Source: Paenibacillus albus
Lineage (GTDB): Bacteria > Bacillota > Bacilli > Paenibacillales > Paenibacillaceae
Direction of reading: 5' to 3'
DNA: 64,000 bases
Assembly: GCF_003952225.1 (NCBI RefSeq)
Contig: NZ_CP034437.1
Span: 5,470,501-5,534,500, forward strand
A program made the position numbers and the translations under genes. The notes beneath the pieces are model-generated. The model did no database searches. It was given only the letters and a program-made list of their open reading frames with translations, and was not told the DNA's origin. Position 1 is the first letter of the stretch. Every line of letters begins with the position of its first letter. Shown piece by piece: positions 1 through 64,000 of this stretch.

Positions 1-536
1 TGCTGGACATTATGCTTCCCGGCATGGATGGCATCACAATGCTCAAGACGCTTCGTCTTAAAGGCATTCCGGTGCCGGTCATCCTGCTGACGGCGAAGGG
101 CGAGGAGCCGGATAAGATTGCCGGGCTCGATCACGGTGCTGACGATTATGTAGCCAAGCCCTTCTCGACCGGCGAGCTGCTCGCACGTATTCGGGCTGCT
201 CTCAGACGCAAAGGCGAAGTTGTACCGGAGGATGGCTTGCGCTTTGGCGATATCGAACTCAATCCAGGGCATCTGAAGCTCACCTGCAAAGGCAAGGAAT
301 TGAAGATCATATTAAAAGAAAGCCAGCTGCTTGAGCTGATGATGACGAGGAAACAAGCAGTAACGTCCAAGGAGCAGATTATCGAGAAGCTGTGGGGCTT
401 TGATTCGGAAGCAGAGCATAATAACGTGGAAGTGTACATCTCTTTCTTGCGGAAAAAGCTTACTTTTCTCCATTCATCGGTTCGAATCAACACGATTCGC
501 GGCGTCGGGTACGTGCTCGAGGAGGCGGCTACCTAA
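1..536 (+). CDS. OmpR-family response regulator, 5'-truncated by the window edge
   Basis: DNA-binding response regulator of a two-component system, acting in the cytoplasm. The reading frame is open from base 3, so the beginning of the gene lies before the window and the first ATG (base 12) is internal. The visible part starts at the phosphoacceptor motif LDIMLPGMDG, with the Asp codon at bases 6-8. The switch region follows (VILLTAK, then DDYVAKPF with the conserved Lys), then an OmpR/PhoB winged helix ending in the wing motif INTIRGVGYVL. The stop TAA overlaps the ATG of the following kinase gene by one base, so the two are translationally coupled. The stimulus cannot be told from the sequence. 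Confidence 0.93.
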   Translation, partial: LDIMLPGMDGITMLKTLRLKGIPVPVILLTAKGEEPDKIAGLDHGADDYVAKPFSTGELLARIRAALRRKGEVVPEDGLRFGDIELNPGHLKLTCKGKELKIILKESQLLELMMTRKQAVTSKEQIIEKLWGFDSEAEHNNVEVYISFLRKKLTFLHSSVRINTIRGVGYVLEEAAT

Positions 537-1786
537 TGTTTAATAAGCTTCGCAACCGATTCCTGCTTATGAACATGATTATCATCTCGCTCATCATGCT
601 CGCTGCCTTCGGAACCATCTATGCGTTTACGTACCGAAACGTACAGAACGATATTCATATGGATATCAGGCGCATGGCCGATGTCGGCAAAATGAACGGC
701 GGTGGTGGCGGTGGTCCGAAAGGCGATCATCCGATGCCTGACGGTAATTTTCCGAAAGATTTCCGTGAGCCATCCCTCTCCTTCTCAATCCGAGCGGATA
801 AGGATTGGAACATTACGCATACGGAATCCCGCTTCGAGCTGGATAACGATCTCTACGCGACTTCAGTGAAGAAGGCAGAGGCGAATCCTGTCGAGTTCGG
901 GCAGTTTACGACAGATGGCAGCCGCTGGGCATACACCGTAGCGAGTGTACCTTCCGGTTACGTGATTTACTACATGGATGTCACGCCACAGCACAGCATT
1001 CTCACGACCATGACTTATACATTTTCTTTAGTCGCTGTTATCATGCTTGGCGTTATCTATCTCGCCAGCCGCTACTTTGCCGGACGCTCGATCGCACCGG
1101 TCAAAGAAGCATTCGAGAAGCAGAAGCGGTTCATCGCCGATGCTTCCCATGAGCTGAAGACTCCGCTCGCTGTTATCAATACGAATGCAGACGTGCTGCT
1201 TGCCAACAGTGAAGATACAATTAACGAGCAAGTGAAGTGGCTGCACCATATCAAGTCGGAGACCGAGCGCATGAAGACGCTCACGAACGATCTGCTCTAT
1301 CTGACTCAAATGGACGATGCCAGAGAGCGTATGATTCAAGTGCCTTTCGACTTCAGCGAAGCAGTGGAAAGCGTCATTCTTACGATGGAAGCCGTCGTAT
1401 TCGAAAAGGAGCTTAATCTCGAGTACGACATCGAGCCGAACCTGTCCGTCACAGGCAATTGCGAACAGATGAAGCAAGTGGTCATGATCCTGCTTGATAA
1501 TGCGATCAAATATTCGAACCCAAGCGGCTCCATCCATCTTGCGCTTAAAAGGCAGCAAGGCCATATCCAGCTGTCCATGGCCAACACCGGTCCCGGCATT
1601 CCTGCTGATCAGATCGATAAAATCTTTGACCGTTTCTACCGCGGCGATGCCTCCCGCACCCGCAAGAACGGCGGCTACGGCCTTGGCCTCGCGATCGCCA
1701 AATCCATCGTCGAGCAGCACCGGGGCAAAATCCATGCGAAGAGCATACCGGGCGAGAAAACTACGTTCTATGTGCAGCTTGGCTAA
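536..1786 (+). CDS. Sensor histidine kinase
   Basis: Membrane histidine kinase of 416 residues, partner of the overlapping response regulator gene. One membrane segment lies near residues 10-31 and a second near 157-178. Between them is an extracytoplasmic region with a run of six Gly around residue 55-60. The phosphoacceptor box ASHELKTP has its His at about residue 205. Then come the N box DNAIKYSN, G1 NTGPGIP, F box FDRFYRGDAS and G2 GGYGLGLAIAKS. No HAMP domain is obvious between membrane segment 2 and the HisKA helix, which is seen in several short-linker OmpR-type kinases. The gene ends just before a strong hairpin terminator shared with the convergent MFS gene. Confidence 0.93.
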   Translation: MFNKLRNRFLLMNMIIISLIMLAAFGTIYAFTYRNVQNDIHMDIRRMADVGKMNGGGGGGPKGDHPMPDGNFPKDFREPSLSFSIRADKDWNITHTESRFELDNDLYATSVKKAEANPVEFGQFTTDGSRWAYTVASVPSGYVIYYMDVTPQHSILTTMTYTFSLVAVIMLGVIYLASRYFAGRSIAPVKEAFEKQKRFIADASHELKTPLAVINTNADVLLANSEDTINEQVKWLHHIKSETERMKTLTNDLLYLTQMDDARERMIQVPFDFSEAVESVILTMEAVVFEKELNLEYDIEPNLSVTGNCEQMKQVVMILLDNAIKYSNPSGSIHLALKRQQGHIQLSMANTGPGIPADQIDKIFDRFYRGDASRTRKNGGYGLGLAIAKSIVEQHRGKIHAKSIPGEKTTFYVQLG

Positions 1787-1795
1787 TAATGCAAT

Positions 1796-1833
1796 AAAGG
1801 CGGATCTCCTATTGTCTAAGGAGATCCGCCTTT
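1796..1833. terminator. Bidirectional hairpin terminator
   Basis: A perfect 15-bp inverted repeat (AAAGGCGGATCTCCT and its complement) with an 8-nt loop lies between the convergent kinase and MFS genes. The A and T ends of the stem give short U runs in both directions. Confidence 0.85.
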
Positions 1834-1847
1834 ATGTTAATGTAGAA

Positions 1848-3104
1848 TTAATGAGAGATGGATGATGACTTCTGCGATGGTTTAAGCAGGCTGTTCACTT
1901 TCTCCGCGCTCAGCAGCATAACGAAAAGGAAGGCAACCACAATGAATGGGAAAACCTTGATGTTCGTTTGTGAAGCAATAAAGCCGAATAACGGCGGGAG
2001 AAGCGTGATCCCCGTGTAAGCTGTGGCCATCTGATAGCCGATCAGCTTAGCGGCGCTCTCTCGCCCGAACCGCGCTGGCGTCTCATGGAGCAAGCCTGGA
2101 TAGATCGGGGCAAGCCCGAGCCCGATGAGAATGAGCCCCGCCAAGAATAACTGCTGCAGCGGAAGAAACAGCAGGAGACCGCCTGCTATGGCAATGATCT
2201 GTCCGCACCGGATGAGCACCCGATTGTGAATCTTCATCGTAATGAATCCGGTAATCAGCCTGCCGGCCGTAATTCCGCCATAATATAATGAAATCCAGCC
2301 AGCCGCTGACTCGGCGGTCACATCCCTCGCGCCTACAAGATAGCTCGCACCCCACAGGCCAACCGTTGATTCAACGCCGCAATAGAAGAAGAAAGCGATC
2401 AATGTCTGTTTCACGCCTCTAATCTGAAGCACTCCGGATTTGGAGCTGCCTGCTGCTGCCGCTGACATGGCTTGAGCAGTTTCCGAAGATTCCTGAGCAC
2501 CTTCATCCCCTTGTGGCGAACTCTCGCTGCTGAGGCGTTCCGCTTCTCTTAGCTTCGCAACTCGTTTCCATAACGGGAGGGTAATAAGCAGCACAAAGGC
2601 AAGCGAGAATTGGATGATCGATACGGCTGTATAGCCATTTCTCCATGAGTTATGCTCTGCAATATAATAGCTCATAATAATCGGCCCCATCGTTGCTCCT
2701 ACTCCCCAGAAGCAGTGCAGCCAGTTCATATGATGGGCCTTATAGTTCTCCGCGACATAATGATTCAGCGCCGCATCAATTGCGCCTGCGCCAAGTCCAA
2801 GCGGAATGGCAAGCAGGATGAGCCAGATTGACGAAGGTACTACGGAGAAGCCAAGCAGCGCTGCGGCCGTCAAGCAGCAGCTGACAAGCGTAAGTCTTCC
2901 CGTCCCCATTCGCCGAACCAAGCTTCCGCAAGCAAGGCTTGATACGATTGTCCCACCGGCGACAACCATCGATAAGACTCCCGCGAAGCCGAAGGTTGCA
3001 CCAAGATCAGGACGCATGACAGGCCACGCCGATCCGAGCAGAGAATCCGGAATTCCAAGGCTAATAAACGCTAAATAGATAATAATGAGAAAAATAGTTG
3101 CCAT
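1848..3104 (-). CDS. MFS transporter, FucP-like sugar permease
   Basis: Major facilitator superfamily protein of 418 residues with about 12 predicted membrane segments, so an integral membrane transporter. The N-terminal pattern resembles the fucose/glucose permease (FucP/YfkF-like) branch of MFS: FISLGIPDSLLGSAWPVM, then a glycine-rich loop with SLVRRMGTGR. The central cytoplasmic loop (roughly residues 188-225) is rich in Ser, Glu and Ala. A good ribosome site (GGGGGAG) lies 9 nt before the ATG. It starts 15 bp after the stop of the ROK regulator gene, so the pair is one operon and the regulator probably controls uptake of this transporter's substrate. The substrate is not determinable. Confidence 0.85.
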   Translation of the reverse strand: MATIFLIIIYLAFISLGIPDSLLGSAWPVMRPDLGATFGFAGVLSMVVAGGTIVSSLACGSLVRRMGTGRLTLVSCCLTAAALLGFSVVPSSIWLILLAIPLGLGAGAIDAALNHYVAENYKAHHMNWLHCFWGVGATMGPIIMSYYIAEHNSWRNGYTAVSIIQFSLAFVLLITLPLWKRVAKLREAERLSSESSPQGDEGAQESSETAQAMSAAAAGSSKSGVLQIRGVKQTLIAFFFYCGVESTVGLWGASYLVGARDVTAESAAGWISLYYGGITAGRLITGFITMKIHNRVLIRCGQIIAIAGGLLLFLPLQQLFLAGLILIGLGLAPIYPGLLHETPARFGRESAAKLIGYQMATAYTGITLLPPLFGFIASQTNIKVFPFIVVAFLFVMLLSAEKVNSLLKPSQKSSSISH

Positions 3105-3119
3105 CTCGTCAAGCTCCCC

Positions 3120-4145
3120 CTAACAGCATTCCGTAATCATCAGATTAAGTGCCAAATGCTGCAAGCCGGACAAGTAATCCTGCCTCCAGTTGCTCATCAG
3201 GAGTGATGGCAAATGCTTCTTTGGAATATATGCAGCGCTGCGATCGACGATTCTTGCGAGCAGATCCTCGTCTACCTCATCATCGTTGAAAATAACGGCC
3301 CGAGGGTTGATGATCGCGCCGAGTGTGGCGATTAAACGTGCGACGGCGTCAATCTGATTATCTCCGGCTAGTACAATGCGGCGATTGGGCTCTTCCCCTT
3401 GAAGAGCTTCGAGGAAAGTACGACTGTCGTACTGCGGGACGAGTGAGATTTCACCGGAGAAGAAGGTGCTGCCCCGCACGACATCGCCATTAATCATAAT
3501 GCCTGAACCCGGCCCGTATTGGCCGAAGTACAAATATACAAGAGATTCGTTCTCTAGCTCGAAGTTCGACGCATAGCCCAGTACGGAAGCATTCATATCG
3601 TTCTCGACGACGAACGGGATTTGGAATCTGGCTTCAAACTCCTCTTTCAGATCATAGTCCTGAAACTGCTTGTACGGCGGGATATAGATAATTCTTCCAT
3701 TGTCTACAGCACCAGGCACACCGATCGCTACCGATCGCAGCCTTGGGTATTTCTCAATTAACTCTTCAATGAGGCTAGCGAGCTGCTCCGTGTCTTCTTG
3801 CAGTACGCTCGGATTCGATCCTTGTTCGATAATGTCTCCAACACAGTTAAAGATCGAGTATTTCGTCTCGTCCTTCTCCACGAAGACCGCTAGCCCAAGC
3901 ATATACTCGGTATCATAGGAATACCGCCTAGCTCGCCTGCCTCCGCTGGAATCATCATCTCCGGAATAACGGATTTCTCCGTCCTTCTCCATTTGCGCGA
4001 TGAATTTGCTAATGGTCGGAAAGCTTATGCCAAGCCGCTGACTGAGCTCTGCTTTCGTCGCGCTTCCCATCATGATGAGACCCGCGCGTATCCGATAAAT
4101 TAAACGCTCTTTTGCCTCTTTTGGCGTCTTAAACTCATTGGTCAT
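3120..4145 (-). CDS. ROK-family transcriptional regulator
   Basis: ROK/NagC-type repressor-like protein: an N-terminal winged helix-turn-helix (GSATKAELSQRLGISFPTI) joined to a sugar-kinase-like ROK domain (VAIGVPGAVDNG, then NDMNASVLGYA). The C-terminal kinase part lacks the usual Cys-rich zinc motif of ROK kinases, which suggests a sensor rather than an enzyme. An ATG three codons upstream (4154) is possible, but AGAGGGG sits only 1 nt from it. It is 10 nt from the ATG at 4145, which is therefore chosen. The gene precedes the MFS transporter gene in an operon. Effector unknown. Confidence 0.82.
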   Translation of the reverse strand: MTNEFKTPKEAKERLIYRIRAGLIMMGSATKAELSQRLGISFPTISKFIAQMEKDGEIRYSGDDDSSGGRRARRYSYDTEYMLGLAVFVEKDETKYSIFNCVGDIIEQGSNPSVLQEDTEQLASLIEELIEKYPRLRSVAIGVPGAVDNGRIIYIPPYKQFQDYDLKEEFEARFQIPFVVENDMNASVLGYASNFELENESLVYLYFGQYGPGSGIMINGDVVRGSTFFSGEISLVPQYDSRTFLEALQGEEPNRRIVLAGDNQIDAVARLIATLGAIINPRAVIFNDDEVDEDLLARIVDRSAAYIPKKHLPSLLMSNWRQDYLSGLQHLALNLMITECC

Positions 4146-4323
4146 TACGATCATGCCCCTCTATATCACATTGACTCCACTTTTTAAATTAGTTTAATAA
4201 GTCCTGATTATCTTATCAAAAGTCACCTGTCAGAGCAATACCAATAATTTAGACTAGGCTAACGGAGGCCAATTGATTACGATTAGAGCTTATTCGCTTG
4301 TTCAGAAAGGTGAGTTATGAGCT

Positions 4324-5958
4324 ATGCATAGCATCAACAAATGGACCCGGTTACTGGCAGTCCACTTCATTATATTACTTAGTATCGTGTTAACGATCTA
4401 TCCTCATCCTACTGCTGCGGGAGCTGCCAGCGCACTTCCATATGACGATATTCGCCCTAATTACGCGCAAGCTGCAATTATAAATATGACGAAAAACCAG
4501 ATTATGAACGGGATAGGAAATCGCCAATTTGCACCTCTCAGGCCGATTACCCGTGCTGAATTCATTGCGATGATTGATCGGCTGCTGGGCGTTAAGCCCG
4601 TAGTTAGTCCACTTGGCGCTTTCGCCGATGTGCAGAAGACCGCTTGGTACTACGAATGGATTCAGCCTGCCGTGCAGCTGAACATCGCCAAAGGAACGAC
4701 CGCTGTCAAGTTCGAGCCAGGGCGTTCAGTCACTCGCGAGGAAGCTGCCGTCATCATGGCGCGTGCCCTGAAGCAATCTTTAGACTCGTCGCCAACCATG
4801 CCGGATAACCTGTTTCTCGACCAAGGGAAGATCAGTGTTTGGGCCAAAGCCTCTGTTTATCAGCTGTCTCGAATCGGTCTGATTGCAGGCAATGACGGTC
4901 GCTTTTTACCTCAAGACCTCATTACACGACAAGAAGCGGCTGTCCTGCTGAACCGAGCTTGGACGCACAGCGGATGGACATCACAATTGCAGGCTTCGCA
5001 GCCGTCACGCATCCAGCTTGGCTGGCAATACGGACAGACGACGAAGCAATTTGAACAGCAGGTTGCACAGTCGGAAGTAAATACATTATCCCCGCTTTGG
5101 TACTATTTAAGTAAGTCCGGCGCAGTCGAAGATCATATGGATGCTTCACTCTTAACCTGGTCGCATGCGCAAGGGAAGTCCGTTTGGGCGATGGTTGGGA
5201 ATCACTCGGATCAAGACGCAACGCATACGATGCTAGTGAGCTCCGCTCAGCGTCAAGCCTTCGCGCATCAGCTTGCGCTTCGTGTTCGGACCAATGGCTT
5301 GGATGGATTGAATATTGATTTTGAGAATATGCTGCCGGAGGATCGCGATTCCTTCACTGCTTTTATAAAGGCGCTGCATGATGAGTTAAAGACGATTCCA
5401 GCTGTGCTGTCCGTTAATGTCTCACCTGACAGCGGCACGGATTGGACGGACGTGTTCGATTATGCGGCTTTGGCAAAGCAATCTGATTATATCCTTCTGA
5501 TGGGCTATGATGAGCATTGGGGTGGCGCGCCGGAAGCAGGGTCAGTCTCTTCATTGCCTTGGGTGCGCAAAGGATTAGAGACTTTGCTAACGCAAGCTCC
5601 TGCGAATAAGGTTATCCTCGCTCTGCCGCTGTACACGCGCACCTGGGGGATGAATGCTAATGGCACGCTAATATCGCATGATATTAGCCTTGTTCAGCAG
5701 AACCAGCTTATACTATCCAAGCATGTAGTGCTGCAATGGGACGAGCAGCTAAACCAATATTTTGGCGGATATTATGATCTTACTGTTCCTAACCGCATCT
5801 GGCTGGAGGATGGTCGTTCGTTATCGCAAAAAATAAGCCTCGGCGAAATGCACGGCGTTGCAGGATACGGCTATTGGTATATGGGCGGAGAGAGTAACGA
5901 TGTTTGGACCTGCGTGCGTAATGCAGTTAGGTTTAGCAGTTATCAGTTTTCTGTATGA
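4324..5958 (+). CDS. SLH-domain GH18 glycoside hydrolase (peptidoglycan or chitin N-acetylglucosaminidase type)
   Basis: Secreted, cell-surface protein of 544 residues. A signal peptide (about residues 1-36) is followed by three S-layer homology repeats (about 38-215; ITRAEFIAMID, VTREEAAVIMA and ITRQEAAVLLN mark them), which anchor to pyruvylated wall polymer. The rest is a GH18 barrel of the YaaH/YdhD type. It carries the catalytic signature D327-G-L-N-I-D332-F-E334, where Glu334 is the predicted proton donor, and the later motif LMGYDEHW. Known YaaH/YdhD relatives hydrolyse peptidoglycan glycan or chitin-like chains. Ribosome site AAAGGTGAG lies 9 nt before the ATG. It stands alone between two hairpins and faces the amidase/ABC region convergently. 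Confidence 0.9.
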   Translation: MHSINKWTRLLAVHFIILLSIVLTIYPHPTAAGAASALPYDDIRPNYAQAAIINMTKNQIMNGIGNRQFAPLRPITRAEFIAMIDRLLGVKPVVSPLGAFADVQKTAWYYEWIQPAVQLNIAKGTTAVKFEPGRSVTREEAAVIMARALKQSLDSSPTMPDNLFLDQGKISVWAKASVYQLSRIGLIAGNDGRFLPQDLITRQEAAVLLNRAWTHSGWTSQLQASQPSRIQLGWQYGQTTKQFEQQVAQSEVNTLSPLWYYLSKSGAVEDHMDASLLTWSHAQGKSVWAMVGNHSDQDATHTMLVSSAQRQAFAHQLALRVRTNGLDGLNIDFENMLPEDRDSFTAFIKALHDELKTIPAVLSVNVSPDSGTDWTDVFDYAALAKQSDYILLMGYDEHWGGAPEAGSVSSLPWVRKGLETLLTQAPANKVILALPLYTRTWGMNANGTLISHDISLVQQNQLILSKHVVLQWDEQLNQYFGGYYDLTVPNRIWLEDGRSLSQKISLGEMHGVAGYGYWYMGGESNDVWTCVRNAVRFSSYQFSV

Positions 5959-6013
5959 GTGAGAGGCAAACTATACCAGAGTTTTCGAGTATGCTCGAGG
6001 CTGCAGAATGTAG

Positions 6014-6049
6014 GAAAACCCCGCCATTATTGGAACTAGCGGGGTTTTC
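6014..6049. terminator. Bidirectional hairpin terminator
   Basis: Perfect 11-bp stem GAAAACCCCGC/GCGGGGTTTTC with a 14-nt loop between the convergent SLH-GH18 and binding-protein genes. U or A runs in the stem serve both strands. Confidence 0.85.
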
Positions 6050-6079
6050 GTCGTGCTCAGCATCGTCCGACTTCCCTCT

Positions 6080-7534
6080 TTATTCATTCAAATAAGTCGT
6101 GACCCGATTCTGTATCAGCTCGGCGACGTCATCAGCGGATTTCTGCCCTGCGAAGAAAGCTTTGACTTCCTCTGCGACGATTTGCTGAACGGTCGTTTCA
6201 TAGCCCATATTTCTTAGGCTGGCTGCGGACAGCATGTCCCGAAGAGCATTCAGATTCTCATCCGTTACTTTAACAACTGCCCCGCCACCTTTAGCACCAA
6301 CGTCTTTATCAATGCCATTCTTCTTTACATCTTCCACAGCCTTTTCATTTACGGCTTTATTCATCGCAAAACCCGTCTGATGAGGATAATTTTGCATTTC
6401 CTCAGACAGCAGAAACTTCATGAACTCCCACGCATCCCTCTTGACCTCCGAATGAGCATTCATCGCGATTTGATTCGTCACAAGGAAAGAAACGCCCGAT
6501 TGTTGGTCTGAAGCATGCGGCTTCTGATAAACCTTGCTGTTCTTGAAGTAAGAAGCAAGTCGTACGAGATAATCGCTTGGGGAAGTCATTAATGAATAGG
6601 ATAAGAGGCTCTTTCTGAATTGGGCGGCATCGTCGCTCAGCTCCTTCTCATCGTACATCTCCTTCACTTCCGTCAATAATTCGGTAAAGAATGGCGTATC
6701 AAAAGAAGCCTTGGCATTCGCCCCATCAATTAAACGCTTATAATTATCCGACACGAGATTGTTGATCATCGCCTCAGGCGGCAAAAAGTTCATGGAGTAG
6801 CCGCTTCCGTTCTTGCCTGCCAGCTGCTTGCTAATCTCGGTGAACTGGTTCCACGTCCAGTTCTTGTCGTCAATCGCAACACCCGCTTTCTTAAGCCCAT
6901 CCGTGTCACCGTACAAAGCTTCCAAGTAGAATTCTACAGGCATAATGTACAGGCCCCCGTTCATCTTCGAGCCTTCCATAATGTTCATCTGGTACTGCTG
7001 CTGATCGAATCCGGTATCACGCTTGATCCAATCGTCCACATTCTCAAACGCTCCATGATTAACGTACTTATCGATAGGCAATTCGACAGTCGTAAACGCG
7101 AATAAATCCGCTCCCTTGCCAGATAAAACCTCGGTTGTCGTCGATTTGATATACTTCTCGACTTCGGATTCACTCATCATGGCACCCGATTCAAATTCTT
7201 TGAATTCAATCGTCGTATTCGGATGCAGCGCTTCGTATTTTTCTTTTGCAAGCTTGTAAAAAGGAGAAATACCAAGAATGGATACGACAATTTTCTTCGG
7301 TTTACCGTCTAACGGCTCCAGTCCCTGAACCGCCTGAACCATAGTCGAATCCGCCTTCTCGCTTACTTCTCTGCTTGATTGATTGGTCGTATTCTTGGAT
7401 TGCTTCTCGCCAACAGGCGAAGATGTTGGCTCAGAAATTCCGTTATTGCTGTTACCATTCTGACATGCCGATAAGGACACTACCAAGATGCAGCCTATGA
7501 GTACAAATAAAATGCGGTTCATATCCATTCCCAC
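6080..7534 (-). CDS. ABC transporter solute-binding lipoprotein (family 1, sugar type)
   Basis: Extracellular substrate-binding lipoprotein of about 480 residues. A signal peptide ends in the lipobox LSAC (Cys about residue 24), and an Asn/Ser/Thr-rich linker and a family-1 (MalE-like) fold follow. Typical motifs are YEALHPNTTIEFKEF near the start and WEFMKFLLSEEMQ near the end. The start is uncertain: GTG at 7534, ATG at 7528 or ATG at 7522 all lie within reach of GGAAAG/GTGGGA. It is the last gene of the amidase-permease-permease-adaptor unit, whereas binding-protein genes more often come first. The ligand is unknown; the neighbouring amidase suggests a cell-wall fragment or surface glycan, which is inference. 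Confidence 0.88.
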   Translation of the reverse strand: MGMDMNRILFVLIGCILVVSLSACQNGNSNNGISEPTSSPVGEKQSKNTTNQSSREVSEKADSTMVQAVQGLEPLDGKPKKIVVSILGISPFYKLAKEKYEALHPNTTIEFKEFESGAMMSESEVEKYIKSTTTEVLSGKGADLFAFTTVELPIDKYVNHGAFENVDDWIKRDTGFDQQQYQMNIMEGSKMNGGLYIMPVEFYLEALYGDTDGLKKAGVAIDDKNWTWNQFTEISKQLAGKNGSGYSMNFLPPEAMINNLVSDNYKRLIDGANAKASFDTPFFTELLTEVKEMYDEKELSDDAAQFRKSLLSYSLMTSPSDYLVRLASYFKNSKVYQKPHASDQQSGVSFLVTNQIAMNAHSEVKRDAWEFMKFLLSEEMQNYPHQTGFAMNKAVNEKAVEDVKKNGIDKDVGAKGGGAVVKVTDENLNALRDMLSAASLRNMGYETTVQQIVAEEVKAFFAGQKSADDVAELIQNRVTTYLNE

Positions 7535-7555
7535 TTTCCAAATTTGATAACACGA

Positions 7556-8668
7556 TTAAGGAGTCATAACCCGAACACGCTCTCCGTCCATCACCGCAGG
7601 TTCACTGCTTGCCAGAATAATCGGTGCGTCCGGAAAAACCCCTTGCAGCACGACCGTATCGGACCCGTTGGACTCGCCAGTTTCAATTGGCATCTTGCGA
7701 ACAAGGCTTGTATTCCCGAGTGGACCTTTACGCTCCTCAACGACGTAAACATACGTTTCTGATCCTTCTTTATGAATTGCGCTGCTCGGAACAAGAGTTC
7801 CTCCCGTACCCGCGGAAACAAACCGAAGGTCAAGACGCGCTTGTTCGCCACCGCGAAGGGATTCATCCTTCACTGCAATGACGACATTGATTTGGGATTC
7901 CTTGTTCTCGATTGCCGAGACGATCCCATCCAGCACCTTCGCGTCGCCTCCTTGACCGACCTGGACATCTTGCTTCTGCCCGATCTTCAGATGCTCGCTG
8001 ATTATAGGCGGCACCTGTAATACCAATTGATATCCTTTCGCCGAAGAGCTAATTAGAACATCGGGACCGGCGCTGGCTGAGGCCATCCCAACCACGGCAC
8101 CGACCTTAGTCACAACCCCATTAAACGGAGCTTTCATCTCGCGATTGCTGACTAAATCCGTCTTCATACTGTCCAAATTCCGCTGCTGCATGTCCATCGT
8201 CAACCGTGCACTCTTAAGATCCCGCTTCGCGCTTCGCAGTTGGACGTCATCGCCGCTAGCCGCAGCTTCAATATATCGATCTTGTAACCCTTGAATGGAT
8301 AAAGACTGCTGCTCCAGCTGGTCTTTGGCATCCAGGTAACGGTTCTCCGCATCAACGCTTTCATAAACGACGAGCGTCTGTCCCTTACGAACGGCATCGC
8401 CAGCTCTGACTTTGACATTCTTGATAGCCCATCCCGCATGGTTCGATAATGCTGCTTCCGTAACCGGCTCCAGCACGCCGCTTCCTGTGTAGCTCTGAAC
8501 GAGTTCTTCCTGTCTCCCTTGCGTTGTCCACACTTTCGTTAAAGTCATCGTACGCAGCGTGTTGCTGAACAAGGTAAGCAGCACGATTCCACTAAGAAAC
8601 AAAGCGGCAATCAACCGGAGCTTCTTCTGCCTGCCAGTGACTGCCTGCTCCACAACTTGCCTCTCCAC
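7556..8668 (-). CDS. HlyD/RND-type membrane fusion (adaptor) protein
   Basis: Membrane-anchored adaptor of 370 residues. There is one membrane segment near residues 18-37, then a biotinyl-lipoyl half (VKVRAGDAVRKGQTLVVYES) and a coiled-coil hairpin of about 80 residues (YLDAKDQLEQQ to LDSMKTDL). The second lipoyl half follows (MKAPFNGVVTKVGAVVGM), then beta-barrel and membrane-proximal parts. Known relatives (YknX, MacA, HlyD) serve exporters. Here the gene lies between a MalG-type permease and a sugar-binding protein, with no export ATPase or outer-membrane factor nearby. The start is GTG, with GGAGG 8 nt upstream overlapping the preceding stop codon region. Its role in an importer-like operon is unexplained. 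Confidence 0.85.
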   Translation of the reverse strand: MERQVVEQAVTGRQKKLRLIAALFLSGIVLLTLFSNTLRTMTLTKVWTTQGRQEELVQSYTGSGVLEPVTEAALSNHAGWAIKNVKVRAGDAVRKGQTLVVYESVDAENRYLDAKDQLEQQSLSIQGLQDRYIEAAASGDDVQLRSAKRDLKSARLTMDMQQRNLDSMKTDLVSNREMKAPFNGVVTKVGAVVGMASASAGPDVLISSSAKGYQLVLQVPPIISEHLKIGQKQDVQVGQGGDAKVLDGIVSAIENKESQINVVIAVKDESLRGGEQARLDLRFVSAGTGGTLVPSSAIHKEGSETYVYVVEERKGPLGNTSLVRKMPIETGESNGSDTVVLQGVFPDAPIILASSEPAVMDGERVRVMTP

Positions 8669-8680
8669 TCCGCCAACCTC

Positions 8681-9559
8681 CTACCCTTTAATACCGGACA
8701 TTTGCACGCCTTCGATAAAATAAGACTCCGCATATAGAAATAACAGCACCATCGGCAGCATGTAGAAGACGGATGCCGCATAACCAACGCCTCTCGCCTC
8801 TTGCTGAACGACCGACAGATAGACAGACAGCGGCTGCTTGAAGTCGTCTTCCAGAAAAATGAGCGGCTGCTCCACCATATTCCAATAATCGACGAACAAG
8901 AGAACGATGAGCGCCGCAATGCCTGGTTTTATAAGCGGAATGATGATTTGATGAAAGATGCGAAAATGTCCGGCTCCGTCCATGTAAGCAGCTTCAACGT
9001 AAGCAGTCGGAATCGACAGCATGAACTGCCGCAGCATGAACACGCCGAAAGCGCCGAAGATACCGGGAAGAACGATGGCACCCGCGCTGTTCAGAAGTCC
9101 TAACTTATCCGCAATGATATAGTTCGGTACGAGCGTTACTTGAAACGGCATCAACATCGCAATCAAGTAAACGAAGAACATCCGATCTCTCCCCCGAAAA
9201 CGGAGCTTGGCAAAAGCATATGCCGCAAATGCGCCAACGGCGACCTGCCCCGCGATGATGATAGCAACCATATAAACCGAATTCCAGAACAGGTTCAAAT
9301 AGGTTGGCGTTGCAAGCAGCACTTTGTTGTACTGTTCAAACGAAACCCAGTCGGGGATAAGCTTGAGATTGACGAATGCATCCTTGCCGCCCGTTGCCGC
9401 GTTCGTCATTTGCCCGACCAGGTCATAGTTCGATCCGATCTCCTGCTCCGTCATGAGCGAATTCGTGAAGGAAATGATGATCGGCAGAAGCATCAGCACC
9501 GCAAGCAGGGCAAGAATTAGCGTGATCGCACCTTTCGTAAAGGCAGCTTTCAACTTCAA
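8681..9559 (-). CDS. Carbohydrate ABC transporter permease, MalG type
   Basis: Inner-membrane permease of about 292 residues with six predicted membrane segments. The EAA loop EAAYMDGAGHFRIFHQIIIPLIKPG is characteristic of MalG-family permeases and contacts the ATPase. The C-terminal end SGIKG is also typical. The start is TTG, with GGGGGAG 5 nt upstream. The gene follows the MalF-type permease by 12 bp and precedes the HlyD-like adaptor by 12 bp. The extracytoplasmic loop after segment 1 is longer than in most MalG proteins (about 60 residues with ATGGKDAFVNLKL). No ATP-binding subunit gene is present, so a shared MsmX-like ATPase elsewhere is likely. Confidence 0.9.
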   Translation of the reverse strand: MKLKAAFTKGAITLILALLAVLMLLPIIISFTNSLMTEQEIGSNYDLVGQMTNAATGGKDAFVNLKLIPDWVSFEQYNKVLLATPTYLNLFWNSVYMVAIIIAGQVAVGAFAAYAFAKLRFRGRDRMFFVYLIAMLMPFQVTLVPNYIIADKLGLLNSAGAIVLPGIFGAFGVFMLRQFMLSIPTAYVEAAYMDGAGHFRIFHQIIIPLIKPGIAALIVLLFVDYWNMVEQPLIFLEDDFKQPLSVYLSVVQQEARGVGYAASVFYMLPMVLLFLYAESYFIEGVQMSGIKG

Positions 9560-9571
9560 TGCTTCTCCCCC

Positions 9572-10441
9572 TTAATCCAAGTCTTTTGTAAAACGTCGTT
9601 CTAAAGCAAACATTCCGGACACTAACAAGAGCAGACATACCACCATGACTACAGCGGCTGACGTAAGCTTCTGCATATCAAGCGACAAGAACATATTGTT
9701 CATATAGTGCTGCAGCATATAGATGCTGTCGTGGGGATAATCGCTGGCGATCAAATACGTTTCCCTGAATATCCGAAACGAGCTGATGAGCCCCATCAAG
9801 ACAACGAAAAACAAAGTCGGCGTCAAATAAACGAGCGTAATTCGGGCTAGCTTATGAAATGTACCAGCGCCTTCAAGGTCAGCCGTCTCATAGTAGTCCT
9901 TCGGGATATTCTGCAAGCCGGCCAAGAACAGAATGATATTGTAGCCGATGTTCTTCCAGGCATAGACGACTGATAACACGCCTCTCGCCCATTCCGACTT
10001 CATCCAATCGATTCGCGACAGGCCGAATCCGTACAGCCAGCTATTCACCGTTCCGTTCCAGTCGAACAGCACTTGCCAGATGAGAACAACTGAAGCGACA
10101 GGCACGACTAAAGGCAGTACATAAGCGGTTCTGAGCCAATTACGGAGATAGATGCTTTGATTGAGCAGCAAGGCAAGCAATAACGATAAAGCGATCGTGA
10201 TCGGAACGCTCACTGAAGTAAACAGAAACGTATTCTGGGCTGCTTTCCGGAAGGAATCGCTATTCAGCAGTTCCTTGTAATTGGCGAGCCCAACGAATGA
10301 ACCGTCATTCGGCCGATCCAGAAAGGAATACCACAAGCCCATCGCAAAAGGAATCAAGTAGAAGACCAAGAATCCAAGGGCGCTGGGAGCAAGAAACCAA
10401 ATAGCAACGACGCTGTGCCGCCGCATGATTACACGGAACAT
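9572..10441 (-). CDS. Carbohydrate ABC transporter permease, MalF/UgpA type
   Basis: Inner-membrane permease of 289 residues with six predicted membrane segments. The EAA motif is YETADLEGAGTFHKLARITL, the contact site for the ATPase. The upstream in-frame ATG at 10462 has no ribosome site. The ATG at 10441 has GGAAGGGAGG about 6 nt before it, so that start is used. The gene begins some 25 bp after the amidase stop, so both are on one transcript. It pairs with the MalG-type permease directly downstream. Substrate unknown. Confidence 0.9.
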   Translation of the reverse strand: MFRVIMRRHSVVAIWFLAPSALGFLVFYLIPFAMGLWYSFLDRPNDGSFVGLANYKELLNSDSFRKAAQNTFLFTSVSVPITIALSLLLALLLNQSIYLRNWLRTAYVLPLVVPVASVVLIWQVLFDWNGTVNSWLYGFGLSRIDWMKSEWARGVLSVVYAWKNIGYNIILFLAGLQNIPKDYYETADLEGAGTFHKLARITLVYLTPTLFFVVLMGLISSFRIFRETYLIASDYPHDSIYMLQHYMNNMFLSLDMQKLTSAAVVMVVCLLLLVSGMFALERRFTKDLD

Positions 10442-10465
10442 GGCTTGCCTCCCTTCCTCCATCTG

Positions 10466-11155
10466 TTAATGAAGGCTATTGACAACGCCGCTTGCAATGG
10501 CTGTTGAGATTTGATTTTGAAACGACTCGGTCTGCATTCTCGTCTCTTCCTTCTTATTCGAAATGTATCCAAGCTCCAGCAGAACAGCCGGCTTCGCGTT
10601 CTCACGGATCACATGATAATCGCCGAACCTTACGCCTCGATCCTTCGTATTCAGGTCTTGTTTGAATAGCTGGTCATGGATCTTCTCTGCGATCATCTGA
10701 TCCTGCGGTTTATAGTAGAACGTCGTCATCCCATACACATCGCTCGTCTGAAACGCATCAAAGTGGATGCTTATGAATAAGTCTGCGTTCTCCGATTGCG
10801 CCACTGCTGTTCTTTCATTGAGCGAGATCGTCGTATCCGCATCGCGCGTCATCACTACGGTCGCACCTTGCTGGACCAGCTTCTGTCTCACGTTTAACGC
10901 TGTAAGCAGCGTAACGTCTTTCTCGTAAGTTCCATTACCGCCAGTGGAGCCGACATCCTTGCCGCCATGGCCGGGATCGAGAACGATCGTTTTGCCTTTC
11001 AAAGGCAGATTGACGTTCGTGCACGATTTAGCTGTATTAGACCCGCCAGCACTTACCTTCGCTTTCGTTGCTCCTTCGGTTTGAAATTGGAATAAACTCG
11101 CTGACAATATGACTCCGACAATTGCTATGGCCAAATGTTTCGTAGTTGTTTTCAT
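10466..11155 (-). CDS. N-acetylmuramoyl-L-alanine amidase (Amidase_3), secreted
   Basis: Zinc amidase that cleaves the bond between muramic acid and the stem peptide in peptidoglycan. An N-terminal signal peptide (MKTTTKHLAIAIVGVILSAS) is followed by the Amidase_3 domain. Zinc ligands are His in VLDPGHGGKD, Glu in GTYEKDVTLL and His in FISIHFDAF; the catalytic Glu is in AVLLELGYISN. There is no SPOR, LysM or SLH anchor. A longer frame starts at 11239 but would begin inside a terminator hairpin. The ATG at 11155 gives a clean signal peptide. Only a weak GATGGG precedes it, and a TATGAT -10-like box ends just 6 nt upstream, so the mRNA may be leaderless. Confidence 0.88.
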   Translation of the reverse strand: MKTTTKHLAIAIVGVILSASLFQFQTEGATKAKVSAGGSNTAKSCTNVNLPLKGKTIVLDPGHGGKDVGSTGGNGTYEKDVTLLTALNVRQKLVQQGATVVMTRDADTTISLNERTAVAQSENADLFISIHFDAFQTSDVYGMTTFYYKPQDQMIAEKIHDQLFKQDLNTKDRGVRFGDYHVIRENAKPAVLLELGYISNKKEETRMQTESFQNQISTAIASGVVNSLH

Positions 11156-11161
11156 AGACCC

Positions 11162-11167
11162 ATCATA
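11162..11167 (-). promoter_or_regulatory. -10-like box of the amidase/ABC unit
   Basis: TATGAT on the minus strand, 29 nt downstream of the 11-bp repeat pair at 11197-11218. No good -35 hexamer is seen, as expected for an activator-dependent promoter. A start of transcription about 7 nt downstream would fall on the amidase ATG. Inferred from pattern and spacing only. Confidence 0.45.
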
Positions 11168-11196
11168 ATGAACGCCCATTAAGACGAAGTGGAGCC

Positions 11197-11218
11197 GAAA
11201 TGAAGATGAGATCAAGAT
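11197..11218 (-). promoter_or_regulatory. Pair of 11-bp direct repeats, probable response-regulator site
   Basis: On the plus strand GAAATGAAGAT is followed immediately by GAGATCAAGAT. Each matches the repeat unit AAGATGAAGAT found five times before the response regulator gene (13881-13935) at 9 of 11 positions. The promoter-side edge is 29 nt from the -10-like TATGAT, the same distance as at the regulator promoter. OmpR-family regulators typically bind direct repeats of this period. Confidence 0.6.
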
Positions 11219-11226
11219 TTCAATAC

Positions 11227-11274
11227 AAAAAAACCGCATGTCGAGCAGGCAAAATTCACCTACAAGACATGCGG
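11227..11274 (-). terminator. Rho-independent terminator after the kinase gene
   Basis: Stem CCGCATGTC/GACATGCGG with a run of seven U on the minus-strand transcript, 28 bp after the kinase stop codon. It separates the two-component operon from the amidase/ABC operon. Confidence 0.85.
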
Positions 11275-11301
11275 CAACAAGGGCAGCATCGTATCCGTTT
11301 A

Positions 11302-13113
11302 TTAGCTGTGTTTATTCAAGCTGAAGAAGAAAGCAACGCCATCCTTTGTATTGGCTGCGCCGTATCTCGCTCCATGCAGCTCCAGTATATTTTTGGAGAT
11401 GGCAAGTCCAAGACCCGTTCCTCCGTCAGATCGCTGCCGCGCCGTATCGCCCCGGTAGAAGCGATCCCACACTTTATCAAGCTGCTCCTCAGGAATTCGA
11501 GCGCCTTTGTTCTCGATACAGACGACGATTTGATTCGCCTCATCGGTCGTGGAAACGACGATCTCTTGCTCTTGCGGTGTGTAGCGGATCGCATTCGTCA
11601 TGAAATTCGTAACGACTTGTTCAATCCGATGTTGGTTCGCAACGACCAGGGCAGGAACGAGCTGAACGGTTAGCCGTAATTCCTTCACCGCGATTTCATG
11701 CGCCAGCTGCGCACAGACGGACTCGATCAGCTTATCAATGTAGAACGTATCCATCTGCATGTTGTACGTTCCCGATTCGTACTTCGCGAGCTCTAGCATG
11801 TCGACAATGAGATGGTCCATCTTATCGACTTCTTTCTCCATCGCTTCGAAATAATGGTCCTTTTTATGTGCAGCTACACCATCCTTTAGGATCGATATGC
11901 AGCTCTTCATTACGCTCAGCGGCGTCTTAAGCTCATGGGATACGCCGGAGATGAACTCTTTTCTCGTCGTCTCAAGCTGCTTCTCTCTCTCGATATCTTC
12001 CTGCAGCTTGCCGATGTAAGAATACAGCGTAGCAGACAGCTGGTTGATGTTGCGGGACAGATCCCCGATCTCGTCCTTAGAACGGATAGGTATCTTCTCC
12101 GAGAAATCGAGATTTGCGATTTTCTTCGTCGTTTGGTTAATACGCAGCAGCGGCCTTGCAATCTTCATGGAGAAGTACAGCGCCGAGATTAGAATGAGCA
12201 CAATGACAAACACGATGATATAGACATAGTAGTCCTTCATCATTTGTACGGCTTCGTCTACTGGCTGCAGCGATGCCATGGCGAAGATATAGTTGGTCGT
12301 TCCCTTCTGGTAATGAACAGGCTGGATGAAGAGCTTATACTTAACGTTATTTTGCTCATAATCCTGGATGAGAAGCGAATCTTGGAGCTGCAATTTCTCA
12401 AATAACAGCTTCGCTTGAAAGGCATTGATTTGTTCCAGGAAGAGCTTATTGGAATAGATAAAGTCTGATGAGGCTCCGCCACTTGGAATTCGGATATCTG
12501 TGACAACTCCAAATAAATTCACCAATGACGATTGATCGGAGGCGAGCGGTTTCCTTTTTTCGATAAAACCAGCTCTCTCGCTGCCCTTGAAAACGTTACG
12601 CTTGAATAGCTCATTGGCATACAATAATTCCCCGGACGGATGCTGCACCACAATGGGAGTAAGTATGGAGTTACTTTTTACCCCTGTAACAATTATTTGG
12701 TCTCCAATTGCAATTAACGATTGGCCTGAAGCGGCTTCCTCCATGTTCATGAGCTGATAAAGAGGGACTTTAATGCGCGCCTTCTCTTCCTCCTTCGTCA
12801 AAGCCTTGAGCATTCTCATCTCCATGTAGAAGTCGTTTACATCCTTAAGATTGCCGTCATGATCCAAGCTCGTTATCGTTACGTTGTTGTTTCTGTAGAA
12901 ATCCTGCTCTAGCGATTGAATGACAAGCGAGTTTCCACCAGCATCCATATACGTTGTCTTGAACACCTCAATCTTAGCCTGCAAGTCGCTCACCTTGCGA
13001 TTCGCATAGTAGTCTTTGAAGAAATAAGTTTGGCCAAAATAAATAACTGCTAAGATGAGCATGCACAACGTTGTCGTCAAAATGAACAGTTTGAGCACAA
13101 TGGAGCTTCTCAT
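11302..13113 (-). CDS. Sensor histidine kinase with large extracellular domain
   Basis: Membrane histidine kinase of 603 residues. Membrane segment 1 spans about residues 8-30, an extracellular sensor domain of about 260 residues follows, and segment 2 spans about 296-315. A HAMP domain (about 316-368) precedes the HisKA box GVSHELKTPLSV with the His at about 393. The N box is NFMTNAIRYTPQ, with F box WDRFYRGDTA and G2 GGTGLGLAISKN. Its ATG overlaps the response regulator stop by 4 bp, so the two are cotranscribed and translationally coupled. Position next to an amidase and a transporter suggests that it senses an envelope signal or the transported ligand; this is inference. Confidence 0.93.
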   Translation of the reverse strand: MRSSIVLKLFILTTTLCMLILAVIYFGQTYFFKDYYANRKVSDLQAKIEVFKTTYMDAGGNSLVIQSLEQDFYRNNNVTITSLDHDGNLKDVNDFYMEMRMLKALTKEEEKARIKVPLYQLMNMEEAASGQSLIAIGDQIIVTGVKSNSILTPIVVQHPSGELLYANELFKRNVFKGSERAGFIEKRKPLASDQSSLVNLFGVVTDIRIPSGGASSDFIYSNKLFLEQINAFQAKLLFEKLQLQDSLLIQDYEQNNVKYKLFIQPVHYQKGTTNYIFAMASLQPVDEAVQMMKDYYVYIIVFVIVLILISALYFSMKIARPLLRINQTTKKIANLDFSEKIPIRSKDEIGDLSRNINQLSATLYSYIGKLQEDIEREKQLETTRKEFISGVSHELKTPLSVMKSCISILKDGVAAHKKDHYFEAMEKEVDKMDHLIVDMLELAKYESGTYNMQMDTFYIDKLIESVCAQLAHEIAVKELRLTVQLVPALVVANQHRIEQVVTNFMTNAIRYTPQEQEIVVSTTDEANQIVVCIENKGARIPEEQLDKVWDRFYRGDTARQRSDGGTGLGLAISKNILELHGARYGAANTKDGVAFFFSLNKHS

Positions 13114-13793
13114 ACATGAGCCTCGAACTTGTAGCCCGTCCGTACAATTGTAACAATCGAGGTGGCTCTACCTCCAAGCTTCGTACGCAGGTTGCGGATA
13201 TGCGTATTCACCGTACGGTCGTCTCCCGCATACTCGTAGCCCCATATCTTCGTAATCAGCTGCTCACGCGTGATGACGATACCTTGATTCTCCATCAGGT
13301 AAGTAAGAATCTCGAATTCGGTATGCGTGAAATTAACTAAAACACCGTCAATCATAACCGTCCTTGATGGAAAATGAACCTTAATGCCACGTATTTCTAT
13401 GGAATCCTCCAGCTTCGAGGGCTTGCCATTCTTACTACGGCTTTCAAGCAGACGCTTCGCCCTTGCGAGCAGAACAGGCGGGCTGTATGGTTTCGTCACG
13501 TAGTCGTCTGCGCCCAGCTCAAACCCAAGCAGCGTATCGTCTTCATCGACTCGGGCTGTGAGCATGATGATCGGAACGTCTGAGGATTTGCGGATACGGC
13601 GGCATACCGACCATCCGTTCAATTCCGGCAGCATGATATCCAGCACGATCAGATCGACTTCATGCGCCTGAAACAGCTCCAGAGCAGCCTTCCCGTCCGC
13701 GGCCTCCAGCACCTTATAGCCTTCATTTAAGAAGTAATCTTTGCTTATCTCACGTAAAATTGCCTCGTCTTCGACAATCAATATTGTTTTCAT
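13110..13793 (-). CDS. OmpR-family response regulator
   Basis: Cytoplasmic two-component regulator of 227 residues. The receiver domain has the acidic pair VEDE near residue 8-10, phosphoacceptor Asp52 in LIVLDIMLPELNG, the switch Thr in IIMLTARVD and Lys in YVTKPYSPP. An OmpR-type winged helix ends with VRTGYKFEAHV. It is the first gene of the regulator-kinase operon, with GGGAG about 8 nt before the ATG. Five tandem 11-bp repeats lie directly upstream of its TATAAT box, a textbook layout for autoregulation by an OmpR-family protein. The same repeat type precedes the amidase/ABC unit, its likely target. Confidence 0.94.
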   Translation of the reverse strand: MKTILIVEDEAILREISKDYFLNEGYKVLEAADGKAALELFQAHEVDLIVLDIMLPELNGWSVCRRIRKSSDVPIIMLTARVDEDDTLLGFELGADDYVTKPYSPPVLLARAKRLLESRSKNGKPSKLEDSIEIRGIKVHFPSRTVMIDGVLVNFTHTEFEILTYLMENQGIVITREQLITKIWGYEYAGDDRTVNTHIRNLRTKLGGRATSIVTIVRTGYKFEAHV

Positions 13794-13845
13794 TCTGCTG
13801 CTCCCGTTTCGCCGATGTCAAAATTAGTTTGTCCAACCATTTCTC

Positions 13846-13873
13846 ATTATACGGGGAGCAAATCAAGAGCAAG
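13846..13873 (-). promoter_or_regulatory. Promoter of the response regulator operon
   Basis: Minus-strand -10 box TATAAT (13846-13851). Only a weak -35 (CTTGCT, 13868-13873) lies at a 16-nt spacing. The weak -35 next to the repeat array suggests activation. Confidence 0.6.
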
Positions 13874-13880
13874 TCTAGAT

Positions 13881-13935
13881 CAGATGAAGATAAGATGAAG
13901 ATAAGATGAAGATAAGATGAAGATAAGATGAAGAA
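13881..13935 (-). repeat. Five tandem 11-bp direct repeats, probable OmpR-type operator
   Basis: Unit AAGATGAAGAT on the plus strand, five copies at exactly 11-bp intervals. The three inner copies are perfect and the first and last differ at one end base. One helical turn per repeat puts all copies on the same face of the DNA. The array ends 29 nt before the -10 box of the response regulator promoter. Confidence 0.75.
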
Positions 13936-14009
13936 GGAAGCTCTCCGAGCTCAATCTCAAGCAGGATACTAGCTACACTACTTGGATGAACAACCTTACG
14001 AAATCAAAG

Positions 14010-14030
14010 AGGGGTACACTAGGTACCCCT
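14010..14030 (-). terminator. Hairpin downstream of araA
   Basis: Perfect 8-bp stem AGGGGTAC/GTACCCCT with a 5-nt loop, 10 bp after the araA stop on the minus strand. It is followed by a modest U-rich stretch (CTTTGATTT), so it is a probable but not strong terminator. Confidence 0.55.
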
Positions 14031-14039
14031 CCCAAAGTT

Positions 14040-15518
14040 CTACACTCGCCAAGCCGCTTGGCTCAAACGGAGCTGATTCGGGAAGCTGATCCGATCGGTC
14101 CGCTCATCAATAACAACCGCTTCGATACCGAACATCTCCGCAAAATCAATCATTTGCTCCGCGGAAACCTCATACGAGAAGCCGGTATGATGTGCTCCGC
14201 CGGCCAAGATCCATGCCTCGACGCCGTCTTTCAGGTTCGGCTGCACCTGCCACAGCACGCGCGCGACTGGCAGGTTCGGCATCGCCTCCGCCACCTCGAC
14301 CGCATTCACATTATTGATCAGCAAGCGGAAACGATGCCCAAGATCGACGATGCTTGCGTTGATCGCAGCACCGCTTCGGCCGTTGAATACCATGCGCGCC
14401 GGATCCGCTTTGCCGCCGATTCCGAGCGGATGAACCTCGATACGCGGCTTATCGTCTGCAATCGTCGGGCAAATCTCCAGCATATGCGCGCCAAGCACCA
14501 GCTCATTACCAGGCTCCAGATGATACGTGTAATCCTCCATGAATGAGGTGCCTTTGCCATCAGCCATGATCTTCATCAGCCGCACGAGAGCAGAAGTCTT
14601 CCAATCCCCTTCTCCGCCGAACCCGTAACCGTCTGCCATCAACCGCTGCACAGCTAGACCCGGCAGCTGCTCCAAGCCATGCAAGTCCTCGAAGGTCGTC
14701 GTGAACGCCGTGAAGCCGCCCTCTTCGAGGAAGCTCCGCATCCCAATCTCTAGCCGTGCCTGATACGCGATGGAATTCTGTTTCTCCTCGGTGTCCGCCA
14801 CCAACGTGTACTGCTCCTTGTATTCGGCAACGAGCTGATCAACCGCTTCTTGCGATACCGCGTTTACGCGCTGCACCAAGTCGCCAACGCCATACGTATT
14901 GACCGACCAACCGAAACGAATTTCAGCTTCCACCTTATCGCCTTCCGTTACCGCAACCTGTCTCATGTTATCGCCGAAACGAGCGACTTTAAGCGTCTTG
15001 CTCTCGCAGAATGCAACGGCCGTCCGCTGCCAGCTGCCGATCTGCGCGCGAACCGCCGCATTCTCCCAATGACCGAACACCACTTTACGGGAACGGCCCA
15101 TACGCGTGCCGATAAAGCCATGCTCCCGATCGCCGTGGGCTGCTTGATTCGTGTTCATGAAGTCCATGTCGATCGTGCTCCACGGAATCTCACGATTATA
15201 TTGCGTCGCAAAATGCAGATGCGGCTTGTTCAGCTGAGACAATCCGCCGATCCACATTTTCGATGGCGAGAACGTATGCATCCATGTGATGACGCCCGCG
15301 CAATGCTCATCGCTATTCGCTTGGATTAATGTATTTCGAATATCCTCCGGAGTCGTCAGCAGCGCCTTAAACACAATTGGATATGAAAGGGCTCCATCCA
15401 AATTCAGCCCCTCAACCATTTCTTTCGAATGGGCCTCTACTTCGAGCAGCGTTTCAACACCGTACAGGTGCTGGCTCCCCGTCAAAAACCAAAACTCATA
15501 AGGCTTCACGTTCAACAT
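14040..15518 (-). CDS. araA: L-arabinose isomerase
   Basis: Converts L-arabinose to L-ribulose in the cytoplasm, the first step of arabinose catabolism. The 492-residue product has the family start (KPYEFWFLTGSQHLYG) and the characteristic stretch THTFSPSKMWIGGL-like (MHTFSPSKMWIGGLSQL). Manganese-binding Glu residues lie in EGGFTAFTTTFEDLHG, and His in DYTYHLEPGNELVLGAHM. A longer frame begins at a TTG at 15542. AGAGGGG lies 8 nt before the ATG at 15518, which also matches the family N-terminus. It is the last gene of araR-araD-araB-araA, with 32 bp between the kinase stop and this start codon. Confidence 0.96.
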   Translation of the reverse strand: MLNVKPYEFWFLTGSQHLYGVETLLEVEAHSKEMVEGLNLDGALSYPIVFKALLTTPEDIRNTLIQANSDEHCAGVITWMHTFSPSKMWIGGLSQLNKPHLHFATQYNREIPWSTIDMDFMNTNQAAHGDREHGFIGTRMGRSRKVVFGHWENAAVRAQIGSWQRTAVAFCESKTLKVARFGDNMRQVAVTEGDKVEAEIRFGWSVNTYGVGDLVQRVNAVSQEAVDQLVAEYKEQYTLVADTEEKQNSIAYQARLEIGMRSFLEEGGFTAFTTTFEDLHGLEQLPGLAVQRLMADGYGFGGEGDWKTSALVRLMKIMADGKGTSFMEDYTYHLEPGNELVLGAHMLEICPTIADDKPRIEVHPLGIGGKADPARMVFNGRSGAAINASIVDLGHRFRLLINNVNAVEVAEAMPNLPVARVLWQVQPNLKDGVEAWILAGGAHHTGFSYEVSAEQMIDFAEMFGIEAVVIDERTDRISFPNQLRLSQAAWRV

Positions 15519-15550
15519 CGTACATACCCCTCTCGAATTCAAATTTTCGA

Positions 15551-17149
15551 TTAATTAAAATGCTCGACTGCCGCTCTTTCGATCGCAAGCCCTCTCATGT
15601 ACCGCTCCATGAACGCTTCGAAGCCTGCTACGTCCTTCGGATCAGGAGAGATGGTCGCGCCTGCTTTTCCGGCAAATACACGTTTGCTCAAGTACGCTTC
15701 CAACGTTTCATCCTCTGACTTGTCAATCATGTAAGCGGCTAGTAGCGCAATGCCCCATGCCCCGCCTTCTCCCGCCGTTTCCATAACGGATACCGGAGTG
15801 TTAAGCGCAGCAGCCATGATCCGCTGTCCGACGCCCGCGGTTTTGAACAAGCCGCCGTGACCCAGAATCTCATCCAGCTTCACGCCTTCTTGCTTAAGAA
15901 GAATATCCATGCCGATCTTGAGCGCTCCAAGGGCCGTAAATAAATGAACGCGCATGAAATTCGCCAAGTTGAAATTACTGTCCGAAGAGCGCACGAACAG
16001 TGGGCGTCCTTCTTCGAAATGCGTCATATGCTCGCCGGAAAGATAGCCGTAAGCGAGCAATCCGCCGCAGTCCGCATCCCCTTCCAATGCGAGATTGTAC
16101 AAGGTGCCGTACAGCTTATCTGACTGGACGTCCATGCCCATCGCCCACGCGAATTGTCCGAACAAGCCCACCCATTCATTTAAGTCCGAGGAGCAATTGT
16201 TGGAATGCGCCATCGCGACAAGGCTGCCCGAAGGCGTCGTAACAAGGTCAATCTCGCTATAGGCTTTGGACAATTCTTTCTCAAGCACGACCATTGCAAA
16301 GACAGATGTTCCAGCAGAGACATTACCTGTGCGCTGCTCGACGCTATTGGTGGCAACCATTCCTGTTCCGGCATCGCCCTCAGGCGGACAAAGCGGTATA
16401 CCAGCCTGCAGTTCGCCGCTCACATCAAGCAGCTTCGCTCCTTCAGCCGTGAGCACACCAGCGTCATCACCGGCTACGAGTACGGTCGGAAGAATTTTTT
16501 CAAGCTTCCATGGGAGGTTCTCGGGAGCAACCAAATCATTGAACTGGCTCACCATCGTTTCATGATAGCTCTTCGTGTGCATGTCGATCGGGAACATGCC
16601 GGACGCTTCGCCTACGCCGAGCACCTTCTGGCCTGTCAGCTTCCAGTGGATATAGCCTGCGAGCGTTGTCATAAAATGAATACTTGCCACATGCTCTTCT
16701 TGATTCAGAACGGATTGATAAAGATGGGCAATGCTCCAGCGCTGCGGAATACTGAAGCTGAACGTCTCGCTAAGCACCTCCGAAGCTTGCTGCGTAATAT
16801 TGTTTCTCCACGTACGGAACGGCGTGAGCAGTTCGCCCGCTTCGTCAAAAGCCATATAGCCATGCATCATGCCGCTGAAGCCAATGGCCCCAATCGTCTG
16901 CAAAGTTACGCCGTATTTCTCCTTCACTTCTCTCGCCATCTTCGCATAGCTCTCTTGTAAGCCCTTCCAAATATCCTCTAAGCGATACGTCCAGATCTGA
17001 TTGACGTAGCTATTCTCCCAATCATGGCTGCCGACAGCTATAGCTGTATGGTCGCTTCCGATTAGCACCGCTTTAATCCGAGTTGAACCAAACTCAATGC
17101 CAAGCACGGTTTTGCCGCTTCTGATCGCTTCCGCTACTCCGAGACTCAT
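15551..17149 (-). CDS. araB: FGGY-family carbohydrate kinase, probable L-ribulokinase
   Basis: Predicted to phosphorylate L-ribulose to L-ribulose-5-phosphate. The product has 532 residues with an FGGY N-terminal ATPase fold: [15 protein letters not shown] is the phosphate-1 motif, [12 protein letters not shown] the substrate region, and [13 protein letters not shown] and [20 protein letters not shown] the second domain. It is distant from the classical enterobacterial AraB and closer to the FGGY branch found in arabinose operons of Firmicutes. The function rests mainly on its place between araD and araA. It could be annotated as xylulokinase-like by homology alone. It begins 45 bp after araD. 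Confidence 0.82.
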
Positions 17150-17194
17150 TCGAATACCTCCACAGCGTATGATTTTAGGATGATGAACATCTTG

Positions 17195-17896
17195 CTACTT
17201 CGTCTGGCCGTAATAAGCGCCTGCACCATGTTTACGTAAGAAATGTTTGTCCAGCAGCGTCTGATCCATCGGACCGATCCCCGGATTGAGCGCAAAAGTA
17301 TGCAAGGCCATCTTGGCTACTTCCTCGAGCACAACCGCATTATGCACAGCCTCATGAGGGTCTTTGCCCCAATTAAACGGCGCATGGCTGTTAACAAGCA
17401 CGCTTGGCACCTGGGACGGATCGCGATCCTTGAACGTCTCGACGATGACATTGCCGGTCTCCAGCTCATAGCCATTCTCGATTTCCTCGCGCGTCATCGG
17501 ACGAGTCACCGGAATCTCGCCGTAGAAATAATCGGCATGCGTCGTTCCGAGCGCCGGAATCGGCCTCCCCGCTTGCGCCCAGCTGGTCGCCCACGGCGAG
17601 TGGGTATGTACGATACCGCCAATCTGCGCGAATGCTTTATAAAGGATAAGGTGCGTCGGCGTATCCGAAGACGGCTTCAGCTCCCCCTCCACCTTATTCC
17701 CATCGAGGTCGACGACGACAAGATCGCTAAGCTTCAGCTTGTCGTAAGGCACCCCGCTTGGCTTAATGACGACCAGGCCTCTTTCCCTGTCGATTCCGCT
17801 GACATTGCCCCAAGTAAACGTAACGAGATTGTACTTCGGCAAATCCAGATTGGCCTCCAGCACTTCTTGCTTTAACCGTTCCAGCACAAGGTTCAT
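17195..17896 (-). CDS. araD: L-ribulose-5-phosphate 4-epimerase
   Basis: Class II aldolase-fold zinc enzyme that converts L-ribulose-5-phosphate to D-xylulose-5-phosphate, joining arabinose catabolism to the pentose phosphate pathway. The product has 233 residues. Motifs: [13 protein letters not shown], the phosphate-binding region IKPSGVPYD, metal ligands in [16 protein letters not shown], and [10 protein letters not shown]. The first gene after araR in the arabinose unit. It is preceded by a near-perfect AraR operator at 17933-17948, so it is probably the first gene of an AraR-repressed araDBA transcript. Confidence 0.96.
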
Positions 17897-17932
17897 CCTC
17901 TCGTCTAACTTTCTTCCTTATCAAAAGTATAA

Positions 17933-17948
17933 ACTTGTACGTACAAAT
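17933..17948 (-). promoter_or_regulatory. AraR operator upstream of araDBA
   Basis: ACTTGTACGTACAAAT is a palindrome one base away from the Bacillus subtilis AraR consensus ATTTGTACGTACAAAT. It lies about 37-52 nt before the araD start, next to a minus-strand TATACT -10-like box. Confidence 0.85.
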
Positions 17949-17978
17949 ATTCCAGCGCTATTTGCGCAACAGAACAGC

Positions 17979-19079
17979 TTATCCATCGATCCTCTGAGTC
18001 GATTCCCTAATGATCAGCTCTGGCTTATAGATTCGGGATTGTGGAACGGAGTCTCCGCCGCTCTCAATAAGCTCGAACAGCATGCTCGCGGCATCCTCCC
18101 CCATAGCCAGCTTCGGATGAGCGAGTGTCGTTAGCTTCACTTCCGTTGCCGTTGCCAGCCAGGAATCATCGAACCCTACAATGGATACATCTTGCGGAAC
18201 AGATAACCCCGCACGCCGGATCACCTCAAGCAGTCTAAGAGCAAGCTCATCGTTGTAGCAGACCAGCGCTGTTGGACGCTTACCTTCGGGACGACCAAGC
18301 AATTCTTGCGCGATTTCGACGACGCGACCGACCTTCTCCTCCGTTCGATAAGAGACGACGAAGTCCGGCTGCAGCTCCGCGCCATCTTCCTGATGCGCTC
18401 TCATGAAGCCTTTCAAACGGAGAACCCCCTGCAAATCATCTGTTTTGAAGAAGCCCGCAATATGACGATGCCCCAGCTGAAGCAAATGCTCCGCCGCAGT
18501 AAATCCGCCTTCTTCATCATCTATAACAAGCGACGGGCTGCTGATCTCCGGGTATCTGGCGTTAATCATCACATAGGGGATGCGCCGGTTGTTAAGGGTT
18601 AGGAAATACGCGAGATTCGGATTGCCCTCCGCGCTCTTGGTCGGCTCAATGATCAAGCCGCTAAGCGGTTGACTGGTCAACATCGCGAGACTTTCCCGCT
18701 CCCTCCCCTTGTCATTGTCTGTGCTGGAGAGCAGCAAGCTGTACCCTCTGGCCCGTACGGCCGCTTCCGCTCCACGTACGATATGAGGGAATATATAATC
18801 GGATATGTACGTTGTCACCAAACCAATCGTCCGTACCTCTGCGTATTGCTCTTCCCTCGGCTTGGCGACGAAGGTTCCCTTGCCTTGCATTCGGTACAAC
18901 CGGCCTTCCTGCTCCAGCTCGCCGAGCGCTTGCCGTACCGTCTGCCGGCTCATTCCGAACTGCTCCGCGATCTCGTTCTCGGACGGCATCTGTTCGTCAG
19001 GCTGAAGCTTGCCTGTCTCGATCCAATTCGTAATCTCGATCTTAAGCTGTACATACTTAGGCAGCTGTCTCTCTTTCAT
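17979..19079 (-). CDS. araR: AraR-type repressor (GntR DNA-binding domain, LacI-like sensor)
   Basis: Arabinose-responsive repressor of 366 residues. An N-terminal GntR winged helix (KYVQLKIEITNWIETGKL, SENEIAEQFGMSRQTVRQAL) is fused to a LacI/GalR periplasmic-binding-type sensor (TIGLVTTYISDYIFPHIVRG, VSIVGFDDSWLA). That hybrid architecture is the hallmark of AraR. An open frame extends to 19181, but AGGGG lies 9 nt before the ATG at 19079 and the family N-terminus fits it. A second AraR-like palindrome at 19132-19147 upstream indicates autoregulation. It lies on the same strand as, and before, araDBA. Confidence 0.93.
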   Translation of the reverse strand: MKERQLPKYVQLKIEITNWIETGKLQPDEQMPSENEIAEQFGMSRQTVRQALGELEQEGRLYRMQGKGTFVAKPREEQYAEVRTIGLVTTYISDYIFPHIVRGAEAAVRARGYSLLLSSTDNDKGRERESLAMLTSQPLSGLIIEPTKSAEGNPNLAYFLTLNNRRIPYVMINARYPEISSPSLVIDDEEGGFTAAEHLLQLGHRHIAGFFKTDDLQGVLRLKGFMRAHQEDGAELQPDFVVSYRTEEKVGRVVEIAQELLGRPEGKRPTALVCYNDELALRLLEVIRRAGLSVPQDVSIVGFDDSWLATATEVKLTTLAHPKLAMGEDAASMLFELIESGGDSVPQSRIYKPELIIRESTQRIDG

Positions 19080-19131
19080 TCGCTCGTTCCCCTCGTTCAC
19101 TTTCTGCTCCTCCCAGTATAGCATCACATTA

Positions 19132-19147
19132 ACTTGTATGTACATGT
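19132..19147 (-). promoter_or_regulatory. AraR-like operator upstream of araR
   Basis: ACTTGTATGTACATGT matches the AraR consensus with a few changes and lies about 53-68 nt before the araR start, which fits autorepression. Confidence 0.7.
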
Positions 19148-19194
19148 TGCGTTTTCGAGGTTGCATCAGCGACCAAACCATCCAATCATGCCCA

Positions 19195-19225
19195 GAATAT
19201 TTCCGACCAGCTTACTCATAATAAT
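19195..19225 (+). promoter_or_regulatory. Possible sporulation-sigma (SigE/SigK-like) promoter
   Basis: GAATATT followed after 15 nt by CATAATAAT, about 60 nt before the repeat-protein start. This loosely resembles mother-cell sigma promoters; the -10 differs from CATACNNT. Weak evidence, given only because the downstream protein looks structural. Confidence 0.2.
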
Positions 19226-19282
19226 CAAGGCTCTAGGGCGAGTTCCTTGGCTAAGCTTGCTAAAATTAGGAGGAAAACGAAC

Positions 19283-19924
19283 ATGAATCAATATGGGCAG
19301 CAGCATTTCGGGCACGCATCTCAATCATCCTTCGCTAACGGATTCTCGAACTACAATGCTTCCCAGCAACCGGTCATTTCTCATTTTGGCGGTTATCAGG
19401 CACAGAATTCGCAGCAGTACGGCGGGCAGCCTCAGCAAGCTTACTCGCAAAGCATTTCCAGCAATTTAAGCGGAATGGACCAGCCGGTCATCTCCCATTT
19501 TGGCGGTTATCAGGCACAGAATTCGCAGCAGTACGGCGGACAGCCACAACAAGCCCACATGCATGCTTATTCGCAAGCAAGCGGCCAGCAGCCGGTCATT
19601 TCCCATTTTGGCGGCTATCAAGCTAACCATGCGATGTACGGCGGGCAGCCTCAGCAAGCCCACATGCATGCTTACTCGCAGACAAGCGGCCAGCAGCCGG
19701 TCATTTCCCATTTTGGCGGTTATCAAGCTAACAATGCGCAGTACGGCGGGCAGCCACAACAAGCCCACATGCATGCTTACTCGCAAACAAACGGCCAGCA
19801 GCCGGTCATTTCCCACTATGGCGGCTATCAAGCTCAGAATTCGCAGTATGGCGGATACCCTCAGCAAGCGTCGTATCAATCTTCGCAGCCTGTAATCAGC
19901 CAGCTTGGCTATACAAGCAACTAA
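19283..19924 (+). CDS. Tandem-repeat, Gln/Gly/Tyr/His-rich protein of unknown function
   Basis: The predicted 213-residue protein is built of five repeats of about 33-36 residues, plus a degenerate sixth. Each begins QPVISHFGGYQA and continues with YGGQPQQAHMHAYSQ. It has no Lys, Arg, Glu, Cys or Trp and only one Asp, so charge comes almost only from His. There is no signal peptide or membrane segment. AGGAGG 9 nt before the ATG at 19283 is strong, so the frame is real; the upstream in-frame start is not needed. The repeats are also nearly identical at DNA level, suggesting recent expansion. Composition recalls spore-coat or self-assembling low-complexity proteins, but no function can be assigned. 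Confidence 0.85.
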   Translation: MNQYGQQHFGHASQSSFANGFSNYNASQQPVISHFGGYQAQNSQQYGGQPQQAYSQSISSNLSGMDQPVISHFGGYQAQNSQQYGGQPQQAHMHAYSQASGQQPVISHFGGYQANHAMYGGQPQQAHMHAYSQTSGQQPVISHFGGYQANNAQYGGQPQQAHMHAYSQTNGQQPVISHYGGYQAQNSQYGGYPQQASYQSSQPVISQLGYTSN

Positions 19925-19939
19925 TCAGTTTAGTGAAAA

Positions 19940-19977
19940 AGGACTTTCGTCTCCGGTATTTCGGAGATGAAAGTCCT
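19940..19977. terminator. Bidirectional hairpin terminator
   Basis: A 16-bp stem (starting AGGACTTTCGTCTCCG) with one G-U-type mismatch and a 6-nt loop lies between the repeat-protein gene and the convergent oxidoreductase gene. Confidence 0.85.
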
Positions 19978-19992
19978 CTTTAAGTACATCAT

Positions 19993-20976
19993 CTATTCCT
20001 TTAAACGAATCGGCCGATTAGACTCAGCGGACTTATACGCCGCAAGCGCAACCTCGAGTGCGCGCAAACCATCCATCCCTGTAACGGAGACCGAATTTCC
20101 GGAGATGACGCAGTCGACGAAATGATCGATGAGTCCCTGATCCGGATCATCTCCCCAGAACGGAGCAGTCGTTTTCATCGTATCATTGGTATGCAGCGTC
20201 ATATTCTGTTTATAGAGATCAACCTTCGCGCTTCCCTCTGTACCGACAAGATCGAGCGTCAAATCCCCCCATACCGGGTTCGAACGAGGCCGTGACCAGG
20301 AAGGATCAAGCGAGGCGACAACCCCATTGTCAAAAGAGAACGTGAGCAGCCCGCAATCGTCGATGCCCGCCTCTTCATAGAAGCTGTTTCCCACTTCCGC
20401 ATAGACTTCCGTCACTTCCGCGCCTGGCATGTACCAACGCATCACATCGAGAACGTGAACGGTATGGTCCATGACAGCACCGCCGCCCGCCAGCTCCTTG
20501 TCCGCGAACCAGCCCCATGGCATGGATCCGCGATTCGTTCCCCCGAATGCGACGATTCGTCCGAGCTCGCCTGAAGCTAGGCGTGCTTTCATTCGCTGTG
20601 CAACCGTGCTGAATCTGCACGGAAAGGCGATCATTAGCTGTACGCCGGCTTGTTCAGCGGCGGTTATCATCGCCTCGGCATCTTCTACCGTCGTGGCGAT
20701 CGGCTTCTCGCACAAGATATGTTTTCCCTGCTTAGCCGCAGCGATCGTATAGACAGCATGCTTGCTATTCTCTGAACAGACGACAACGGCATCAACGGCC
20801 GCAATAAGCTCGTCTTCGGATGCATACCAAGCGGTACCGAACTCATCGGCCATACGTTTGCCACGCTCTGCATCGTCATCCGCAATTCCGACAAGCTCGG
20901 CATTCGGATGACGTTTAATCGCATGCGCGTAAGACCACGCGTGCATATGGGCGAAGCTGATTATTCCAATTCTCAT
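19993..20976 (-). CDS. Gfo/Idh/MocA-family oxidoreductase (A)
   Basis: NAD(P)-dependent sugar or cyclitol oxidoreductase family protein of 327 residues. The usual N-terminal glycine motif is replaced by GIISFAHMHAWSYA, so cofactor binding may differ. The family Lys motif CEKPIATT is present, as is the substrate-side stretch GGGAVMDHTVHVLDVMRWY with the conserved D-x-x-x-H arrangement. It is the last gene of the large carbohydrate locus, 14 bp after the next Gfo/Idh gene, with GAGGGGG before the ATG. The reaction is unknown; known family members oxidise sugars at C1, C3 or C4, inositols, or act as glycosidases by an NAD-dependent route. Confidence 0.85.
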   Translation of the reverse strand: MRIGIISFAHMHAWSYAHAIKRHPNAELVGIADDDAERGKRMADEFGTAWYASEDELIAAVDAVVVCSENSKHAVYTIAAAKQGKHILCEKPIATTVEDAEAMITAAEQAGVQLMIAFPCRFSTVAQRMKARLASGELGRIVAFGGTNRGSMPWGWFADKELAGGGAVMDHTVHVLDVMRWYMPGAEVTEVYAEVGNSFYEEAGIDDCGLLTFSFDNGVVASLDPSWSRPRSNPVWGDLTLDLVGTEGSAKVDLYKQNMTLHTNDTMKTTAPFWGDDPDQGLIDHFVDCVISGNSVSVTGMDGLRALEVALAAYKSAESNRPIRLKE

Positions 20977-20990
20977 CCGCGATTCCCCCT

Positions 20991-21971
20991 CTATTCGAAC
21001 GTTATGACTTCGCCAGATTGTGCAGATCGAACGGCCGCAAGAGCAAGCGCCAATGACTTCGCTGCATCCTCACCAGTAATAAGCGGTTCCGCTCCCGTAC
21101 GTATACAGTCTACAAAATGCCGCAGCTCCGCCTCGTAAGGCGAGACGCTCAGCGGACTCTCCCACGATGAAGAGGGTTGATCCGTACCTGTCCCACTGCT
21201 TCTACGCGTAACCGCAATCGGCTTGTGATCATCCGAATCCAGCTTCAGAACGCCTTCCGTGCCTGCAAGCTCAAGGAACGAACGGAATCCATCCGGAAGC
21301 GCCCAGCTCGCCGTTAGATGCGCGATCACGCCGCTTTTCATCCGAACCGAGACGAAGGCATGCTCGCCTGGCAGTCCTTCTTCCGCCACCTTGGCGTAAA
21401 CCCGCTGCGGCTCGCCAAATGCAGACCGTAGAAAGTCCAGCTCATGAATGCCAAGATCAACGATAACCCCACCTGATCTGGATTTGTCCTTGAACCACGC
21501 CGACCATCCCGGAGGAGCGCCCTCGCGAATCATACGCACAGTGCTGATTTTACCTAGCTTTCCATCTTCCACAGTACGCTTCGCCAGCATGTAGTCTGGA
21601 GAGAACCTTAGTGCGTGGCCGACCATGAATGTGACTCCGGCTGCGCGGCAAGCTTCCGCCATTTCCATTGCGTCTTCAACGGACAAGGCAATCGGTTTCT
21701 CGCAGAAGACGTGTTTGCGGCAAGCCGCTGCGTACAGCACATGCGCCTTGTGTAAATCCGTAGGCAGGCAAATATCAATGATATCCGGATCTTCCGCCTG
21801 GATAAGCTCCGCTATGGAAGCATAGCTTCTAGCACTATACGCGGCTGCCAGCTTAGCGGCTTCCGTTCTCTCGTCAGCTACGCCGACGATCACCGCATCG
21901 TTCATATTCGCATAAGCGGAAGCATGGGTCGCCCCCATCATGCCCGCTCCAATGATGCCGATTTTGAGCAT
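20991..21971 (-). CDS. Gfo/Idh/MocA-family oxidoreductase (B)
   Basis: Dehydrogenase of 326 residues. The Rossmann motif is intact (GIIGAGMMGATHASAY), followed by DICLPTDLHKAHV, FCEKPIALS with the conserved Lys, and SGGVIVDLGIHELDFLRS in the C-terminal domain. The start ATG follows GGAGGG. It lies 4 bp after nagA and 14 bp before oxidoreductase A, so these genes are cotranscribed. Inositol 2-dehydrogenase-like by general pattern, but the specific substrate cannot be given. Confidence 0.87.
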   Translation of the reverse strand: MLKIGIIGAGMMGATHASAYANMNDAVIVGVADERTEAAKLAAAYSARSYASIAELIQAEDPDIIDICLPTDLHKAHVLYAAACRKHVFCEKPIALSVEDAMEMAEACRAAGVTFMVGHALRFSPDYMLAKRTVEDGKLGKISTVRMIREGAPPGWSAWFKDKSRSGGVIVDLGIHELDFLRSAFGEPQRVYAKVAEEGLPGEHAFVSVRMKSGVIAHLTASWALPDGFRSFLELAGTEGVLKLDSDDHKPIAVTRRSSGTGTDQPSSSWESPLSVSPYEAELRHFVDCIRTGAEPLITGEDAAKSLALALAAVRSAQSGEVITFE

Positions 21972-21975
21972 AGAT

Positions 21976-23148
21976 TCATCCCTCCACTACTCTCTGATAC
22001 ACGCGGCGTCCTCGGACGTACGTCTCTAATAAATGCAGTTGTTCGTCCAAAATGAGAAAATCGGCATCCATTCCCGCAGCGAGCGAGCCTTTATGCTTCT
22101 CTACGCCTGCTTGTCTTGCCGGAACGATGGTAAACGACGGGATCACATTGCCAAGTGACCGTCCGGTATAATCCAGCACACGGCGCAAGGAATCGAGCAT
22201 TGTAGCAGAGCTGCCCGCAAGCGTTGCCGTTCCTCTCAAATAAATTCTCCCTTCGGAGACAACGGTTTCTCCGTAATCGCCATCGGGCAAACCTGCTTGG
22301 TAGACCGCATCGGTAATGACGCATACGTTCCATGCGCCTTTGAGGTCGAATAGGAAACGCACGGCTGCCGGGTGCACATGAATGCCGTCGACAATTAGCT
22401 CAGTCGTCAGGCTTGGCTGGGTCATCCCCGCTCCGGCTACGCCTGGATCGCGATGATGAAACGGACTCATCCCGTTGAAATGATGAGTCGTATGGCGTGC
22501 TCCCCACTCAATAGCCTGGAGTGTCTGCTCATACGTTGCATTCGAATGTCCGATAGATACGCATATGCCTTGAGCGGTCAGCCACCTTACAAACTCCTCG
22601 CCGCCAGAGAGCTCAGGGGCGAGCGTGACGAGGCGGATCGTACCTCCCGAAGCTGTGATATAGCGCTGCATCTCGCCGAAATCCGGCGCATGGAGCAGCG
22701 ATTCATCGAAGGCCCCTTTGCGAATCGGGTTCAAAAATGGCCCTTCCAAATGAACCCCGATGTAATCGGCACCGCAAGCGGTCCCGTCCATCTGAGCCTG
22801 CCTGGCTCTGCGCAGCAGCTCAAGCGTTGCCGGCTCAGGCGCCCCGCCTGTCGTCGAGAGCATTGAGGTTGTACCGTGAGAGGCATGAAATACTGCCGCA
22901 CCGCGATAATCCTCCTGCTCGCCGCGAAGCAAGTCATAACCGCCGCCTCCGTGAACGTGGACGTCGACGAAGCCGGGCAGGACAATTTTGCCGTCTAAAT
23001 CTATCATCTCAGACACTTCTGCCGCATCTAACGAGCCCGGACTGCCGACAGAAGCAATGCTGCCGTCATCATTGGCAACTATCCAACCGCCTCGAATCAA
23101 TTCATAGCCGGTATAAACTTGAGCATTGACATAAGCCGTCTTATCCAA
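21976..23148 (-). CDS. nagA: N-acetylglucosamine-6-phosphate deacetylase
   Basis: Amidohydrolase-fold enzyme of 390 residues that removes acetate from N-acetylglucosamine-6-phosphate. Family motifs: PGFVDVHVHGGGGYDLLRG, metal ligand Glu in GVHLEGPFLNPIRKGAF, His in CVSIGHSNATY, TTHHFNGMSPFHHRDPG, and the catalytic Asp in CVITDAVYQAGLPDG. The start is TTG, with GGGAG about 10 nt upstream. It directly follows the ROK kinase gene by 18 bp, suggesting that the kinase makes a phosphorylated N-acetyl amino sugar for it. No nagB deaminase gene is in the window, so the later steps may use the neighbouring oxidoreductases. Confidence 0.9.
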   Translation of the reverse strand: MDKTAYVNAQVYTGYELIRGGWIVANDDGSIASVGSPGSLDAAEVSEMIDLDGKIVLPGFVDVHVHGGGGYDLLRGEQEDYRGAAVFHASHGTTSMLSTTGGAPEPATLELLRRARQAQMDGTACGADYIGVHLEGPFLNPIRKGAFDESLLHAPDFGEMQRYITASGGTIRLVTLAPELSGGEEFVRWLTAQGICVSIGHSNATYEQTLQAIEWGARHTTHHFNGMSPFHHRDPGVAGAGMTQPSLTTELIVDGIHVHPAAVRFLFDLKGAWNVCVITDAVYQAGLPDGDYGETVVSEGRIYLRGTATLAGSSATMLDSLRRVLDYTGRSLGNVIPSFTIVPARQAGVEKHKGSLAAGMDADFLILDEQLHLLETYVRGRRVYQRVVEG

Positions 23149-23166
23149 AGCGTCTGCACTCCCTTT

Positions 23167-24111
23167 CTATCCTTCAAACACATGGTGGAAAGCCCCAATC
23201 AGCGCTCCGTCATCACCCAGCTCAGCTAGTGAGACAGACAGCTGGCCTTGCAGCCACGGAAACCGTTCATGCAGCCTTTGACGGAGCGGCGCTAGCAGCG
23301 GCTCCCCTGCCTTCGCGACGCCGCCGCCGATCACGATGATCTCCGGATCAAGCAGCGCGACCGCGGTTTCCAGCTTCTCCGCCAATAGCTCTGCCGCATA
23401 CCGATAGATGCCGAGTGCTTGCTCATTATTGGCCGAGCAATGCCGGGCGACGTCCTCAGCCGTAGGCATGCCGCCGGCACTTTGCCAGCTTTGCAAGCCG
23501 GCTTCTGCAGCAAGCCTCGATATTCCAGGACCGGAAACGACTGTCTCCAGGCAGCCCACCTTCCCGCAAGGACAGCTCCGCGTCAATCCAGCTACAGTAT
23601 CATGACCAATCTCACCTGCCAGGTTGTGGCCGCCGCGCACAAGCTTTCCATCAATTACAATGGCTGCGGCGATGCCCGTCCCGATCGTCAGGCAAATGGC
23701 ATGACTTCGTCCTCGCGCTGCGCCAGCCAGCAGCTCTCCTTTGGCGAATGTTCGAACATCATGGTCTATCCGAACCGGGACTTGAAGCAGCTCCGACATG
23801 ACCCTTGCAAAAGGAACGCGGCCCCAGCCGAGATTCGTCGCGTCAGCAACGATGCCATCATCCGGGTTCACCTGTCCCGGAATGCCAAAGCCGGCAGCAA
23901 CGAGCATCGACGGCGATCCCGGCAGGCTCGCGGCTGTCTCTTTAATCCGATTAGCAACCATTCCCATATAAGCTTCTGCGTCCCCGAACAATTCCATGTT
24001 GCTTCCAAGCGTCTCCAGCTTTACTTTCGCAAGCAACGAACGCTGTTCATCGAATAGGCCGATCACCGTTCCAGTTCCGCCGACATCAACGCCTGCGTAG
24101 ATGCGCTTCAT
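23167..24111 (-). CDS. ROK-family sugar kinase
   Basis: Cytoplasmic kinase of 314 residues, probably phosphorylating an (N-acetyl) hexosamine or glucose. The phosphate-1 motif is GVDVGGTGTVIGLFD and the catalytic Asp lies in RIDHDVRTFAKGE. The ATP-site motif is TIGTGIAAAIVIDG. The ROK zinc motif is complete: GHDTV, then CPCGKVGCLE. Its ATG overlaps the stop of oxidoreductase C by 4 bp (ATGA). nagA follows 18 bp later, so a GlcNAc-kinase role is the most likely reading, though glucokinase is possible. Confidence 0.87.
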   Translation of the reverse strand: MKRIYAGVDVGGTGTVIGLFDEQRSLLAKVKLETLGSNMELFGDAEAYMGMVANRIKETAASLPGSPSMLVAAGFGIPGQVNPDDGIVADATNLGWGRVPFARVMSELLQVPVRIDHDVRTFAKGELLAGAARGRSHAICLTIGTGIAAAIVIDGKLVRGGHNLAGEIGHDTVAGLTRSCPCGKVGCLETVVSGPGISRLAAEAGLQSWQSAGGMPTAEDVARHCSANNEQALGIYRYAAELLAEKLETAVALLDPEIIVIGGGVAKAGEPLLAPLRQRLHERFPWLQGQLSVSLAELGDDGALIGAFHHVFEG

Positions 24112-25181
24112 TGGATTGCGCTCGCTGCCTTTGCTTTTGCAGCGCTGTTCGTTTCAGAAGAAATACGGATAGCATCTAAGATCCGCATAATCGTAAGCCC
24201 TTGCCTTGCTCCCGAGAGCGGCTGCTCCCGACGAATGACGCACTGCACAAAGTGATCAATTTCATCTTTATAGTAATCGTTGCTTTCCACCTGAAGACGG
24301 CTTTCGACCGGAACGAGATTGGACTCCTTAAAAAGAAACAAGGGATCCAGGCTTACGCCGCCCTTCGTGCCGTACAGCTCAATCTTCATGGCATCATCCT
24401 GCGCGCCGTTAGCCGCCCAGCTTGCCTCAACGGTTAATGCCGTGCCGTTCTCGAACGTAATATAAGCCGTGCCGAAGTCCTCCACATCATAGATGGCCGG
24501 CTCGACTTTGTTATCCGTCGACGCTGCTTCATAGAAGCCATTCCCTTTCGTCTCATACGGTGCGATCCGGTGAAACAGCTTGCCCAGCACATTGTCCGGC
24601 TCCGGCATGCCCATCAGCCACCATACCGCGTCGAGTGCATGTACGCCTATATCCATCATCGGTCCGCCACCAGACAGCTCCTTGGAGGTAAACCAGCCCT
24701 TAGGTACGCCGCGGCGGCGAATAATCCGTGCTTTGGCAAAATAAATGTCGCCCAGCTCGCCTGAATCCACAATCCCTTTCAGCGCGCTAACGTCATAGCG
24801 ATAGCGGCTGCTCATGCCGACCATCAGAATGCGTCCTGTCCGTTCTGCCGTTTGGACGAGTCTCTCCGCTTCTTCGGCTGTTGCCGTCATCGGCTTCTCC
24901 ACCAGCACATCGAGCCCCGCTTCGAGCGCTGCAATGGCAAGCTCAGCATGACTCGCATTGAAGGTACAGATGCTCACCGCATCGAGACCGGCCTCCCGGA
25001 ACATCGCTTCCGCCGATTTATATGCGACTGCTCCCCATTGCTCCGCCGCTTGCTGCGCACGTCCAAAGTCAATGTCGGCAACCGCCGCGAGCTCCACTTG
25101 CGAATGGTTCTTATAATTAGGCAGATGGAAGATATGGGCAATCGCCCCGATTCCTACGACTCCGACCTTAATCGTTCTCAT
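24108..25181 (-). CDS. Gfo/Idh/MocA-family oxidoreductase (C)
   Basis: NAD(P)-dependent oxidoreductase of 357 residues. Rossmann motif GVVGIGAIAHIFHLPNY, the Lys motif VLVEKPMTATAEEA, and SGGGPMMDIGVHALDAVWWL in the C-terminal domain. AAGGAGCG precedes the ATG. It is the first of five tightly packed genes (C, ROK kinase, nagA, B, A) that follow the LacI gene. A hairpin at 25212-25247 separates them from LacI, so they are read either by readthrough or from a promoter too weak to recognise. Substrate unknown. Confidence 0.86.
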   Translation of the reverse strand: MRTIKVGVVGIGAIAHIFHLPNYKNHSQVELAAVADIDFGRAQQAAEQWGAVAYKSAEAMFREAGLDAVSICTFNASHAELAIAALEAGLDVLVEKPMTATAEEAERLVQTAERTGRILMVGMSSRYRYDVSALKGIVDSGELGDIYFAKARIIRRRGVPKGWFTSKELSGGGPMMDIGVHALDAVWWLMGMPEPDNVLGKLFHRIAPYETKGNGFYEAASTDNKVEPAIYDVEDFGTAYITFENGTALTVEASWAANGAQDDAMKIELYGTKGGVSLDPLFLFKESNLVPVESRLQVESNDYYKDEIDHFVQCVIRREQPLSGARQGLTIMRILDAIRISSETNSAAKAKAASAIQ

Positions 25182-25211
25182 GGCTGCACGCTCCTTAGGC
25201 TATAAATAGAA

Positions 25212-25247
25212 CGAATACCGCTCACGCGGTTTGCGAGGCGGTATTCG
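25212..25247 (-). terminator. Hairpin terminator or attenuator after the LacI gene
   Basis: Stem CGAATACCGC/GCGGTATTCG with a 16-nt loop, followed on the minus strand by TTCTATTTAT. It lies between the LacI and oxidoreductase C genes and may give partial termination inside the locus. Confidence 0.65.
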
Positions 25248-25264
25248 GATAAGTCTACTCTTCT

Positions 25265-26284
25265 TCAAACTTGTCTTAGGCGAATGCCCGAGCTTTCCCG
25301 GATGATTAATTCCGTCGGAATGACAATTTTGCGTACGGTACGCCGTTCGGGTTCTGTCTCAAGCGTAAGCAGCAGCAGATTCACCAGCTCTTGACCGATG
25401 TCCTGAATAGGCTGTCTCACGGTTGTCAGGGCTGGCTTAAACAGCCGCGCCGAGAAAATATCGTCGTACCCGACCACTGCAACGTCATCAGGTACACGAA
25501 TGCCTGCTTCCTCCATCGCCTTAATGGCTCCGAATGCAAGCAGATCATTCCCGCAGAACAGCGCATCGAACGAAATCCCGCTCGAGTGGAGTGATCGAAG
25601 ACCCTCATAACCGTCGCCAAAAGATTGGCCCTTCACAAGCCGAATCAACCCTTCGTCGACCTGAAAACCATGCATCATGAGCGCTTTACGGTAACCAAAC
25701 TCCCGCTCGATCGAAACGGCCGGCCCTCCGATATAGGCAATTCGGGTGTAGCCGCACCGGATCAAATGCTCGACCGCCGTAAGCGTTCCTTGCAGATGAT
25801 CGCCGACGACGCAGCTGACGCCTAATATGTTCGGGTCAAGTGAAACGACAGGCACCCCGGCTGCTTTTAGCAGGTCGATCTGAATATTCGTCTCCGTGCT
25901 GTAATGCGGTGACGAGCAGTAGATGACGCCATCCATACGACGTTCAAGACACATTTTCAAATACGCACTATCTTTCTCCGGCTCATTGTCCGTCGAACAG
26001 ATCAGCGTTGTATAGCCATGCGTCCAAAGCTGGTCTTGAATCACCTCGGACATAAATGCCCAATATTCGTTGGACAACTGGGGAACTACGAGCCCGATCG
26101 TACTCGTCTTCTTCATGATCATTGTACGCGCGACAAAATCCGGCTGAAATTGCAGCTTATCGATGACTTCCCTGACGCGATTAATCGTATGGCGGCTGAC
26201 TCTGTCTCTGCCATTGAGCACACGTGAGACCGTCGAAATCGACACTCCCGCTTCTTTGGCCACTTCCTTAATGGTCGCTTTCAT
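25265..26284 (-). CDS. LacI-family transcriptional regulator
   Basis: Sugar-responsive repressor of 339 residues. The N-terminal helix-turn-helix and hinge are classical (ATIKEVAKEAGVSISTVSRV, LNGRDRVSRHTINRV). A ribose-binding-type sensor follows (SSTIGLVVPQLSNEYWAF-like, DVAVVGYDDIFSARLFKPAL), ending in the family tail ELIIRESS. It lies inside the carbohydrate locus, 41 bp after the lyxose-isomerase-like gene. The operator-like palindromes at 39375-39390, 37918-37933 and 35988-36003 have the central CG core typical of LacI sites and are its likely targets. Confidence 0.92.
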   Translation of the reverse strand: MKATIKEVAKEAGVSISTVSRVLNGRDRVSRHTINRVREVIDKLQFQPDFVARTMIMKKTSTIGLVVPQLSNEYWAFMSEVIQDQLWTHGYTTLICSTDNEPEKDSAYLKMCLERRMDGVIYCSSPHYSTETNIQIDLLKAAGVPVVSLDPNILGVSCVVGDHLQGTLTAVEHLIRCGYTRIAYIGGPAVSIEREFGYRKALMMHGFQVDEGLIRLVKGQSFGDGYEGLRSLHSSGISFDALFCGNDLLAFGAIKAMEEAGIRVPDDVAVVGYDDIFSARLFKPALTTVRQPIQDIGQELVNLLLLTLETEPERRTVRKIVIPTELIIRESSGIRLRQV

Positions 26285-26324
26285 CGTATCCCGCCTTCAT
26301 CGCACGAGTGGACTTTTCGAGTAC

Positions 26325-28773
<2,449 letters not shown>

Positions 28774-28809
28774 ATTCGTATCATCCTTCCCTTCCTGCAT
28801 GTCCAGCGT

Positions 28810-29952
28810 TTAAGGATTAAAGCGACGAAGTGTGAATAAAGAAAGATCAAAGCCCGGGTCTTCGCCCGCAGCCAGCTTCGCTAATATTTCGCCATTTGCG
28901 CTTGCGAATTTGAAGCCATGGCCCGAGAATCCGGCTCCGACTGCGATATGTGGATAATCCGGATGTCGATCGAGGATGAAATGTTCATCCGGCGTCATGG
29001 TATACGTGCAGGCGCTGCCTTTGATAATCTCCGGTACAACGCCCGGCATATACTTCGCGACGTATGCGGCGCAGTCGCGGCCGTCGTCATCGAACGTGCC
29101 ATGCGGAGGCAGCACGCCGTCCTCCGGCATCGGTCGAATCAATCCGTCATGCCGCCCCGCCTTCATCCCTTCTCCCCCGATATCCGGGAACCCGAAGAAG
29201 ATCCCTTCCGGAAGATCGAACAGGAAGGCAGGGAAGCGGTCCGGTGCATAATCCGCCGTTGCCGGCATGAACCATTCGACCGTCTTGCGGATCGGCGACA
29301 GCGGCAGCCGCTTCAAGCCAAGCTGCGCGAGCATCGGTCCAGCAAACTTGCCTGCGGTCACGACTAGCGAACGCGCCCGGAAGCTGCCCGCCGCTGTGAC
29401 AACCTCCGCGCCGGCTGCGTCCGGTTGAATCGCGATAACCGGCGTGTTCACCAATATCTCGGCGCCGCGGGCGACAGCCGCATCCCGATAGGCTTGGACG
29501 CAAGCATCGCTGAGCAGCACGCCGCTATCCGCTTCGTAACAGCCGATGAACGATTCCGGCAGAGCCAATCCCGGCCAGCGCTTCCGAATGTCGCTGTTGC
29601 CCAGCACTTCAACGTGAAGCCCGTGCTTCTTGGCGCTATCCTGCATCTCGGTCAGCATTTGAGAGCCCGGCTCTCCTGCTTGGAGGAAGCCCGTCTCCAG
29701 AAACAGCTGGCGGCCGGTCTCACGCTCCAGCTCCGCCCATAATGCTTGCGCCCGAAGCGCCATAGGCGTGTATTCTCTGCCCTCCCCATAGGCATGGCGG
29801 ATAATACGGGTTTCCCCGTGATGAGTGCCATGCTCATGAGGCGGATCGAACGCGTCAATCAGGAGCGTTCGGCGTCCCGATCTAGCAGCATGATAGCCAG
29901 CGGACATGCCCATGGCACCCGCTCCAACGACGATGACATCATATGGCTCCAT
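28810..29952 (-). CDS. FAD-dependent amine oxidase, sarcosine/N-methyltryptophan oxidase (MSOX/MTOX) family
   Basis: Flavoenzyme of 380 residues. The FAD-binding motif VVGAGAMGMSAGYHAARSG opens the protein, followed by the family stretch THHGETRIIRHAYGEG. The covalent-flavin Cys is in GSACTYTMTPDEHFI, as in monomeric sarcosine and N-methyltryptophan oxidases, and the end GFSGHGFKFA is typical. Known relatives oxidise N-methyl amino acids and related secondary amines to aldehyde or imine and hydrogen peroxide. In this sugar locus it might act on an N-methylated or amino sugar, which is inference. GGAAGGAG precedes the ATG. Confidence 0.87.
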   Translation of the reverse strand: MEPYDVIVVGAGAMGMSAGYHAARSGRRTLLIDAFDPPHEHGTHHGETRIIRHAYGEGREYTPMALRAQALWAELERETGRQLFLETGFLQAGEPGSQMLTEMQDSAKKHGLHVEVLGNSDIRKRWPGLALPESFIGCYEADSGVLLSDACVQAYRDAAVARGAEILVNTPVIAIQPDAAGAEVVTAAGSFRARSLVVTAGKFAGPMLAQLGLKRLPLSPIRKTVEWFMPATADYAPDRFPAFLFDLPEGIFFGFPDIGGEGMKAGRHDGLIRPMPEDGVLPPHGTFDDDGRDCAAYVAKYMPGVVPEIIKGSACTYTMTPDEHFILDRHPDYPHIAVGAGFSGHGFKFASANGEILAKLAAGEDPGFDLSLFTLRRFNP

Positions 29953-29985
29953 CGTTAGAAGTCTCCTTCCTTCCGTGCAATTACG

Positions 29986-32091
29986 TCACGCTTTCGATTG
30001 CTTCATTGACCAAACAGCACTTCCGTATGCGCCAAGCGTTGAAGCTCCACCATTCATCTCCGCATCGCCATAGACAAGAGCAGCTCCTTGAGGCATGGAT
30101 TCCGGCATCGCGAGCGTCACCGCTTCATTCGAGAGATTGATCGCGATGAACCGGCTGTCTGCTCCATTCTTACGCCAGAAAGCAAAGACAGGCGTGCCCG
30201 TATATACATATTCCGTTATGAAATCATTATCGAAGTACTGCTTGCGCATCTGGAACAGCTCCCGGAAGAAGCCTCTCAATTCCGGTCCTTCCTGCAGATA
30301 GATCGAAGCGTCCTCGTCGCCTTGGTAGAGCATCGGCATGCCGTCAATACAGCTTAGCAGCACCCAGAGCGCTTTCGCCCGCTCTTCACCGTACCAAGCG
30401 GTTGCACGAGATTTGTTCCACACCCATGTGACCGTATCGTGGTTGCCTAAGAAGCGCAGCTTTACGTAGCCCGGAACGGTGCTCATAAGCTCAGCTTCCA
30501 GCCACCGCGTAAGCTCGCGGGCGAAGTCAGTCGGCGCAAGTTCTTCCGCCTCCATCTCGAAGAGCACCCGATAGAGCGCCATATCATAGAAAACGTCGGT
30601 GTACGGAGCGTACGCCGGAACCGGATTGAAGTTCTCCGGCGTCGAGAGCGGCTTCTTGCCCGCTTCGATGAATCCGTCCCGGATCGCTTTGCTGATCTCG
30701 ATACCACCCTTCAGGTTCGAGTTGCTCGGACGATTCGCGTCGTATGGCCGCCAATTCGTCAAGCCGCCCATTGCGCAGTCGATGCGCGCCCCATCGATGT
30801 TGAAACGCTCGACATGCTCCTTGACGAGCTCCTTGGTATAGTCCAAATATTCGGGATTGGTCATATCAAAGCTCAGACAATTCCATTCGCTCTGCGGCTC
30901 GCCGTCTCTGCGAACTGAGGCCCATCTGCGGAATTCGATGCCGAGCGGATCTTCCAGCTCCGGTCCATGCGGAACATAATCGAAAAGCAGCGTCATGCCG
31001 AGCTCATGCAGCTTGCGACTGAACGTTTCGACTGCTCTGTCCCCGCCATAGCGCTGGTCCACGATACGCTGATCCGTCGGATGATACACGCCACGCTCCA
31101 GATGTTCGAAGATCGGCAGCACCCATACATGGTCAATGCCCATGTCGCGAAGCGCGGGCAGCTCCTCTGCAAAAGCAGCCATATCCCTCTTGATAGGAAA
31201 ATCCGAATCCATCGTGCCATGAGGGTGACAGGAATAGAGCACGCCATCGCGATGACCGTCCGTTGGCGGTACCCAGCCTTTACGGATATACAGCTCGCGA
31301 ATCGGTTCGAACGAATCGCCGCTTCCGACCGGTCCGATATACAGCGTGCCGCAAACGAGCTTCTCGCCCGGCGCTAAGTTCGCCTCTACTGCTGCGAGAT
31401 TCACGAGCTGCAGCGTATCGCCATCGCGGTAGACACCGGTTCCCCACTTCTCCTCTTCATCCACGAAGATGAGATTCGTCCTTTCGTCGCCGGCCTTCAA
31501 TCTGATAACTGGATTAACTAAACCTGTTTCTACTGGCGTCCGCTCAGCCAAAGTAGAGGCTTCGAATACCTTGTACGGAACATTGCCTGGAAAATCAATA
31601 GCTGCTCCTTCCGCCCCAATCCGCTGGCTAGCCATAAAGGCAACACCGTTTACATGAACGGAAGCAGCACCTCTATTAACGAACTGAGCATCGATGACCG
31701 CAAACCCGCCAACCGCACGATATCGAATCGCTAGCTCCATGCCGTCTAGGCGGAAGTAGGCAGTTAAGCAGGCCTCCGAGCCGGATTTCGGTCCGGCCTC
31801 AGCCACCGGTTCCGTTTCTTCCCAGCCGACAAATTGCCACGGCTTCTCCAGCCCTTCACTCGGCACGATCCGAGGCAGCTCCCACGTGTTCGCGCCTTCA
31901 AAGCTGTGCCATTCGAGCCGACCTGTCTCATACCTGCCATCGCAGCCGATATCAAGCGACAATTCGCCATTCCATACACCTTTGCCGATGGCATGGACGG
32001 CATGAAGCCGTCCATCCTCCAATCCGAAGGTGTAGATGACATCTCCGCAAGCCCACTGCTTAAGCGGCAATTTATTCAAAGCATCGGCCAT
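29986..32091 (-). CDS. GH13 alpha-amylase-family glycoside hydrolase
   Basis: Protein of 701 residues with no signal peptide, so an intracellular glycosidase acting on imported material. An N-terminal beta domain of about 260 residues precedes a GH13 barrel. Catalytic regions: FDYVPHG (region I), the nucleophile Asp in NIDGARIDCAMGG (region II), the acid Glu in STPENFN (region III) and FLGNHDTVTW (region IV). Cyclomaltodextrinase/amylosucrase-like specificity is possible but cannot be fixed. AAGGAGG lies 8 nt before the ATG at 32091; earlier TTG and ATG candidates overlap that ribosome site. It is 27 bp after oxidoreductase D in the operon. Confidence 0.87.
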   Translation of the reverse strand: MADALNKLPLKQWACGDVIYTFGLEDGRLHAVHAIGKGVWNGELSLDIGCDGRYETGRLEWHSFEGANTWELPRIVPSEGLEKPWQFVGWEETEPVAEAGPKSGSEACLTAYFRLDGMELAIRYRAVGGFAVIDAQFVNRGAASVHVNGVAFMASQRIGAEGAAIDFPGNVPYKVFEASTLAERTPVETGLVNPVIRLKAGDERTNLIFVDEEEKWGTGVYRDGDTLQLVNLAAVEANLAPGEKLVCGTLYIGPVGSGDSFEPIRELYIRKGWVPPTDGHRDGVLYSCHPHGTMDSDFPIKRDMAAFAEELPALRDMGIDHVWVLPIFEHLERGVYHPTDQRIVDQRYGGDRAVETFSRKLHELGMTLLFDYVPHGPELEDPLGIEFRRWASVRRDGEPQSEWNCLSFDMTNPEYLDYTKELVKEHVERFNIDGARIDCAMGGLTNWRPYDANRPSNSNLKGGIEISKAIRDGFIEAGKKPLSTPENFNPVPAYAPYTDVFYDMALYRVLFEMEAEELAPTDFARELTRWLEAELMSTVPGYVKLRFLGNHDTVTWVWNKSRATAWYGEERAKALWVLLSCIDGMPMLYQGDEDASIYLQEGPELRGFFRELFQMRKQYFDNDFITEYVYTGTPVFAFWRKNGADSRFIAINLSNEAVTLAMPESMPQGAALVYGDAEMNGGASTLGAYGSAVWSMKQSKA

Positions 32092-32118
32092 GCGCATTTC
32101 CTCCTTCAAGCGAAACGC

Positions 32119-33198
32119 TTATTGCTCGTTTGCAAGCAGCGCATCGGCAATCATTTTGAATAGCTCAAGATCTTGCTTGTAGTCCTCCGGCGTCGTCTTC
32201 GGAGCGATCCCCTTAGTGACGACGTCGTAGAACGTTTCGAGCTCAACTGTATAAGGATCCTTCAGCGTCGGACGCTTCACATATTCGTGATAAGCCTCGC
32301 CGATCGTTTCTTTCACTTCCAGCGTCGTTGGCAGGTGGCGAATATAAGGTGTATCGTACTTCACGCTCAGCTGCTTATATTTGCCGAATACTTCAATGGA
32401 AGCGTCGAAGCGGCACTGCTCGTCTACACCTGTCTCGAATACCGCGAAGTAGCCGTCGAATTCAAGAATCGCCGTTATGTAACCGCCGCCGTTCCATTGC
32501 GTCGCCGATACGACTCGTTTCGGCATGCCGAGCAGCTCGCGCATGGCAGACAAGTCATGGCTGTTCAAGCCCGCAAGCAGTCCGTACGCGTTATAAATAT
32601 CTTGCGGCACTTCGCCGATTGCTTCCTTAATCATTGCGGAGCGGCGCGTCCAGCGGTCTTCCATGAGCTCCTTCGGAATGTCGGTAAACCGGTACACCGT
32701 GCTTGATTGATCGATGATCTTGCGGTTTGGTCCAATGATGTCGCGAACCTTCGCATATTGAATCGGGCCTAGCGTCTTGATCTCCTCCAGCGCTTCCGTG
32801 AAAGCTGGAGCGAAGCGGCGCATATAACCGACCATGACCTGGACTCCCGCCTCGTCGCGTGCCTTGATCATCGCATCCGCATCGGCATGATTGAGCGTCA
32901 TCGGTTTCTCGATCAGCACATGCTTCTTATTCTTCAGTGCATGAATGGCCGAATCCGCGTGATACTCATCGCTGTTTAGCACGAAAACGGCATCGAGATC
33001 CGCTTGGGCAGCCAGCTCCTTGTAGTCTGTATAAAGATTCGTCACGCGGTGTTTCTCGCCAAGCACCTGCAGCAGCGAAGGTGAGATATCGCAAAGCGCC
33101 GCAATCTCGTAGCGATCCGCCAAATTTTCCAGTATAGGCAAATGTGTAATTTGAGCAACTTCCCCAAGTCCAACCAAGCCAACTTTTAATCTTCTCAT
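32119..33198 (-). CDS. Gfo/Idh/MocA-family oxidoreductase (D)
   Basis: NAD(P)-dependent oxidoreductase of 359 residues. Rossmann motif GLVGLGEVAQITHLPILEN, Lys motif VLIEKPMTLNHADA, and a C-terminal domain with LNSHDLSAMRELLGMP, where the usual GG-x-x-x-D-x-G stretch is replaced. That marks a subgroup different from oxidoreductases A-C. AAAGGGG precedes the ATG. It lies between the zinc-type dehydrogenase and GH13 genes with short gaps (22 and 27 bp), so it is part of the same transcript. Exact reaction unknown. Confidence 0.85.
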   Translation of the reverse strand: MRRLKVGLVGLGEVAQITHLPILENLADRYEIAALCDISPSLLQVLGEKHRVTNLYTDYKELAAQADLDAVFVLNSDEYHADSAIHALKNKKHVLIEKPMTLNHADADAMIKARDEAGVQVMVGYMRRFAPAFTEALEEIKTLGPIQYAKVRDIIGPNRKIIDQSSTVYRFTDIPKELMEDRWTRRSAMIKEAIGEVPQDIYNAYGLLAGLNSHDLSAMRELLGMPKRVVSATQWNGGGYITAILEFDGYFAVFETGVDEQCRFDASIEVFGKYKQLSVKYDTPYIRHLPTTLEVKETIGEAYHEYVKRPTLKDPYTVELETFYDVVTKGIAPKTTPEDYKQDLELFKMIADALLANEQ

Positions 33199-33220
33199 CG
33201 TTTCCAGATCCCCTTTAATA

Positions 33221-34171
33221 TTAGAATGTGATGACGGCCTTCAAGAAACCTTCCGGCTTACTCTTCGCAAGCTCAAAAGCATGGTTGATATCCTTCAGCT
33301 CAAAATAATGAGAGAGCAGCGGTTCGATTACTAATTGGCCGGATTCGAGCAGCTTGATTCCGGTCTTAATGCCTTTCAAATAGGCTTGCGGATCTCTCTC
33401 ATGCGCATTGATTACATCGAGGCCCTTCCAGTTCCAAGCCTGGACGTCAATCGTACGCTTGCCTCCTTGGTGGTAGCCGAAGATGATAAGCCTTCCACGG
33501 ATTCGCACCGCTTCGGTCCCCATATCAAGAGCGCCTTGTTTGCCGGTTGCTTCGATGACAACATCGGCTCCTTCGTATCCTGTCAGCTCCATAATCCGCT
33601 CGACGGCATTCTCTTTGGTCGCGTCAATAATGACGTCAGCGCCGAGCTTGCGGGCAAGCTCAAGAGATTCTGGCCTCGTATCGACCGCGATAATGCGCGA
33701 GGCTCCTTTGAGGCGGATCCCTTGCAAAATCAAGCCTCCCATAAAGCCGACTCCGATCAATACGACCGTGTCGCCGACCTCGATGCCAGATCGCGAGGTT
33801 CCATTCATCGCGCATCCGATCGGCTCGCCCATCGCCCAGTCGTACGGAACATGATCGGCAATCTTAATCGCCCATTCCTCCGGAACGGTTACGTACTCCG
33901 CGTAGCCCCCTCTATCCGTGAAGATCGTTACGCGGTCTCCGATTGCGAATTTGCTAGCTCCCTCACCAACTGCGACAACGTTACCGCTTACTTCATGTCC
34001 GAAGAAGATCGGCTCCTCTGTCTTGAAATTCGAATCGACCCACATGCCGAGCTCTGAGGAACAGAGCCCGCAGGCTTTAACTTCAATGAGCAATTCGTTT
34101 GGACCGGGTACCGGCTTCTCTATTTCCATCATCCGGACGTCGCCGGGACCGAATATTGCAGCTGCTTTCAT
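33221..34171 (-). CDS. Medium-chain zinc-type dehydrogenase (sorbitol/threonine dehydrogenase-like)
   Basis: NAD(P)-dependent medium-chain dehydrogenase of 316 residues. Catalytic-zinc residues are visible: Cys in KACGLCSSELG, then GHEVSG. The cofactor motif is VVLIGVGFMGGLILQG. The structural-zinc loop with four Cys is absent, and the protein is correspondingly short. A typical substrate would be a polyol or sugar alcohol, oxidised to a keto sugar, but this is not certain. AAGGAGG lies before the ATG. It begins 17 bp after the MalG-type permease gene, linking sugar uptake directly to oxidation. Confidence 0.86.
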   Translation of the reverse strand: MKAAAIFGPGDVRMMEIEKPVPGPNELLIEVKACGLCSSELGMWVDSNFKTEEPIFFGHEVSGNVVAVGEGASKFAIGDRVTIFTDRGGYAEYVTVPEEWAIKIADHVPYDWAMGEPIGCAMNGTSRSGIEVGDTVVLIGVGFMGGLILQGIRLKGASRIIAVDTRPESLELARKLGADVIIDATKENAVERIMELTGYEGADVVIEATGKQGALDMGTEAVRIRGRLIIFGYHQGGKRTIDVQAWNWKGLDVINAHERDPQAYLKGIKTGIKLLESGQLVIEPLLSHYFELKDINHAFELAKSKPEGFLKAVITF

Positions 34172-34187
34172 CTTCCATCCTCCTTAG

Positions 34188-35024
34188 TTAGCCTTTAATG
34201 CCAAGGCTTGCAATACCGCCAATCAAGTTCTTCTGCGCCAAGTAGTAAATGAGGAGCAGAGGCAGCAGAATGACCGTGGAAGCGGCCATAAGCAAGTTCC
34301 ATTCCGTCGAGCGAGAAGATACGAAGTTCGCAAGGCCGATAGCCAGCGTAAATTTCTCCGGCGAATTCAAGTAAATGAGCGGTGACAAGAAGTCGTTATA
34401 AACCCCGGTAAAGGTATAGACAACGATGATCGTCAGCGACGGCCGAAGGATCGGAACCAGCACCCGCCACAGAATCGTAAACTCGTTTGCACCGTCGATT
34501 TTCGCAGCTTCATCCAGATCCTTCGGTATGGTCAGAAGAAACTGCCTCATCAGAAACACATAGAAGGCATTTCCGAAGAACGAGGGGACCACAAGCGGCA
34601 AATACGTATCTATCCAACCAAGCTTGCTGTAGAACAAGAACGTTGGAATCATCGTCACTTGCTCTGGAATTAACATCGTCGCCAGCATGAGGAAGAACAG
34701 CGTGTCGCGTCCACGGAAACGAAATCTAGAGAAACCGTATGCTATCAGCGTACAAGATATGACTTGTCCCGCGATGGTGAGCACCTCGAGTGTAAGCGTA
34801 TTCGTAATGTAGGTGCCAAAAGGCGCAAGCGTGAATGCGTCCCGATAGTTGTGCCAGAGCGGCGGCGAAGGAATCCACCGGGGTGGAAACTCCCACATGC
34901 CTGCTTTCGTCTTCAGAGAGGTGGAAATCATCCAAATGAAAGGGATGAGACAAGCGAGCGACAGCGCCGCCAGCACAAGATGCGATACCGTCGTTCCAGC
35001 AAATTTGCGAATGCGGTAGGTCAT
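34188..35024 (-). CDS. Carbohydrate ABC transporter permease, MalG type
   Basis: Inner-membrane permease of 278 residues, about six membrane segments. The EAA loop DEAAKIDGANEFTILWRVL and the C-terminus IASLGIKG are typical for MalG-type sugar permeases. Its ATG overlaps the stop of the MalF-type gene by 4 bp, giving coupled translation. It belongs with the binding protein at 37956-39320, since no other transporter genes lie between. The ATPase subunit is missing here, as usual for MsmX-dependent systems in Firmicutes. Confidence 0.92.
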   Translation of the reverse strand: MTYRIRKFAGTTVSHLVLAALSLACLIPFIWMISTSLKTKAGMWEFPPRWIPSPPLWHNYRDAFTLAPFGTYITNTLTLEVLTIAGQVISCTLIAYGFSRFRFRGRDTLFFLMLATMLIPEQVTMIPTFLFYSKLGWIDTYLPLVVPSFFGNAFYVFLMRQFLLTIPKDLDEAAKIDGANEFTILWRVLVPILRPSLTIIVVYTFTGVYNDFLSPLIYLNSPEKFTLAIGLANFVSSRSTEWNLLMAASTVILLPLLLIYYLAQKNLIGGIASLGIKG

Positions 35025-35959
35025 GCCGTTTTCCCCTTTCCTTGCGTATCGTCAGCATCGTAGAACACCCATTTGCCCTGTGTTTTATAAACAATGATCG
35101 CAAGGATGAATGAGATTAATCCTCCCACCCACGCCATCGCGGATGCATAGCCCATGTCGAATGACTTGAACGCTTTCTGGTACAAATACAGCATGTAGAA
35201 CAGTCCTTCATTCTCAGGTCCGCCTGCGCTGCCCGAGCGGCCATTCATCATGAACGCGGATGTGAACACTTGGAATGAACCGATAATACCCATAAGAAGC
35301 TGGAAGAATAGTGTCGGTGTAAGCAGCGGGAGCGTGATCTTCGTGAAGCGTTGAACCACCTTTGCTCCGTCGATTTTGGCCGCTTCATATAGATGTCCCG
35401 GAATGTTCTGCAGCCCGCCCAAGAAGATGATAGCGCTTCCGCCAATGCCCCAAAGACTCATAATAATATATGTCGTAAGAATCCAGTTCGGATCTTCTAA
35501 CCACTTCGGTCCATGGATGCCAACCAGTGACAGCAGGTAGTTCAATAAGCCGTAGTCACTGTTAAAAATCCACTTCCACACCATTGCGATGGCAACACCT
35601 GAGATGACAGAAGGCAAGTAAAACAACGTTCGGTACGTATTGATGCCTCGTATATTCATGTTGAGCAGCAAGGACAAAGCAAGACCTAAAACCAAACCAA
35701 GCGGAATGGCAAAGGCGCTGTAAACGAGCGTGACGCGCATCGACTTGTAGAACAGCTTATCGTGGAAGAGGTGATTGAAGTTGTTCCAGCCGACCCAAGA
35801 CGGCGCTTGGTAAATGTCCCACTTCATGAAGCTGATCAGCAGCGATGCTATGATTGGAAAAACGGCGAATGCGATGAACCCGATCAGCCAAGGCGAGATG
35901 AATAGAAACCCAAGTCTTTCCTCCCTTCGTTCGGCCTTGCTCAATAGCGTGTTGGCCAT
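35021..35959 (-). CDS. Carbohydrate ABC transporter permease, MalF/UgpA type
   Basis: Inner-membrane permease of 312 residues with six predicted segments and the EAA loop YEAAKIDGAKVVQRFTKITL. The N-terminal cytoplasmic stretch KAERREERLGFLFISPW is common in this family. An in-frame codon at 35992 could start the protein earlier, but GGAGGG lies 6 nt before the ATG at 35959. A LacI-type operator-like palindrome lies about 29-44 nt upstream (35988-36003), so a second promoter of the locus probably starts here. Confidence 0.92.
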   Translation of the reverse strand: MANTLLSKAERREERLGFLFISPWLIGFIAFAVFPIIASLLISFMKWDIYQAPSWVGWNNFNHLFHDKLFYKSMRVTLVYSAFAIPLGLVLGLALSLLLNMNIRGINTYRTLFYLPSVISGVAIAMVWKWIFNSDYGLLNYLLSLVGIHGPKWLEDPNWILTTYIIMSLWGIGGSAIIFLGGLQNIPGHLYEAAKIDGAKVVQRFTKITLPLLTPTLFFQLLMGIIGSFQVFTSAFMMNGRSGSAGGPENEGLFYMLYLYQKAFKSFDMGYASAMAWVGGLISFILAIIVYKTQGKWVFYDADDTQGKGKTA

Positions 35960-35987
35960 GAATAACCCTCCGTTCTTCGTCAATTTT

Positions 35988-36003
35988 GTCAAAACGTTTA
36001 CGC
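35988..36003 (-). promoter_or_regulatory. LacI-type operator-like palindrome C
   Basis: GTCAAAACGTTTACGC, an imperfect palindrome around AACGTT, just upstream of the MalF-type permease gene. It shares the core and flanks with sites A (39375-39390) and B (37918-37933). It also resembles a CcpA cre box. Confidence 0.55.
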
Positions 36004-36096
36004 AAAAGGGCGTGCGAAACCATCAAGGGAAGAGCGGTTTGCGCGGCTCTTCCGATGCTCCTGTACGTGCAATTGGTTTGCTAACTTCCTTTGCTC

Positions 36097-36831
36097 CTAC
36101 TTCACGTTCACATACTGGTTTCCCGCACGGTCCTGGCCGCGTGCCAAGAAGATCTGCCAGTTCTCATTCCTCTCGGGTACGACCTTCGTATCCGCCGACA
36201 AGAATCTCATCGTATAGCCGCAGCGCCGGTATGGGCTTGTGTTTGCTGTCGCTCCGTGAATGATACGGGAATCATGCAGCGAGCATTCACCCGGCTCAAG
36301 CTCGAAATAAACGGCTTGCGACTCGTCGATGTTCTTAATTGTCGCGTGGAAGGTGTTGATCGCCATATCGACGGATTCATACTCGGAGAAGCCATTGTGA
36401 TGAGTCCCCGGAATAACTCGCATACTGCCGTTCTCTTTATTGCTGCGATCAATCGCAAGCCAGATTGTGACGATTTTATCGTACTTATCGAAGCGGCCGT
36501 TCCAGTAGGCAGAATCCTCATGCCAAGGCGTCTGGCGGCCCTTGAACGGATCTTTGCATATAAAATGGCTGGACCACAGAATAATGTCCGGACCGATAAT
36601 CGGTTCAACCAAATCAAGCACTTCATCAGCAAGCAGGTACTCCAGCAAGCGAGGATCTCGGAAGTGAGGCGTATCCAGCTCATCGGAGAGCTTATCGCCC
36701 TTCTCTGCTAATTGCTCTTCGAAGATCGCTGTAAGCCTTGCCATTTTCTCTGCGGAGAAAACAGGTTTCTTGTAGAGGTGATACCCATTCTCGCGATAAA
36801 ATGCGACTTCTTCTGCCGTCAATTTGGACAT
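36097..36831 (-). CDS. Phytanoyl-CoA dioxygenase (PhyH) family protein
   Basis: Predicted Fe(II)/2-oxoglutarate-dependent oxygenase of 244 residues. Iron ligands: His and Asp in TPWHEDSAYWNG and a distal His in SRIIHGATANTS; a 2-oxoglutarate-binding Arg is probable in PYRRCGYTMRF. Other family motifs are EENGYHLYKKP-like near the N-terminus and GSMRVIPGTHHNG. PhyH relatives occur beside Gfo/Idh dehydrogenases in sugar loci of Paenibacillus-like bacteria, with unknown substrates. Here it lies between the AraC regulator and the permeases. It may hydroxylate a sugar or remove an alkyl group, which is inference. Confidence 0.85.
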   Translation of the reverse strand: MSKLTAEEVAFYRENGYHLYKKPVFSAEKMARLTAIFEEQLAEKGDKLSDELDTPHFRDPRLLEYLLADEVLDLVEPIIGPDIILWSSHFICKDPFKGRQTPWHEDSAYWNGRFDKYDKIVTIWLAIDRSNKENGSMRVIPGTHHNGFSEYESVDMAINTFHATIKNIDESQAVYFELEPGECSLHDSRIIHGATANTSPYRRCGYTMRFLSADTKVVPERNENWQIFLARGQDRAGNQYVNVK

Positions 36832-36926
36832 GATGTTCTCTCTCTCCCCTCAGTGTATAAAAGCGAAATGCGATATTTTTTACTCTTCTATTTCATTATA
36901 GGGGGCGTTTTCGTCTCAATCTTGTC

Positions 36927-37853
36927 TTAGACGGTACGTGATTTTGTTCTATTTTGATATTCCGGAATTTCATAGAAGCTTGGCGCCGTCTGCCCGGATG
37001 CGGGAATCGCCACCTTACGATTTCCTTTGCGGAATTTCGCTGGCGTAATGGAATAACGTTCCTTAAACAGATGATAGAAATGGCTGAGATTCTCATAGCC
37101 CGCTTCCATGCAGATCGTGACGATCGCGTCGTCCGTTTGTACGAGCAGGTTGGCTGCATATTGCAGCCGGATTTCGTTTATCCATTCGGTTGGCGTCTTG
37201 CTGAAGCATTTCTTGACGACACGGGTCAGATGCTCCGGACTCTTGCCAGAAAGCTCATACAGTCGCGGCAAGCCTTCGGTAAAGTTTTCTTTAATCCGCA
37301 TTTCGTTGGCGAGATCCACAAGCCAATCCGGCACAGCTTCAGCTGCAGCGGTATCTGGACGTTCAGAGAAACAGCTCATCATAATATCTGCGACTAGGAC
37401 ACGAATTTCGGAACGAATCTGTCTCTTATGCATGCCGGGAAGCACGGTGATTTCATGCATTTTATCCCGGATAATTTCGGTTTGAAACGTTCCAATCTGC
37501 TTGATTGGCGGCATCGCGCAATTCAGAAGCCGATCTGCTTCAATTCCATCGTCTAGATAAGCGAACATGGCCTTTACCATGTGAGCGGAGAAGGCAAGAT
37601 TGAGCAGTTCTACCGAACGGTTGCCATCACTAGCGTAGCAATGCGTGTCAGAAGGCCTGACGAAGCAAAGCGTGCCTGCTTCAAGCAGTTCCTTCTTCCC
37701 ATTAATAAGATGCATAACGGAGCCTTTCGTGATGAGGAAGATTTCATAGAAATCATGGTTGTGCATATCCGTTATCGACTTGATCGATTTGTGATAGGCG
37801 TAATGAATTTCCGTTTCGGGATCCAGCAGGTTCTTCTCCAGCAGCTTGTCCAA
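36927..37853 (-). CDS. AraC-family transcriptional regulator
   Basis: Regulator of 308 residues: an N-terminal cupin sensor domain (HYAYHKSIKSITDMHNHDFY, then GSVMHLINGKKELL) and two C-terminal helix-turn-helix motifs (LYELSGKSPEHLTRVVKK, ICMEAGYENLSHFYHLFK). The start is a TTG with AAGGATG about 7 nt upstream; no in-frame ATG fits better. It lies between the binding-protein gene, which has its own terminator, and the PhyH gene. A LacI-like operator (37918-37933) precedes it, so it may be controlled by the LacI protein of the locus while itself activating genes in response to the sugar. Confidence 0.9.
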   Translation of the reverse strand: MDKLLEKNLLDPETEIHYAYHKSIKSITDMHNHDFYEIFLITKGSVMHLINGKKELLEAGTLCFVRPSDTHCYASDGNRSVELLNLAFSAHMVKAMFAYLDDGIEADRLLNCAMPPIKQIGTFQTEIIRDKMHEITVLPGMHKRQIRSEIRVLVADIMMSCFSERPDTAAAEAVPDWLVDLANEMRIKENFTEGLPRLYELSGKSPEHLTRVVKKCFSKTPTEWINEIRLQYAANLLVQTDDAIVTICMEAGYENLSHFYHLFKERYSITPAKFRKGNRKVAIPASGQTAPSFYEIPEYQNRTKSRTV

Positions 37854-37886
37854 GCGATCACATCCTTGGTTCTATTAAGGTAATAA

Positions 37887-37919
37887 ACCCTATACGCCGG
37901 CAGTGCCTGCGCATAGGGT
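37887..37919 (-). terminator. Hairpin after the binding-protein gene
   Basis: Stem ACCCTATACGC paired with GCGCATAGGGT (one mismatch) and an 11-nt loop, followed on the minus strand by TTTATTACC. It probably ends most binding-protein transcripts or protects their 3' end. Its upstream side touches operator-like site B. Confidence 0.65.
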
Positions 37920-37933
37920 CGAAACGTTATGAC
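37918..37933 (-). promoter_or_regulatory. LacI-type operator-like palindrome B
   Basis: GTCGAAACGTTATGAC has near-perfect dyad symmetry (GTC at one end, GAC at the other, AACGTT core). It lies between the binding-protein stop and the AraC gene. Confidence 0.6.
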
Positions 37934-37955
37934 ATACTGACGGGACAATGTAGCT

Positions 37956-39320
37956 TTATTGCTGTGCGAGCAGCTCGTCGATCTTCGCTTGCATCTCATC
38001 CGCTACTTTAGGCAGCACTTCTGCTGGATCCTTGTATGACTTGCCATCAACCGGATTCACTACGTCCGTGTACGCTTGACCGAACATGCCTCCGACTTCA
38101 TTCCACGTTCTATTGCGGTCATAGGATGGTGCTTTCGTCTTCAGCTTCGCTTGCTCCAGGAACACTTTCAGCAGCTCGTCCTGCTCCAACCCTTTCTCTT
38201 CCCACACGCTTGGCATTGGAGGACCCCACATGAATTTCGTATCAATCGCCTGCTTGCCAACCTCTGGGCTGGACAGATACTTCATGAATTCCCAAGTAGC
38301 GTCCTTCTTCTCGCTCTTGTTGTTCATGTACCAACTGACTTCTTCTGTCCATGCAAAGTTGAGGTCGCTACCTGGATTTTTCGGGAAGGCAACCGCTCCG
38401 GCTTTGAATGTTGCTTTCTTCACATCGTTATAGCCCCACAAGAATCCGAGCGACATGCCGATTTTGCCGGCAGAGAATGGACCTTGATCACCTGCGGTTT
38501 GCATGACCGAGGAAGGTGCGTTTACGCCTTCTTTAGATAGCGTTTGCGCATAATCGAACAGCTTGATCATTTCTGGCGAATCTACGTATCCCTTTACCTT
38601 CTTGCCGTCATCGCTTGCCACATCGCCGCCCATATTCCAGATGATTGGATTACCTGTAATGGCGTTGAAATCACTTGCGAACAGGTCCGTGCCATAGATG
38701 CCTTCATCCGCATGCGTGAGCTTCTTGGCTGCGTCATGGAAATCGTCAAGCGTCCAATCCGAGCTCGGATACGGCACGCCGTATTTATCGAACAAGTCCT
38801 TGTTATAATAAATGACCGCGTTAGACATATCGCGCGGCAAGCCGTAGTAATGGCCGTCCGCACCTTTCAGACGAAGTGCAGTCGCTGGCTGGAAGTACTT
38901 GTCCATATCGTAGCTGTCACGCGCGATGAACTCATCCAGTGGCGCTATGTAGCCCCGTTCGAATTCATCCGTGGAATACCAGCCGCCCCACATATCAGGA
39001 CCTTTGCCTGCTGCGAACGAAGCATTCAGCTTCTCGAAGAAGCCGTCTTCCGGAATATTCGCCATTTTGACTTTAATATCGGGATGATCCTTCTCGAACT
39101 GCTTGATTAATGTTACATAAAAGTCCTGCGTCCCTGTTCCGTCCAGCTGCCAGAAATCAATGGTCGTTACTTTGTCCGGTTTGCTAGATGATGCGTTGTT
39201 GCCAGTTGAAGCCGCGTTGCCGGATGTGTCTGTATTACTGTTGTTATTCTCTGAGCCGCAGCCGGCAAGAGTGCCGACCATCAGAGTTGCCGCAATCGTA
39301 ATGCCTGCCCACTTTTTCAT
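37956..39320 (-). CDS. ABC transporter sugar-binding lipoprotein
   Basis: Extracellular solute-binding lipoprotein of 454 residues. A signal peptide (MKKWAGITIAATLMVGTLAG) with the Cys of lipobox LAGC at about residue 21 is followed by an Asn/Ser/Thr-rich tether. The family-1 sugar-binding fold has TIDFWQLDGTGTQDFYVTL at the start and WEFMKYLSSPEVGKQ near the end. GGGAGG precedes the ATG. It is the first gene of the carbohydrate locus. A LacI-like site and a near-perfect cre box lie upstream, so it is probably induced by substrate and repressed by glucose through CcpA. Aromatic residues and the tail-less lobe do not allow the ligand to be named. Confidence 0.92.
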   Translation of the reverse strand: MKKWAGITIAATLMVGTLAGCGSENNNSNTDTSGNAASTGNNASSSKPDKVTTIDFWQLDGTGTQDFYVTLIKQFEKDHPDIKVKMANIPEDGFFEKLNASFAAGKGPDMWGGWYSTDEFERGYIAPLDEFIARDSYDMDKYFQPATALRLKGADGHYYGLPRDMSNAVIYYNKDLFDKYGVPYPSSDWTLDDFHDAAKKLTHADEGIYGTDLFASDFNAITGNPIIWNMGGDVASDDGKKVKGYVDSPEMIKLFDYAQTLSKEGVNAPSSVMQTAGDQGPFSAGKIGMSLGFLWGYNDVKKATFKAGAVAFPKNPGSDLNFAWTEEVSWYMNNKSEKKDATWEFMKYLSSPEVGKQAIDTKFMWGPPMPSVWEEKGLEQDELLKVFLEQAKLKTKAPSYDRNRTWNEVGGMFGQAYTDVVNPVDGKSYKDPAEVLPKVADEMQAKIDELLAQQ

Positions 39321-39374
39321 TAGAATCCTCCCTTTTCTCTATCAAGGTGTTTCGATTCGTAAACATGCATAGGT

Positions 39375-39390
39375 GCGAAAACGTTTCGAC
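39375..39390 (-). promoter_or_regulatory. LacI-type operator-like palindrome A
   Basis: GCGAAAACGTTTCGAC lies 55-70 nt before the sugar-binding-protein start. On the minus strand it reads GTCGAAACGTTTTCGC, sharing the first 11 bases with site B. Confidence 0.6.
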
Positions 39391-39409
39391 AACGTGTAAT
39401 CAACATTGG

Positions 39410-39423
39410 TAAAAGCGCTTTCA
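39410..39423 (-). promoter_or_regulatory. Probable CcpA cre site
   Basis: TAAAAGCGCTTTCA matches the cre consensus TGWAANCGNTNWCA at 13 of 14 positions and is almost palindromic. It lies about 90 nt before the binding-protein start, which suggests catabolite control of the locus. Confidence 0.65.
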
Positions 39424-39613
39424 TAAACCTAATTATAGCGATTAGAAAATCGAAATCTTGTATTATTTTGATTTGTTCATTTAATTAGAAGAAATCGTTC
39501 GCCGCCCTCCAAGCAAAATAAACTTATTCCTTTTCTTCCGTGTCATCCTGTTTTATGTTCATACGATTAGGAAACAATATACAACATCTTTGTTATGAGG
39601 AAGTGACGAGTTC
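39424..39613. other. Intergenic region between divergent units
   Basis: About 190 bp between the carbohydrate locus and the quinol oxidase region. AT-rich, with no gene, repeat or RNA element recognised. It must hold the promoter of the small membrane-protein gene, but I could not choose one with confidence. Confidence 0.4.
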
Positions 39614-39862
39614 ATGACGACCAAATCAGCAGCTAACGAGAAAACAGAACGAGAAGGGAATTCTCTGTTCCTGACAATGAAAATCGCCGCATGGTTAGCG
39701 CTTATTATCGGCGTGGTGTTGTGCATCATCAATTACGATGATTTCAGCGACCATAACCGGTCCTTGATGGCTGGAATCGGCTTTTTGGTGGGCAGTGTGT
39801 TTATCTATACGATTGGCACGGCGATTAATCTCGTGCATAAACGCAAAACGGAATCCGAATGA
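39614..39862 (+). CDS. Small two-helix membrane protein
   Basis: Protein of 82 residues, not recognised as a named family. Two hydrophobic segments (about residues 22-41, KIAAWLALIIGVVLCIINY, and 50-72, SLMAGIGFLVGSVFIYTIGT) are separated by a short loop with DDFSDHNRS. The ends are charged and cytoplasmic. GAGGAAG lies about 10 nt before the ATG. It precedes the quinol oxidase operon on the same strand by 162 bp, with a possible terminator between, so it could be related to membrane respiratory functions but this is not shown. Confidence 0.7.
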   Translation: MTTKSAANEKTEREGNSLFLTMKIAAWLALIIGVVLCIINYDDFSDHNRSLMAGIGFLVGSVFIYTIGTAINLVHKRKTESE

Positions 39863-39889
39863 GCAATTTCAATTCAATCGAGGTCGAAT

Positions 39890-39923
39890 AAGGGCTGTTT
39901 CCTTGATATGAGGAGCAGTCCTT
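39890..39923 (+). terminator. Possible terminator after the small membrane-protein gene
   Basis: An imperfect hairpin (AAGGGCTG paired with CAGTCCTT, plus an inner CCT/AGG pairing) is followed by CTTTTATTG. Confidence 0.45.
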
Positions 39924-40024
39924 CTTTTATTGAAGATCGCCTGCAATCAGAGTCGTTGTAATATTGATCCGCATTCCGGGGAAAATAAGTCAACTCAAGG
40001 TGATGTTTAGGAGATGAGGAACTG

Positions 40025-41065
40025 ATGAATATTACAAAGCTCATGCGGCTGCCCGCCACAATCGGCGTCTTGGCGAGCACCGTCCTGCTTGCATCGGGCT
40101 GCAAGTCCATGATTGTCTTCGATCCGAAGGGACCTATCGGCTCCCAGCAGCGTGACCTGATCAATATCACAATGCTGCTTTGCCTAATCATACTGGTTCC
40201 GGTGCTCATCATTGCAGCCTGGATCGTCGTGCGCTTCCGCGACAAGAAGGGCAATGATGCGCCATACCAGCCTGTATGGTCACACAATACCAAGCTCGAG
40301 ATTATCTGGTGGAGCATTCCGATCATCGTCATCTTGATCTTGGCGATTGTGACTGCGAAGTACACGTACAAGCTGGATCCGGCTAAACCGATCGTATCCG
40401 ACAAGAAGGCCATCACGATCCAAGCAACGTCACTGGACTGGAAATGGCTGTTCCAATATCCGGATCAAGGTATCGCAACCGTCAACTATTTGGTCATCCC
40501 CGAGAAGACGCCGATTAAATTCGAGCTAACCTCTGACGGGCCGATGAACTCGTTCTGGGTGCCGCAGCTTGGCGGGATGATCTACACGATGTCCGGCATG
40601 GCGACAACGATGTATCTTCAAGCCGATGAAACCGGTAATTATATGGGCACCGGAGCTAATTTTACAGGCCGTGATTTCGCGAAAATGGGCTTTACTGCGA
40701 AAACCGTCTCGCAGAGCGACTTCGATGGCTGGGTAACGGAATCGAAGTCCGGGGGGAGCGCATTAACCGAGGAAGGCTATCAGACGCTTGCCAAGCCTGG
40801 GACTTCTGACCGAATGACCTTCGCCTCCATCCCGTCCGGCTTGTTCGAGCGAATTGTCCATGGCTACTCCATGAGCCGCGGCGCTCCTCCTGGTTATACG
40901 TTAAAGGCGAAGACGTTAAGCGGCGAGAAGGCTCTCGAAGATTCGGAAGGCGGTCAGCTTCCCCCGGGCAATAATGCACAGAAGGATAGCCCTGACGTTG
41001 GCAGCTTCGGCTCCGGTCATACCTATCATAAGCTCGACAACCATCACATGTATCATGGCAAATGA
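40025..41065 (+). CDS. qoxA: Cytochrome aa3-type quinol oxidase subunit II
   Basis: Subunit II of the heme-copper quinol oxidase, a membrane-anchored lipoprotein of 346 residues (lipobox LASGC, Cys about residue 26). Two membrane segments follow (about 48-69 and 95-115), then the extracytoplasmic cupredoxin domain. The CuA-binding Cys pair of cytochrome c oxidases is absent (GANFTGRDFAKMGF in that place), so it takes electrons from menaquinol rather than cytochrome c. Conserved aromatic stretch DWKWLFQYPDQG. GAGGAACTG precedes the ATG. Its stop overlaps an ATG in the next gene. First gene of the operon. Confidence 0.95.
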   Translation: MNITKLMRLPATIGVLASTVLLASGCKSMIVFDPKGPIGSQQRDLINITMLLCLIILVPVLIIAAWIVVRFRDKKGNDAPYQPVWSHNTKLEIIWWSIPIIVILILAIVTAKYTYKLDPAKPIVSDKKAITIQATSLDWKWLFQYPDQGIATVNYLVIPEKTPIKFELTSDGPMNSFWVPQLGGMIYTMSGMATTMYLQADETGNYMGTGANFTGRDFAKMGFTAKTVSQSDFDGWVTESKSGGSALTEEGYQTLAKPGTSDRMTFASIPSGLFERIVHGYSMSRGAPPGYTLKAKTLSGEKALEDSEGGQLPPGNNAQKDSPDVGSFGSGHTYHKLDNHHMYHGK

Positions 41066-41079
41066 GAGGAGAGGCTTCC

Positions 41080-43050
41080 GTGATTGACCAAATAAAAGAT
41101 TTCGCTTCGTGGTTCTTTGTCTCGGGCGACCCGTTAATATACGGGGCAGATGTGGCGATCGCGCTTACGACGGCGGCTATCATCTTCGTGCTCAGCTATT
41201 TTGGCAAATGGGGCTGGCTGTGGCGGGAATGGCTTACGACCGTCGATCATAAGCGCGTCGGGATTATGTACATCATCGCTGCGCTGCTCATGCTGTTCCG
41301 CGGCGGCGTCGATGCGCTCATGATGCGGACGCAGCTTGTTTTCCCCGATATGAAGTTTCTATCGCCGGAGCACTACAACGAAGTGTTCACCACGCATGGC
41401 GTCATCATGATACTGTTCATGGCGATGCCGCTCATGTTCGGCTTATTCAACATCGCCGTGCCGCTGCAGCTTGGCGCGCGCGACGTTGCTTTCCCATTCC
41501 TGAACTCGCTCAGCTTCTGGCTGTTCTTCTTCGGTGCAATGCTGTTCAATATGTCCTTCGTCATCGGCGGCTCGCCCAATGGAGGCTGGCTGTCCTATCC
41601 CCCGCTCTCCGAGCTGACCGGCAGTCCTGGAGTTGGTGAAGACTTCTACATCTGGGGGATTCAAGTTTCCGGGATTGGGTCTTTGATGACCGGAATCAAC
41701 TTCATTGTCACCATCGTCAAGATGCGTGCTCCAGGCATGACCTGGTCGAGAGTGCCGATCTTTACATGGTCGGTGCTCTCCAGCTGCATTGCGATTATCG
41801 TCGCTTTCCCTGTCTTGACGGTCACCCTGGCCTTGCTGTTCCTTGACCGCTTCTTGGGAGCGCACTTCTTCACGATGGACGGCGGCGGTAATGCCATGAT
41901 GTACGTCAACCTCATCTGGATGTGGGGTCACCCGGAAGTGTACATCGTCGTGCTTCCAGCCTTCGGTATTTATTCGGAGGTCGTTGCAACCTTCTCGAAG
42001 AAGCGTTTGTTTGGCTACGGCTCCATGGTTTTCGCGATGTTGAGCATCAGTATTATGGCGTACTTCACCTGGCTCCATCACTTCTTTACGATGGGTTCGG
42101 GGGCTAACGTTAATATTTTCTTCGCGATTTCAACGATGATCATTGCTATTCCGACAGGCGTCAAAATCTTCAATTGGCTGTTCACCATGTTCCGCGGCCG
42201 GATCTCCTTCACAACGCCGATGATGTGGACGCTTGCGTTCATTCCGTGCTTCGTCGTCGGCGGCATGACCGGCGTGATGCTCTCGGTAGCACCCGCGGAT
42301 TTCCAGTTCCATAACAGCTATTTCCTGATTGCTCACTTCCATCAGGTACTGATTGGCGGGGTAGCCTTCGGTTACTTTGCGGGCTTGTACTACTGGTGGC
42401 CGAAGATGTTCGGCTTCAAGCTGAATGAAACCATCGGCAAATGGGCGTTCTGGATTTGGAACATCGGTTTCTACGTCTGCTTTATGCCCCAGTATGTGGT
42501 GGGACTCGACGGTATGACCCGCCGGATCAATTCATACGGCTGGGACACAGGCTGGTGGGCAATGAATTTCACATCGACCATCGGCGGCTTCCTCATGGGA
42601 ATCGGCTTCCTGTTCCAAGTATGGCAAATCGCGCACAGCATCAAGTTTATGGAGAAGGACACGACTGGCGATCCGTGGGGAGCTCGCACACTGGAATGGT
42701 CCATTCCATCGCCCGCGCCGCTCTATAACTTCGCTACCACCCCACTTGTTACAGACCGAGATGATTGGTGGGAGGAGAAAGAGCGTATTGCGGCAGGCAA
42801 AATGCCCAAAGAGAAGCCGAAGCTCGAACCAATCCATATGCCGAAGAACTCGCCGATTCCTTTTATCCAGTCCATCTGCTGGTTTACCGTCGGCTTCGGC
42901 CTTGTGTTTCACTGGCTCTGGATCGCGATTCCCGGCTTCGTCGGCATTGCGCTCACGCTGCTCGCTCATTCGTTCAATTACGATACCGACTACTATATTC
43001 CTGTAGATGAGATTAGGCAGACTGAAGCTAAGGCAGGGAGGGGTGTCTAA
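41080..43050 (+). CDS. qoxB: Cytochrome aa3-type quinol oxidase subunit I
   Basis: Catalytic subunit I with the low-spin heme, high-spin heme and CuB. The 656-residue protein has about 14-15 membrane segments. Heme and copper ligands: THGVIMILFM (His of low-spin heme), WGHPEVYIVVLP (His-Tyr crosslink), WLHHFFTMG (two CuB His) and IAHFHQVLIGG (two heme His). The first frame codon is ATG at 41062, but AGAGGAGAGG lies about 5 nt before GTG 41080. That start also matches the family N-terminus (FFVSGDPLI), so it is preferred. Proton-pumping terminal oxidase; overlaps qoxC by one base. Confidence 0.95.
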   Translation: MIDQIKDFASWFFVSGDPLIYGADVAIALTTAAIIFVLSYFGKWGWLWREWLTTVDHKRVGIMYIIAALLMLFRGGVDALMMRTQLVFPDMKFLSPEHYNEVFTTHGVIMILFMAMPLMFGLFNIAVPLQLGARDVAFPFLNSLSFWLFFFGAMLFNMSFVIGGSPNGGWLSYPPLSELTGSPGVGEDFYIWGIQVSGIGSLMTGINFIVTIVKMRAPGMTWSRVPIFTWSVLSSCIAIIVAFPVLTVTLALLFLDRFLGAHFFTMDGGGNAMMYVNLIWMWGHPEVYIVVLPAFGIYSEVVATFSKKRLFGYGSMVFAMLSISIMAYFTWLHHFFTMGSGANVNIFFAISTMIIAIPTGVKIFNWLFTMFRGRISFTTPMMWTLAFIPCFVVGGMTGVMLSVAPADFQFHNSYFLIAHFHQVLIGGVAFGYFAGLYYWWPKMFGFKLNETIGKWAFWIWNIGFYVCFMPQYVVGLDGMTRRINSYGWDTGWWAMNFTSTIGGFLMGIGFLFQVWQIAHSIKFMEKDTTGDPWGARTLEWSIPSPAPLYNFATTPLVTDRDDWWEEKERIAAGKMPKEKPKLEPIHMPKNSPIPFIQSICWFTVGFGLVFHWLWIAIPGFVGIALTLLAHSFNYDTDYYIPVDEIRQTEAKAGRGV

Positions 43051-43664
43051 TGGCGCACGCTAACAATCATGCTTTTGCGCATGAAGGCGGCCATGATGGC
43101 CATCATGATCTGGAGGAGCTCCGTAAATTCGGCTTCTGGATCTTTCTAATCACCGACTTGATCCTGTTCTCCACGCTGTTTGCCACCTATCTTGTGCTTC
43201 ACGAGAATACGGCAGGCGGACCGGATGCCAAAGAAATATTCGAATTGCCAGGCGTTATCGTGGAGACGTTCATCCTTCTGACGAGCAGCTTCACGAGCGG
43301 CCTTGCTGTGTTAGCGATGAATGCAGGAAGCCAGAAAGGGTTAGTTGGCTGGCTTATTGTGACGATTCTGCTCGGGGCCAGCTTTGTCGGCATGGAAGTG
43401 ACGGAGTTCTTGAAGCTCATCCATGAAGGGCATACGATTCATTCCAGCGCCTTTCTGTCCGGCTTCTTCACGCTTGTCGGTACGCACGGGCTGCACGTAT
43501 CACTTGGCATCTGCTGGATTACTGCGCTCATCGTTCAGTTAAGTCGGCACGGAATCACAGAGGTCACGCAGCGAAAAGTACATATCACGAGCGTATACTG
43601 GCACTTTCTTGACGCGGTCTGGATCTTCGTATTCACGATCGTTTACTTGATGGGGGTGATGTGA
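43050..43664 (+). CDS. qoxC: Quinol oxidase subunit III
   Basis: Membrane subunit of 204 residues with five predicted helices. The His-rich cytoplasmic N-terminus (AHANNHAFAHEGGHDGHHD) is followed by RKFGFWIFLITDLILFSTLF, the typical subunit III start, and later GTHGLHVSLGICW and VYWHFLDAVWIFVF, which are family signatures. Its ATG overlaps the end of qoxB (TAATG), so translation is coupled. It stabilises the oxidase complex. Known role for the family; no oddity seen. Confidence 0.95.
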   Translation: MAHANNHAFAHEGGHDGHHDLEELRKFGFWIFLITDLILFSTLFATYLVLHENTAGGPDAKEIFELPGVIVETFILLTSSFTSGLAVLAMNAGSQKGLVGWLIVTILLGASFVGMEVTEFLKLIHEGHTIHSSAFLSGFFTLVGTHGLHVSLGICWITALIVQLSRHGITEVTQRKVHITSVYWHFLDAVWIFVFTIVYLMGVM

Positions 43665-43665
43665 C

Positions 43666-44007
43666 TTGGCGCAAAATCATACAATCGGGGGTCATGGAAG
43701 TCACGGAGGGCATGGTGAGCACCACGGCTCGCTGGGAGAGTACGTAATCGGATTTATACTCTCCATCGTCCTGACGGTAATTCCAATCCTTGCTGTTGTT
43801 GATGATTGGTTCGGGAAGACGGCGACGATCGCTGTCCTGTTGATCACGGCGGCTCTGCAGTTCGCGGTGCAGCTGCTGTTCTTCATGCACTTGCGAGAAG
43901 AGAAAGGGCCACGGTATAATCTCGTGACGCTCATTCTCGGCTTGATCGTCGTCGTTGTGGTCGTGTACGGTTCCATCTGGATTATGGATCATAACAAGAT
44001 GTATTAG
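43666..44007 (+). CDS. qoxD: Quinol oxidase subunit IV
   Basis: Small membrane subunit of 113 residues with three helices. Gly/His-rich start (GGHGSHGGHGEHH), then EYVIGFILSIVLTVIPILAV, LLITAALQFAVQLLFFMH and a third segment with LILGLIVVVVVVYGS. Start TTG at 43666, one base after the qoxC stop, with GGGGGTGA about 7 nt upstream. Last gene of the operon, followed by a terminator. Assists assembly of the oxidase in known systems. Confidence 0.93.
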   Translation: MAQNHTIGGHGSHGGHGEHHGSLGEYVIGFILSIVLTVIPILAVVDDWFGKTATIAVLLITAALQFAVQLLFFMHLREEKGPRYNLVTLILGLIVVVVVVYGSIWIMDHNKMY

Positions 44008-44014
44008 AGAGTCG

Positions 44015-44046
44015 AAGAGCCACCCCGCTGGTGCGGGATGGCTCTT
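44015..44046 (+). terminator. Terminator of the quinol oxidase operon
   Basis: Stem AAGAGCCACCCCGC with its near-perfect complement (one mismatch) and a 4-nt loop, followed by a short T run, 8 bp after the qoxD stop. Confidence 0.85.
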
Positions 44047-44102
44047 TGCGTGAACTGATCTTGTAATGTTCAACCACTTGAACGGCTCGTTATGCTTGCG
44101 TA

Positions 44103-44328
44103 TCGAACAGACTCGCGCGTCGAAAGTCTTGAAATCGGACTCTCGGCGTAGAATTAGCGAGATTTCATGAACGAGAGTTCGGAATAGCGACTCTCCGCAA
44201 GCCAAGTCGAGCGAATCGAACAGACTCGATCGCCGAAAGTCTAGAAATCGGACTCTCAGCGTTGAATCAGCGAGATTTCATGAACGAGAGTTCGGAATAG
44301 CGACTCTCCGCCAGCCAAGTCGAGCGAA
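44103..44328. repeat. Two tandem copies of a 113-bp intergenic element
   Basis: Copies at 44103-44215 and 44216-44328 differ at only a few bases. Each contains several inverted repeats (for example CGGACTCTC against GAGAGTTCG, and GAGAGT against ACTCTC), so the RNA or single strand could fold. No open frame is supported. Could be an interspersed non-coding element or a duplicated structured region. Confidence 0.7.
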
Positions 44329-44354
44329 TCAATCACACCTGCTCGTTGCATCAA

Positions 44355-44391
44355 CAAAAAAAAGAGACCCACAGCAACGGGCTGCGGGTCT
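44355..44391 (-). terminator. Rho-independent terminator, minus strand
   Basis: A hairpin with arms AGACCC and GGGTCT plus an inner CAGC/GCTG pairing (44365-44391), followed on the minus strand by CTCTTTTTTTTG. It lies about 100 bp after the lspA stop and probably ends that transcript. Confidence 0.8.
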
Positions 44392-44494
44392 AAGTTATAT
44401 TTAATAGGGGGTTGAGACTTATTATAGACGCGTTACATTAAACGAAGATGAAAATAGGATTTCATTCGTGTTACATTTCTTGAATGATTGCCGA

Positions 44495-44968
44495 TTATCG
44501 GAGCGATTTCTCCCTCGCCCTTGTTCGTATGGATGCTACGATCTCCGAGGCGAAGAGCACGAGCACACCAACGTTAATGGACAAATCCGCAATATTCATA
44601 ATCCCTTGCCCAGATCCGAATTGCAGGAAGTCCGTCACTTTCCCAAATAGCAACCGTTCCACGCCATTCCCAGCCGCTCCCGCCACTAGAAACGCTAGTC
44701 CGACATCTTTCCAATAACGATTTGCCGTTTGTTTTTTTCGATAGTAGATCACCATAACAATGAAGATCACCGCGATCACGCCAAACAACCTTCCATAGCC
44801 TTGAAACGAACTGCGGGCGGCTCCGGAATTCTGATAATAGGTGAACTGCAGAACGCCTTGCCGAAACGGACGCGTATCTCCAACCTGCATATTCAACCGC
44901 ACGATCAGTTTCGTAATTTGATCTAACCCCGTCATAAACAGCGCTATCCAATAAAAGATTGCAATCAC
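44495..44968 (-). CDS. lspA: Lipoprotein signal peptidase (signal peptidase II)
   Basis: Membrane aspartyl protease of 157 residues that removes signal peptides from prolipoproteins. Four membrane segments. Catalytic region motifs: AGAAGNGVERLLFGKVTDFLQF and NIADLSINVGV, supplying the two Asp residues. The segment YYQNSGAARSSFQG corresponds to the conserved N-x-G-A-A-F-S motif, with Arg in place of Phe; the E in GNGVERL replaces the usual Asp. These changes suggest a divergent or second copy. The start is GTG without a clear ribosome site. It stands alone. Confidence 0.85.
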   Translation of the reverse strand: MIAIFYWIALFMTGLDQITKLIVRLNMQVGDTRPFRQGVLQFTYYQNSGAARSSFQGYGRLFGVIAVIFIVMVIYYRKKQTANRYWKDVGLAFLVAGAAGNGVERLLFGKVTDFLQFGSGQGIMNIADLSINVGVLVLFASEIVASIRTRAREKSLR

Positions 44969-45042
44969 CTGCTTTCAAATACTACAGTACCATAACATTG
45001 AACTTCTGCGGTGCGGTGTATGATGGTTTGCACCCTGTCCCC

Positions 45043-45594
45043 TTACATTCGTAAGGCTTTTGTATAAATTGACGGCGATTTCACGGTATTATCATCATAT
45101 ATAACTTTGATTACAGCTATTTCAACGATTGCAGCGGTTAGTCGTTCGATTCTTTTCGTACAGTAAACCATAGCTTCCTTTAACTTATCCTCGTTAAGTC
45201 TGTTTGCAATTGTGCAGTGAGGTACCCAGTTGGTTGGAAGATATTGCATTTCAGCTTGCGCTAGATATTTGTCGAATCCATTGTGATGACTGTCGTGAAG
45301 CTCTAATAATTCCTTGGAAGGAACAGGTGCAAGGAACACAATTCCCGTGTTAAGGAACGTTCCTAACGAACTCAGTGTAATTGTAAGTTGTTTTTTATTT
45401 TCGTAGAAGCTGTCAAAATCGCCTATGAATTGTTCCATTTCAACGTCACTGTTATACCCTGCTAACGTAATATGCGGTCGTCGATCTTGCACTTCTTCTG
45501 CATATTTGGAAATTCCTTTATCGCTTAACTCTTTCCAAACCTGCTTTATGTAGCGTTCTGTATTCTGATCAAAATGTGCAACTACCCCGTACAC
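45043..45594 (-). CDS. 2H phosphoesterase (2'-5' RNA ligase / LigT-like family)
   Basis: Cytoplasmic protein of 183 residues with the two His-x-Thr motifs of the 2H superfamily: RRPHITLAGY and WVPHCTIANR. The repeats sit in the two halves of the fold, as in YjcG and LigT. Known members hydrolyse cyclic phosphodiesters or ligate RNA ends, but most bacterial members have no defined role. The start is GTG, with GGAGGG 6 nt upstream. It is monocistronic, 103 bp before a gene on the same strand. Function in this organism unknown. Confidence 0.85.
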   Translation of the reverse strand: MYGVVAHFDQNTERYIKQVWKELSDKGISKYAEEVQDRRPHITLAGYNSDVEMEQFIGDFDSFYENKKQLTITLSSLGTFLNTGIVFLAPVPSKELLELHDSHHNGFDKYLAQAEMQYLPTNWVPHCTIANRLNEDKLKEAMVYCTKRIERLTAAIVEIAVIKVIYDDNTVKSPSIYTKALRM

Positions 45595-45667
45595 TGATCT
45601 CCCTCCCCAATATCTCTCATTAATTTAAGCAAAGTATTCAAGATCGCCATATAAAAATCCTGCCCAC

Positions 45668-45692
45668 AAAAAAAGGCCGCGATTTACGCGGC
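45668..45692 (-). terminator. Rho-independent terminator, minus strand
   Basis: GCCGCG/CGCGGC stem with a 5-nt loop and seven U, 7 bp after the stop of the hypothetical gene at 45700. Confidence 0.85.
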
Positions 45693-45699
45693 GCATGGA

Positions 45700-46077
45700 T
45701 TATAAACTAAAATCCTGAGTGCTCAAATACAGATCTCCTGGTGCAAAGCCTTGATTGACAGAAGGGTTGCCGAATTCATCAATGCCATACACGGACACTA
45801 ATGCCGGTAAAGTTCCATCGTTAGTCGTTAAATCGAATAAGAGCTGAACTTCATAGGCAACGTTGCCTGCAATGTTAAACGTCATCACTTCGTAGCCGCC
45901 TGATGGTGTAACAAACCCATTGAGATATGCCACGTAAAATGTGTCAGAATCGACAGAAGCAACAATTCTTATGATGGTTGTTAACGAAAGCTCATTCGTA
46001 TTATGAACATTCAAAACAACATTTGTAGCAGCTGTTCCTGTATCTCTAGTATTCGTTACTATACCTGTTGAGTACAT
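45700..46077 (-). CDS. Hypothetical beta-rich protein
   Basis: Protein of 125 residues, not recognised. No signal peptide, no Cys and few Lys. It is rich in Val, Thr, Asn and aromatic residues in alternating patterns (NVVLNVHNTNELSLTTIIR, GGYEVMTFNIAGNVAYEVQL), which suggests a beta-sandwich or surface or spore-layer protein. AAGGAG lies 9 nt before the ATG at 46077; the in-frame ATG at 46104 lies upstream of that ribosome site and is rejected. Monocistronic with its own strong terminator. Confidence 0.75.
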   Translation of the reverse strand: MYSTGIVTNTRDTGTAATNVVLNVHNTNELSLTTIIRIVASVDSDTFYVAYLNGFVTPSGGYEVMTFNIAGNVAYEVQLLFDLTTNDGTLPALVSVYGIDEFGNPSVNQGFAPGDLYLSTQDFSL

Positions 46078-46271
46078 ATTATCATTCTCCTTTTTGTAAG
46101 ACATGCCTTATTCTATGAATAATTGATAGATTGTGTGAATAAGAGTCCGAACTTTTAATATAGTTGATATAGATAATTGTTTTTGACAAAGAACTAAGCT
46201 TCTTTAGACCAAGAATAACTCCTCAACGTCTACTATAATCAAGATATTAATGAATTCAGTAAGGGAGTGTC

Positions 46272-46904
46272 ATGCATTTGAAGAGAGCTATTATTGACAA
46301 TAAAGGAATACCTCCACTTGCAGGTATTTGCACGTATGAAGATGCATGCAAGCCAGGGTTCACCGTTGACCGGAGCGTCGAACTGCTGAAACGGTTTAAC
46401 TTTATTTCCAAAGGACTTAATCAAATGCAGGCCGCGCATCTTGCCCGAGTACCCGAGTGGGAAGTCAAAAGCGCCTTCGGCTATCATCTGTGGCTCGACG
46501 CCGAACACAGTGCCGCCATCCGCAAAAGGGTGTCCGAGATGCGCGAGCCTCCGTTAGGTCTTGACCAAGTGCCTGATGAGAAGCTTCGCGTCTGGCTGGA
46601 CGAAGCGATCCACGGCGATGATACAATCGAGCTGCTCGTCGGATTCTATCGTGTCATTCGCGCGGAGATCATCAAGGCGCTTAATCGTTATCTTGCTGAG
46701 ATGAACCGGATTGCCGAGCACCCTACCTACCGCCTGCTGCGCGGTATGCTGCAGGATCAAGAGGAAATGCTGGATTGGGGCGAGCAAGCGCTAGCCGCGC
46801 TGATCGATTCGCCTGAGAAAGAGCTTCATGCGCAGCAGTGGGAGCATCATCTCCTAGCCTATCTTCGTGACGCCGGGGGATTTTCGGGGATGATACGCAA
46901 GTAA
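46272..46904 (+). CDS. N-terminal half of a ferritin-like protein (apparently split)
   Basis: Hypothetical protein of 210 residues. It starts IDNKGIPPLAGICTYEDACKPGF-like and contains helices with HLWLDAEHSA and EMLDWGEQAL, acidic/His patterns seen in ferritin-like helical proteins. It ends LRDAGGFSG then MIRK and a stop. The next frame continues without a gap into 46913-47641, which carries further ferritin-like motifs. Reading one extra G at the G run 46886-46889 would join the two as GGFSGDDTQV into one protein of about 460 residues. Recalled relatives of this type are single proteins. AAGGGAG precedes the ATG. Confidence 0.7.
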   Translation: MHLKRAIIDNKGIPPLAGICTYEDACKPGFTVDRSVELLKRFNFISKGLNQMQAAHLARVPEWEVKSAFGYHLWLDAEHSAAIRKRVSEMREPPLGLDQVPDEKLRVWLDEAIHGDDTIELLVGFYRVIRAEIIKALNRYLAEMNRIAEHPTYRLLRGMLQDQEEMLDWGEQALAALIDSPEKELHAQQWEHHLLAYLRDAGGFSGMIRK

Positions 46905-46912
46905 AATGTACG

Positions 46913-47641
46913 TTGACACCGCGCAGCGACGGGCAGAAATATGAGATGGATTCTGTGCCGAGAAGAGATGAGCGGTTTGTAGATCCATACAATACCTCCG
47001 CGAGGATCGATACGTATTTCTGGGATGAAAGCTGCTCGCCGGAAGAGCGCGCATATTCGCTTGTCTATAAGCGGCTCAGGGAAATGGACGTGCCGGAATG
47101 GATGGGACCGATTCTATACAAAATCGAAGGCAAGCCATGGGAGTATTATACCGATCTCTCCCGGCAGCTGTGGGATGAAACCCGGCATGCGATGCTTGGA
47201 GAAATCGGCCTCTATTACGGCGGTGTCCCGTTCTATAAATATCCGATTCCGATGGGAGCCTCGATGATTTTGAACACGGAGCTTAGCCCCACAGAGGCTC
47301 ATCTTATTTTGTGGCGGATCGAGCAAAGCCTCATGCCGAAGAAGAATGGCAAGCAGCATGAATGGGAAATCGCCAAAGAGACGGGCAACCCCATATCCAT
47401 GCTGATCCAGGATTATGATTGGGCCGACGAGGTGCTGCATGCCCAGATCGGACGCAAGTGGCTCGTGCCGGATTACGGCAGCTTGACGGCAACAACAGAA
47501 ATCGCGGATCAAGCGATGAGAGTGTGGTCAGAGGCGGCAGCAAAGACGGATGCGTGGTCGGAGCAGACGGAATGGTGGCCCCAACTGATCGAGGAACTCC
47601 GGGAGAATGCGAAGAAACTAGCTGAGTCTTCCGGGGGATAA
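46913..47641 (+). CDS. C-terminal half of a ferritin-like protein (apparently split)
   Basis: Frame of 242 residues from a TTG, with no ribosome site of its own. Helical metal-site motifs: SRQLWDETRHAMLGEIG (Glu...Glu-x-x-His) and DYDWADEVLHAQIGRKWL (Glu-x-x-His-like). These are typical of ferritin-like diiron proteins, and SLMPKKNGKQHEWEIAKE lies between them. The open frame extends upstream to 46871, inside the end of the previous gene. Together with the lack of a start signal, this indicates a -1-type frameshift of one gene rather than two genes. Function unknown. A strong terminator follows. Confidence 0.7.
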   Translation: MTPRSDGQKYEMDSVPRRDERFVDPYNTSARIDTYFWDESCSPEERAYSLVYKRLREMDVPEWMGPILYKIEGKPWEYYTDLSRQLWDETRHAMLGEIGLYYGGVPFYKYPIPMGASMILNTELSPTEAHLILWRIEQSLMPKKNGKQHEWEIAKETGNPISMLIQDYDWADEVLHAQIGRKWLVPDYGSLTATTEIADQAMRVWSEAAAKTDAWSEQTEWWPQLIEELRENAKKLAESSGG

Positions 47642-47650
47642 ATTTTGAAG

Positions 47651-47687
47651 AAAGCCATGTGCACTTGTCGGTGCTCATGGCTTTTTT
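47651..47687 (+). terminator. Rho-independent terminator
   Basis: Stem AAAGCCATGTGCAC with its complement (one mismatch), 6-nt loop and six T, 10 bp after the stop of the ferritin-like protein. Confidence 0.88.
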
Positions 47688-47804
47688 GAACATTCCTTTG
47701 TGGTCATCCACAAAAAGGAATCTTATCACGTCGACAGCAAGTGCCATTCCTCGCCGCTATATTACGTTAAACTAGATTTGATTATAGACGCGGAGGAGGT
47801 ATTG

Positions 47805-49397
47805 ATGTTGAACAAGTACGACGTAATCATTATTGGCTGCGGCCATAATGCGCTGATCACGGCCGCTTATTTGACGCGATCTGGGAGAAGCGTACTTATG
47901 CTGGAGAAGAATGACCGCCCTGGCGGATTCCTGCAAACTGAAGAGCTGACCCTGCCCGGCTTCAAGCATGACGTCTACGCAGCAGCCCACCCGCTGTTTC
48001 TAACCGGCCCTGCATACGCGGATTTCAAAGATGCACTCGAGTCGCGTGGGCTGCGTTACGTGAACACGGATCTGCCGACCGGCGTTTCGATGGAGAATGG
48101 CGAGACAGCTGTTTTATCCCGTTCGAGCGAGGATTTGGCCGCAGAAGCTGAACGTCTTGCTCCGGGAGACGGTGCCGTATTAGGACGCATGTTCGAGGAA
48201 TTCGCACCGTATGCGGGGAACGTGTTCAACTTATTCTCCCTAGACCTTTCAGGCTCAAAGGCTTCCAATATTATTCAGGATTTAATGTATGACCAACGAA
48301 CCGGGGGCAAAAGCTATTCGGCGTTCGCTGCATCCCTATTTTCCACCGCGCGTAATGTGGTTAGAGATTTCCGCTCCCCTGTCATGCGCTCGATGCTGGC
48401 TTCCTGGGTCACTCACCTGGGCCGGACGCCGGACGAAGTCGGCAGCGGGATATGGGTTCCTCTTACGACGATGGCGCTTATGGGTGGCGGGATGCCGATT
48501 CCCGAAGGCGGAAGCGAACAGCTTGCTCTGGCATTGACTCGGTTAGTGCAGGACCAAGGCGGGACGATCATCACGGGGACAAGCGCTGAACGGATTATCG
48601 TCAATAACGGCAAGGCAGTTGCCGTGCGTACAGCTGAAGGCGAGGAATATCACGCAAAACATGCTGTCGTCGCCTCCACCAGCCCGGATCAATTGTATCT
48701 GTCGCTCCTTGCGGATGCGCCAGTCAGCTCCGATATTCGCACCCAAGCCAAACGATACCGCTATGGTAGAGGCTGCGTTCAGATCCATCTCGCATTGAAA
48801 GAAGCGCCGAAATGGCCTGATCCGAGATTCGCAAGAGTCGGTCAGCCTCATCTGACCGATGGACTTGACGGCTTCACCCAAGCCATTGCCCAAGGGATGG
48901 CAGATCTTCTGCCGGCTAAGCCGACTTTCACGGTCGATTGCTCCACCAATCTAGATCCTAGCCGAGCGCCAGACGGCAAAGCGATCATGCGGATTCAGGT
49001 GTTAGAGGTCCCATGCCGTCCGCGCGGAGATGCCGCTGGTCAAATTGACGTCGGAGATGGCACATGGACACAGGAACTAACCGAACGATTCGCTGAGCGC
49101 GTAATTGCCATTGTAGGCAAGCATATCCCGAACATTCCGGACGCTATTATTGGCAAGTCCGTCATCACGCCTGACACCATTGCCCGCTTCAACCCGAACT
49201 CCGGCCCTGGTGATCCCTATGGTGGCTCCCACGATCTTATGCAGAGTTACTTGTTCAGACCACTGCCTTCACAGCCAGGCCACCGGTCAGAAATCGGAAA
49301 TCTCTACATGCTTGGAGCTGCCACATGGCCGGGTCACGGCATCAACGGCGGATCGGGCTACATCGTGGCGCAGCAACTTCTATCCGAAGATCGGTAG
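47805..49397 (+). CDS. FAD-dependent oxidoreductase, phytoene-desaturase-like
   Basis: Protein of 530 residues from the phytoene dehydrogenase-related group (COG1233 type). The N-terminal FAD motif is DVIIIGCGHNALITAAYLTR, then VLMLEKNDRPGGFLQTEEL. The C-terminal flavin motif is MLGAATWPGHGINGGSGYIV. Known members desaturate or isomerise carotenoids; others are retinol saturase-like with unknown substrates. No carotenoid genes are nearby, so the substrate is open. GGAGGAGGT lies 4 nt before the ATG at 47805; an open frame back to 47700 has no ribosome site. Confidence 0.88.
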   Translation: MLNKYDVIIIGCGHNALITAAYLTRSGRSVLMLEKNDRPGGFLQTEELTLPGFKHDVYAAAHPLFLTGPAYADFKDALESRGLRYVNTDLPTGVSMENGETAVLSRSSEDLAAEAERLAPGDGAVLGRMFEEFAPYAGNVFNLFSLDLSGSKASNIIQDLMYDQRTGGKSYSAFAASLFSTARNVVRDFRSPVMRSMLASWVTHLGRTPDEVGSGIWVPLTTMALMGGGMPIPEGGSEQLALALTRLVQDQGGTIITGTSAERIIVNNGKAVAVRTAEGEEYHAKHAVVASTSPDQLYLSLLADAPVSSDIRTQAKRYRYGRGCVQIHLALKEAPKWPDPRFARVGQPHLTDGLDGFTQAIAQGMADLLPAKPTFTVDCSTNLDPSRAPDGKAIMRIQVLEVPCRPRGDAAGQIDVGDGTWTQELTERFAERVIAIVGKHIPNIPDAIIGKSVITPDTIARFNPNSGPGDPYGGSHDLMQSYLFRPLPSQPGHRSEIGNLYMLGAATWPGHGINGGSGYIVAQQLLSEDR

Positions 49398-49445
49398 CAT
49401 GCCCTGTACACTGCAAATTCTAGTTGGAGCGAAATCAGCTGTTTG

Positions 49446-49483
49446 AACGAAAGGCTGCCGTTAGTATACGGCAGCCTTTCGTT
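49446..49483. terminator. Bidirectional hairpin terminator
   Basis: A perfect 16-bp stem beginning AACGAAAGGCTGCCGT, 6-nt loop, between the convergent desaturase-like and hydrolase genes. Confidence 0.85.
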
Positions 49484-49491
49484 GATTGTGG

Positions 49492-50247
49492 TCACTTATC
49501 ATGCTTCAATATAAAATCCACGATCGGCTTAGGATCGGGGAGTCCGTGCGGGTGATGCTCGCAGCCTTCCTTGCCGAACACGCTGATGATGTCGCTCTTG
49601 CCGTGTTTCTCGTAGAAGTCAGCTAGCAATTTGCCGTTCTCCTCATAGGGAACGATGGAGTCGCTGTCGCCGTAGACCAGCACGACTGGAATGTTACGCT
49701 CGACAAGCGTGCCCATTTTGTCCATGGGATGACCGCGGAAGCTCAGCATCTCCGACTCGGTCAGGCCGAGTGCGTCCAGAACTTCCTTGACGACCTCTTC
49801 ATTCCTAGCGGGCTTATTGTATCCAAGAGGCGCGCTCAATAGATTCATAGCAGGCGCATCTAAGTAAAGCACCGAGACGTAGTCAGGGTATAGGTATGCG
49901 AAATTTACCGAGGTCACGCCTCCCGCGCTCATCCCGATCGTCACGAACCGACGGGACAGGCCGTATTCCTCAGCCAGAAAATCCACGAAATCCCGCCGCA
50001 TATGCTGGTCATCATCAGTGCCCCACCGATTACTGTTCTTTATGTATGAGAGATGGTAGCCTTGCTCGACAAGCGAAATCGCAGTATTGGGGAAGGCACC
50101 GAAATACTCCATGTACATCACCATTTTGCCGCTATCGGACTTGTCTGAACGCTGTTTAGGCCGTATAAGAATGCACTCGCGCCCATTAAACGTGAAATCC
50201 AGCCGGGCCATTCCCTCCCATTCGGATTGTTTAACTTCTGTCGCCAT
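49492..50247 (-). CDS. Alpha/beta hydrolase
   Basis: Soluble hydrolase of about 251 residues. The nucleophile elbow is TIGMSAGGVTS (Ser), the acid is probably Asp in VYGDSDSIVPYEEN, and the His lies in CEHHPHGLPDP. The fold start FNGRECILIRP and the loop with SNRWGTDDDQHMRR suggest an esterase or dienelactone-hydrolase-like enzyme, substrate unknown. The longer frame from 50256 leaves AAAGG too close; the ATG at 50247 has it 9 nt upstream. Monocistronic. Confidence 0.82.
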   Translation of the reverse strand: MATEVKQSEWEGMARLDFTFNGRECILIRPKQRSDKSDSGKMVMYMEYFGAFPNTAISLVEQGYHLSYIKNSNRWGTDDDQHMRRDFVDFLAEEYGLSRRFVTIGMSAGGVTSVNFAYLYPDYVSVLYLDAPAMNLLSAPLGYNKPARNEEVVKEVLDALGLTESEMLSFRGHPMDKMGTLVERNIPVVLVYGDSDSIVPYEENGKLLADFYEKHGKSDIISVFGKEGCEHHPHGLPDPKPIVDFILKHDK

Positions 50248-50476
50248 ATGAACCATCCTTTCTATCCATCATATATTCACTATCGTTTATTGCCATGCTA
50301 ACATAAGTATAGTAAGATATTGCATTAGTGATGTAAAATTCTGGTTTATCCTTTATGAAGGGATTGCACCGTCTATTTGTTTTTGATACGGAGAGTGCGG
50401 CGTGGAATAATGTGTTGTGTGATGACCATACTGTCAAACGCTTTACTCGCTAAGACTTCCGTCACACGCACATTCT

Positions 50477-50947
50477 TTACCTAACGATTTCATTATAGCT
50501 TTTCATCCAAGGACTTCCAGGTAAATACTCAAGTACGACACTGTCATCTTCATTATAGAAAATGTTTACTTCTTCCCTTGCATTCATATTTGTTGATAAT
50601 ACAGCCGTTTCTTTTAATTTCCCTCTCTTGTCATGATATGTGTAAATCAAGAAGACCAATGTACTGTTGTTACGAATCATAAAAGAGTTCTTCCATTCCT
50701 TATATCTACCCCGTGAGTGATTTCCCGTCATTATCAACTTGATCTTGTTATTTGATCTAACCACACTGACAAATAACAGCATCGGACCAACCATTAAGAA
50801 AGCAACTGCAAGAGGTAGATTGTTGATATTCTTAAAGATAGATTGAATGAAAACAGCTATTCCAATAGCTATTAGCGACAGACTTACTAAACTAAATTGA
50901 GTTCCATACCTAAGATAGAAGATACTGGATTTCGAAATTGTTCTCAT
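50477..50947 (-). CDS. Hypothetical membrane protein, DUF3592-like
   Basis: Protein of about 156 residues, not assignable to a function. Two membrane helices (about residues 17-35 and 45-63) are followed by an extracytoplasmic or cytoplasmic beta domain (LVFLIYTYHDKRGKLKE, VNIFYNEDDSVVLEYLPG) reminiscent of DUF3592. AAAGGA lies 7 nt before the ATG at 50947. The coding region is AT-rich compared with the genes to its left. Alone between a hydrolase and a divergent prs-like gene. Confidence 0.65.
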   Translation of the reverse strand: MRTISKSSIFYLRYGTQFSLVSLSLIAIGIAVFIQSIFKNINNLPLAVAFLMVGPMLLFVSVVRSNNKIKLIMTGNHSRGRYKEWKNSFMIRNNSTLVFLIYTYHDKRGKLKETAVLSTNMNAREEVNIFYNEDDSVVLEYLPGSPWMKSYNEIVR

Positions 50948-51075
50948 CACTTTGTCCTTTTAAGTTTGTGACTTCATTAATTGCGTAAAACAAAAATTTA
51001 CATCTTACAGTATTCGCGATATGTGTAAGCTATCCTGCCGAGGGGGAGCGCAACCGATCAACAATCCCCGCGGTT

Positions 51076-51103
51076 TTGAATTTTCAAAAGGTAAAGATAT
51101 AAT
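51076..51103 (+). promoter_or_regulatory. SigA-type promoter of the prs paralogue
   Basis: TTGAAT (51076-51081), 16-nt spacer and a perfect TATAAT (51098-51103), about 35 nt before the prs start, with transcription expected near 51110. Confidence 0.75.
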
Positions 51104-51137
51104 GGGACTAACTGTATACTTAGGAGGGGTCAAGCGG

Positions 51138-52082
51138 ATGCAAAATGTTAAAATCTTTTCCGGTTCATCGAACCGCCCGCTCGCGGAAGAACTATGCCGG
51201 CAGCTTAATGTCCCGCTTGGAGACATTGAGATTTCCAGGCTGCAAAGCGGAGAAATCAGCTTGCGTTATACCGAATCGATTCGCTCGTCCCATGTCTATA
51301 TCGTTCAATCCTTGTCCCATCCCGTAAATGAGCATTTAGTCGAACTTATGATTATGATTGATGCGGCCAAACGGGCTTCAGCCAAAACGATTAATATCGT
51401 GATGCCGTATTACGGCTATGCTCGTCAGGAACGGAAAGCAGCCCCGCGCGAACCAATCTCCGCGAAGCTCGTAGCCGATGTGCTGACAACTGTTGGCGCT
51501 GACCGCATTATTACGGTCGATCTCCATGCCGATCCGATTCAAGGCTTTTTCGATATCCCTGTCGATCATATTACGGCTTTGGATCTCATCACGGATTATT
51601 TGAAGGCAAAGAACATTAAGAATCCGGTCGTTGTCTCACCTGATGCTGGTCGAGCAACAACCGCCGAGAAGCTCGCCAACTATATGGACTGTCCGTTTGC
51701 CATTATCATTAAGAACCGCCCTGCTCACAATAAGACGAAAATCACTCATATTATCGGAGAAGTCGAAGGCATGACCCCGATTATTATTGAGGATCTCATC
51801 GATACAGGCGGTACGATAGTGAATGTTGTTGAGGCACTGCATAAAAGAGGGGCGAATGATGCCTATATTTGCGCAACCCATGGGTTGTTCTCGGAGAATG
51901 CGCTCGAGAAGCTGTCTCACCCTAATATTAAAGAAGTCATCATTACGGATACCATCGCAATTGACCCGAACCATCCGGATAAGTTCGTTGTTCTTCCAAT
52001 GGCAGAGCTCCTCGCAACTGCACTCAGAATTATTAATAACGGCGGATCGATAAACACGCTGTTTAAGACGATGCAAATGTAA
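51138..52082 (+). CDS. prs: Ribose-phosphate pyrophosphokinase paralogue
   Basis: PRPP synthetase family protein of 314 residues. The start (NVKIFSGSSNRPLAEELC) and motifs ARQERKAAPREPISAKLVA, IQGFFDIPVDHITA and IIIEDLIDTGGTI (PRPP loop) belong to Prs. However, the catalytic flexible loop reads IIKNRPAHNK where canonical enzymes have KRRP, the ATP/ribose-5-P segment VVSPDAGRATTAEKLA differs, and GDIEISRLQSGEISL is changed. It is probably not the housekeeping copy, which normally sits beside glmU. AGGAGGGG lies 7 nt before the ATG at 51138, and a strong terminator follows. Confidence 0.85.
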   Translation: MQNVKIFSGSSNRPLAEELCRQLNVPLGDIEISRLQSGEISLRYTESIRSSHVYIVQSLSHPVNEHLVELMIMIDAAKRASAKTINIVMPYYGYARQERKAAPREPISAKLVADVLTTVGADRIITVDLHADPIQGFFDIPVDHITALDLITDYLKAKNIKNPVVVSPDAGRATTAEKLANYMDCPFAIIIKNRPAHNKTKITHIIGEVEGMTPIIIEDLIDTGGTIVNVVEALHKRGANDAYICATHGLFSENALEKLSHPNIKEVIITDTIAIDPNHPDKFVVLPMAELLATALRIINNGGSINTLFKTMQM

Positions 52083-52107
52083 GGAATCGCGAAAATTAAG
52101 GTCACGA

Positions 52108-52146
52108 AAAAAGCAAGCGGCTGTTACAGGCTACTTGCTTTTTTTT
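52108..52146 (+). terminator. Rho-independent terminator
   Basis: AAAAAAGCAAG/CTTGCTTTTTT stem with a 16-nt internal loop region and a T run, after the prs-like gene. Confidence 0.85.
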
Positions 52147-52177
52147 GTCCTGTCTTTTCTGCTATTCGGTTCTTGGA

Positions 52178-53287
52178 TTAATTATTAACGTAACCATATA
52201 GTTCGTCCCATACTCGTGTCTTCCATTTCCGTGGTACCAAAGGATATATCCGATTTCTTAGACGGATTAACAGAGGCTGCCGGAGTTGACCGATCATGCC
52301 GATTCGTTTAGATAACTGAACAACAGCGTTTACTCGAGGAACACGTATTGCTTCATATTCTCCAAAGATTTGTTTAATGGTTTTGGATAAAGAATAGCAA
52401 GCAGAGAAACTGACGGCATCTTCCAAGGCCATACAAGCACCTAAACCAAGGCTAGGCGTCATCGGATGCGCGGAATCACCGAGCAATAGGACATTACCAA
52501 AAGACCATTTATCAATAGGACGGCGATCATAGATATCTAAATGGATGATCTGGGAATGATCTTGTCCTTCGAAGATGGTACTTGCAGGGCTAGGCAACAA
52601 TCCAATTAATTTCAGAACTTCATCCCTTTCAGATGCTTGTTCCTTTGCGTTCGCGGTCATAAACCAATACGTCTTTCCACCCTTTAAAGGCAAAAAACCA
52701 TATCGTACCCCGTCTCCCCAAAACTGTGTCATGGCACCTTCAAATTCTGAAGAAAGCTTGGTATGAGATATTCCGCGCCAGGATGTATATCCGCTATAGC
52801 GCAGTGAATCGTTAATGAACTGACTTCGAAGCACGGAATGTATGCCGTCGGCCGCGATCACTATATCCGCTTCGACTGACGCGCCATCTTCAAACTCCAC
52901 AACGTTTTCTGTTAAGGACCGGATCTTTTTGTTCCATCTAATTTTCCCATCCGTTAACCGATCTGCCAGTATACGCAATAATACATAACGTGGTATGCCA
53001 ACGGTTGGAGTCGAATAATTAATTGGTAGGCTTTCTAACTGTTTTCCCTGGTTCGAGTAGATATTGCCCATCGATAGTATTGTGGAATGCTCAAGAACCT
53101 CTTCCAATACATGGAGTTTCTCTAAGGCATTTGTTCCGTTTGACCAAAGCGTCAAAGCCGCACCGCGTGTTTCCAATCCTCCATTTTTATCAAAAACCAA
53201 TACTTCAATCCCTCTGTTTTGAAGCGCAAGAGCGGTTGCCAGTCCCGCAATACCGGCACCTATAATTACAATTCTCAGGATTCTCAC
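52178..53287 (-). CDS. FAD-dependent monooxygenase (group A, PHBH fold)
   Basis: Flavin hydroxylase of 369 residues. GxGxxG motif in VIIGAGIAGLATALALQ, the DG motif in ADIVIAADGIHSVLRSQF, and the GD motif in VLLLGDSAHPMTPSLGLG. No signal peptide; it likely binds NAD(P)H and hydroxylates or epoxidises an aromatic or similar small molecule. The family includes salicylate hydroxylases, zeaxanthin epoxidase-like enzymes and TetX-type tetracycline destructases. Close to VOC and acetyltransferase genes, it could belong to a small-molecule inactivation set. It begins the minus-strand group at 52178-54682. Confidence 0.87.
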   Translation of the reverse strand: MRILRIVIIGAGIAGLATALALQNRGIEVLVFDKNGGLETRGAALTLWSNGTNALEKLHVLEEVLEHSTILSMGNIYSNQGKQLESLPINYSTPTVGIPRYVLLRILADRLTDGKIRWNKKIRSLTENVVEFEDGASVEADIVIAADGIHSVLRSQFINDSLRYSGYTSWRGISHTKLSSEFEGAMTQFWGDGVRYGFLPLKGGKTYWFMTANAKEQASERDEVLKLIGLLPSPASTIFEGQDHSQIIHLDIYDRRPIDKWSFGNVLLLGDSAHPMTPSLGLGACMALEDAVSFSACYSLSKTIKQIFGEYEAIRVPRVNAVVQLSKRIGMIGQLRQPLLIRLRNRIYPLVPRKWKTRVWDELYGYVNN

Positions 53288-53396
53288 TCCCTGCTTTTAA
53301 GTTGAGGTCAATGACAATCCTTAATGGTTTTTTATTTCTGTTCCCGAACCAAGGGATATATACTGTTGCCGTTAAAAGTAAGATTAGCCGAGTCTA

Positions 53397-53807
53397 TCAC
53401 GTAATAAGTTCTTGATTTATAACGCCGCCACCAACGGTAATTTGATACCCGTTGAGATCACAGAATGTAAACTCGCTCCAATGATTTGTGTAATTCGGAT
53501 CTCTAATGATGGTTATATTTTTATCCATAACTTCTTGAGCTATCAAATCAACGGCATTCGTATAACAATACACATCAAAATATTGTTCCTCGTATCGGGA
53601 ACTGATTGGGTTCACCTCATCTTCTTGCTTAGCTTCAACAAGAATGAGAGTCAGACTTCCTCTCGAAATATGGTGGTGAAGTACCTTATCACCGATCACT
53701 TCATATTTGAAGCCTATACCGGAGTAAAACTGAACGGTTTGCTCTAAATTTTTGACTAACAAGACGAATGAAGAACCATTGATGATAATCTCTGTCATAG
53801 TGAACAC
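53397..53807 (-). CDS. VOC-family protein (glyoxalase/bleomycin-resistance fold)
   Basis: Single vicinal-oxygen-chelate protein of about 136 residues, preceded by a start ATG within FTMTEIIINGSSF. Beta-alpha-beta-beta-beta pattern with SFVLLVKNLEQTVQFY and later EFTFCDLNGYQITV. One typical metal ligand region is visible (ITVGGG). Such proteins act as dioxygenases, glyoxalases or drug-binding resistance proteins. Lies 110 bp upstream of the monooxygenase gene on the same strand. Function not fixed. Confidence 0.8.
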   Translation of the reverse strand: MFTMTEIIINGSSFVLLVKNLEQTVQFYSGIGFKYEVIGDKVLHHHISRGSLTLILVEAKQEDEVNPISSRYEEQYFDVYCYTNAVDLIAQEVMDKNITIIRDPNYTNHWSEFTFCDLNGYQITVGGGVINQELIT

Positions 53808-53842
53808 TCCCAGATATGGATTTTTTCAATATGAAAACACCG

Positions 53843-54220
53843 CTACATTTGTATTGCCATCATTCTGTTGCCATCAGGATCTTCAAAAATAACCATATTG
53901 TTTTCTATTATCTCTTTATGAATGACAATCTCGTTTTCCTTTAGAAACTGGAGTGTCTGCCGAATATCATCTGTCTTGAAAAACATGAGCGGCTGGGGAC
54001 CTGGTGCTGCGCCATTATTGGAATCCAGCAGAATCTCGGTTCCTTCGAAATGTAACGTATAAACCGTAGAAAGACGTCCCTCTAAGTAATCTTCGTTGTA
54101 TGGCAAATCAAACATGCGGCAATACCAGTCAACTGCCCGTTTCATATCTGAAACATGGATAAAGATCGAACCGACTCGTTTTTCCAGTCTGCTTCCTGCC
54201 GTTGCTTTCATTCCATTCAC
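53843..54220 (-). CDS. VOC-family protein (second copy)
   Basis: Glyoxalase-fold protein of 125 residues. Characteristic start RVGSIFIHVSDMKRAVDWYCRMF and end NMVIFEDPDGNRMMAIQM, where Glu-Asp-Pro-Asp-Gly-Asn is the VOC signature. It lies 36 bp upstream of the other VOC gene on the same strand, so the two are likely cotranscribed. Substrate unknown. Confidence 0.85.
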   Translation of the reverse strand: MNGMKATAGSRLEKRVGSIFIHVSDMKRAVDWYCRMFDLPYNEDYLEGRLSTVYTLHFEGTEILLDSNNGAAPGPQPLMFFKTDDIRQTLQFLKENEIVIHKEIIENNMVIFEDPDGNRMMAIQM

Positions 54221-54256
54221 TCTCCTGTTTTCACGTTTCCTATAGAGAAATGAAGC

Positions 54257-54682
54257 TCAAAAAGCCTTTCGAGCTTGGGGATGTCTTCTCATAAATCGTT
54301 CAGAATCCCTCTCAAACTCAAATTGATCGTATAAACCATGTGCATCTTTTGTCCCCAAAATACCGGTCATCCACTCAAAGTCTGGTGAATTCGTTATTAC
54401 ATCAATCAACTTCTTTGAAATTCCTTGACCACGATACTCCTCCACAACAAAAACATCACACAAATAATACATTGTTGCTCCATCTGTAACTATCCTTGCA
54501 AAGCCTATCATGATCTCCTTATGGTACACTCCATAGCATACGGAGTTACGAATAGACGTTTTGATTTTCTCTGGGGATCTTCGGTTGGCCCAGTAACTTT
54601 CAGCCAAAAAATCTATGACTGTTTGAACATTAATTCTTGATTTATCATCACTTATTACATAATTCTTATATGAGACTTCCAT
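54257..54682 (-). CDS. GNAT-family N-acetyltransferase
   Basis: Protein of 141 residues with the acetyl-CoA binding motif A in CDVFVVEEYRGQGISKKLI and a typical C-terminal TKDAHGLYDQFEF. The substrate side (RSPEKIKTSIRNSVCYGV) is not diagnostic. It begins the group of minus-strand genes (GNAT, two VOC, monooxygenase) with short gaps. Likely acetylates an amine on a small molecule or protein. Confidence 0.85.
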   Translation of the reverse strand: MEVSYKNYVISDDKSRINVQTVIDFLAESYWANRRSPEKIKTSIRNSVCYGVYHKEIMIGFARIVTDGATMYYLCDVFVVEEYRGQGISKKLIDVITNSPDFEWMTGILGTKDAHGLYDQFEFERDSERFMRRHPQARKAF

Positions 54683-54871
54683 CTAGCACCTCCCTGATAT
54701 TACCAATATTCTATCATGGATTAGAAACAAAGTATGCGCGTAAGTCTTAGATAACTTTTCCTTCAGTTCAATAAAAAACAGCCGAAATATGTCGGCTGCT
54801 GGACCCTTACTTGCATTTAAAACCCAAACTAGTGAGAATATACGTAAAGCTAACTGAAAGAAGGCATATAC

Positions 54872-55417
54872 TTGAACAATAAATCGAACATCATCATGAG
54901 AGCGTTACAGCCCGAATGGATCAAGGATATTAACGTAACAAATGAGCCGTTTAATCTGTTCGGAAGAGTTGTTCCCCAGTTTCAGAACGGATCATGGTCC
55001 TACGAGGAAATCCTATTTGACGAATCTAGGGAAACCTGTTTCCCAGAAGATCGATTGAACTGGAACGACTACATTGGTCAGGAGAACAAAGCATTATTCT
55101 TGGCCTATGACGGCCAAGCTTGTGTCGGACAAATTCGGCTTATTCGCGATTGGACCCGATTCGGTTATATCGAGAACATCGCAACGATTCAGGCTTACCG
55201 GCGGTCAGGAGTCGGCAAGATGCTGCTGGACCAAGCAGAAGCATGGGCTAAGGACAAGCAGTTGATCGGATTGTCCCTAGAAGCACAGGATGACAATCTC
55301 GCGGCGTGCCGCTTTTATGCCAAACACGGTTTCGTTCTAGGCGGTGTAGACACCCTTAAGCAGTCAGGAAATGCAAACATTGATGCGACTCTATATTGGT
55401 ATAAAATATTCGGGTAG
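54872..55417 (+). CDS. satA: GNAT acetyltransferase, streptothricin acetyltransferase (SatA)-like
   Basis: Protein of 181 residues that resembles Bacillus SatA/YyaR by memory of its sequence. Features: NVTNEPFNLFG near the start, FQNGSWSYEEILFDE, CVGQIRLIRDW, GYIENIATIQAYRRSGVG (acetyl-CoA motif) and LSLEAQDDNLAACRFYAKHGF, then GGVDTL. Relatives acetylate the beta-lysine of streptothricin and give resistance. AGAAGG lies 7 nt before the TTG at 54872. The internal ATG at 54896 has none, so TTG is used. Own terminator follows. The drug link is by similarity only. Confidence 0.8.
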   Translation: MNNKSNIIMRALQPEWIKDINVTNEPFNLFGRVVPQFQNGSWSYEEILFDESRETCFPEDRLNWNDYIGQENKALFLAYDGQACVGQIRLIRDWTRFGYIENIATIQAYRRSGVGKMLLDQAEAWAKDKQLIGLSLEAQDDNLAACRFYAKHGFVLGGVDTLKQSGNANIDATLYWYKIFG

Positions 55418-55451
55418 GAATTGGCTCAAAATACTGCCTACCCGCTAATTG

Positions 55452-55484
55452 AGAAACGGCAGCCTTATACCAGCCGCCGTTTCT
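55452..55484 (+). terminator. Hairpin terminator
   Basis: AGAAACGGC/GCCGTTTCT stem with a 15-nt loop, 35 bp after the acetyltransferase stop; the next gene is convergent. Confidence 0.75.
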
Positions 55485-55510
55485 TGGTGTTTATTGAGCT
55501 ATAATGAGCA

Positions 55511-55942
55511 CTAGCTTAACGCGTTGTGACTCTTAAATAATAGAGCAATCGCATTTATTCCAGCCAGTACGCAGGGGTAAAGTAATAAGCCTGCAATAAT
55601 GATTAAACCGGAAACAGGACTCGCTTTATCAGCCGGATTATTCATCGGGAATAGATATGCGAAGATGCGAACGTATAGCCAGTAGTACGGCACCCAGGTT
55701 ATGGAAGAAAATAAGTTAGCCTTTATTGTGGGTAAATATCGTTTTTTTATCATGAGCGCGAACGTAACGATTAATAAAGAAAAACATACAAAACCCGTAA
55801 TAGTACTAACCTTATCTATAACTCCTATCTCAACCTTTGTTATTCGGTTAATTCTATAGACATTCACTAACAATTCACTCATTAAAAAAGGCAATGCAGC
55901 AAAGATAGCGCTCAAAACATTTAATTTGAAAAAGTAGCGCAT
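55511..55942 (-). CDS. Hypothetical four-helix membrane protein
   Basis: Protein of 143 residues with about four hydrophobic segments (around residues 8-26, 44-64, 79-95, 112-135). No recognised family. One Tyr/Trp-rich stretch (ITWVPYYWLYVRIFAYLF) and short polar loops. AAGGGGG lies just before the ATG at 55942; the frame from 55957 begins at TTG without ribosome site. Composition is AT-rich. Monocistronic between two unrelated genes. Confidence 0.7.
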   Translation of the reverse strand: MRYFFKLNVLSAIFAALPFLMSELLVNVYRINRITKVEIGVIDKVSTITGFVCFSLLIVTFALMIKKRYLPTIKANLFSSITWVPYYWLYVRIFAYLFPMNNPADKASPVSGLIIIAGLLLYPCVLAGINAIALLFKSHNALS

Positions 55943-56002
55943 AAGCCCCCTTAACAAATAAACAGTAGTTATTCCGGCAGCTCCTCTGCAATATTTGCAA
56001 TC

Positions 56003-56890
56003 TTAAACCTCTCCTGCCAGAAGCTTATACAAGGCTTGAGTACCGCTGTTCTCTTCTCCTTTGCTTGCAAGCTCATCATATAATGATTTGGCTAATTCAA
56101 GCCCGGGTGTTAATAATCCCATTTCTTTGGCAGCATCAAGAGCAATCCCCATATCTTTGATGAAGTGTTTGACATAAAAGCCCGGCTCGAAGTTTCTGTT
56201 GATCATTCGCGGTCCCAGATTACTTAGTGACCAGCTCCCAGCTGCTCCGGTTTCTATGCTTTTCAATACGGTATTAGGATCAAGTCCTGCCTTTTCAGCA
56301 TAAACGATCGCTTCACAGACGCCGATCATATTGGATGCTATTGCAATTTGGTTGCACATCTTTGTATGCTGTCCGGCACCTGAATCGCCTAGCAGTTGGA
56401 TATTCTTGCCGATGATTTGAAAAATCGGAAGCAGTGCTTCGAAAGCAGAAGCATCTCCACCAACCATGATCGCCAATCTGGCTTCTCTTGCCCCAATATC
56501 GCCTCCGGAAACCGGCGCGTCAACGGCGTGAATTCCATTATTTTTCGATTCCGCATAAATTCTTCTCGCCAATGATGGTGTAGAGGTTGTCATATCGATG
56601 ACGTATGTGCCTGCTTGTGCATTTGAGATGATACCATCTTGTCCAAAATAGATTTCTTCCACATCTTGAGGATATCCCACCATAGTAATAACAACATTTG
56701 CTTGTGAAACTACCTCCGCTACAGTATCCTTCCAAACTGCGCCTTGAGCGATCAGTTCATCTGCACGACTTTTTGTCCGATTATAAACAATCAAAGAATA
56801 TCCGGCATTCAGCAGGTGACCAGCCATGCTTTTGCCCATTACACCTGTACCAATAAAACCAATTGTAGTATTTTCTTTATTCAGCATCAT
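56003..56890 (-). CDS. 3-hydroxyisobutyrate dehydrogenase-family protein
   Basis: NAD(P)-dependent beta-hydroxyacid dehydrogenase of 295 residues. Rossmann motif FIGTGVMGKSMAGHLL, substrate loop APVSGGDIGAREARLAIMVGG (the DxPVSGG motif), catalytic Lys in HTKMCNQIAIASN and GSWSLSNLGPRM. The family includes 3-hydroxyisobutyrate dehydrogenase and tartronate semialdehyde reductase. AAGGAG precedes the ATG. It stands alone, so the substrate is open; sugar acid metabolism is possible. Confidence 0.88.
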   Translation of the reverse strand: MMLNKENTTIGFIGTGVMGKSMAGHLLNAGYSLIVYNRTKSRADELIAQGAVWKDTVAEVVSQANVVITMVGYPQDVEEIYFGQDGIISNAQAGTYVIDMTTSTPSLARRIYAESKNNGIHAVDAPVSGGDIGAREARLAIMVGGDASAFEALLPIFQIIGKNIQLLGDSGAGQHTKMCNQIAIASNMIGVCEAIVYAEKAGLDPNTVLKSIETGAAGSWSLSNLGPRMINRNFEPGFYVKHFIKDMGIALDAAKEMGLLTPGLELAKSLYDELASKGEENSGTQALYKLLAGEV

Positions 56891-57001
56891 AAGTGAGCTC
56901 CTTTAAAATAGAAATATCAAAACGTCCGTAGTTTTCTTTATTTTATCATTTATTTCAATTCAATTAAAATGCTCGTTAAAGGACCGAGGCCACCGAAGGC
57001 T

Positions 57002-58294
57002 CTAATCTTCTATAAACTCCGGCTTCATCCGGTTGCACCAGTCGGCGATAAAGGCGATCATGATCTTTGTGTAATCCACCAGTTCTCTCATATCTACGCT
57101 TTCATCTACGGCATGCGCTTGCGCGAGCTCGCCCGGACCATAAATCAGCGTCGGAATGCCCCGCCGACCGATCCAGCCCGCATCCGTAACAGACGGGCTC
57201 ATGCCGACGCTCGGCGCCGTACCCCGCACTTGCCGGTGAATGTCGGCCAAGCCTATAAGCCCTTCTCCATCCAGATCCAACTCCAGGGACGGAAAGATTT
57301 CTCCCCGCTCCTCGATCATCGATCGTCCTCCCCAGAGGAACGTAGGCGGATGATTTCTCAGCCATGGATCGCCTTGGGCGACACCGAGCAGATGCTCTTC
57401 GATCTCGGCGGTAACCGATTCATAATCCTCATTCGGATAGAAGTGCACCGTAATCCAGAGAGCGCATCGATCCGCGATGAACGCCGCATGACGCCCTCCT
57501 TCGATAACCGCGGGATTGATCGTGTTCGAACCTGCAGGAAAGCCCGAATAAGATTTTGTCACGGCCCAGTGTCGCTCCAACTCTTGGAGGCCGGCAATCA
57601 GCTTGGCCATCTTCTCGATCGCGCTGGCTCCTTGAATGCCTCCGCCCGCGTGAATCATGCGCGATCGCATCCCGTCATGGTAAGTCATCGGACTTTGCAC
57701 AGTCACCCAGCCAGTGATGACACCACCTTGCCCTTGAATGGCCAGTCCGCTCGTATCCGCCACCACGGCAAGATCCGCATTGTACCCTCGCTCCATGCAA
57801 GCCCGGGTGCCCGCCTCGCCAGCCTCTTCACCGATGACCGAATGCAATAGTAAATGCCCCTTAAGCTGGATTCCCGACTCCTCCAACAGTTTCGCCGCGA
57901 ACAGCAGAGCAGCCAATCCGCCCTTCATATCCGCCGTGCCTCTGCCGTACGCCCGCCCGTTCTTCAACGTCAATGTGAACGGATCGTTCTGCCACTCCCG
58001 CGTATCTCCGACTTCAGCGACATCCATATGGCCATTCAGCAGTAAGCTTCGATACTTGTCTCCCTGAGTGCCCCGTTTCACCGCGGTTACGTTCGGGTCG
58101 CCGGGATACACCTCCCATAGCTCCGTCTCGAAGCCGCTCGCTTGAAGCTGCCGCTCCAGAAACTGCTGCGCTTCTAACGTATTTCGCGCTGGCGGGCTTA
58201 CCGTCGGTAATGCAACCAGCTTAGCCACGAGTGCAAATAACTCATCCTGTCTTTCCTCCACCTGTTGCTGCGCGCGTGCAATCAAAGTATCCAT
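57002..58294 (-). CDS. ylmB: M20-family amidohydrolase, probable formylaminopyrimidine deformylase (YlmB-like)
   Basis: Zinc enzyme of about 430 residues of the ArgE/DapE M20 family: HMDVAEVG (metal His, Asp), GRGTADMKGGLAALLFA (bridging Asp) and IGEEAGEAGTRA (catalytic Glu pair). It would normally be called acetylornithine deacetylase-like. A TPP riboswitch with a terminator sits directly upstream. In Bacillus, the M20 enzyme under TPP control is YlmB, which deformylates formylaminopyrimidine in thiamine salvage. GAAGGAG lies 8 nt before the ATG at 58294; the frame from 58345 would begin inside the riboswitch terminator and is excluded. Confidence 0.85.
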   Translation of the reverse strand: MDTLIARAQQQVEERQDELFALVAKLVALPTVSPPARNTLEAQQFLERQLQASGFETELWEVYPGDPNVTAVKRGTQGDKYRSLLLNGHMDVAEVGDTREWQNDPFTLTLKNGRAYGRGTADMKGGLAALLFAAKLLEESGIQLKGHLLLHSVIGEEAGEAGTRACMERGYNADLAVVADTSGLAIQGQGGVITGWVTVQSPMTYHDGMRSRMIHAGGGIQGASAIEKMAKLIAGLQELERHWAVTKSYSGFPAGSNTINPAVIEGGRHAAFIADRCALWITVHFYPNEDYESVTAEIEEHLLGVAQGDPWLRNHPPTFLWGGRSMIEERGEIFPSLELDLDGEGLIGLADIHRQVRGTAPSVGMSPSVTDAGWIGRRGIPTLIYGPGELAQAHAVDESVDMRELVDYTKIMIAFIADWCNRMKPEFIED

Positions 58295-58338
58295 CGTATG
58301 TACTCCTTCGCATAGGCAGCGGGCATGAACAATAGAAA

Positions 58339-58366
58339 AAACCATTCGAGAATAAACGAATGGTTT
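58339..58366 (-). terminator. Regulatory terminator of the TPP riboswitch
   Basis: AAACCATTCG/CGAATGGTTT stem with an 8-nt loop and a U run on the minus strand, just after the aptamer. TPP binding is expected to favour this hairpin and turn ylmB off. Confidence 0.85.
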
Positions 58367-58376
58367 GAATTCGATA

Positions 58377-58465
58377 CGTTCTCTACGCCAGCATTACCTG
58401 GTTCAGATTAACGGTCAGAGGAATAACATCCCCTATCTCAGCCGGATTTCATCCAGCACCCGTAG
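58377..58465 (-). ncRNA. TPP (THI-box) riboswitch aptamer
   Basis: On the minus strand the sequence contains the two conserved THI-box blocks: GGGTGC then CTGAGA in the first half, and AACCAGGTAATGCTGGCGTA in the second. These are hallmark TPP-binding parts (CUGAGA and CCUGAUCUGGUUAAUACCAGCGUA type). The terminator at 58339-58366 follows. Confidence 0.93.
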
Positions 58466-58482
58466 TCTATTAAATTAGCTTC

Positions 58483-58511
58483 ACTATAGCTCATGATTTT
58501 GGAAATAACAA
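58483..58511 (-). promoter_or_regulatory. SigA-type promoter of ylmB
   Basis: Minus strand: TTGTTA (58506-58511), exactly 17 nt, TATAGT (58483-58488). Transcription would start about 10 nt before the TPP aptamer. Confidence 0.75.
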
Positions 58512-58560
58512 GGAGAAATCATCTCTCTCGATTCATACCAGTTACATGACTTCTTAGTGA

Positions 58561-59433
58561 TCAGTCCTCGTCATCATGCTCTTCATGTTCATGGTGTCTG
58601 CCATGCTCGCCGTCATGATCGTGGTCCTCGCCTTGATTATCGTCATTGTCGTCATCTTTCTTGCCTTTATCATGGTCGTCATCCCGATCACCGCGAACCA
58701 ATTGCTTTTGCTGCTGCTTCTTTGCTTGCTGCTCTTTATGAGCCTTTTGCCAAGCTTGCTGCAGCGCTTTTTTCTGTGCAATCAAAGCTTTTTTCTGCTC
58801 TTGTTTCGCAAGCTGATCATTAGTTACAAGCTTAGCCTTCTGGTTATCTTTAACTGTTGATTGTACGGTTTTAACTTTCGCTTCGTCATCATCTTCGTCT
58901 TTGTCTTCCTTAAATTTCAATTCATCTGGACGATCCTTCAACTTAATCTCGATTTCCATCTCGACCTTAGCCGGTTCCACAGCAAAGTGCTTAAACAACG
59001 CAGCCATTACTTGCTTCTTATCCATGTTAGTTTGCAGTTTGACTTCTACAAGCAGCTGCTGAATAAATTGTGTCGCTTCATTGCCTATCAGATATTTCTT
59101 CTGATTCTCGCCAAGTTTAATTTCAACCTTGGACTCGGTCTTCGATTCTTCCTTTTCGAGCTCGATCTTAATTTTCACGTTTGTACCATCAATTTTAATT
59201 TCCAATGCTTTTAGCTGATTAAGTTGAATTTGAGCATCACTAGCGCTTGGTTGAGCTACCGTTGGCTTAACCACCGCAGCATCAGTAATTGACGGGACAA
59301 CGTATGTATCACTCGCTGCGTTTTTGTCCTCTGTTGTTGCGGAAGAATCCTGATCCGCGTAAGCAACGAAGCCGTAAGAAAGTATGATTGTGCATAATGC
59401 ACCTATTAACATATAGGAAATTTTCTTCTTCAA
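58561..59433 (-). CDS. Secreted protein with acidic, His/Asp-rich C-terminal tail
   Basis: Protein of about 290 residues, not recognised. Signal peptide (KKKISYMLIGALCTIILSYG, cleavage near FVAYA), then a Lys/Glu-rich helical part (KALEIKIDGTNVKIKIELEK), Gln/Lys-rich coiled-coil-like stretch (KKALQQAWQKAHKEQQ), and a last 50 residues made of Asp, His, Glu, Gly and Arg. The tail looks able to bind divalent metal. The frame opens at 59448 but GAGGAGGT lies 5 nt before the TTG at 59433, which is chosen. Alone between ylmB and a small gene on the other strand. Confidence 0.75.
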   Translation of the reverse strand: MKKKISYMLIGALCTIILSYGFVAYADQDSSATTEDKNAASDTYVVPSITDAAVVKPTVAQPSASDAQIQLNQLKALEIKIDGTNVKIKIELEKEESKTESKVEIKLGENQKKYLIGNEATQFIQQLLVEVKLQTNMDKKQVMAALFKHFAVEPAKVEMEIEIKLKDRPDELKFKEDKDEDDDEAKVKTVQSTVKDNQKAKLVTNDQLAKQEQKKALIAQKKALQQAWQKAHKEQQAKKQQQKQLVRGDRDDDHDKGKKDDDNDDNQGEDHDHDGEHGRHHEHEEHDDED

Positions 59434-59679
59434 AATGTACCTCCTCAAATTACATGCATGTTTTCGTACTTGGCAGCCAATATAGGTGTTCGTTGTTTAG
59501 GATTGGTTTTAAGTCCGTAGGGTAGAAACGTCCACATAAACGGTGTGGAATTTTAGAGGTGTTTCGGGATTGAGATAATGTTCTCATAACAAAAACAACT
59601 GCTACCTGTTGGCAGCAGTCGGCAAACATCTTGATTTTCTCTACCATACTCCTAAACCTTTCCCCATCCCATCATAAAC

Positions 59680-59709
59680 GGAATATGGTATAGTCTGTAA
59701 ACATATTCC
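59680..59709 (+). promoter_or_regulatory. Inverted repeat around a -10-like box
   Basis: GGAATATG and CATATTCC, perfect 8-bp arms separated by 14 nt containing TATAGT. It lies just before the small Cys-rich gene and could be an operator. Confidence 0.4.
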
Positions 59710-59727
59710 AAGAAGGTGGTGATAGGT

Positions 59728-59904
59728 TTGATAATTAATACCGATTCTTTTTTCTGCATGAGCTGCAAAATCGTCCATATTCGCCGGAGAGGAGACATCA
59801 TTATGACGACTGGTTGGGTGTATATCGGAAGCGTTCAACATGCAGTCGGGTTCTGCAAAACATGCTCAGCCGGTACATTGCCTGCCGCGGTCGTGATGCT
59901 TTGA
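59728..59904 (+). CDS. Small protein with two CxxC motifs, putative zinc-binding
   Basis: Predicted 58-residue protein. Two Cys pairs, CMSC (about residue 10-13) and CKTC (about 44-47), spaced about 34 residues apart, suggest one zinc site or a redox pair. The start is TTG at 59728 with AAGAAGGTGG about 8 nt upstream; a GTG at 59716 or 59719 is an alternative. No family recognised. Support is the ribosome site and the Cys spacing only. Confidence 0.5.
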   Translation: MIINTDSFFCMSCKIVHIRRRGDIIMTTGWVYIGSVQHAVGFCKTCSAGTLPAAVVML

Positions 59905-59960
59905 ACTAATGTTATCTGTTCCAACCACGGAAATTTTGGAGCGAACAATTTTATGGATAC

Positions 59961-60899
59961 TTATTTTGAAAGCCTAATGGACAATATCCATTTTGCTATA
60001 TCTTCTATAACAGTCCTGTCCACGGTTTGTGGAGTATTATATTCATCCCAAATTTCTTTCAACGTACCAAACACTGATGGCATAAACATATGATTCAAGC
60101 CGGAATAGAGCTTGAATGTGACATCCGGGTGATCTTTTAATATTTCCCGATATCGATTGAAATCCTTTTCGACGGAAACCTGTACATCCTTGTCACCTTG
60201 TACGATGAAGATCGGCTTTTTACTTTGCGATATATAATCCTTTAAGGGGTGTTGATTCATTTCTTTAAAATACCAAGCGTAAACAGAACCGAACAAAATG
60301 GTCTGCTGCGCCATCTCATCCGTCATGTTGGATATGGCATCAAACTTGTCTTGTAGTTCTTTTACCTGCTTTAAGGCTAGCTCTTGTTGAGATGCTCCAA
60401 GTTGCTTTATGGCATCTTCATTTTGGTTTAGGATGACTTCTTCAAGCGTTCGAGAAGTGCCGGCTAAGATTACTAATCCTGCCACGTCTCCGCCTTCGGC
60501 ATCTATTCTAGGCGCAAGAGTCCCGCCTAAACTATGTCCAACTAGGAAAATGCGATTTTTATCCACACGTGAATCATTTTTTAGCATATCGATAGCCGCA
60601 ATCGCGTCCTCTATGACTTCTTCTTTGACGGCAAGCTTACCACCGAGTTCTTGAACCATCTGTTTGCCATAAGCGAATGTGCGTTTGTCATACCGAAGTG
60701 ATGCAATCCCTTGATTGGCAAGTCCCTCTGCAAGGTCTAGAAAAAGCTTGTTTGCACCAACAGTTGCGTCTTTATCTAATGGACCGGAACCGTGAACAAA
60801 TATAACTGCCGGGACTTTATCAGTATAAGAATCCGGTATCGTCAAAATTCCTTCCAATGGATAGGCGGCTTTTGCCATTACCGTAATTTGCTCTAACAT
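59961..60899 (-). CDS. Alpha/beta hydrolase (dienelactone-hydrolase-like, S9-type)
   Basis: Serine hydrolase of 312 residues without signal peptide. The oxyanion/start motif is VIFVHGSGPLDKDATVG, the nucleophile elbow FLVGHSLGGTLAPRI, the acid probably Asp in IVQGDKDVQVS and the His in YSGLNHMFMPS. The insertion rich in Gln/Lys/Glu between elbow and acid (KQLGASQQELALKQVKEL) forms a lid. Typical of esterases found alone in Bacillales genomes. Substrate unknown. Confidence 0.85.
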   Translation of the reverse strand: MLEQITVMAKAAYPLEGILTIPDSYTDKVPAVIFVHGSGPLDKDATVGANKLFLDLAEGLANQGIASLRYDKRTFAYGKQMVQELGGKLAVKEEVIEDAIAAIDMLKNDSRVDKNRIFLVGHSLGGTLAPRIDAEGGDVAGLVILAGTSRTLEEVILNQNEDAIKQLGASQQELALKQVKELQDKFDAISNMTDEMAQQTILFGSVYAWYFKEMNQHPLKDYISQSKKPIFIVQGDKDVQVSVEKDFNRYREILKDHPDVTFKLYSGLNHMFMPSVFGTLKEIWDEYNTPQTVDRTVIEDIAKWILSIRLSK

Positions 60900-60979
60900 T
60901 ATTCAACCTCCTATATTAACTAAGATTCCATTGCTCTGTATTCCCACTTTTTAATCACTTTTAAACAATATAATCGCGG

Positions 60980-61984
60980 TTACTTCCTAACATCACCGCC
61001 ACCATTGTTGTTCCAAGTCAGCCATTTTAGCTTGCGGAATACGAATACCATGATGGCAACGATGACGATCATAAGTGTCCATGCATAGACATACCCGTAC
61101 TTCCAATGAAGCTCAGGCATATCAATGAAGTTCATGCCGTACAGGCCGACGATGAAAGAAAGCGGCATGAAAATGACCGAAATAATAGTGAGGATGAATA
61201 CGATGTCGTTCGTCCTCAGCGTCACCTCGTTCGTCCGCTGGTTCAGAACCGAGTTGAGGTTCTCTAAGATGTCGGTTGTCGTCTCGCGATCGTCGACGAT
61301 TTTCTCAGACAGTTTCAATAGATGATCATAGACGTCCATGAAATGCAGACGGCTCTCGTCGTCCAGTTCAAGCCTCTCTGAGTTCACAATGCGATAGAGC
61401 AGATCTCGCATCGGGTTTATAACGCGCCGCATCTTGAGCAAATCTGTACGAATATCATAAATCCGATCGATAATCCCACCCACCGCCTTACGGCTCAAGG
61501 TTTCATTCTCGATCTCATCCAGTCGATCCTCAATTTGGAGCAGCGCTGGGAACAAGTCGTCGACCATCTCATCAATGACAAGAAATGCAGCATAACGGGA
61601 CGGCAGGCCTATAGGCCGCTTGCGCGACACTTTCTCCATCGCCCGATTCACCACATCGTTTCGCTCCATATGGAAAGTGACAATGTAACCTTTACCTATA
61701 AACAGATCAACCTCTTCTGGTAAAAGGTTCTCGCCGTGCATCGAGTGAATAACAACGAAGCTGTGATCGCTATAGAATTCGATCTTGGGCCTAGGCAGAT
61801 GGTGCAGGCAGTCATCCACCGCAAGCTTATGGAACCCGAACTTATCGGTGAGCAGACTTATTTCATCCTGTGTTGGACGGTCAAAATCTGCCCAAAACCA
61901 TGCGTATTGGTCGTTAGGTAGATCGTTCAGCGAGAGGTGGTCATGTACTTCCCCTTCGTGTGTGAATGCCATAATCCGAATCAA
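60980..61984 (-). CDS. corA: CorA-family Mg2+/Co2+ transporter
   Basis: Pentameric divalent-cation channel protein of 334 residues. A long cytoplasmic N-terminal domain (LRTDLLKMRR-like helix IYDIRTDLLKMRRVINP) is followed by two membrane helices near the C-terminus with the selectivity signature GLYGMNF in VGLYGMNFIDMPE. The start is TTG with GGAGGG 8 nt upstream. No M-box riboswitch is visible in the 108-bp upstream gap. The extended acidic N-terminus is typical of CorA. Confidence 0.93.
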   Translation of the reverse strand: MIRIMAFTHEGEVHDHLSLNDLPNDQYAWFWADFDRPTQDEISLLTDKFGFHKLAVDDCLHHLPRPKIEFYSDHSFVVIHSMHGENLLPEEVDLFIGKGYIVTFHMERNDVVNRAMEKVSRKRPIGLPSRYAAFLVIDEMVDDLFPALLQIEDRLDEIENETLSRKAVGGIIDRIYDIRTDLLKMRRVINPMRDLLYRIVNSERLELDDESRLHFMDVYDHLLKLSEKIVDDRETTTDILENLNSVLNQRTNEVTLRTNDIVFILTIISVIFMPLSFIVGLYGMNFIDMPELHWKYGYVYAWTLMIVIVAIMVFVFRKLKWLTWNNNGGGDVRK

Positions 61985-62092
61985 AAGTGCAGCCCTCCAT
62001 TACAATCGATGTTAGCTTTATCCTATCACTAGCTGACCGCGACGCCAATCACTCTTCAAAATGGCGAGTGCCGCCCGCTATGCTACGTGCAG

Positions 62093-62281
62093 CTATTTTC
62101 TTTTGAATTTATCTGGATTTTTAACGAAACTCTCAATAATAAAACCACAATCCAAACAGAATACATGAATAATTTCAGATCCGGTCTTAAATATACTTGA
62201 ATGCTCTGGGAAAATACTAGCGTGACCATATTGAATTCCTCTTGTTACTTCATGGCTTCCACATTTCGAACAGGTAATCAA
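62093..62281 (-). CDS. Small zinc-ribbon protein
   Basis: Protein of 62 residues with two Cys pairs: TCSKCGSHE near the start and FCLDCGFI in the second half, separated by about 36 residues, a zinc-ribbon fold. The frame extends to 62302, but GGAGG lies 7 nt before the TTG at 62281. Probably a zinc-binding protein of unknown role. Monocistronic. Confidence 0.65.
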   Translation of the reverse strand: MITCSKCGSHEVTRGIQYGHASIFPEHSSIFKTGSEIIHVFCLDCGFIIESFVKNPDKFKRK

Positions 62282-62352
62282 TTTATCGCCTCCATTAATC
62301 AAGTTGTAGAAAACGAATTGCTCTACCGTCTATTATTTGTTCACTAGTCTTT

Positions 62353-62736
62353 TTAAACCCTAAAGTAATAACTCATAATCAGTTGGTAAACCTCTCCAGC
62401 CGATTTCTTCGAGATTGAGTAAGTGGTATTAGTGTTATTCACGTTCTCAATTGTTCCAGCCTCTTCTGTTATCCAAAGAAAATAGGTTTCTTTGCCCAAC
62501 TTAACTTTATATTGCGGGTCTGCCATATCGGCTATGCCTGCGTTCTTTTTTGCATACTTAAATGCTTTGCTGAAAACAGATATATCATCTGTATCCGAAA
62601 TTACTTTTAATGAGTTCTGTTCCATCTCTTTAAAGCTTTTCATCTTATTGAAACTAATTTGTTGGATTTTTTCGTGTGTGCAGCCGGTCACAGCAAACAC
62701 TACAGCGAAGAGTAATACAAACATTAGAAATCTCAT
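62353..62736 (-). CDS. Hypothetical lipoprotein
   Basis: Protein of 127 residues. Signal peptide with a lipobox VTGC (Cys about residue 19), then a soluble domain with no recognised family (YFLWITEEAGTIENV near the middle, GEVYQLIMSYY at the end). AT-rich gene. A similar lipoprotein gene lies upstream on the same strand. Function unknown. Confidence 0.7.
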   Translation of the reverse strand: MRFLMFVLLFAVVFAVTGCTHEKIQQISFNKMKSFKEMEQNSLKVISDTDDISVFSKAFKYAKKNAGIADMADPQYKVKLGKETYFLWITEEAGTIENVNNTNTTYSISKKSAGEVYQLIMSYYFRV

Positions 62737-62825
62737 TAAATATTCCGTTCCCCTTTTTTCTTTAATGCTCCATAGACGTTCTGTTTGAAAATTATGTTAC
62801 GTTCATCTAACGTGAAATAGAAATT

Positions 62826-63209
62826 TCACTTCGGCTGGACCTTTACATCTTCACCAATCAGCTTTATTCCATCATATATGACTCCATAGTCATAACTCTT
62901 GATATCAAAGTAACCATTGTAAAAATCCCAAACATCTGGACGATTCGAAAACTCGGCGATCGTATCCATGATGCGTCTGAATAATTTAGTTGCCTCAGCT
63001 TCTGTAAGATTTCCCTTAACCATAAGCCTGAATTTAATATCTTTCTTACCATCATACGAAGATGCCGTTGTAGCAATCCCATCAAGTTTTCTAAAAGAGT
63101 CCTCCGTTTTGCCTACTGCATCCCCAATATCAATGCTAGGTTTCCTAGTGCAAGATACAGTTAATGAAAATGAAATAAGTAATAGGATGAATACAATCTT
63201 TCTACTCAT
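62826..63209 (-). CDS. Hypothetical lipoprotein (second)
   Basis: Protein of about 127 residues. Signal peptide with the lipobox-like TVSC (Cys about residue 20), then an alpha/beta domain (KKDIKFRLMVKGNLTEAEATKL, DVWDFYNGYFDIKSYDYG). No family recognised. AAGGTG is near the ATG at 63209; an in-frame codon at 63245 is not preferred. It may be cotranscribed with the lipoprotein gene at 62353. Confidence 0.65.
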   Translation of the reverse strand: MSRKIVFILLLISFSLTVSCTRKPSIDIGDAVGKTEDSFRKLDGIATTASSYDGKKDIKFRLMVKGNLTEAEATKLFRRIMDTIAEFSNRPDVWDFYNGYFDIKSYDYGVIYDGIKLIGEDVKVQPK

Positions 63210-63306
63210 CACCTTCGCCTCCATTCCTGCGTCATATGATACCACATATTGGAATAAATTTGCCCGTTAGTAGAAGGAAGCCGTTAATCTGTTGTAAACA
63301 TAAGAA

Positions 63307-63335
63307 AACCGCCAGGGCATAACGCCTCAGCGGTT
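63307..63335 (-). terminator. Hairpin terminator
   Basis: AACCGC/GCGGTT outer stem with an inner GC-rich pairing, followed on the minus strand by TTTTCTTATG. It lies about 140 bp after the phosphatase stop. Confidence 0.65.
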
Positions 63336-63472
63336 CATTTATCGTTGTTCTAATGTATATTCTTTGTCAGCACCTTCAAACGGTCCGACTTTTATCATTT
63401 AGTCATGAATATCAGTTAAATACAATCGATAATTATATCTATAGTTTAACCATTTTCCAAATATATAAACAT

Positions 63473-64000
63473 CTAATCATTCCACAATCTTGTTACTTTC
63501 TTTAATTCTAAGCCCTCGAATTGCATTTTGTAGATATCTGGTTTCGTTAGTTGATTCGCAAATTCCAAGCCAAAAGCGGAATCAAAATAATTCATCATCA
63601 ATGTCATTACAATACCATGAGTCCCGACTGCTATTTTCTTCCCTCTATACTCTTCTATTATTGGTTTTAGAACCGAGATTGCTCTATTCTGACAAGCAGC
63701 ATTGGACTCTCCACCAGGCAATGTGTAATTAGGATCGTTAAAGCTTTCTCTGATGCCAGTCATTAACTCAGCATGATCAATAAGAGAAGATGCAAAATGA
63801 CGTTCTCTAAGATCTTCAAATACTTTGATATCTAAATTTAGGTGTTCTGCCAATCCCTCAACACTAAGAATTGCACGACTATATGGACTTGATATTATCA
63901 TGTCGATTCCTTCATTAATAAGGATCCTCGTTACTTTTTCAATATCGATCTTTCCTTTAGGAGTAAGCCCTCTTGTTCGTTCAGTTCCTTCATCGTAAGG
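63473..64000 (-). CDS. Histidine phosphatase superfamily protein, 5'-truncated
   Basis: Cytoplasmic phosphatase of the phosphoglycerate-mutase-like fold. The reading frame is open to the window edge, so the visible 175 residues lack the N-terminus with the catalytic RHG motif. Visible landmarks: RGLTPKG near the edge, IISSPYSRAILS, then ERHFASSLI and the second catalytic His in VGTHGIVMTLMMNYF. A Met at 63901 is internal. Known relatives are phosphatases of sugars, nucleotides or phosphoproteins. Its role here cannot be told. Confidence 0.85.
   Translation of the reverse strand, partial: PYDEGTERTRGLTPKGKIDIEKVTRILINEGIDMIISSPYSRAILSVEGLAEHLNLDIKVFEDLRERHFASSLIDHAELMTGIRESFNDPNYTLPGGESNAACQNRAISVLKPIIEEYRGKKIAVGTHGIVMTLMMNYFDSAFGLEFANQLTKPDIYKMQFEGLELKKVTRLWND

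Follow-up and report, generated by a model that had tools for sequence, protein, structure and literature searches.

A probable direct-repeat operator shared by a two-component system and a cell-wall amidase operon in Paenibacillus albus

Genes and promoters of the locus

The window, that is, the whole 64-kb stretch of P. albus DNA analysed, carried on its minus strand the genes of a two-component system followed by a five-gene run headed by an amidase gene. The features concerned, in the order of transcription, were:

13857..13933, minus strand: putative operator in front of the regulator gene, built of seven in-register half-sites of 11 bp, comprising five CTTCATCTTAT/CTTCATCTGAT copies and then the degenerate CTAGACTTGCT and CTTGATTTGCT
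13846..13851, minus strand: regulator -10 hexamer TATAAT, 5 nt past the last half-site; best -35 match 2/6
13110..13793, minus strand: OmpR-family response regulator, 227 aa (Response_reg and Trans_reg_C), with the Shine-Dalgarno sequence GGGAGC
11302..13113, minus strand: sensor histidine kinase, 603 aa (HAMP, HisKA, HATPase_c)
11226..11275, minus strand: intrinsic-terminator-like hairpin and T-run in the gap between kinase and amidase (folding against shuffles)
11173..11216, minus strand: putative operator in front of the amidase gene, with four half-sites of 11 bp (models R1 and R2, below)
11162..11167, minus strand: amidase -10 hexamer TATGAT, its first T 12 nt before the ATG
10466..11155, minus strand: N-acetylmuramoyl-L-alanine amidase, 229 aa (Amidase_3), first gene of the second operon
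9572..10462, minus strand: ABC permease (BPD_transp_1)
8681..9559, minus strand: ABC permease (BPD_transp_1)
7556..8668, minus strand: HlyD/RND-type membrane-fusion adaptor (TIGR01730, 99.5 bits, cut-off 94.9)
6080..7534, minus strand: ABC solute-binding protein (SBP_bac_1)

The predicted regulator possessed both domains of the OmpR/PhoB family (PF00072, 2.6e-30; PF00486, 1.3e-23). The genes from amidase to binding protein were separated by gaps of 3 to 21 nt and probably form one co-transcribed unit. Between kinase and amidase, the segment 11217-11300 folded at -31 kcal/mol (z -4.81), a value equalled by 0 of 200 shuffles; the hairpin there presumably acts as a terminator and, because it separates the two genes, the amidase would probably need a promoter and operator of its own. 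The amidase was assigned to Amidase_3, its identification as CwlD being rejected (TIGR02883, 146.9 of 221.55 bits). The adaptor gene (7556-8668) was flanked by ABC genes of importer type, and none of the five operon genes encoded an ATPase; a relative of the adaptor was also found in loci L009-L015 and L032.

On the coding strand, the regulator promoter read (CTTCATCTTAT)x4 CTTCATCTGAT CTAGACTTGCT CTTGATTTGCT CCCCG TATAAT and the amidase promoter CTTGATCTCAT CTTCATTTCGG CTCCACTTCGT CTTAATGGGCG TTCAT TATGAT. An earlier note on this DNA had described five perfect or near-perfect repeats before the regulator gene and two 9-of-11 copies before the amidase, both arrays ending 29 nt from a -10-like hexamer, and this description held. 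Scored against AAGATGAAGAT, the copies at 13892-13902, 13903-13913 and 13914-13924 were perfect and the outer ones at 13881-13891 and 13925-13935 had 1 mismatch each, while Tandem Repeats Finder gave a period of 11, 5.3 copies and 97% matches for this array; the two amidase-side copies, at 11197-11207 and 11208-11218, each matched at 9/11 positions, and the 29-nt spacing was confirmed for TATAAT (13846-13851) and TATGAT (11162-11167), both on the minus strand. Absent from that note was the composition of the 29 nt, which at both promoters consisted of two further degenerate 11-mers plus 5 nt, so that its amidase pair is the outer two of four half-sites. The layout common to both promoters was four 11-bp half-sites with a core that is mostly CTTNAT, then 5 nt, then the -10, with a good -35 absent.

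Conservation of both promoters and the start of the amidase

A query with the kinase returned 34 loci, and the search within the genus covered 22 genomes. L044, L046, L047, L048 and L051 apparently repeat L009, L010, L013, L014 and L032 and were counted once, and the close pairs L011/L012 and L019/L037 make the locus counts overstate independence. In nine relatives (L009 to L014, L045, L049 and L050), both promoters kept one register, with four half-sites followed by 5 nt and a TANNNT; the alignments of these promoters were gap-free, and the third unit was the loosest of the four. At the regulator promoter, it was the four half-sites nearest the -10 that were matched in register in the 9 relatives. 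Since the three extra near-perfect units occurred only in the P. albus genome among the ten loci compared, its array of seven units seems to have expanded from an older, conserved operator of four.

At the amidase promoter, operator and -10 shared a pairwise identity of 0.75 versus 0.33 in the upstream flank (10 loci in one ungapped register, a comparison that depresses the flank value), and within the core, CTT and A were invariant in units 1, 2 and 4 of these loci. The first T of the -10 was located 12 nt before the conserved ATG, leaving a gap of 6 nt, in 10/10 aligned loci (for L013 the ATG giving 6 nt was used, a start 3 nt downstream giving 9), and no Shine-Dalgarno sequence was found before the amidase gene in any of the 10; GGGAGC before the regulator gene was present in all of them. 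The same spacing, read by eye, was observed in L130, a locus outside the genus and the training set, bringing the count to 11/11 close orthologs. An upstream start at ATG 11239, which would give a 257-aa ORF, was rejected: it lies upstream of the promoter and the conserved N-terminus begins at 11155; codons 3 to 5, which vary mostly synonymously among 11 orthologs, also count against it.

Leaderless genes are marked by a TANNNT some 12 bp ahead of their start codon, as described in part of PMC3160421, and with this spacing and no Shine-Dalgarno sequence the amidase mRNA is predicted to be leaderless, starting at the A of the ATG. In excerpts of the respective reports, leaderless genes of Firmicutes are placed mostly in Lactobacillales and Mycoplasma (PMC3160421), and Bacillus methanolicus is given as having no strictly leaderless transcript (PMC4342826). 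The amidase resembles leaderless genes in its -10, the first T of which is 12 nt before the ATG, but differs in being a single gene of a Paenibacillus clade behind a regulated promoter. Its transcript is a candidate for a leaderless mRNA under regulation, in a phylum in which, according to the portion of the survey at hand, Shine-Dalgarno starts dominate (PMC3160421). In more distant loci, namely L024, L030 and the other-family loci examined, the amidase had a leader.

Occurrence of the sites in P. albus and in other genomes

Adjacent pairs of copies with at most 2 mismatches each numbered 5 in the window, 2 of them with a -10 at 29 nt, and 0 in 60 dinucleotide shuffles of the 64 kb. The 55-bp blocks of the two promoters were identical at 36/55 positions, the best among 60 shuffled windows being 32. 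The genome-wide scan for paired motifs that the earlier note had proposed (18 specified bases, at most 3 mismatches) gave 35 matches versus 16 for a reversed control and recovered four in the array but not the amidase pair; a bare two-copy match is therefore weak evidence alone. A 55-bp pattern taken from both promoters, with at most 3 mismatches, matched genome-wide only these promoters and shifted registers of the array (control 0), its perfect matches being by construction, as it was written from both promoters.

Models were then applied to the whole 6.63 Mb genome, with training sites chosen with a CTTYAT template, which favours the layout. Model R1, built from the regulator promoters of the nine relatives with the P. 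albus window excluded, retrieved the regulator promoter at E 1.6e-9, the amidase promoter at 1.2e-8 and the additional units of the array at 5.8e-4, and nothing further below E 0.17 among the 150 of 1015 first-look candidates that were scored. With R2, built from the nine amidase promoters, the amidase promoter was found at 2.9e-13 and the next match at 0.44, and the regulator promoter was not found at E up to 10 (150 of 1443 candidates scored). R3, trained exclusively on 22 sites from other families, which we take to be Bacillaceae and Thermoactinomycetaceae, placed the regulator promoter first (1.6e-5) and the amidase promoter second (0.015), with another match close behind at 0.03 (150 of 2614 candidates scored). 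On these three scans, the regulon in the P. albus genome probably consists of these two promoters.

The sites accompanied the kinase across genomes. Within the genus, 9/9 genomes with a kinase ortholog (E 8.3e-192 or better) had a site below 1e-6, versus 0/13 genomes without one at 1e-3 (best 0.006); seven of the nine had supplied training sequences and two, G000 and G001, had not, and at a loose E of 1 some match appeared in 21/22 genus genomes. Among 147 genomes of the family, sites were present in 15 (1e-3) and the kinase in 34 (1e-120), the kinase occurring in 14/15 site-bearing genomes versus 20/132 without a site, and in 8/9 site-bearing genomes after removal of the six training genomes; no site was found at 1e-3, under stricter filters, in 20 of the 34 with the kinase.

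Half-sites recurred before genes of the module in Bacillaceae and Thermoactinomycetaceae. At E up to 0.01, R1 gave 43 matches in the 28 non-training loci, 39 of which lay no more than about 110 nt before a gene for a permease, a binding protein, an amidase, a deacetylase or a regulator (in L016 the amidase ORF was called from an upstream alternative start, 109 nt before the site end). Counted by the gene that followed, the first permease gene accounted for 11 (including two from a single L015 array), the amidase likewise for 11, the binding protein for 9, a deacetylase gene for 6 and the regulator, at close range, for 2. The remaining four lay 234 nt before the regulator in L026, before an amidase remnant in L015, before a gene for a 186-aa protein in L026 and, in L036, with no gene near. 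No match at this threshold was obtained in 8/28 loci, and a ninth, L036, had only the stray one. The recognition-helix stretch RT[VI]N[TS]HIRNLR was kept in 12/12 aligned regulators of the module and differed in 5/5 more distant ones, a constant helix that fits the constant site.

Several loci had features of their own. In L015, from Paenibacillus marchantiophytorum, a separate six-unit 11-bp array was located at 8003-8076 before the permease gene, and the amidase gene, matched only over residues 77-175, looks degenerate. In six Bacillaceae loci the module was enlarged by a polysaccharide deacetylase gene that had an operator to itself (e.g. L022, 12610-13557); the gene was identified by Pfam in one of the six and by 69 to 73% identity to that one in the other five; an amidase together with a deacetylase is reminiscent of the spore-cortex pair CwlD/PdaA. 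In L114, the segment 1501-2047 held a second operator and, after it, a regulator-like sequence divided over two frames.

Proposed regulation and its alternatives

These data support the earlier proposal of control by the regulator over its own gene and over the amidase/ABC/adaptor unit: the operator is present at both promoters in nine relatives, the two promoters are the top two of R1 genome-wide (150 of 1015 candidates scored), and the operator co-occurs with the kinase and recurs before module genes in other families. We consider, at a probability of about 0.9, that blocks 13846-13933 and 11162-11216 are operators through which the regulator (13110-13793) activates its own and the amidase operon. 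Binding by this regulator, activation rather than repression and the transcription starts we infer as follows. The kinase would phosphorylate the regulator, which would bind head-to-tail to consecutive half-sites spaced by 11 bp, one helical turn, cover the place of the missing -35 and recruit RNA polymerase to the -10 located 5 nt past the last half-site. It would thereby activate the regulator-kinase operon and, past the terminator, the second operon with the genes for the amidase, two permeases, the HlyD-type adaptor and the solute-binding protein, the amidase mRNA starting at the A of the ATG. The -35 hexamers of 20 promoters matched TTGACA at 1 to 4 of 6 positions (17/20 at 3 or fewer, 3 at 4); these are poor matches and the last half-site stops 5 nt short of the -10, which makes activation the natural and most likely reading.

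Since the sites overlap the place of the -35, where a bound protein could also block, the regulator might instead repress from the same operator, keeping polymerase out until a signal arrives. We regard this as very unlikely, as promoters with 3/6 or fewer -35 matches in 17/20 cases look dependent on help, and a distance of 5 nt between last unit and -10 is common to regulator, amidase and other-family permease promoters, as would be expected for contact with polymerase. Nor does it seem at all probable that real operators are bound by another regulator of the OmpR family, such as a WalR-like one: at least 59 kinase-like matches in the genome (59 of 124 candidates scored) make many related regulators likely, and the nearest named families, below cut-off, include YycF and PhoB, but the sites track this two-component system across genomes and adjoin the same system in other families, and WalR would be expected also in genomes without sites. 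Almost no credit is left for a reading in which the array arose by slippage and means nothing, the amidase promoter resembling it by chance. The three extra units are indeed confined to P. albus among ten loci and loose pair matches are common genome-wide, but the four core units are present in nine relatives, shuffles yield no pairs and the amidase promoter scored 1.2e-8 with R1; coincidence was rejected on the R1 genome scan and the window shuffles.

The proposed activation by this regulator from both operators can be set beside known systems. Regulators of the OmpR family recognise direct repeats with a spacing of about one turn, the repeats of the pho box occupying the -35 place, and an 11-bp period, about one helical turn, was found at both promoters and in the relatives. 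On its sequence the system is ordinary in kind, with PhoB-like direct repeats, and well supported. Membership in PhoB/PhoR was rejected (TIGR02154, 197.2 of 296.2 bits), as was membership in WalRK (YycFG; YycF 199.9 versus 340 bits, WalK 231 versus 725 bits). The repeat of HssR, GTTCATATT-N2-GTTCATATT, also has an 11-bp period. An excerpt on PhoB describes two 11-bp direct repeats, with a conserved stretch of 7 bp and a looser one of 4 bp in each (PMC2648988). The likeness to PhoB and the pho box of Escherichia coli is that of an OmpR-family regulator with 11-bp direct repeats, but the P. albus core is CTTNAT versus CTGTCAT, the units number three to seven and apparently two promoters are involved in the genome. 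For HssR and HitR, Gram-positive regulators of staphylococci and Bacillus anthracis, the part of the report available gives a direct repeat before ABC-transporter genes, HitR being predicted to regulate the hitPQRS promoter and with it its own gene (PMC3968170). They are set beside the present system by the repeat before ABC-transporter genes only, which in P. albus has more units and other targets, namely an amidase and importer-type permeases.

The predicted model of the kinase ectodomain (pLDDT 83.9) resembled Cache-type sensors including WalK, with modest scores, and a Foldseek search with it returned no significant match; the kinase is a probable Cache-type sensor. Judged from the target genes, the signal may be, as a guess, cell-wall or glycan turnover. 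The module would join such a sensor to a cell-wall amidase and an importer, to which six Bacillaceae loci add the deacetylase. A probable operator and a small regulon are hereby defined, from sequence alone, for a two-component system of Paenibacillus and other Bacillales, on which a limited literature search found nothing.

Of extra interest are the expanded array and the predicted leaderless amidase. It is conceivable, if rather unlikely, that the number of half-sites, from three to seven units depending on promoter and species, is an evolvable, slippage-driven gain setting combined with a conserved leaderless, activator-dependent amidase mRNA, the seven units before the P. albus regulator and the six before the L015 permease being separate expansions. 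Strains might then carry different numbers of copies, and autoregulation might be tuned by them. For the question of how half-site number tunes a regulator, the perfect repeats are a natural test case. Elsewhere in the window, a 105-bp tandem repeat of 4.7 copies (19363-19869) lay in the open frame of a Gln-, Gly- and His-rich repeat protein, and a 113-bp repeat was present in 2.1 copies with 92% matches at 44098-44330.
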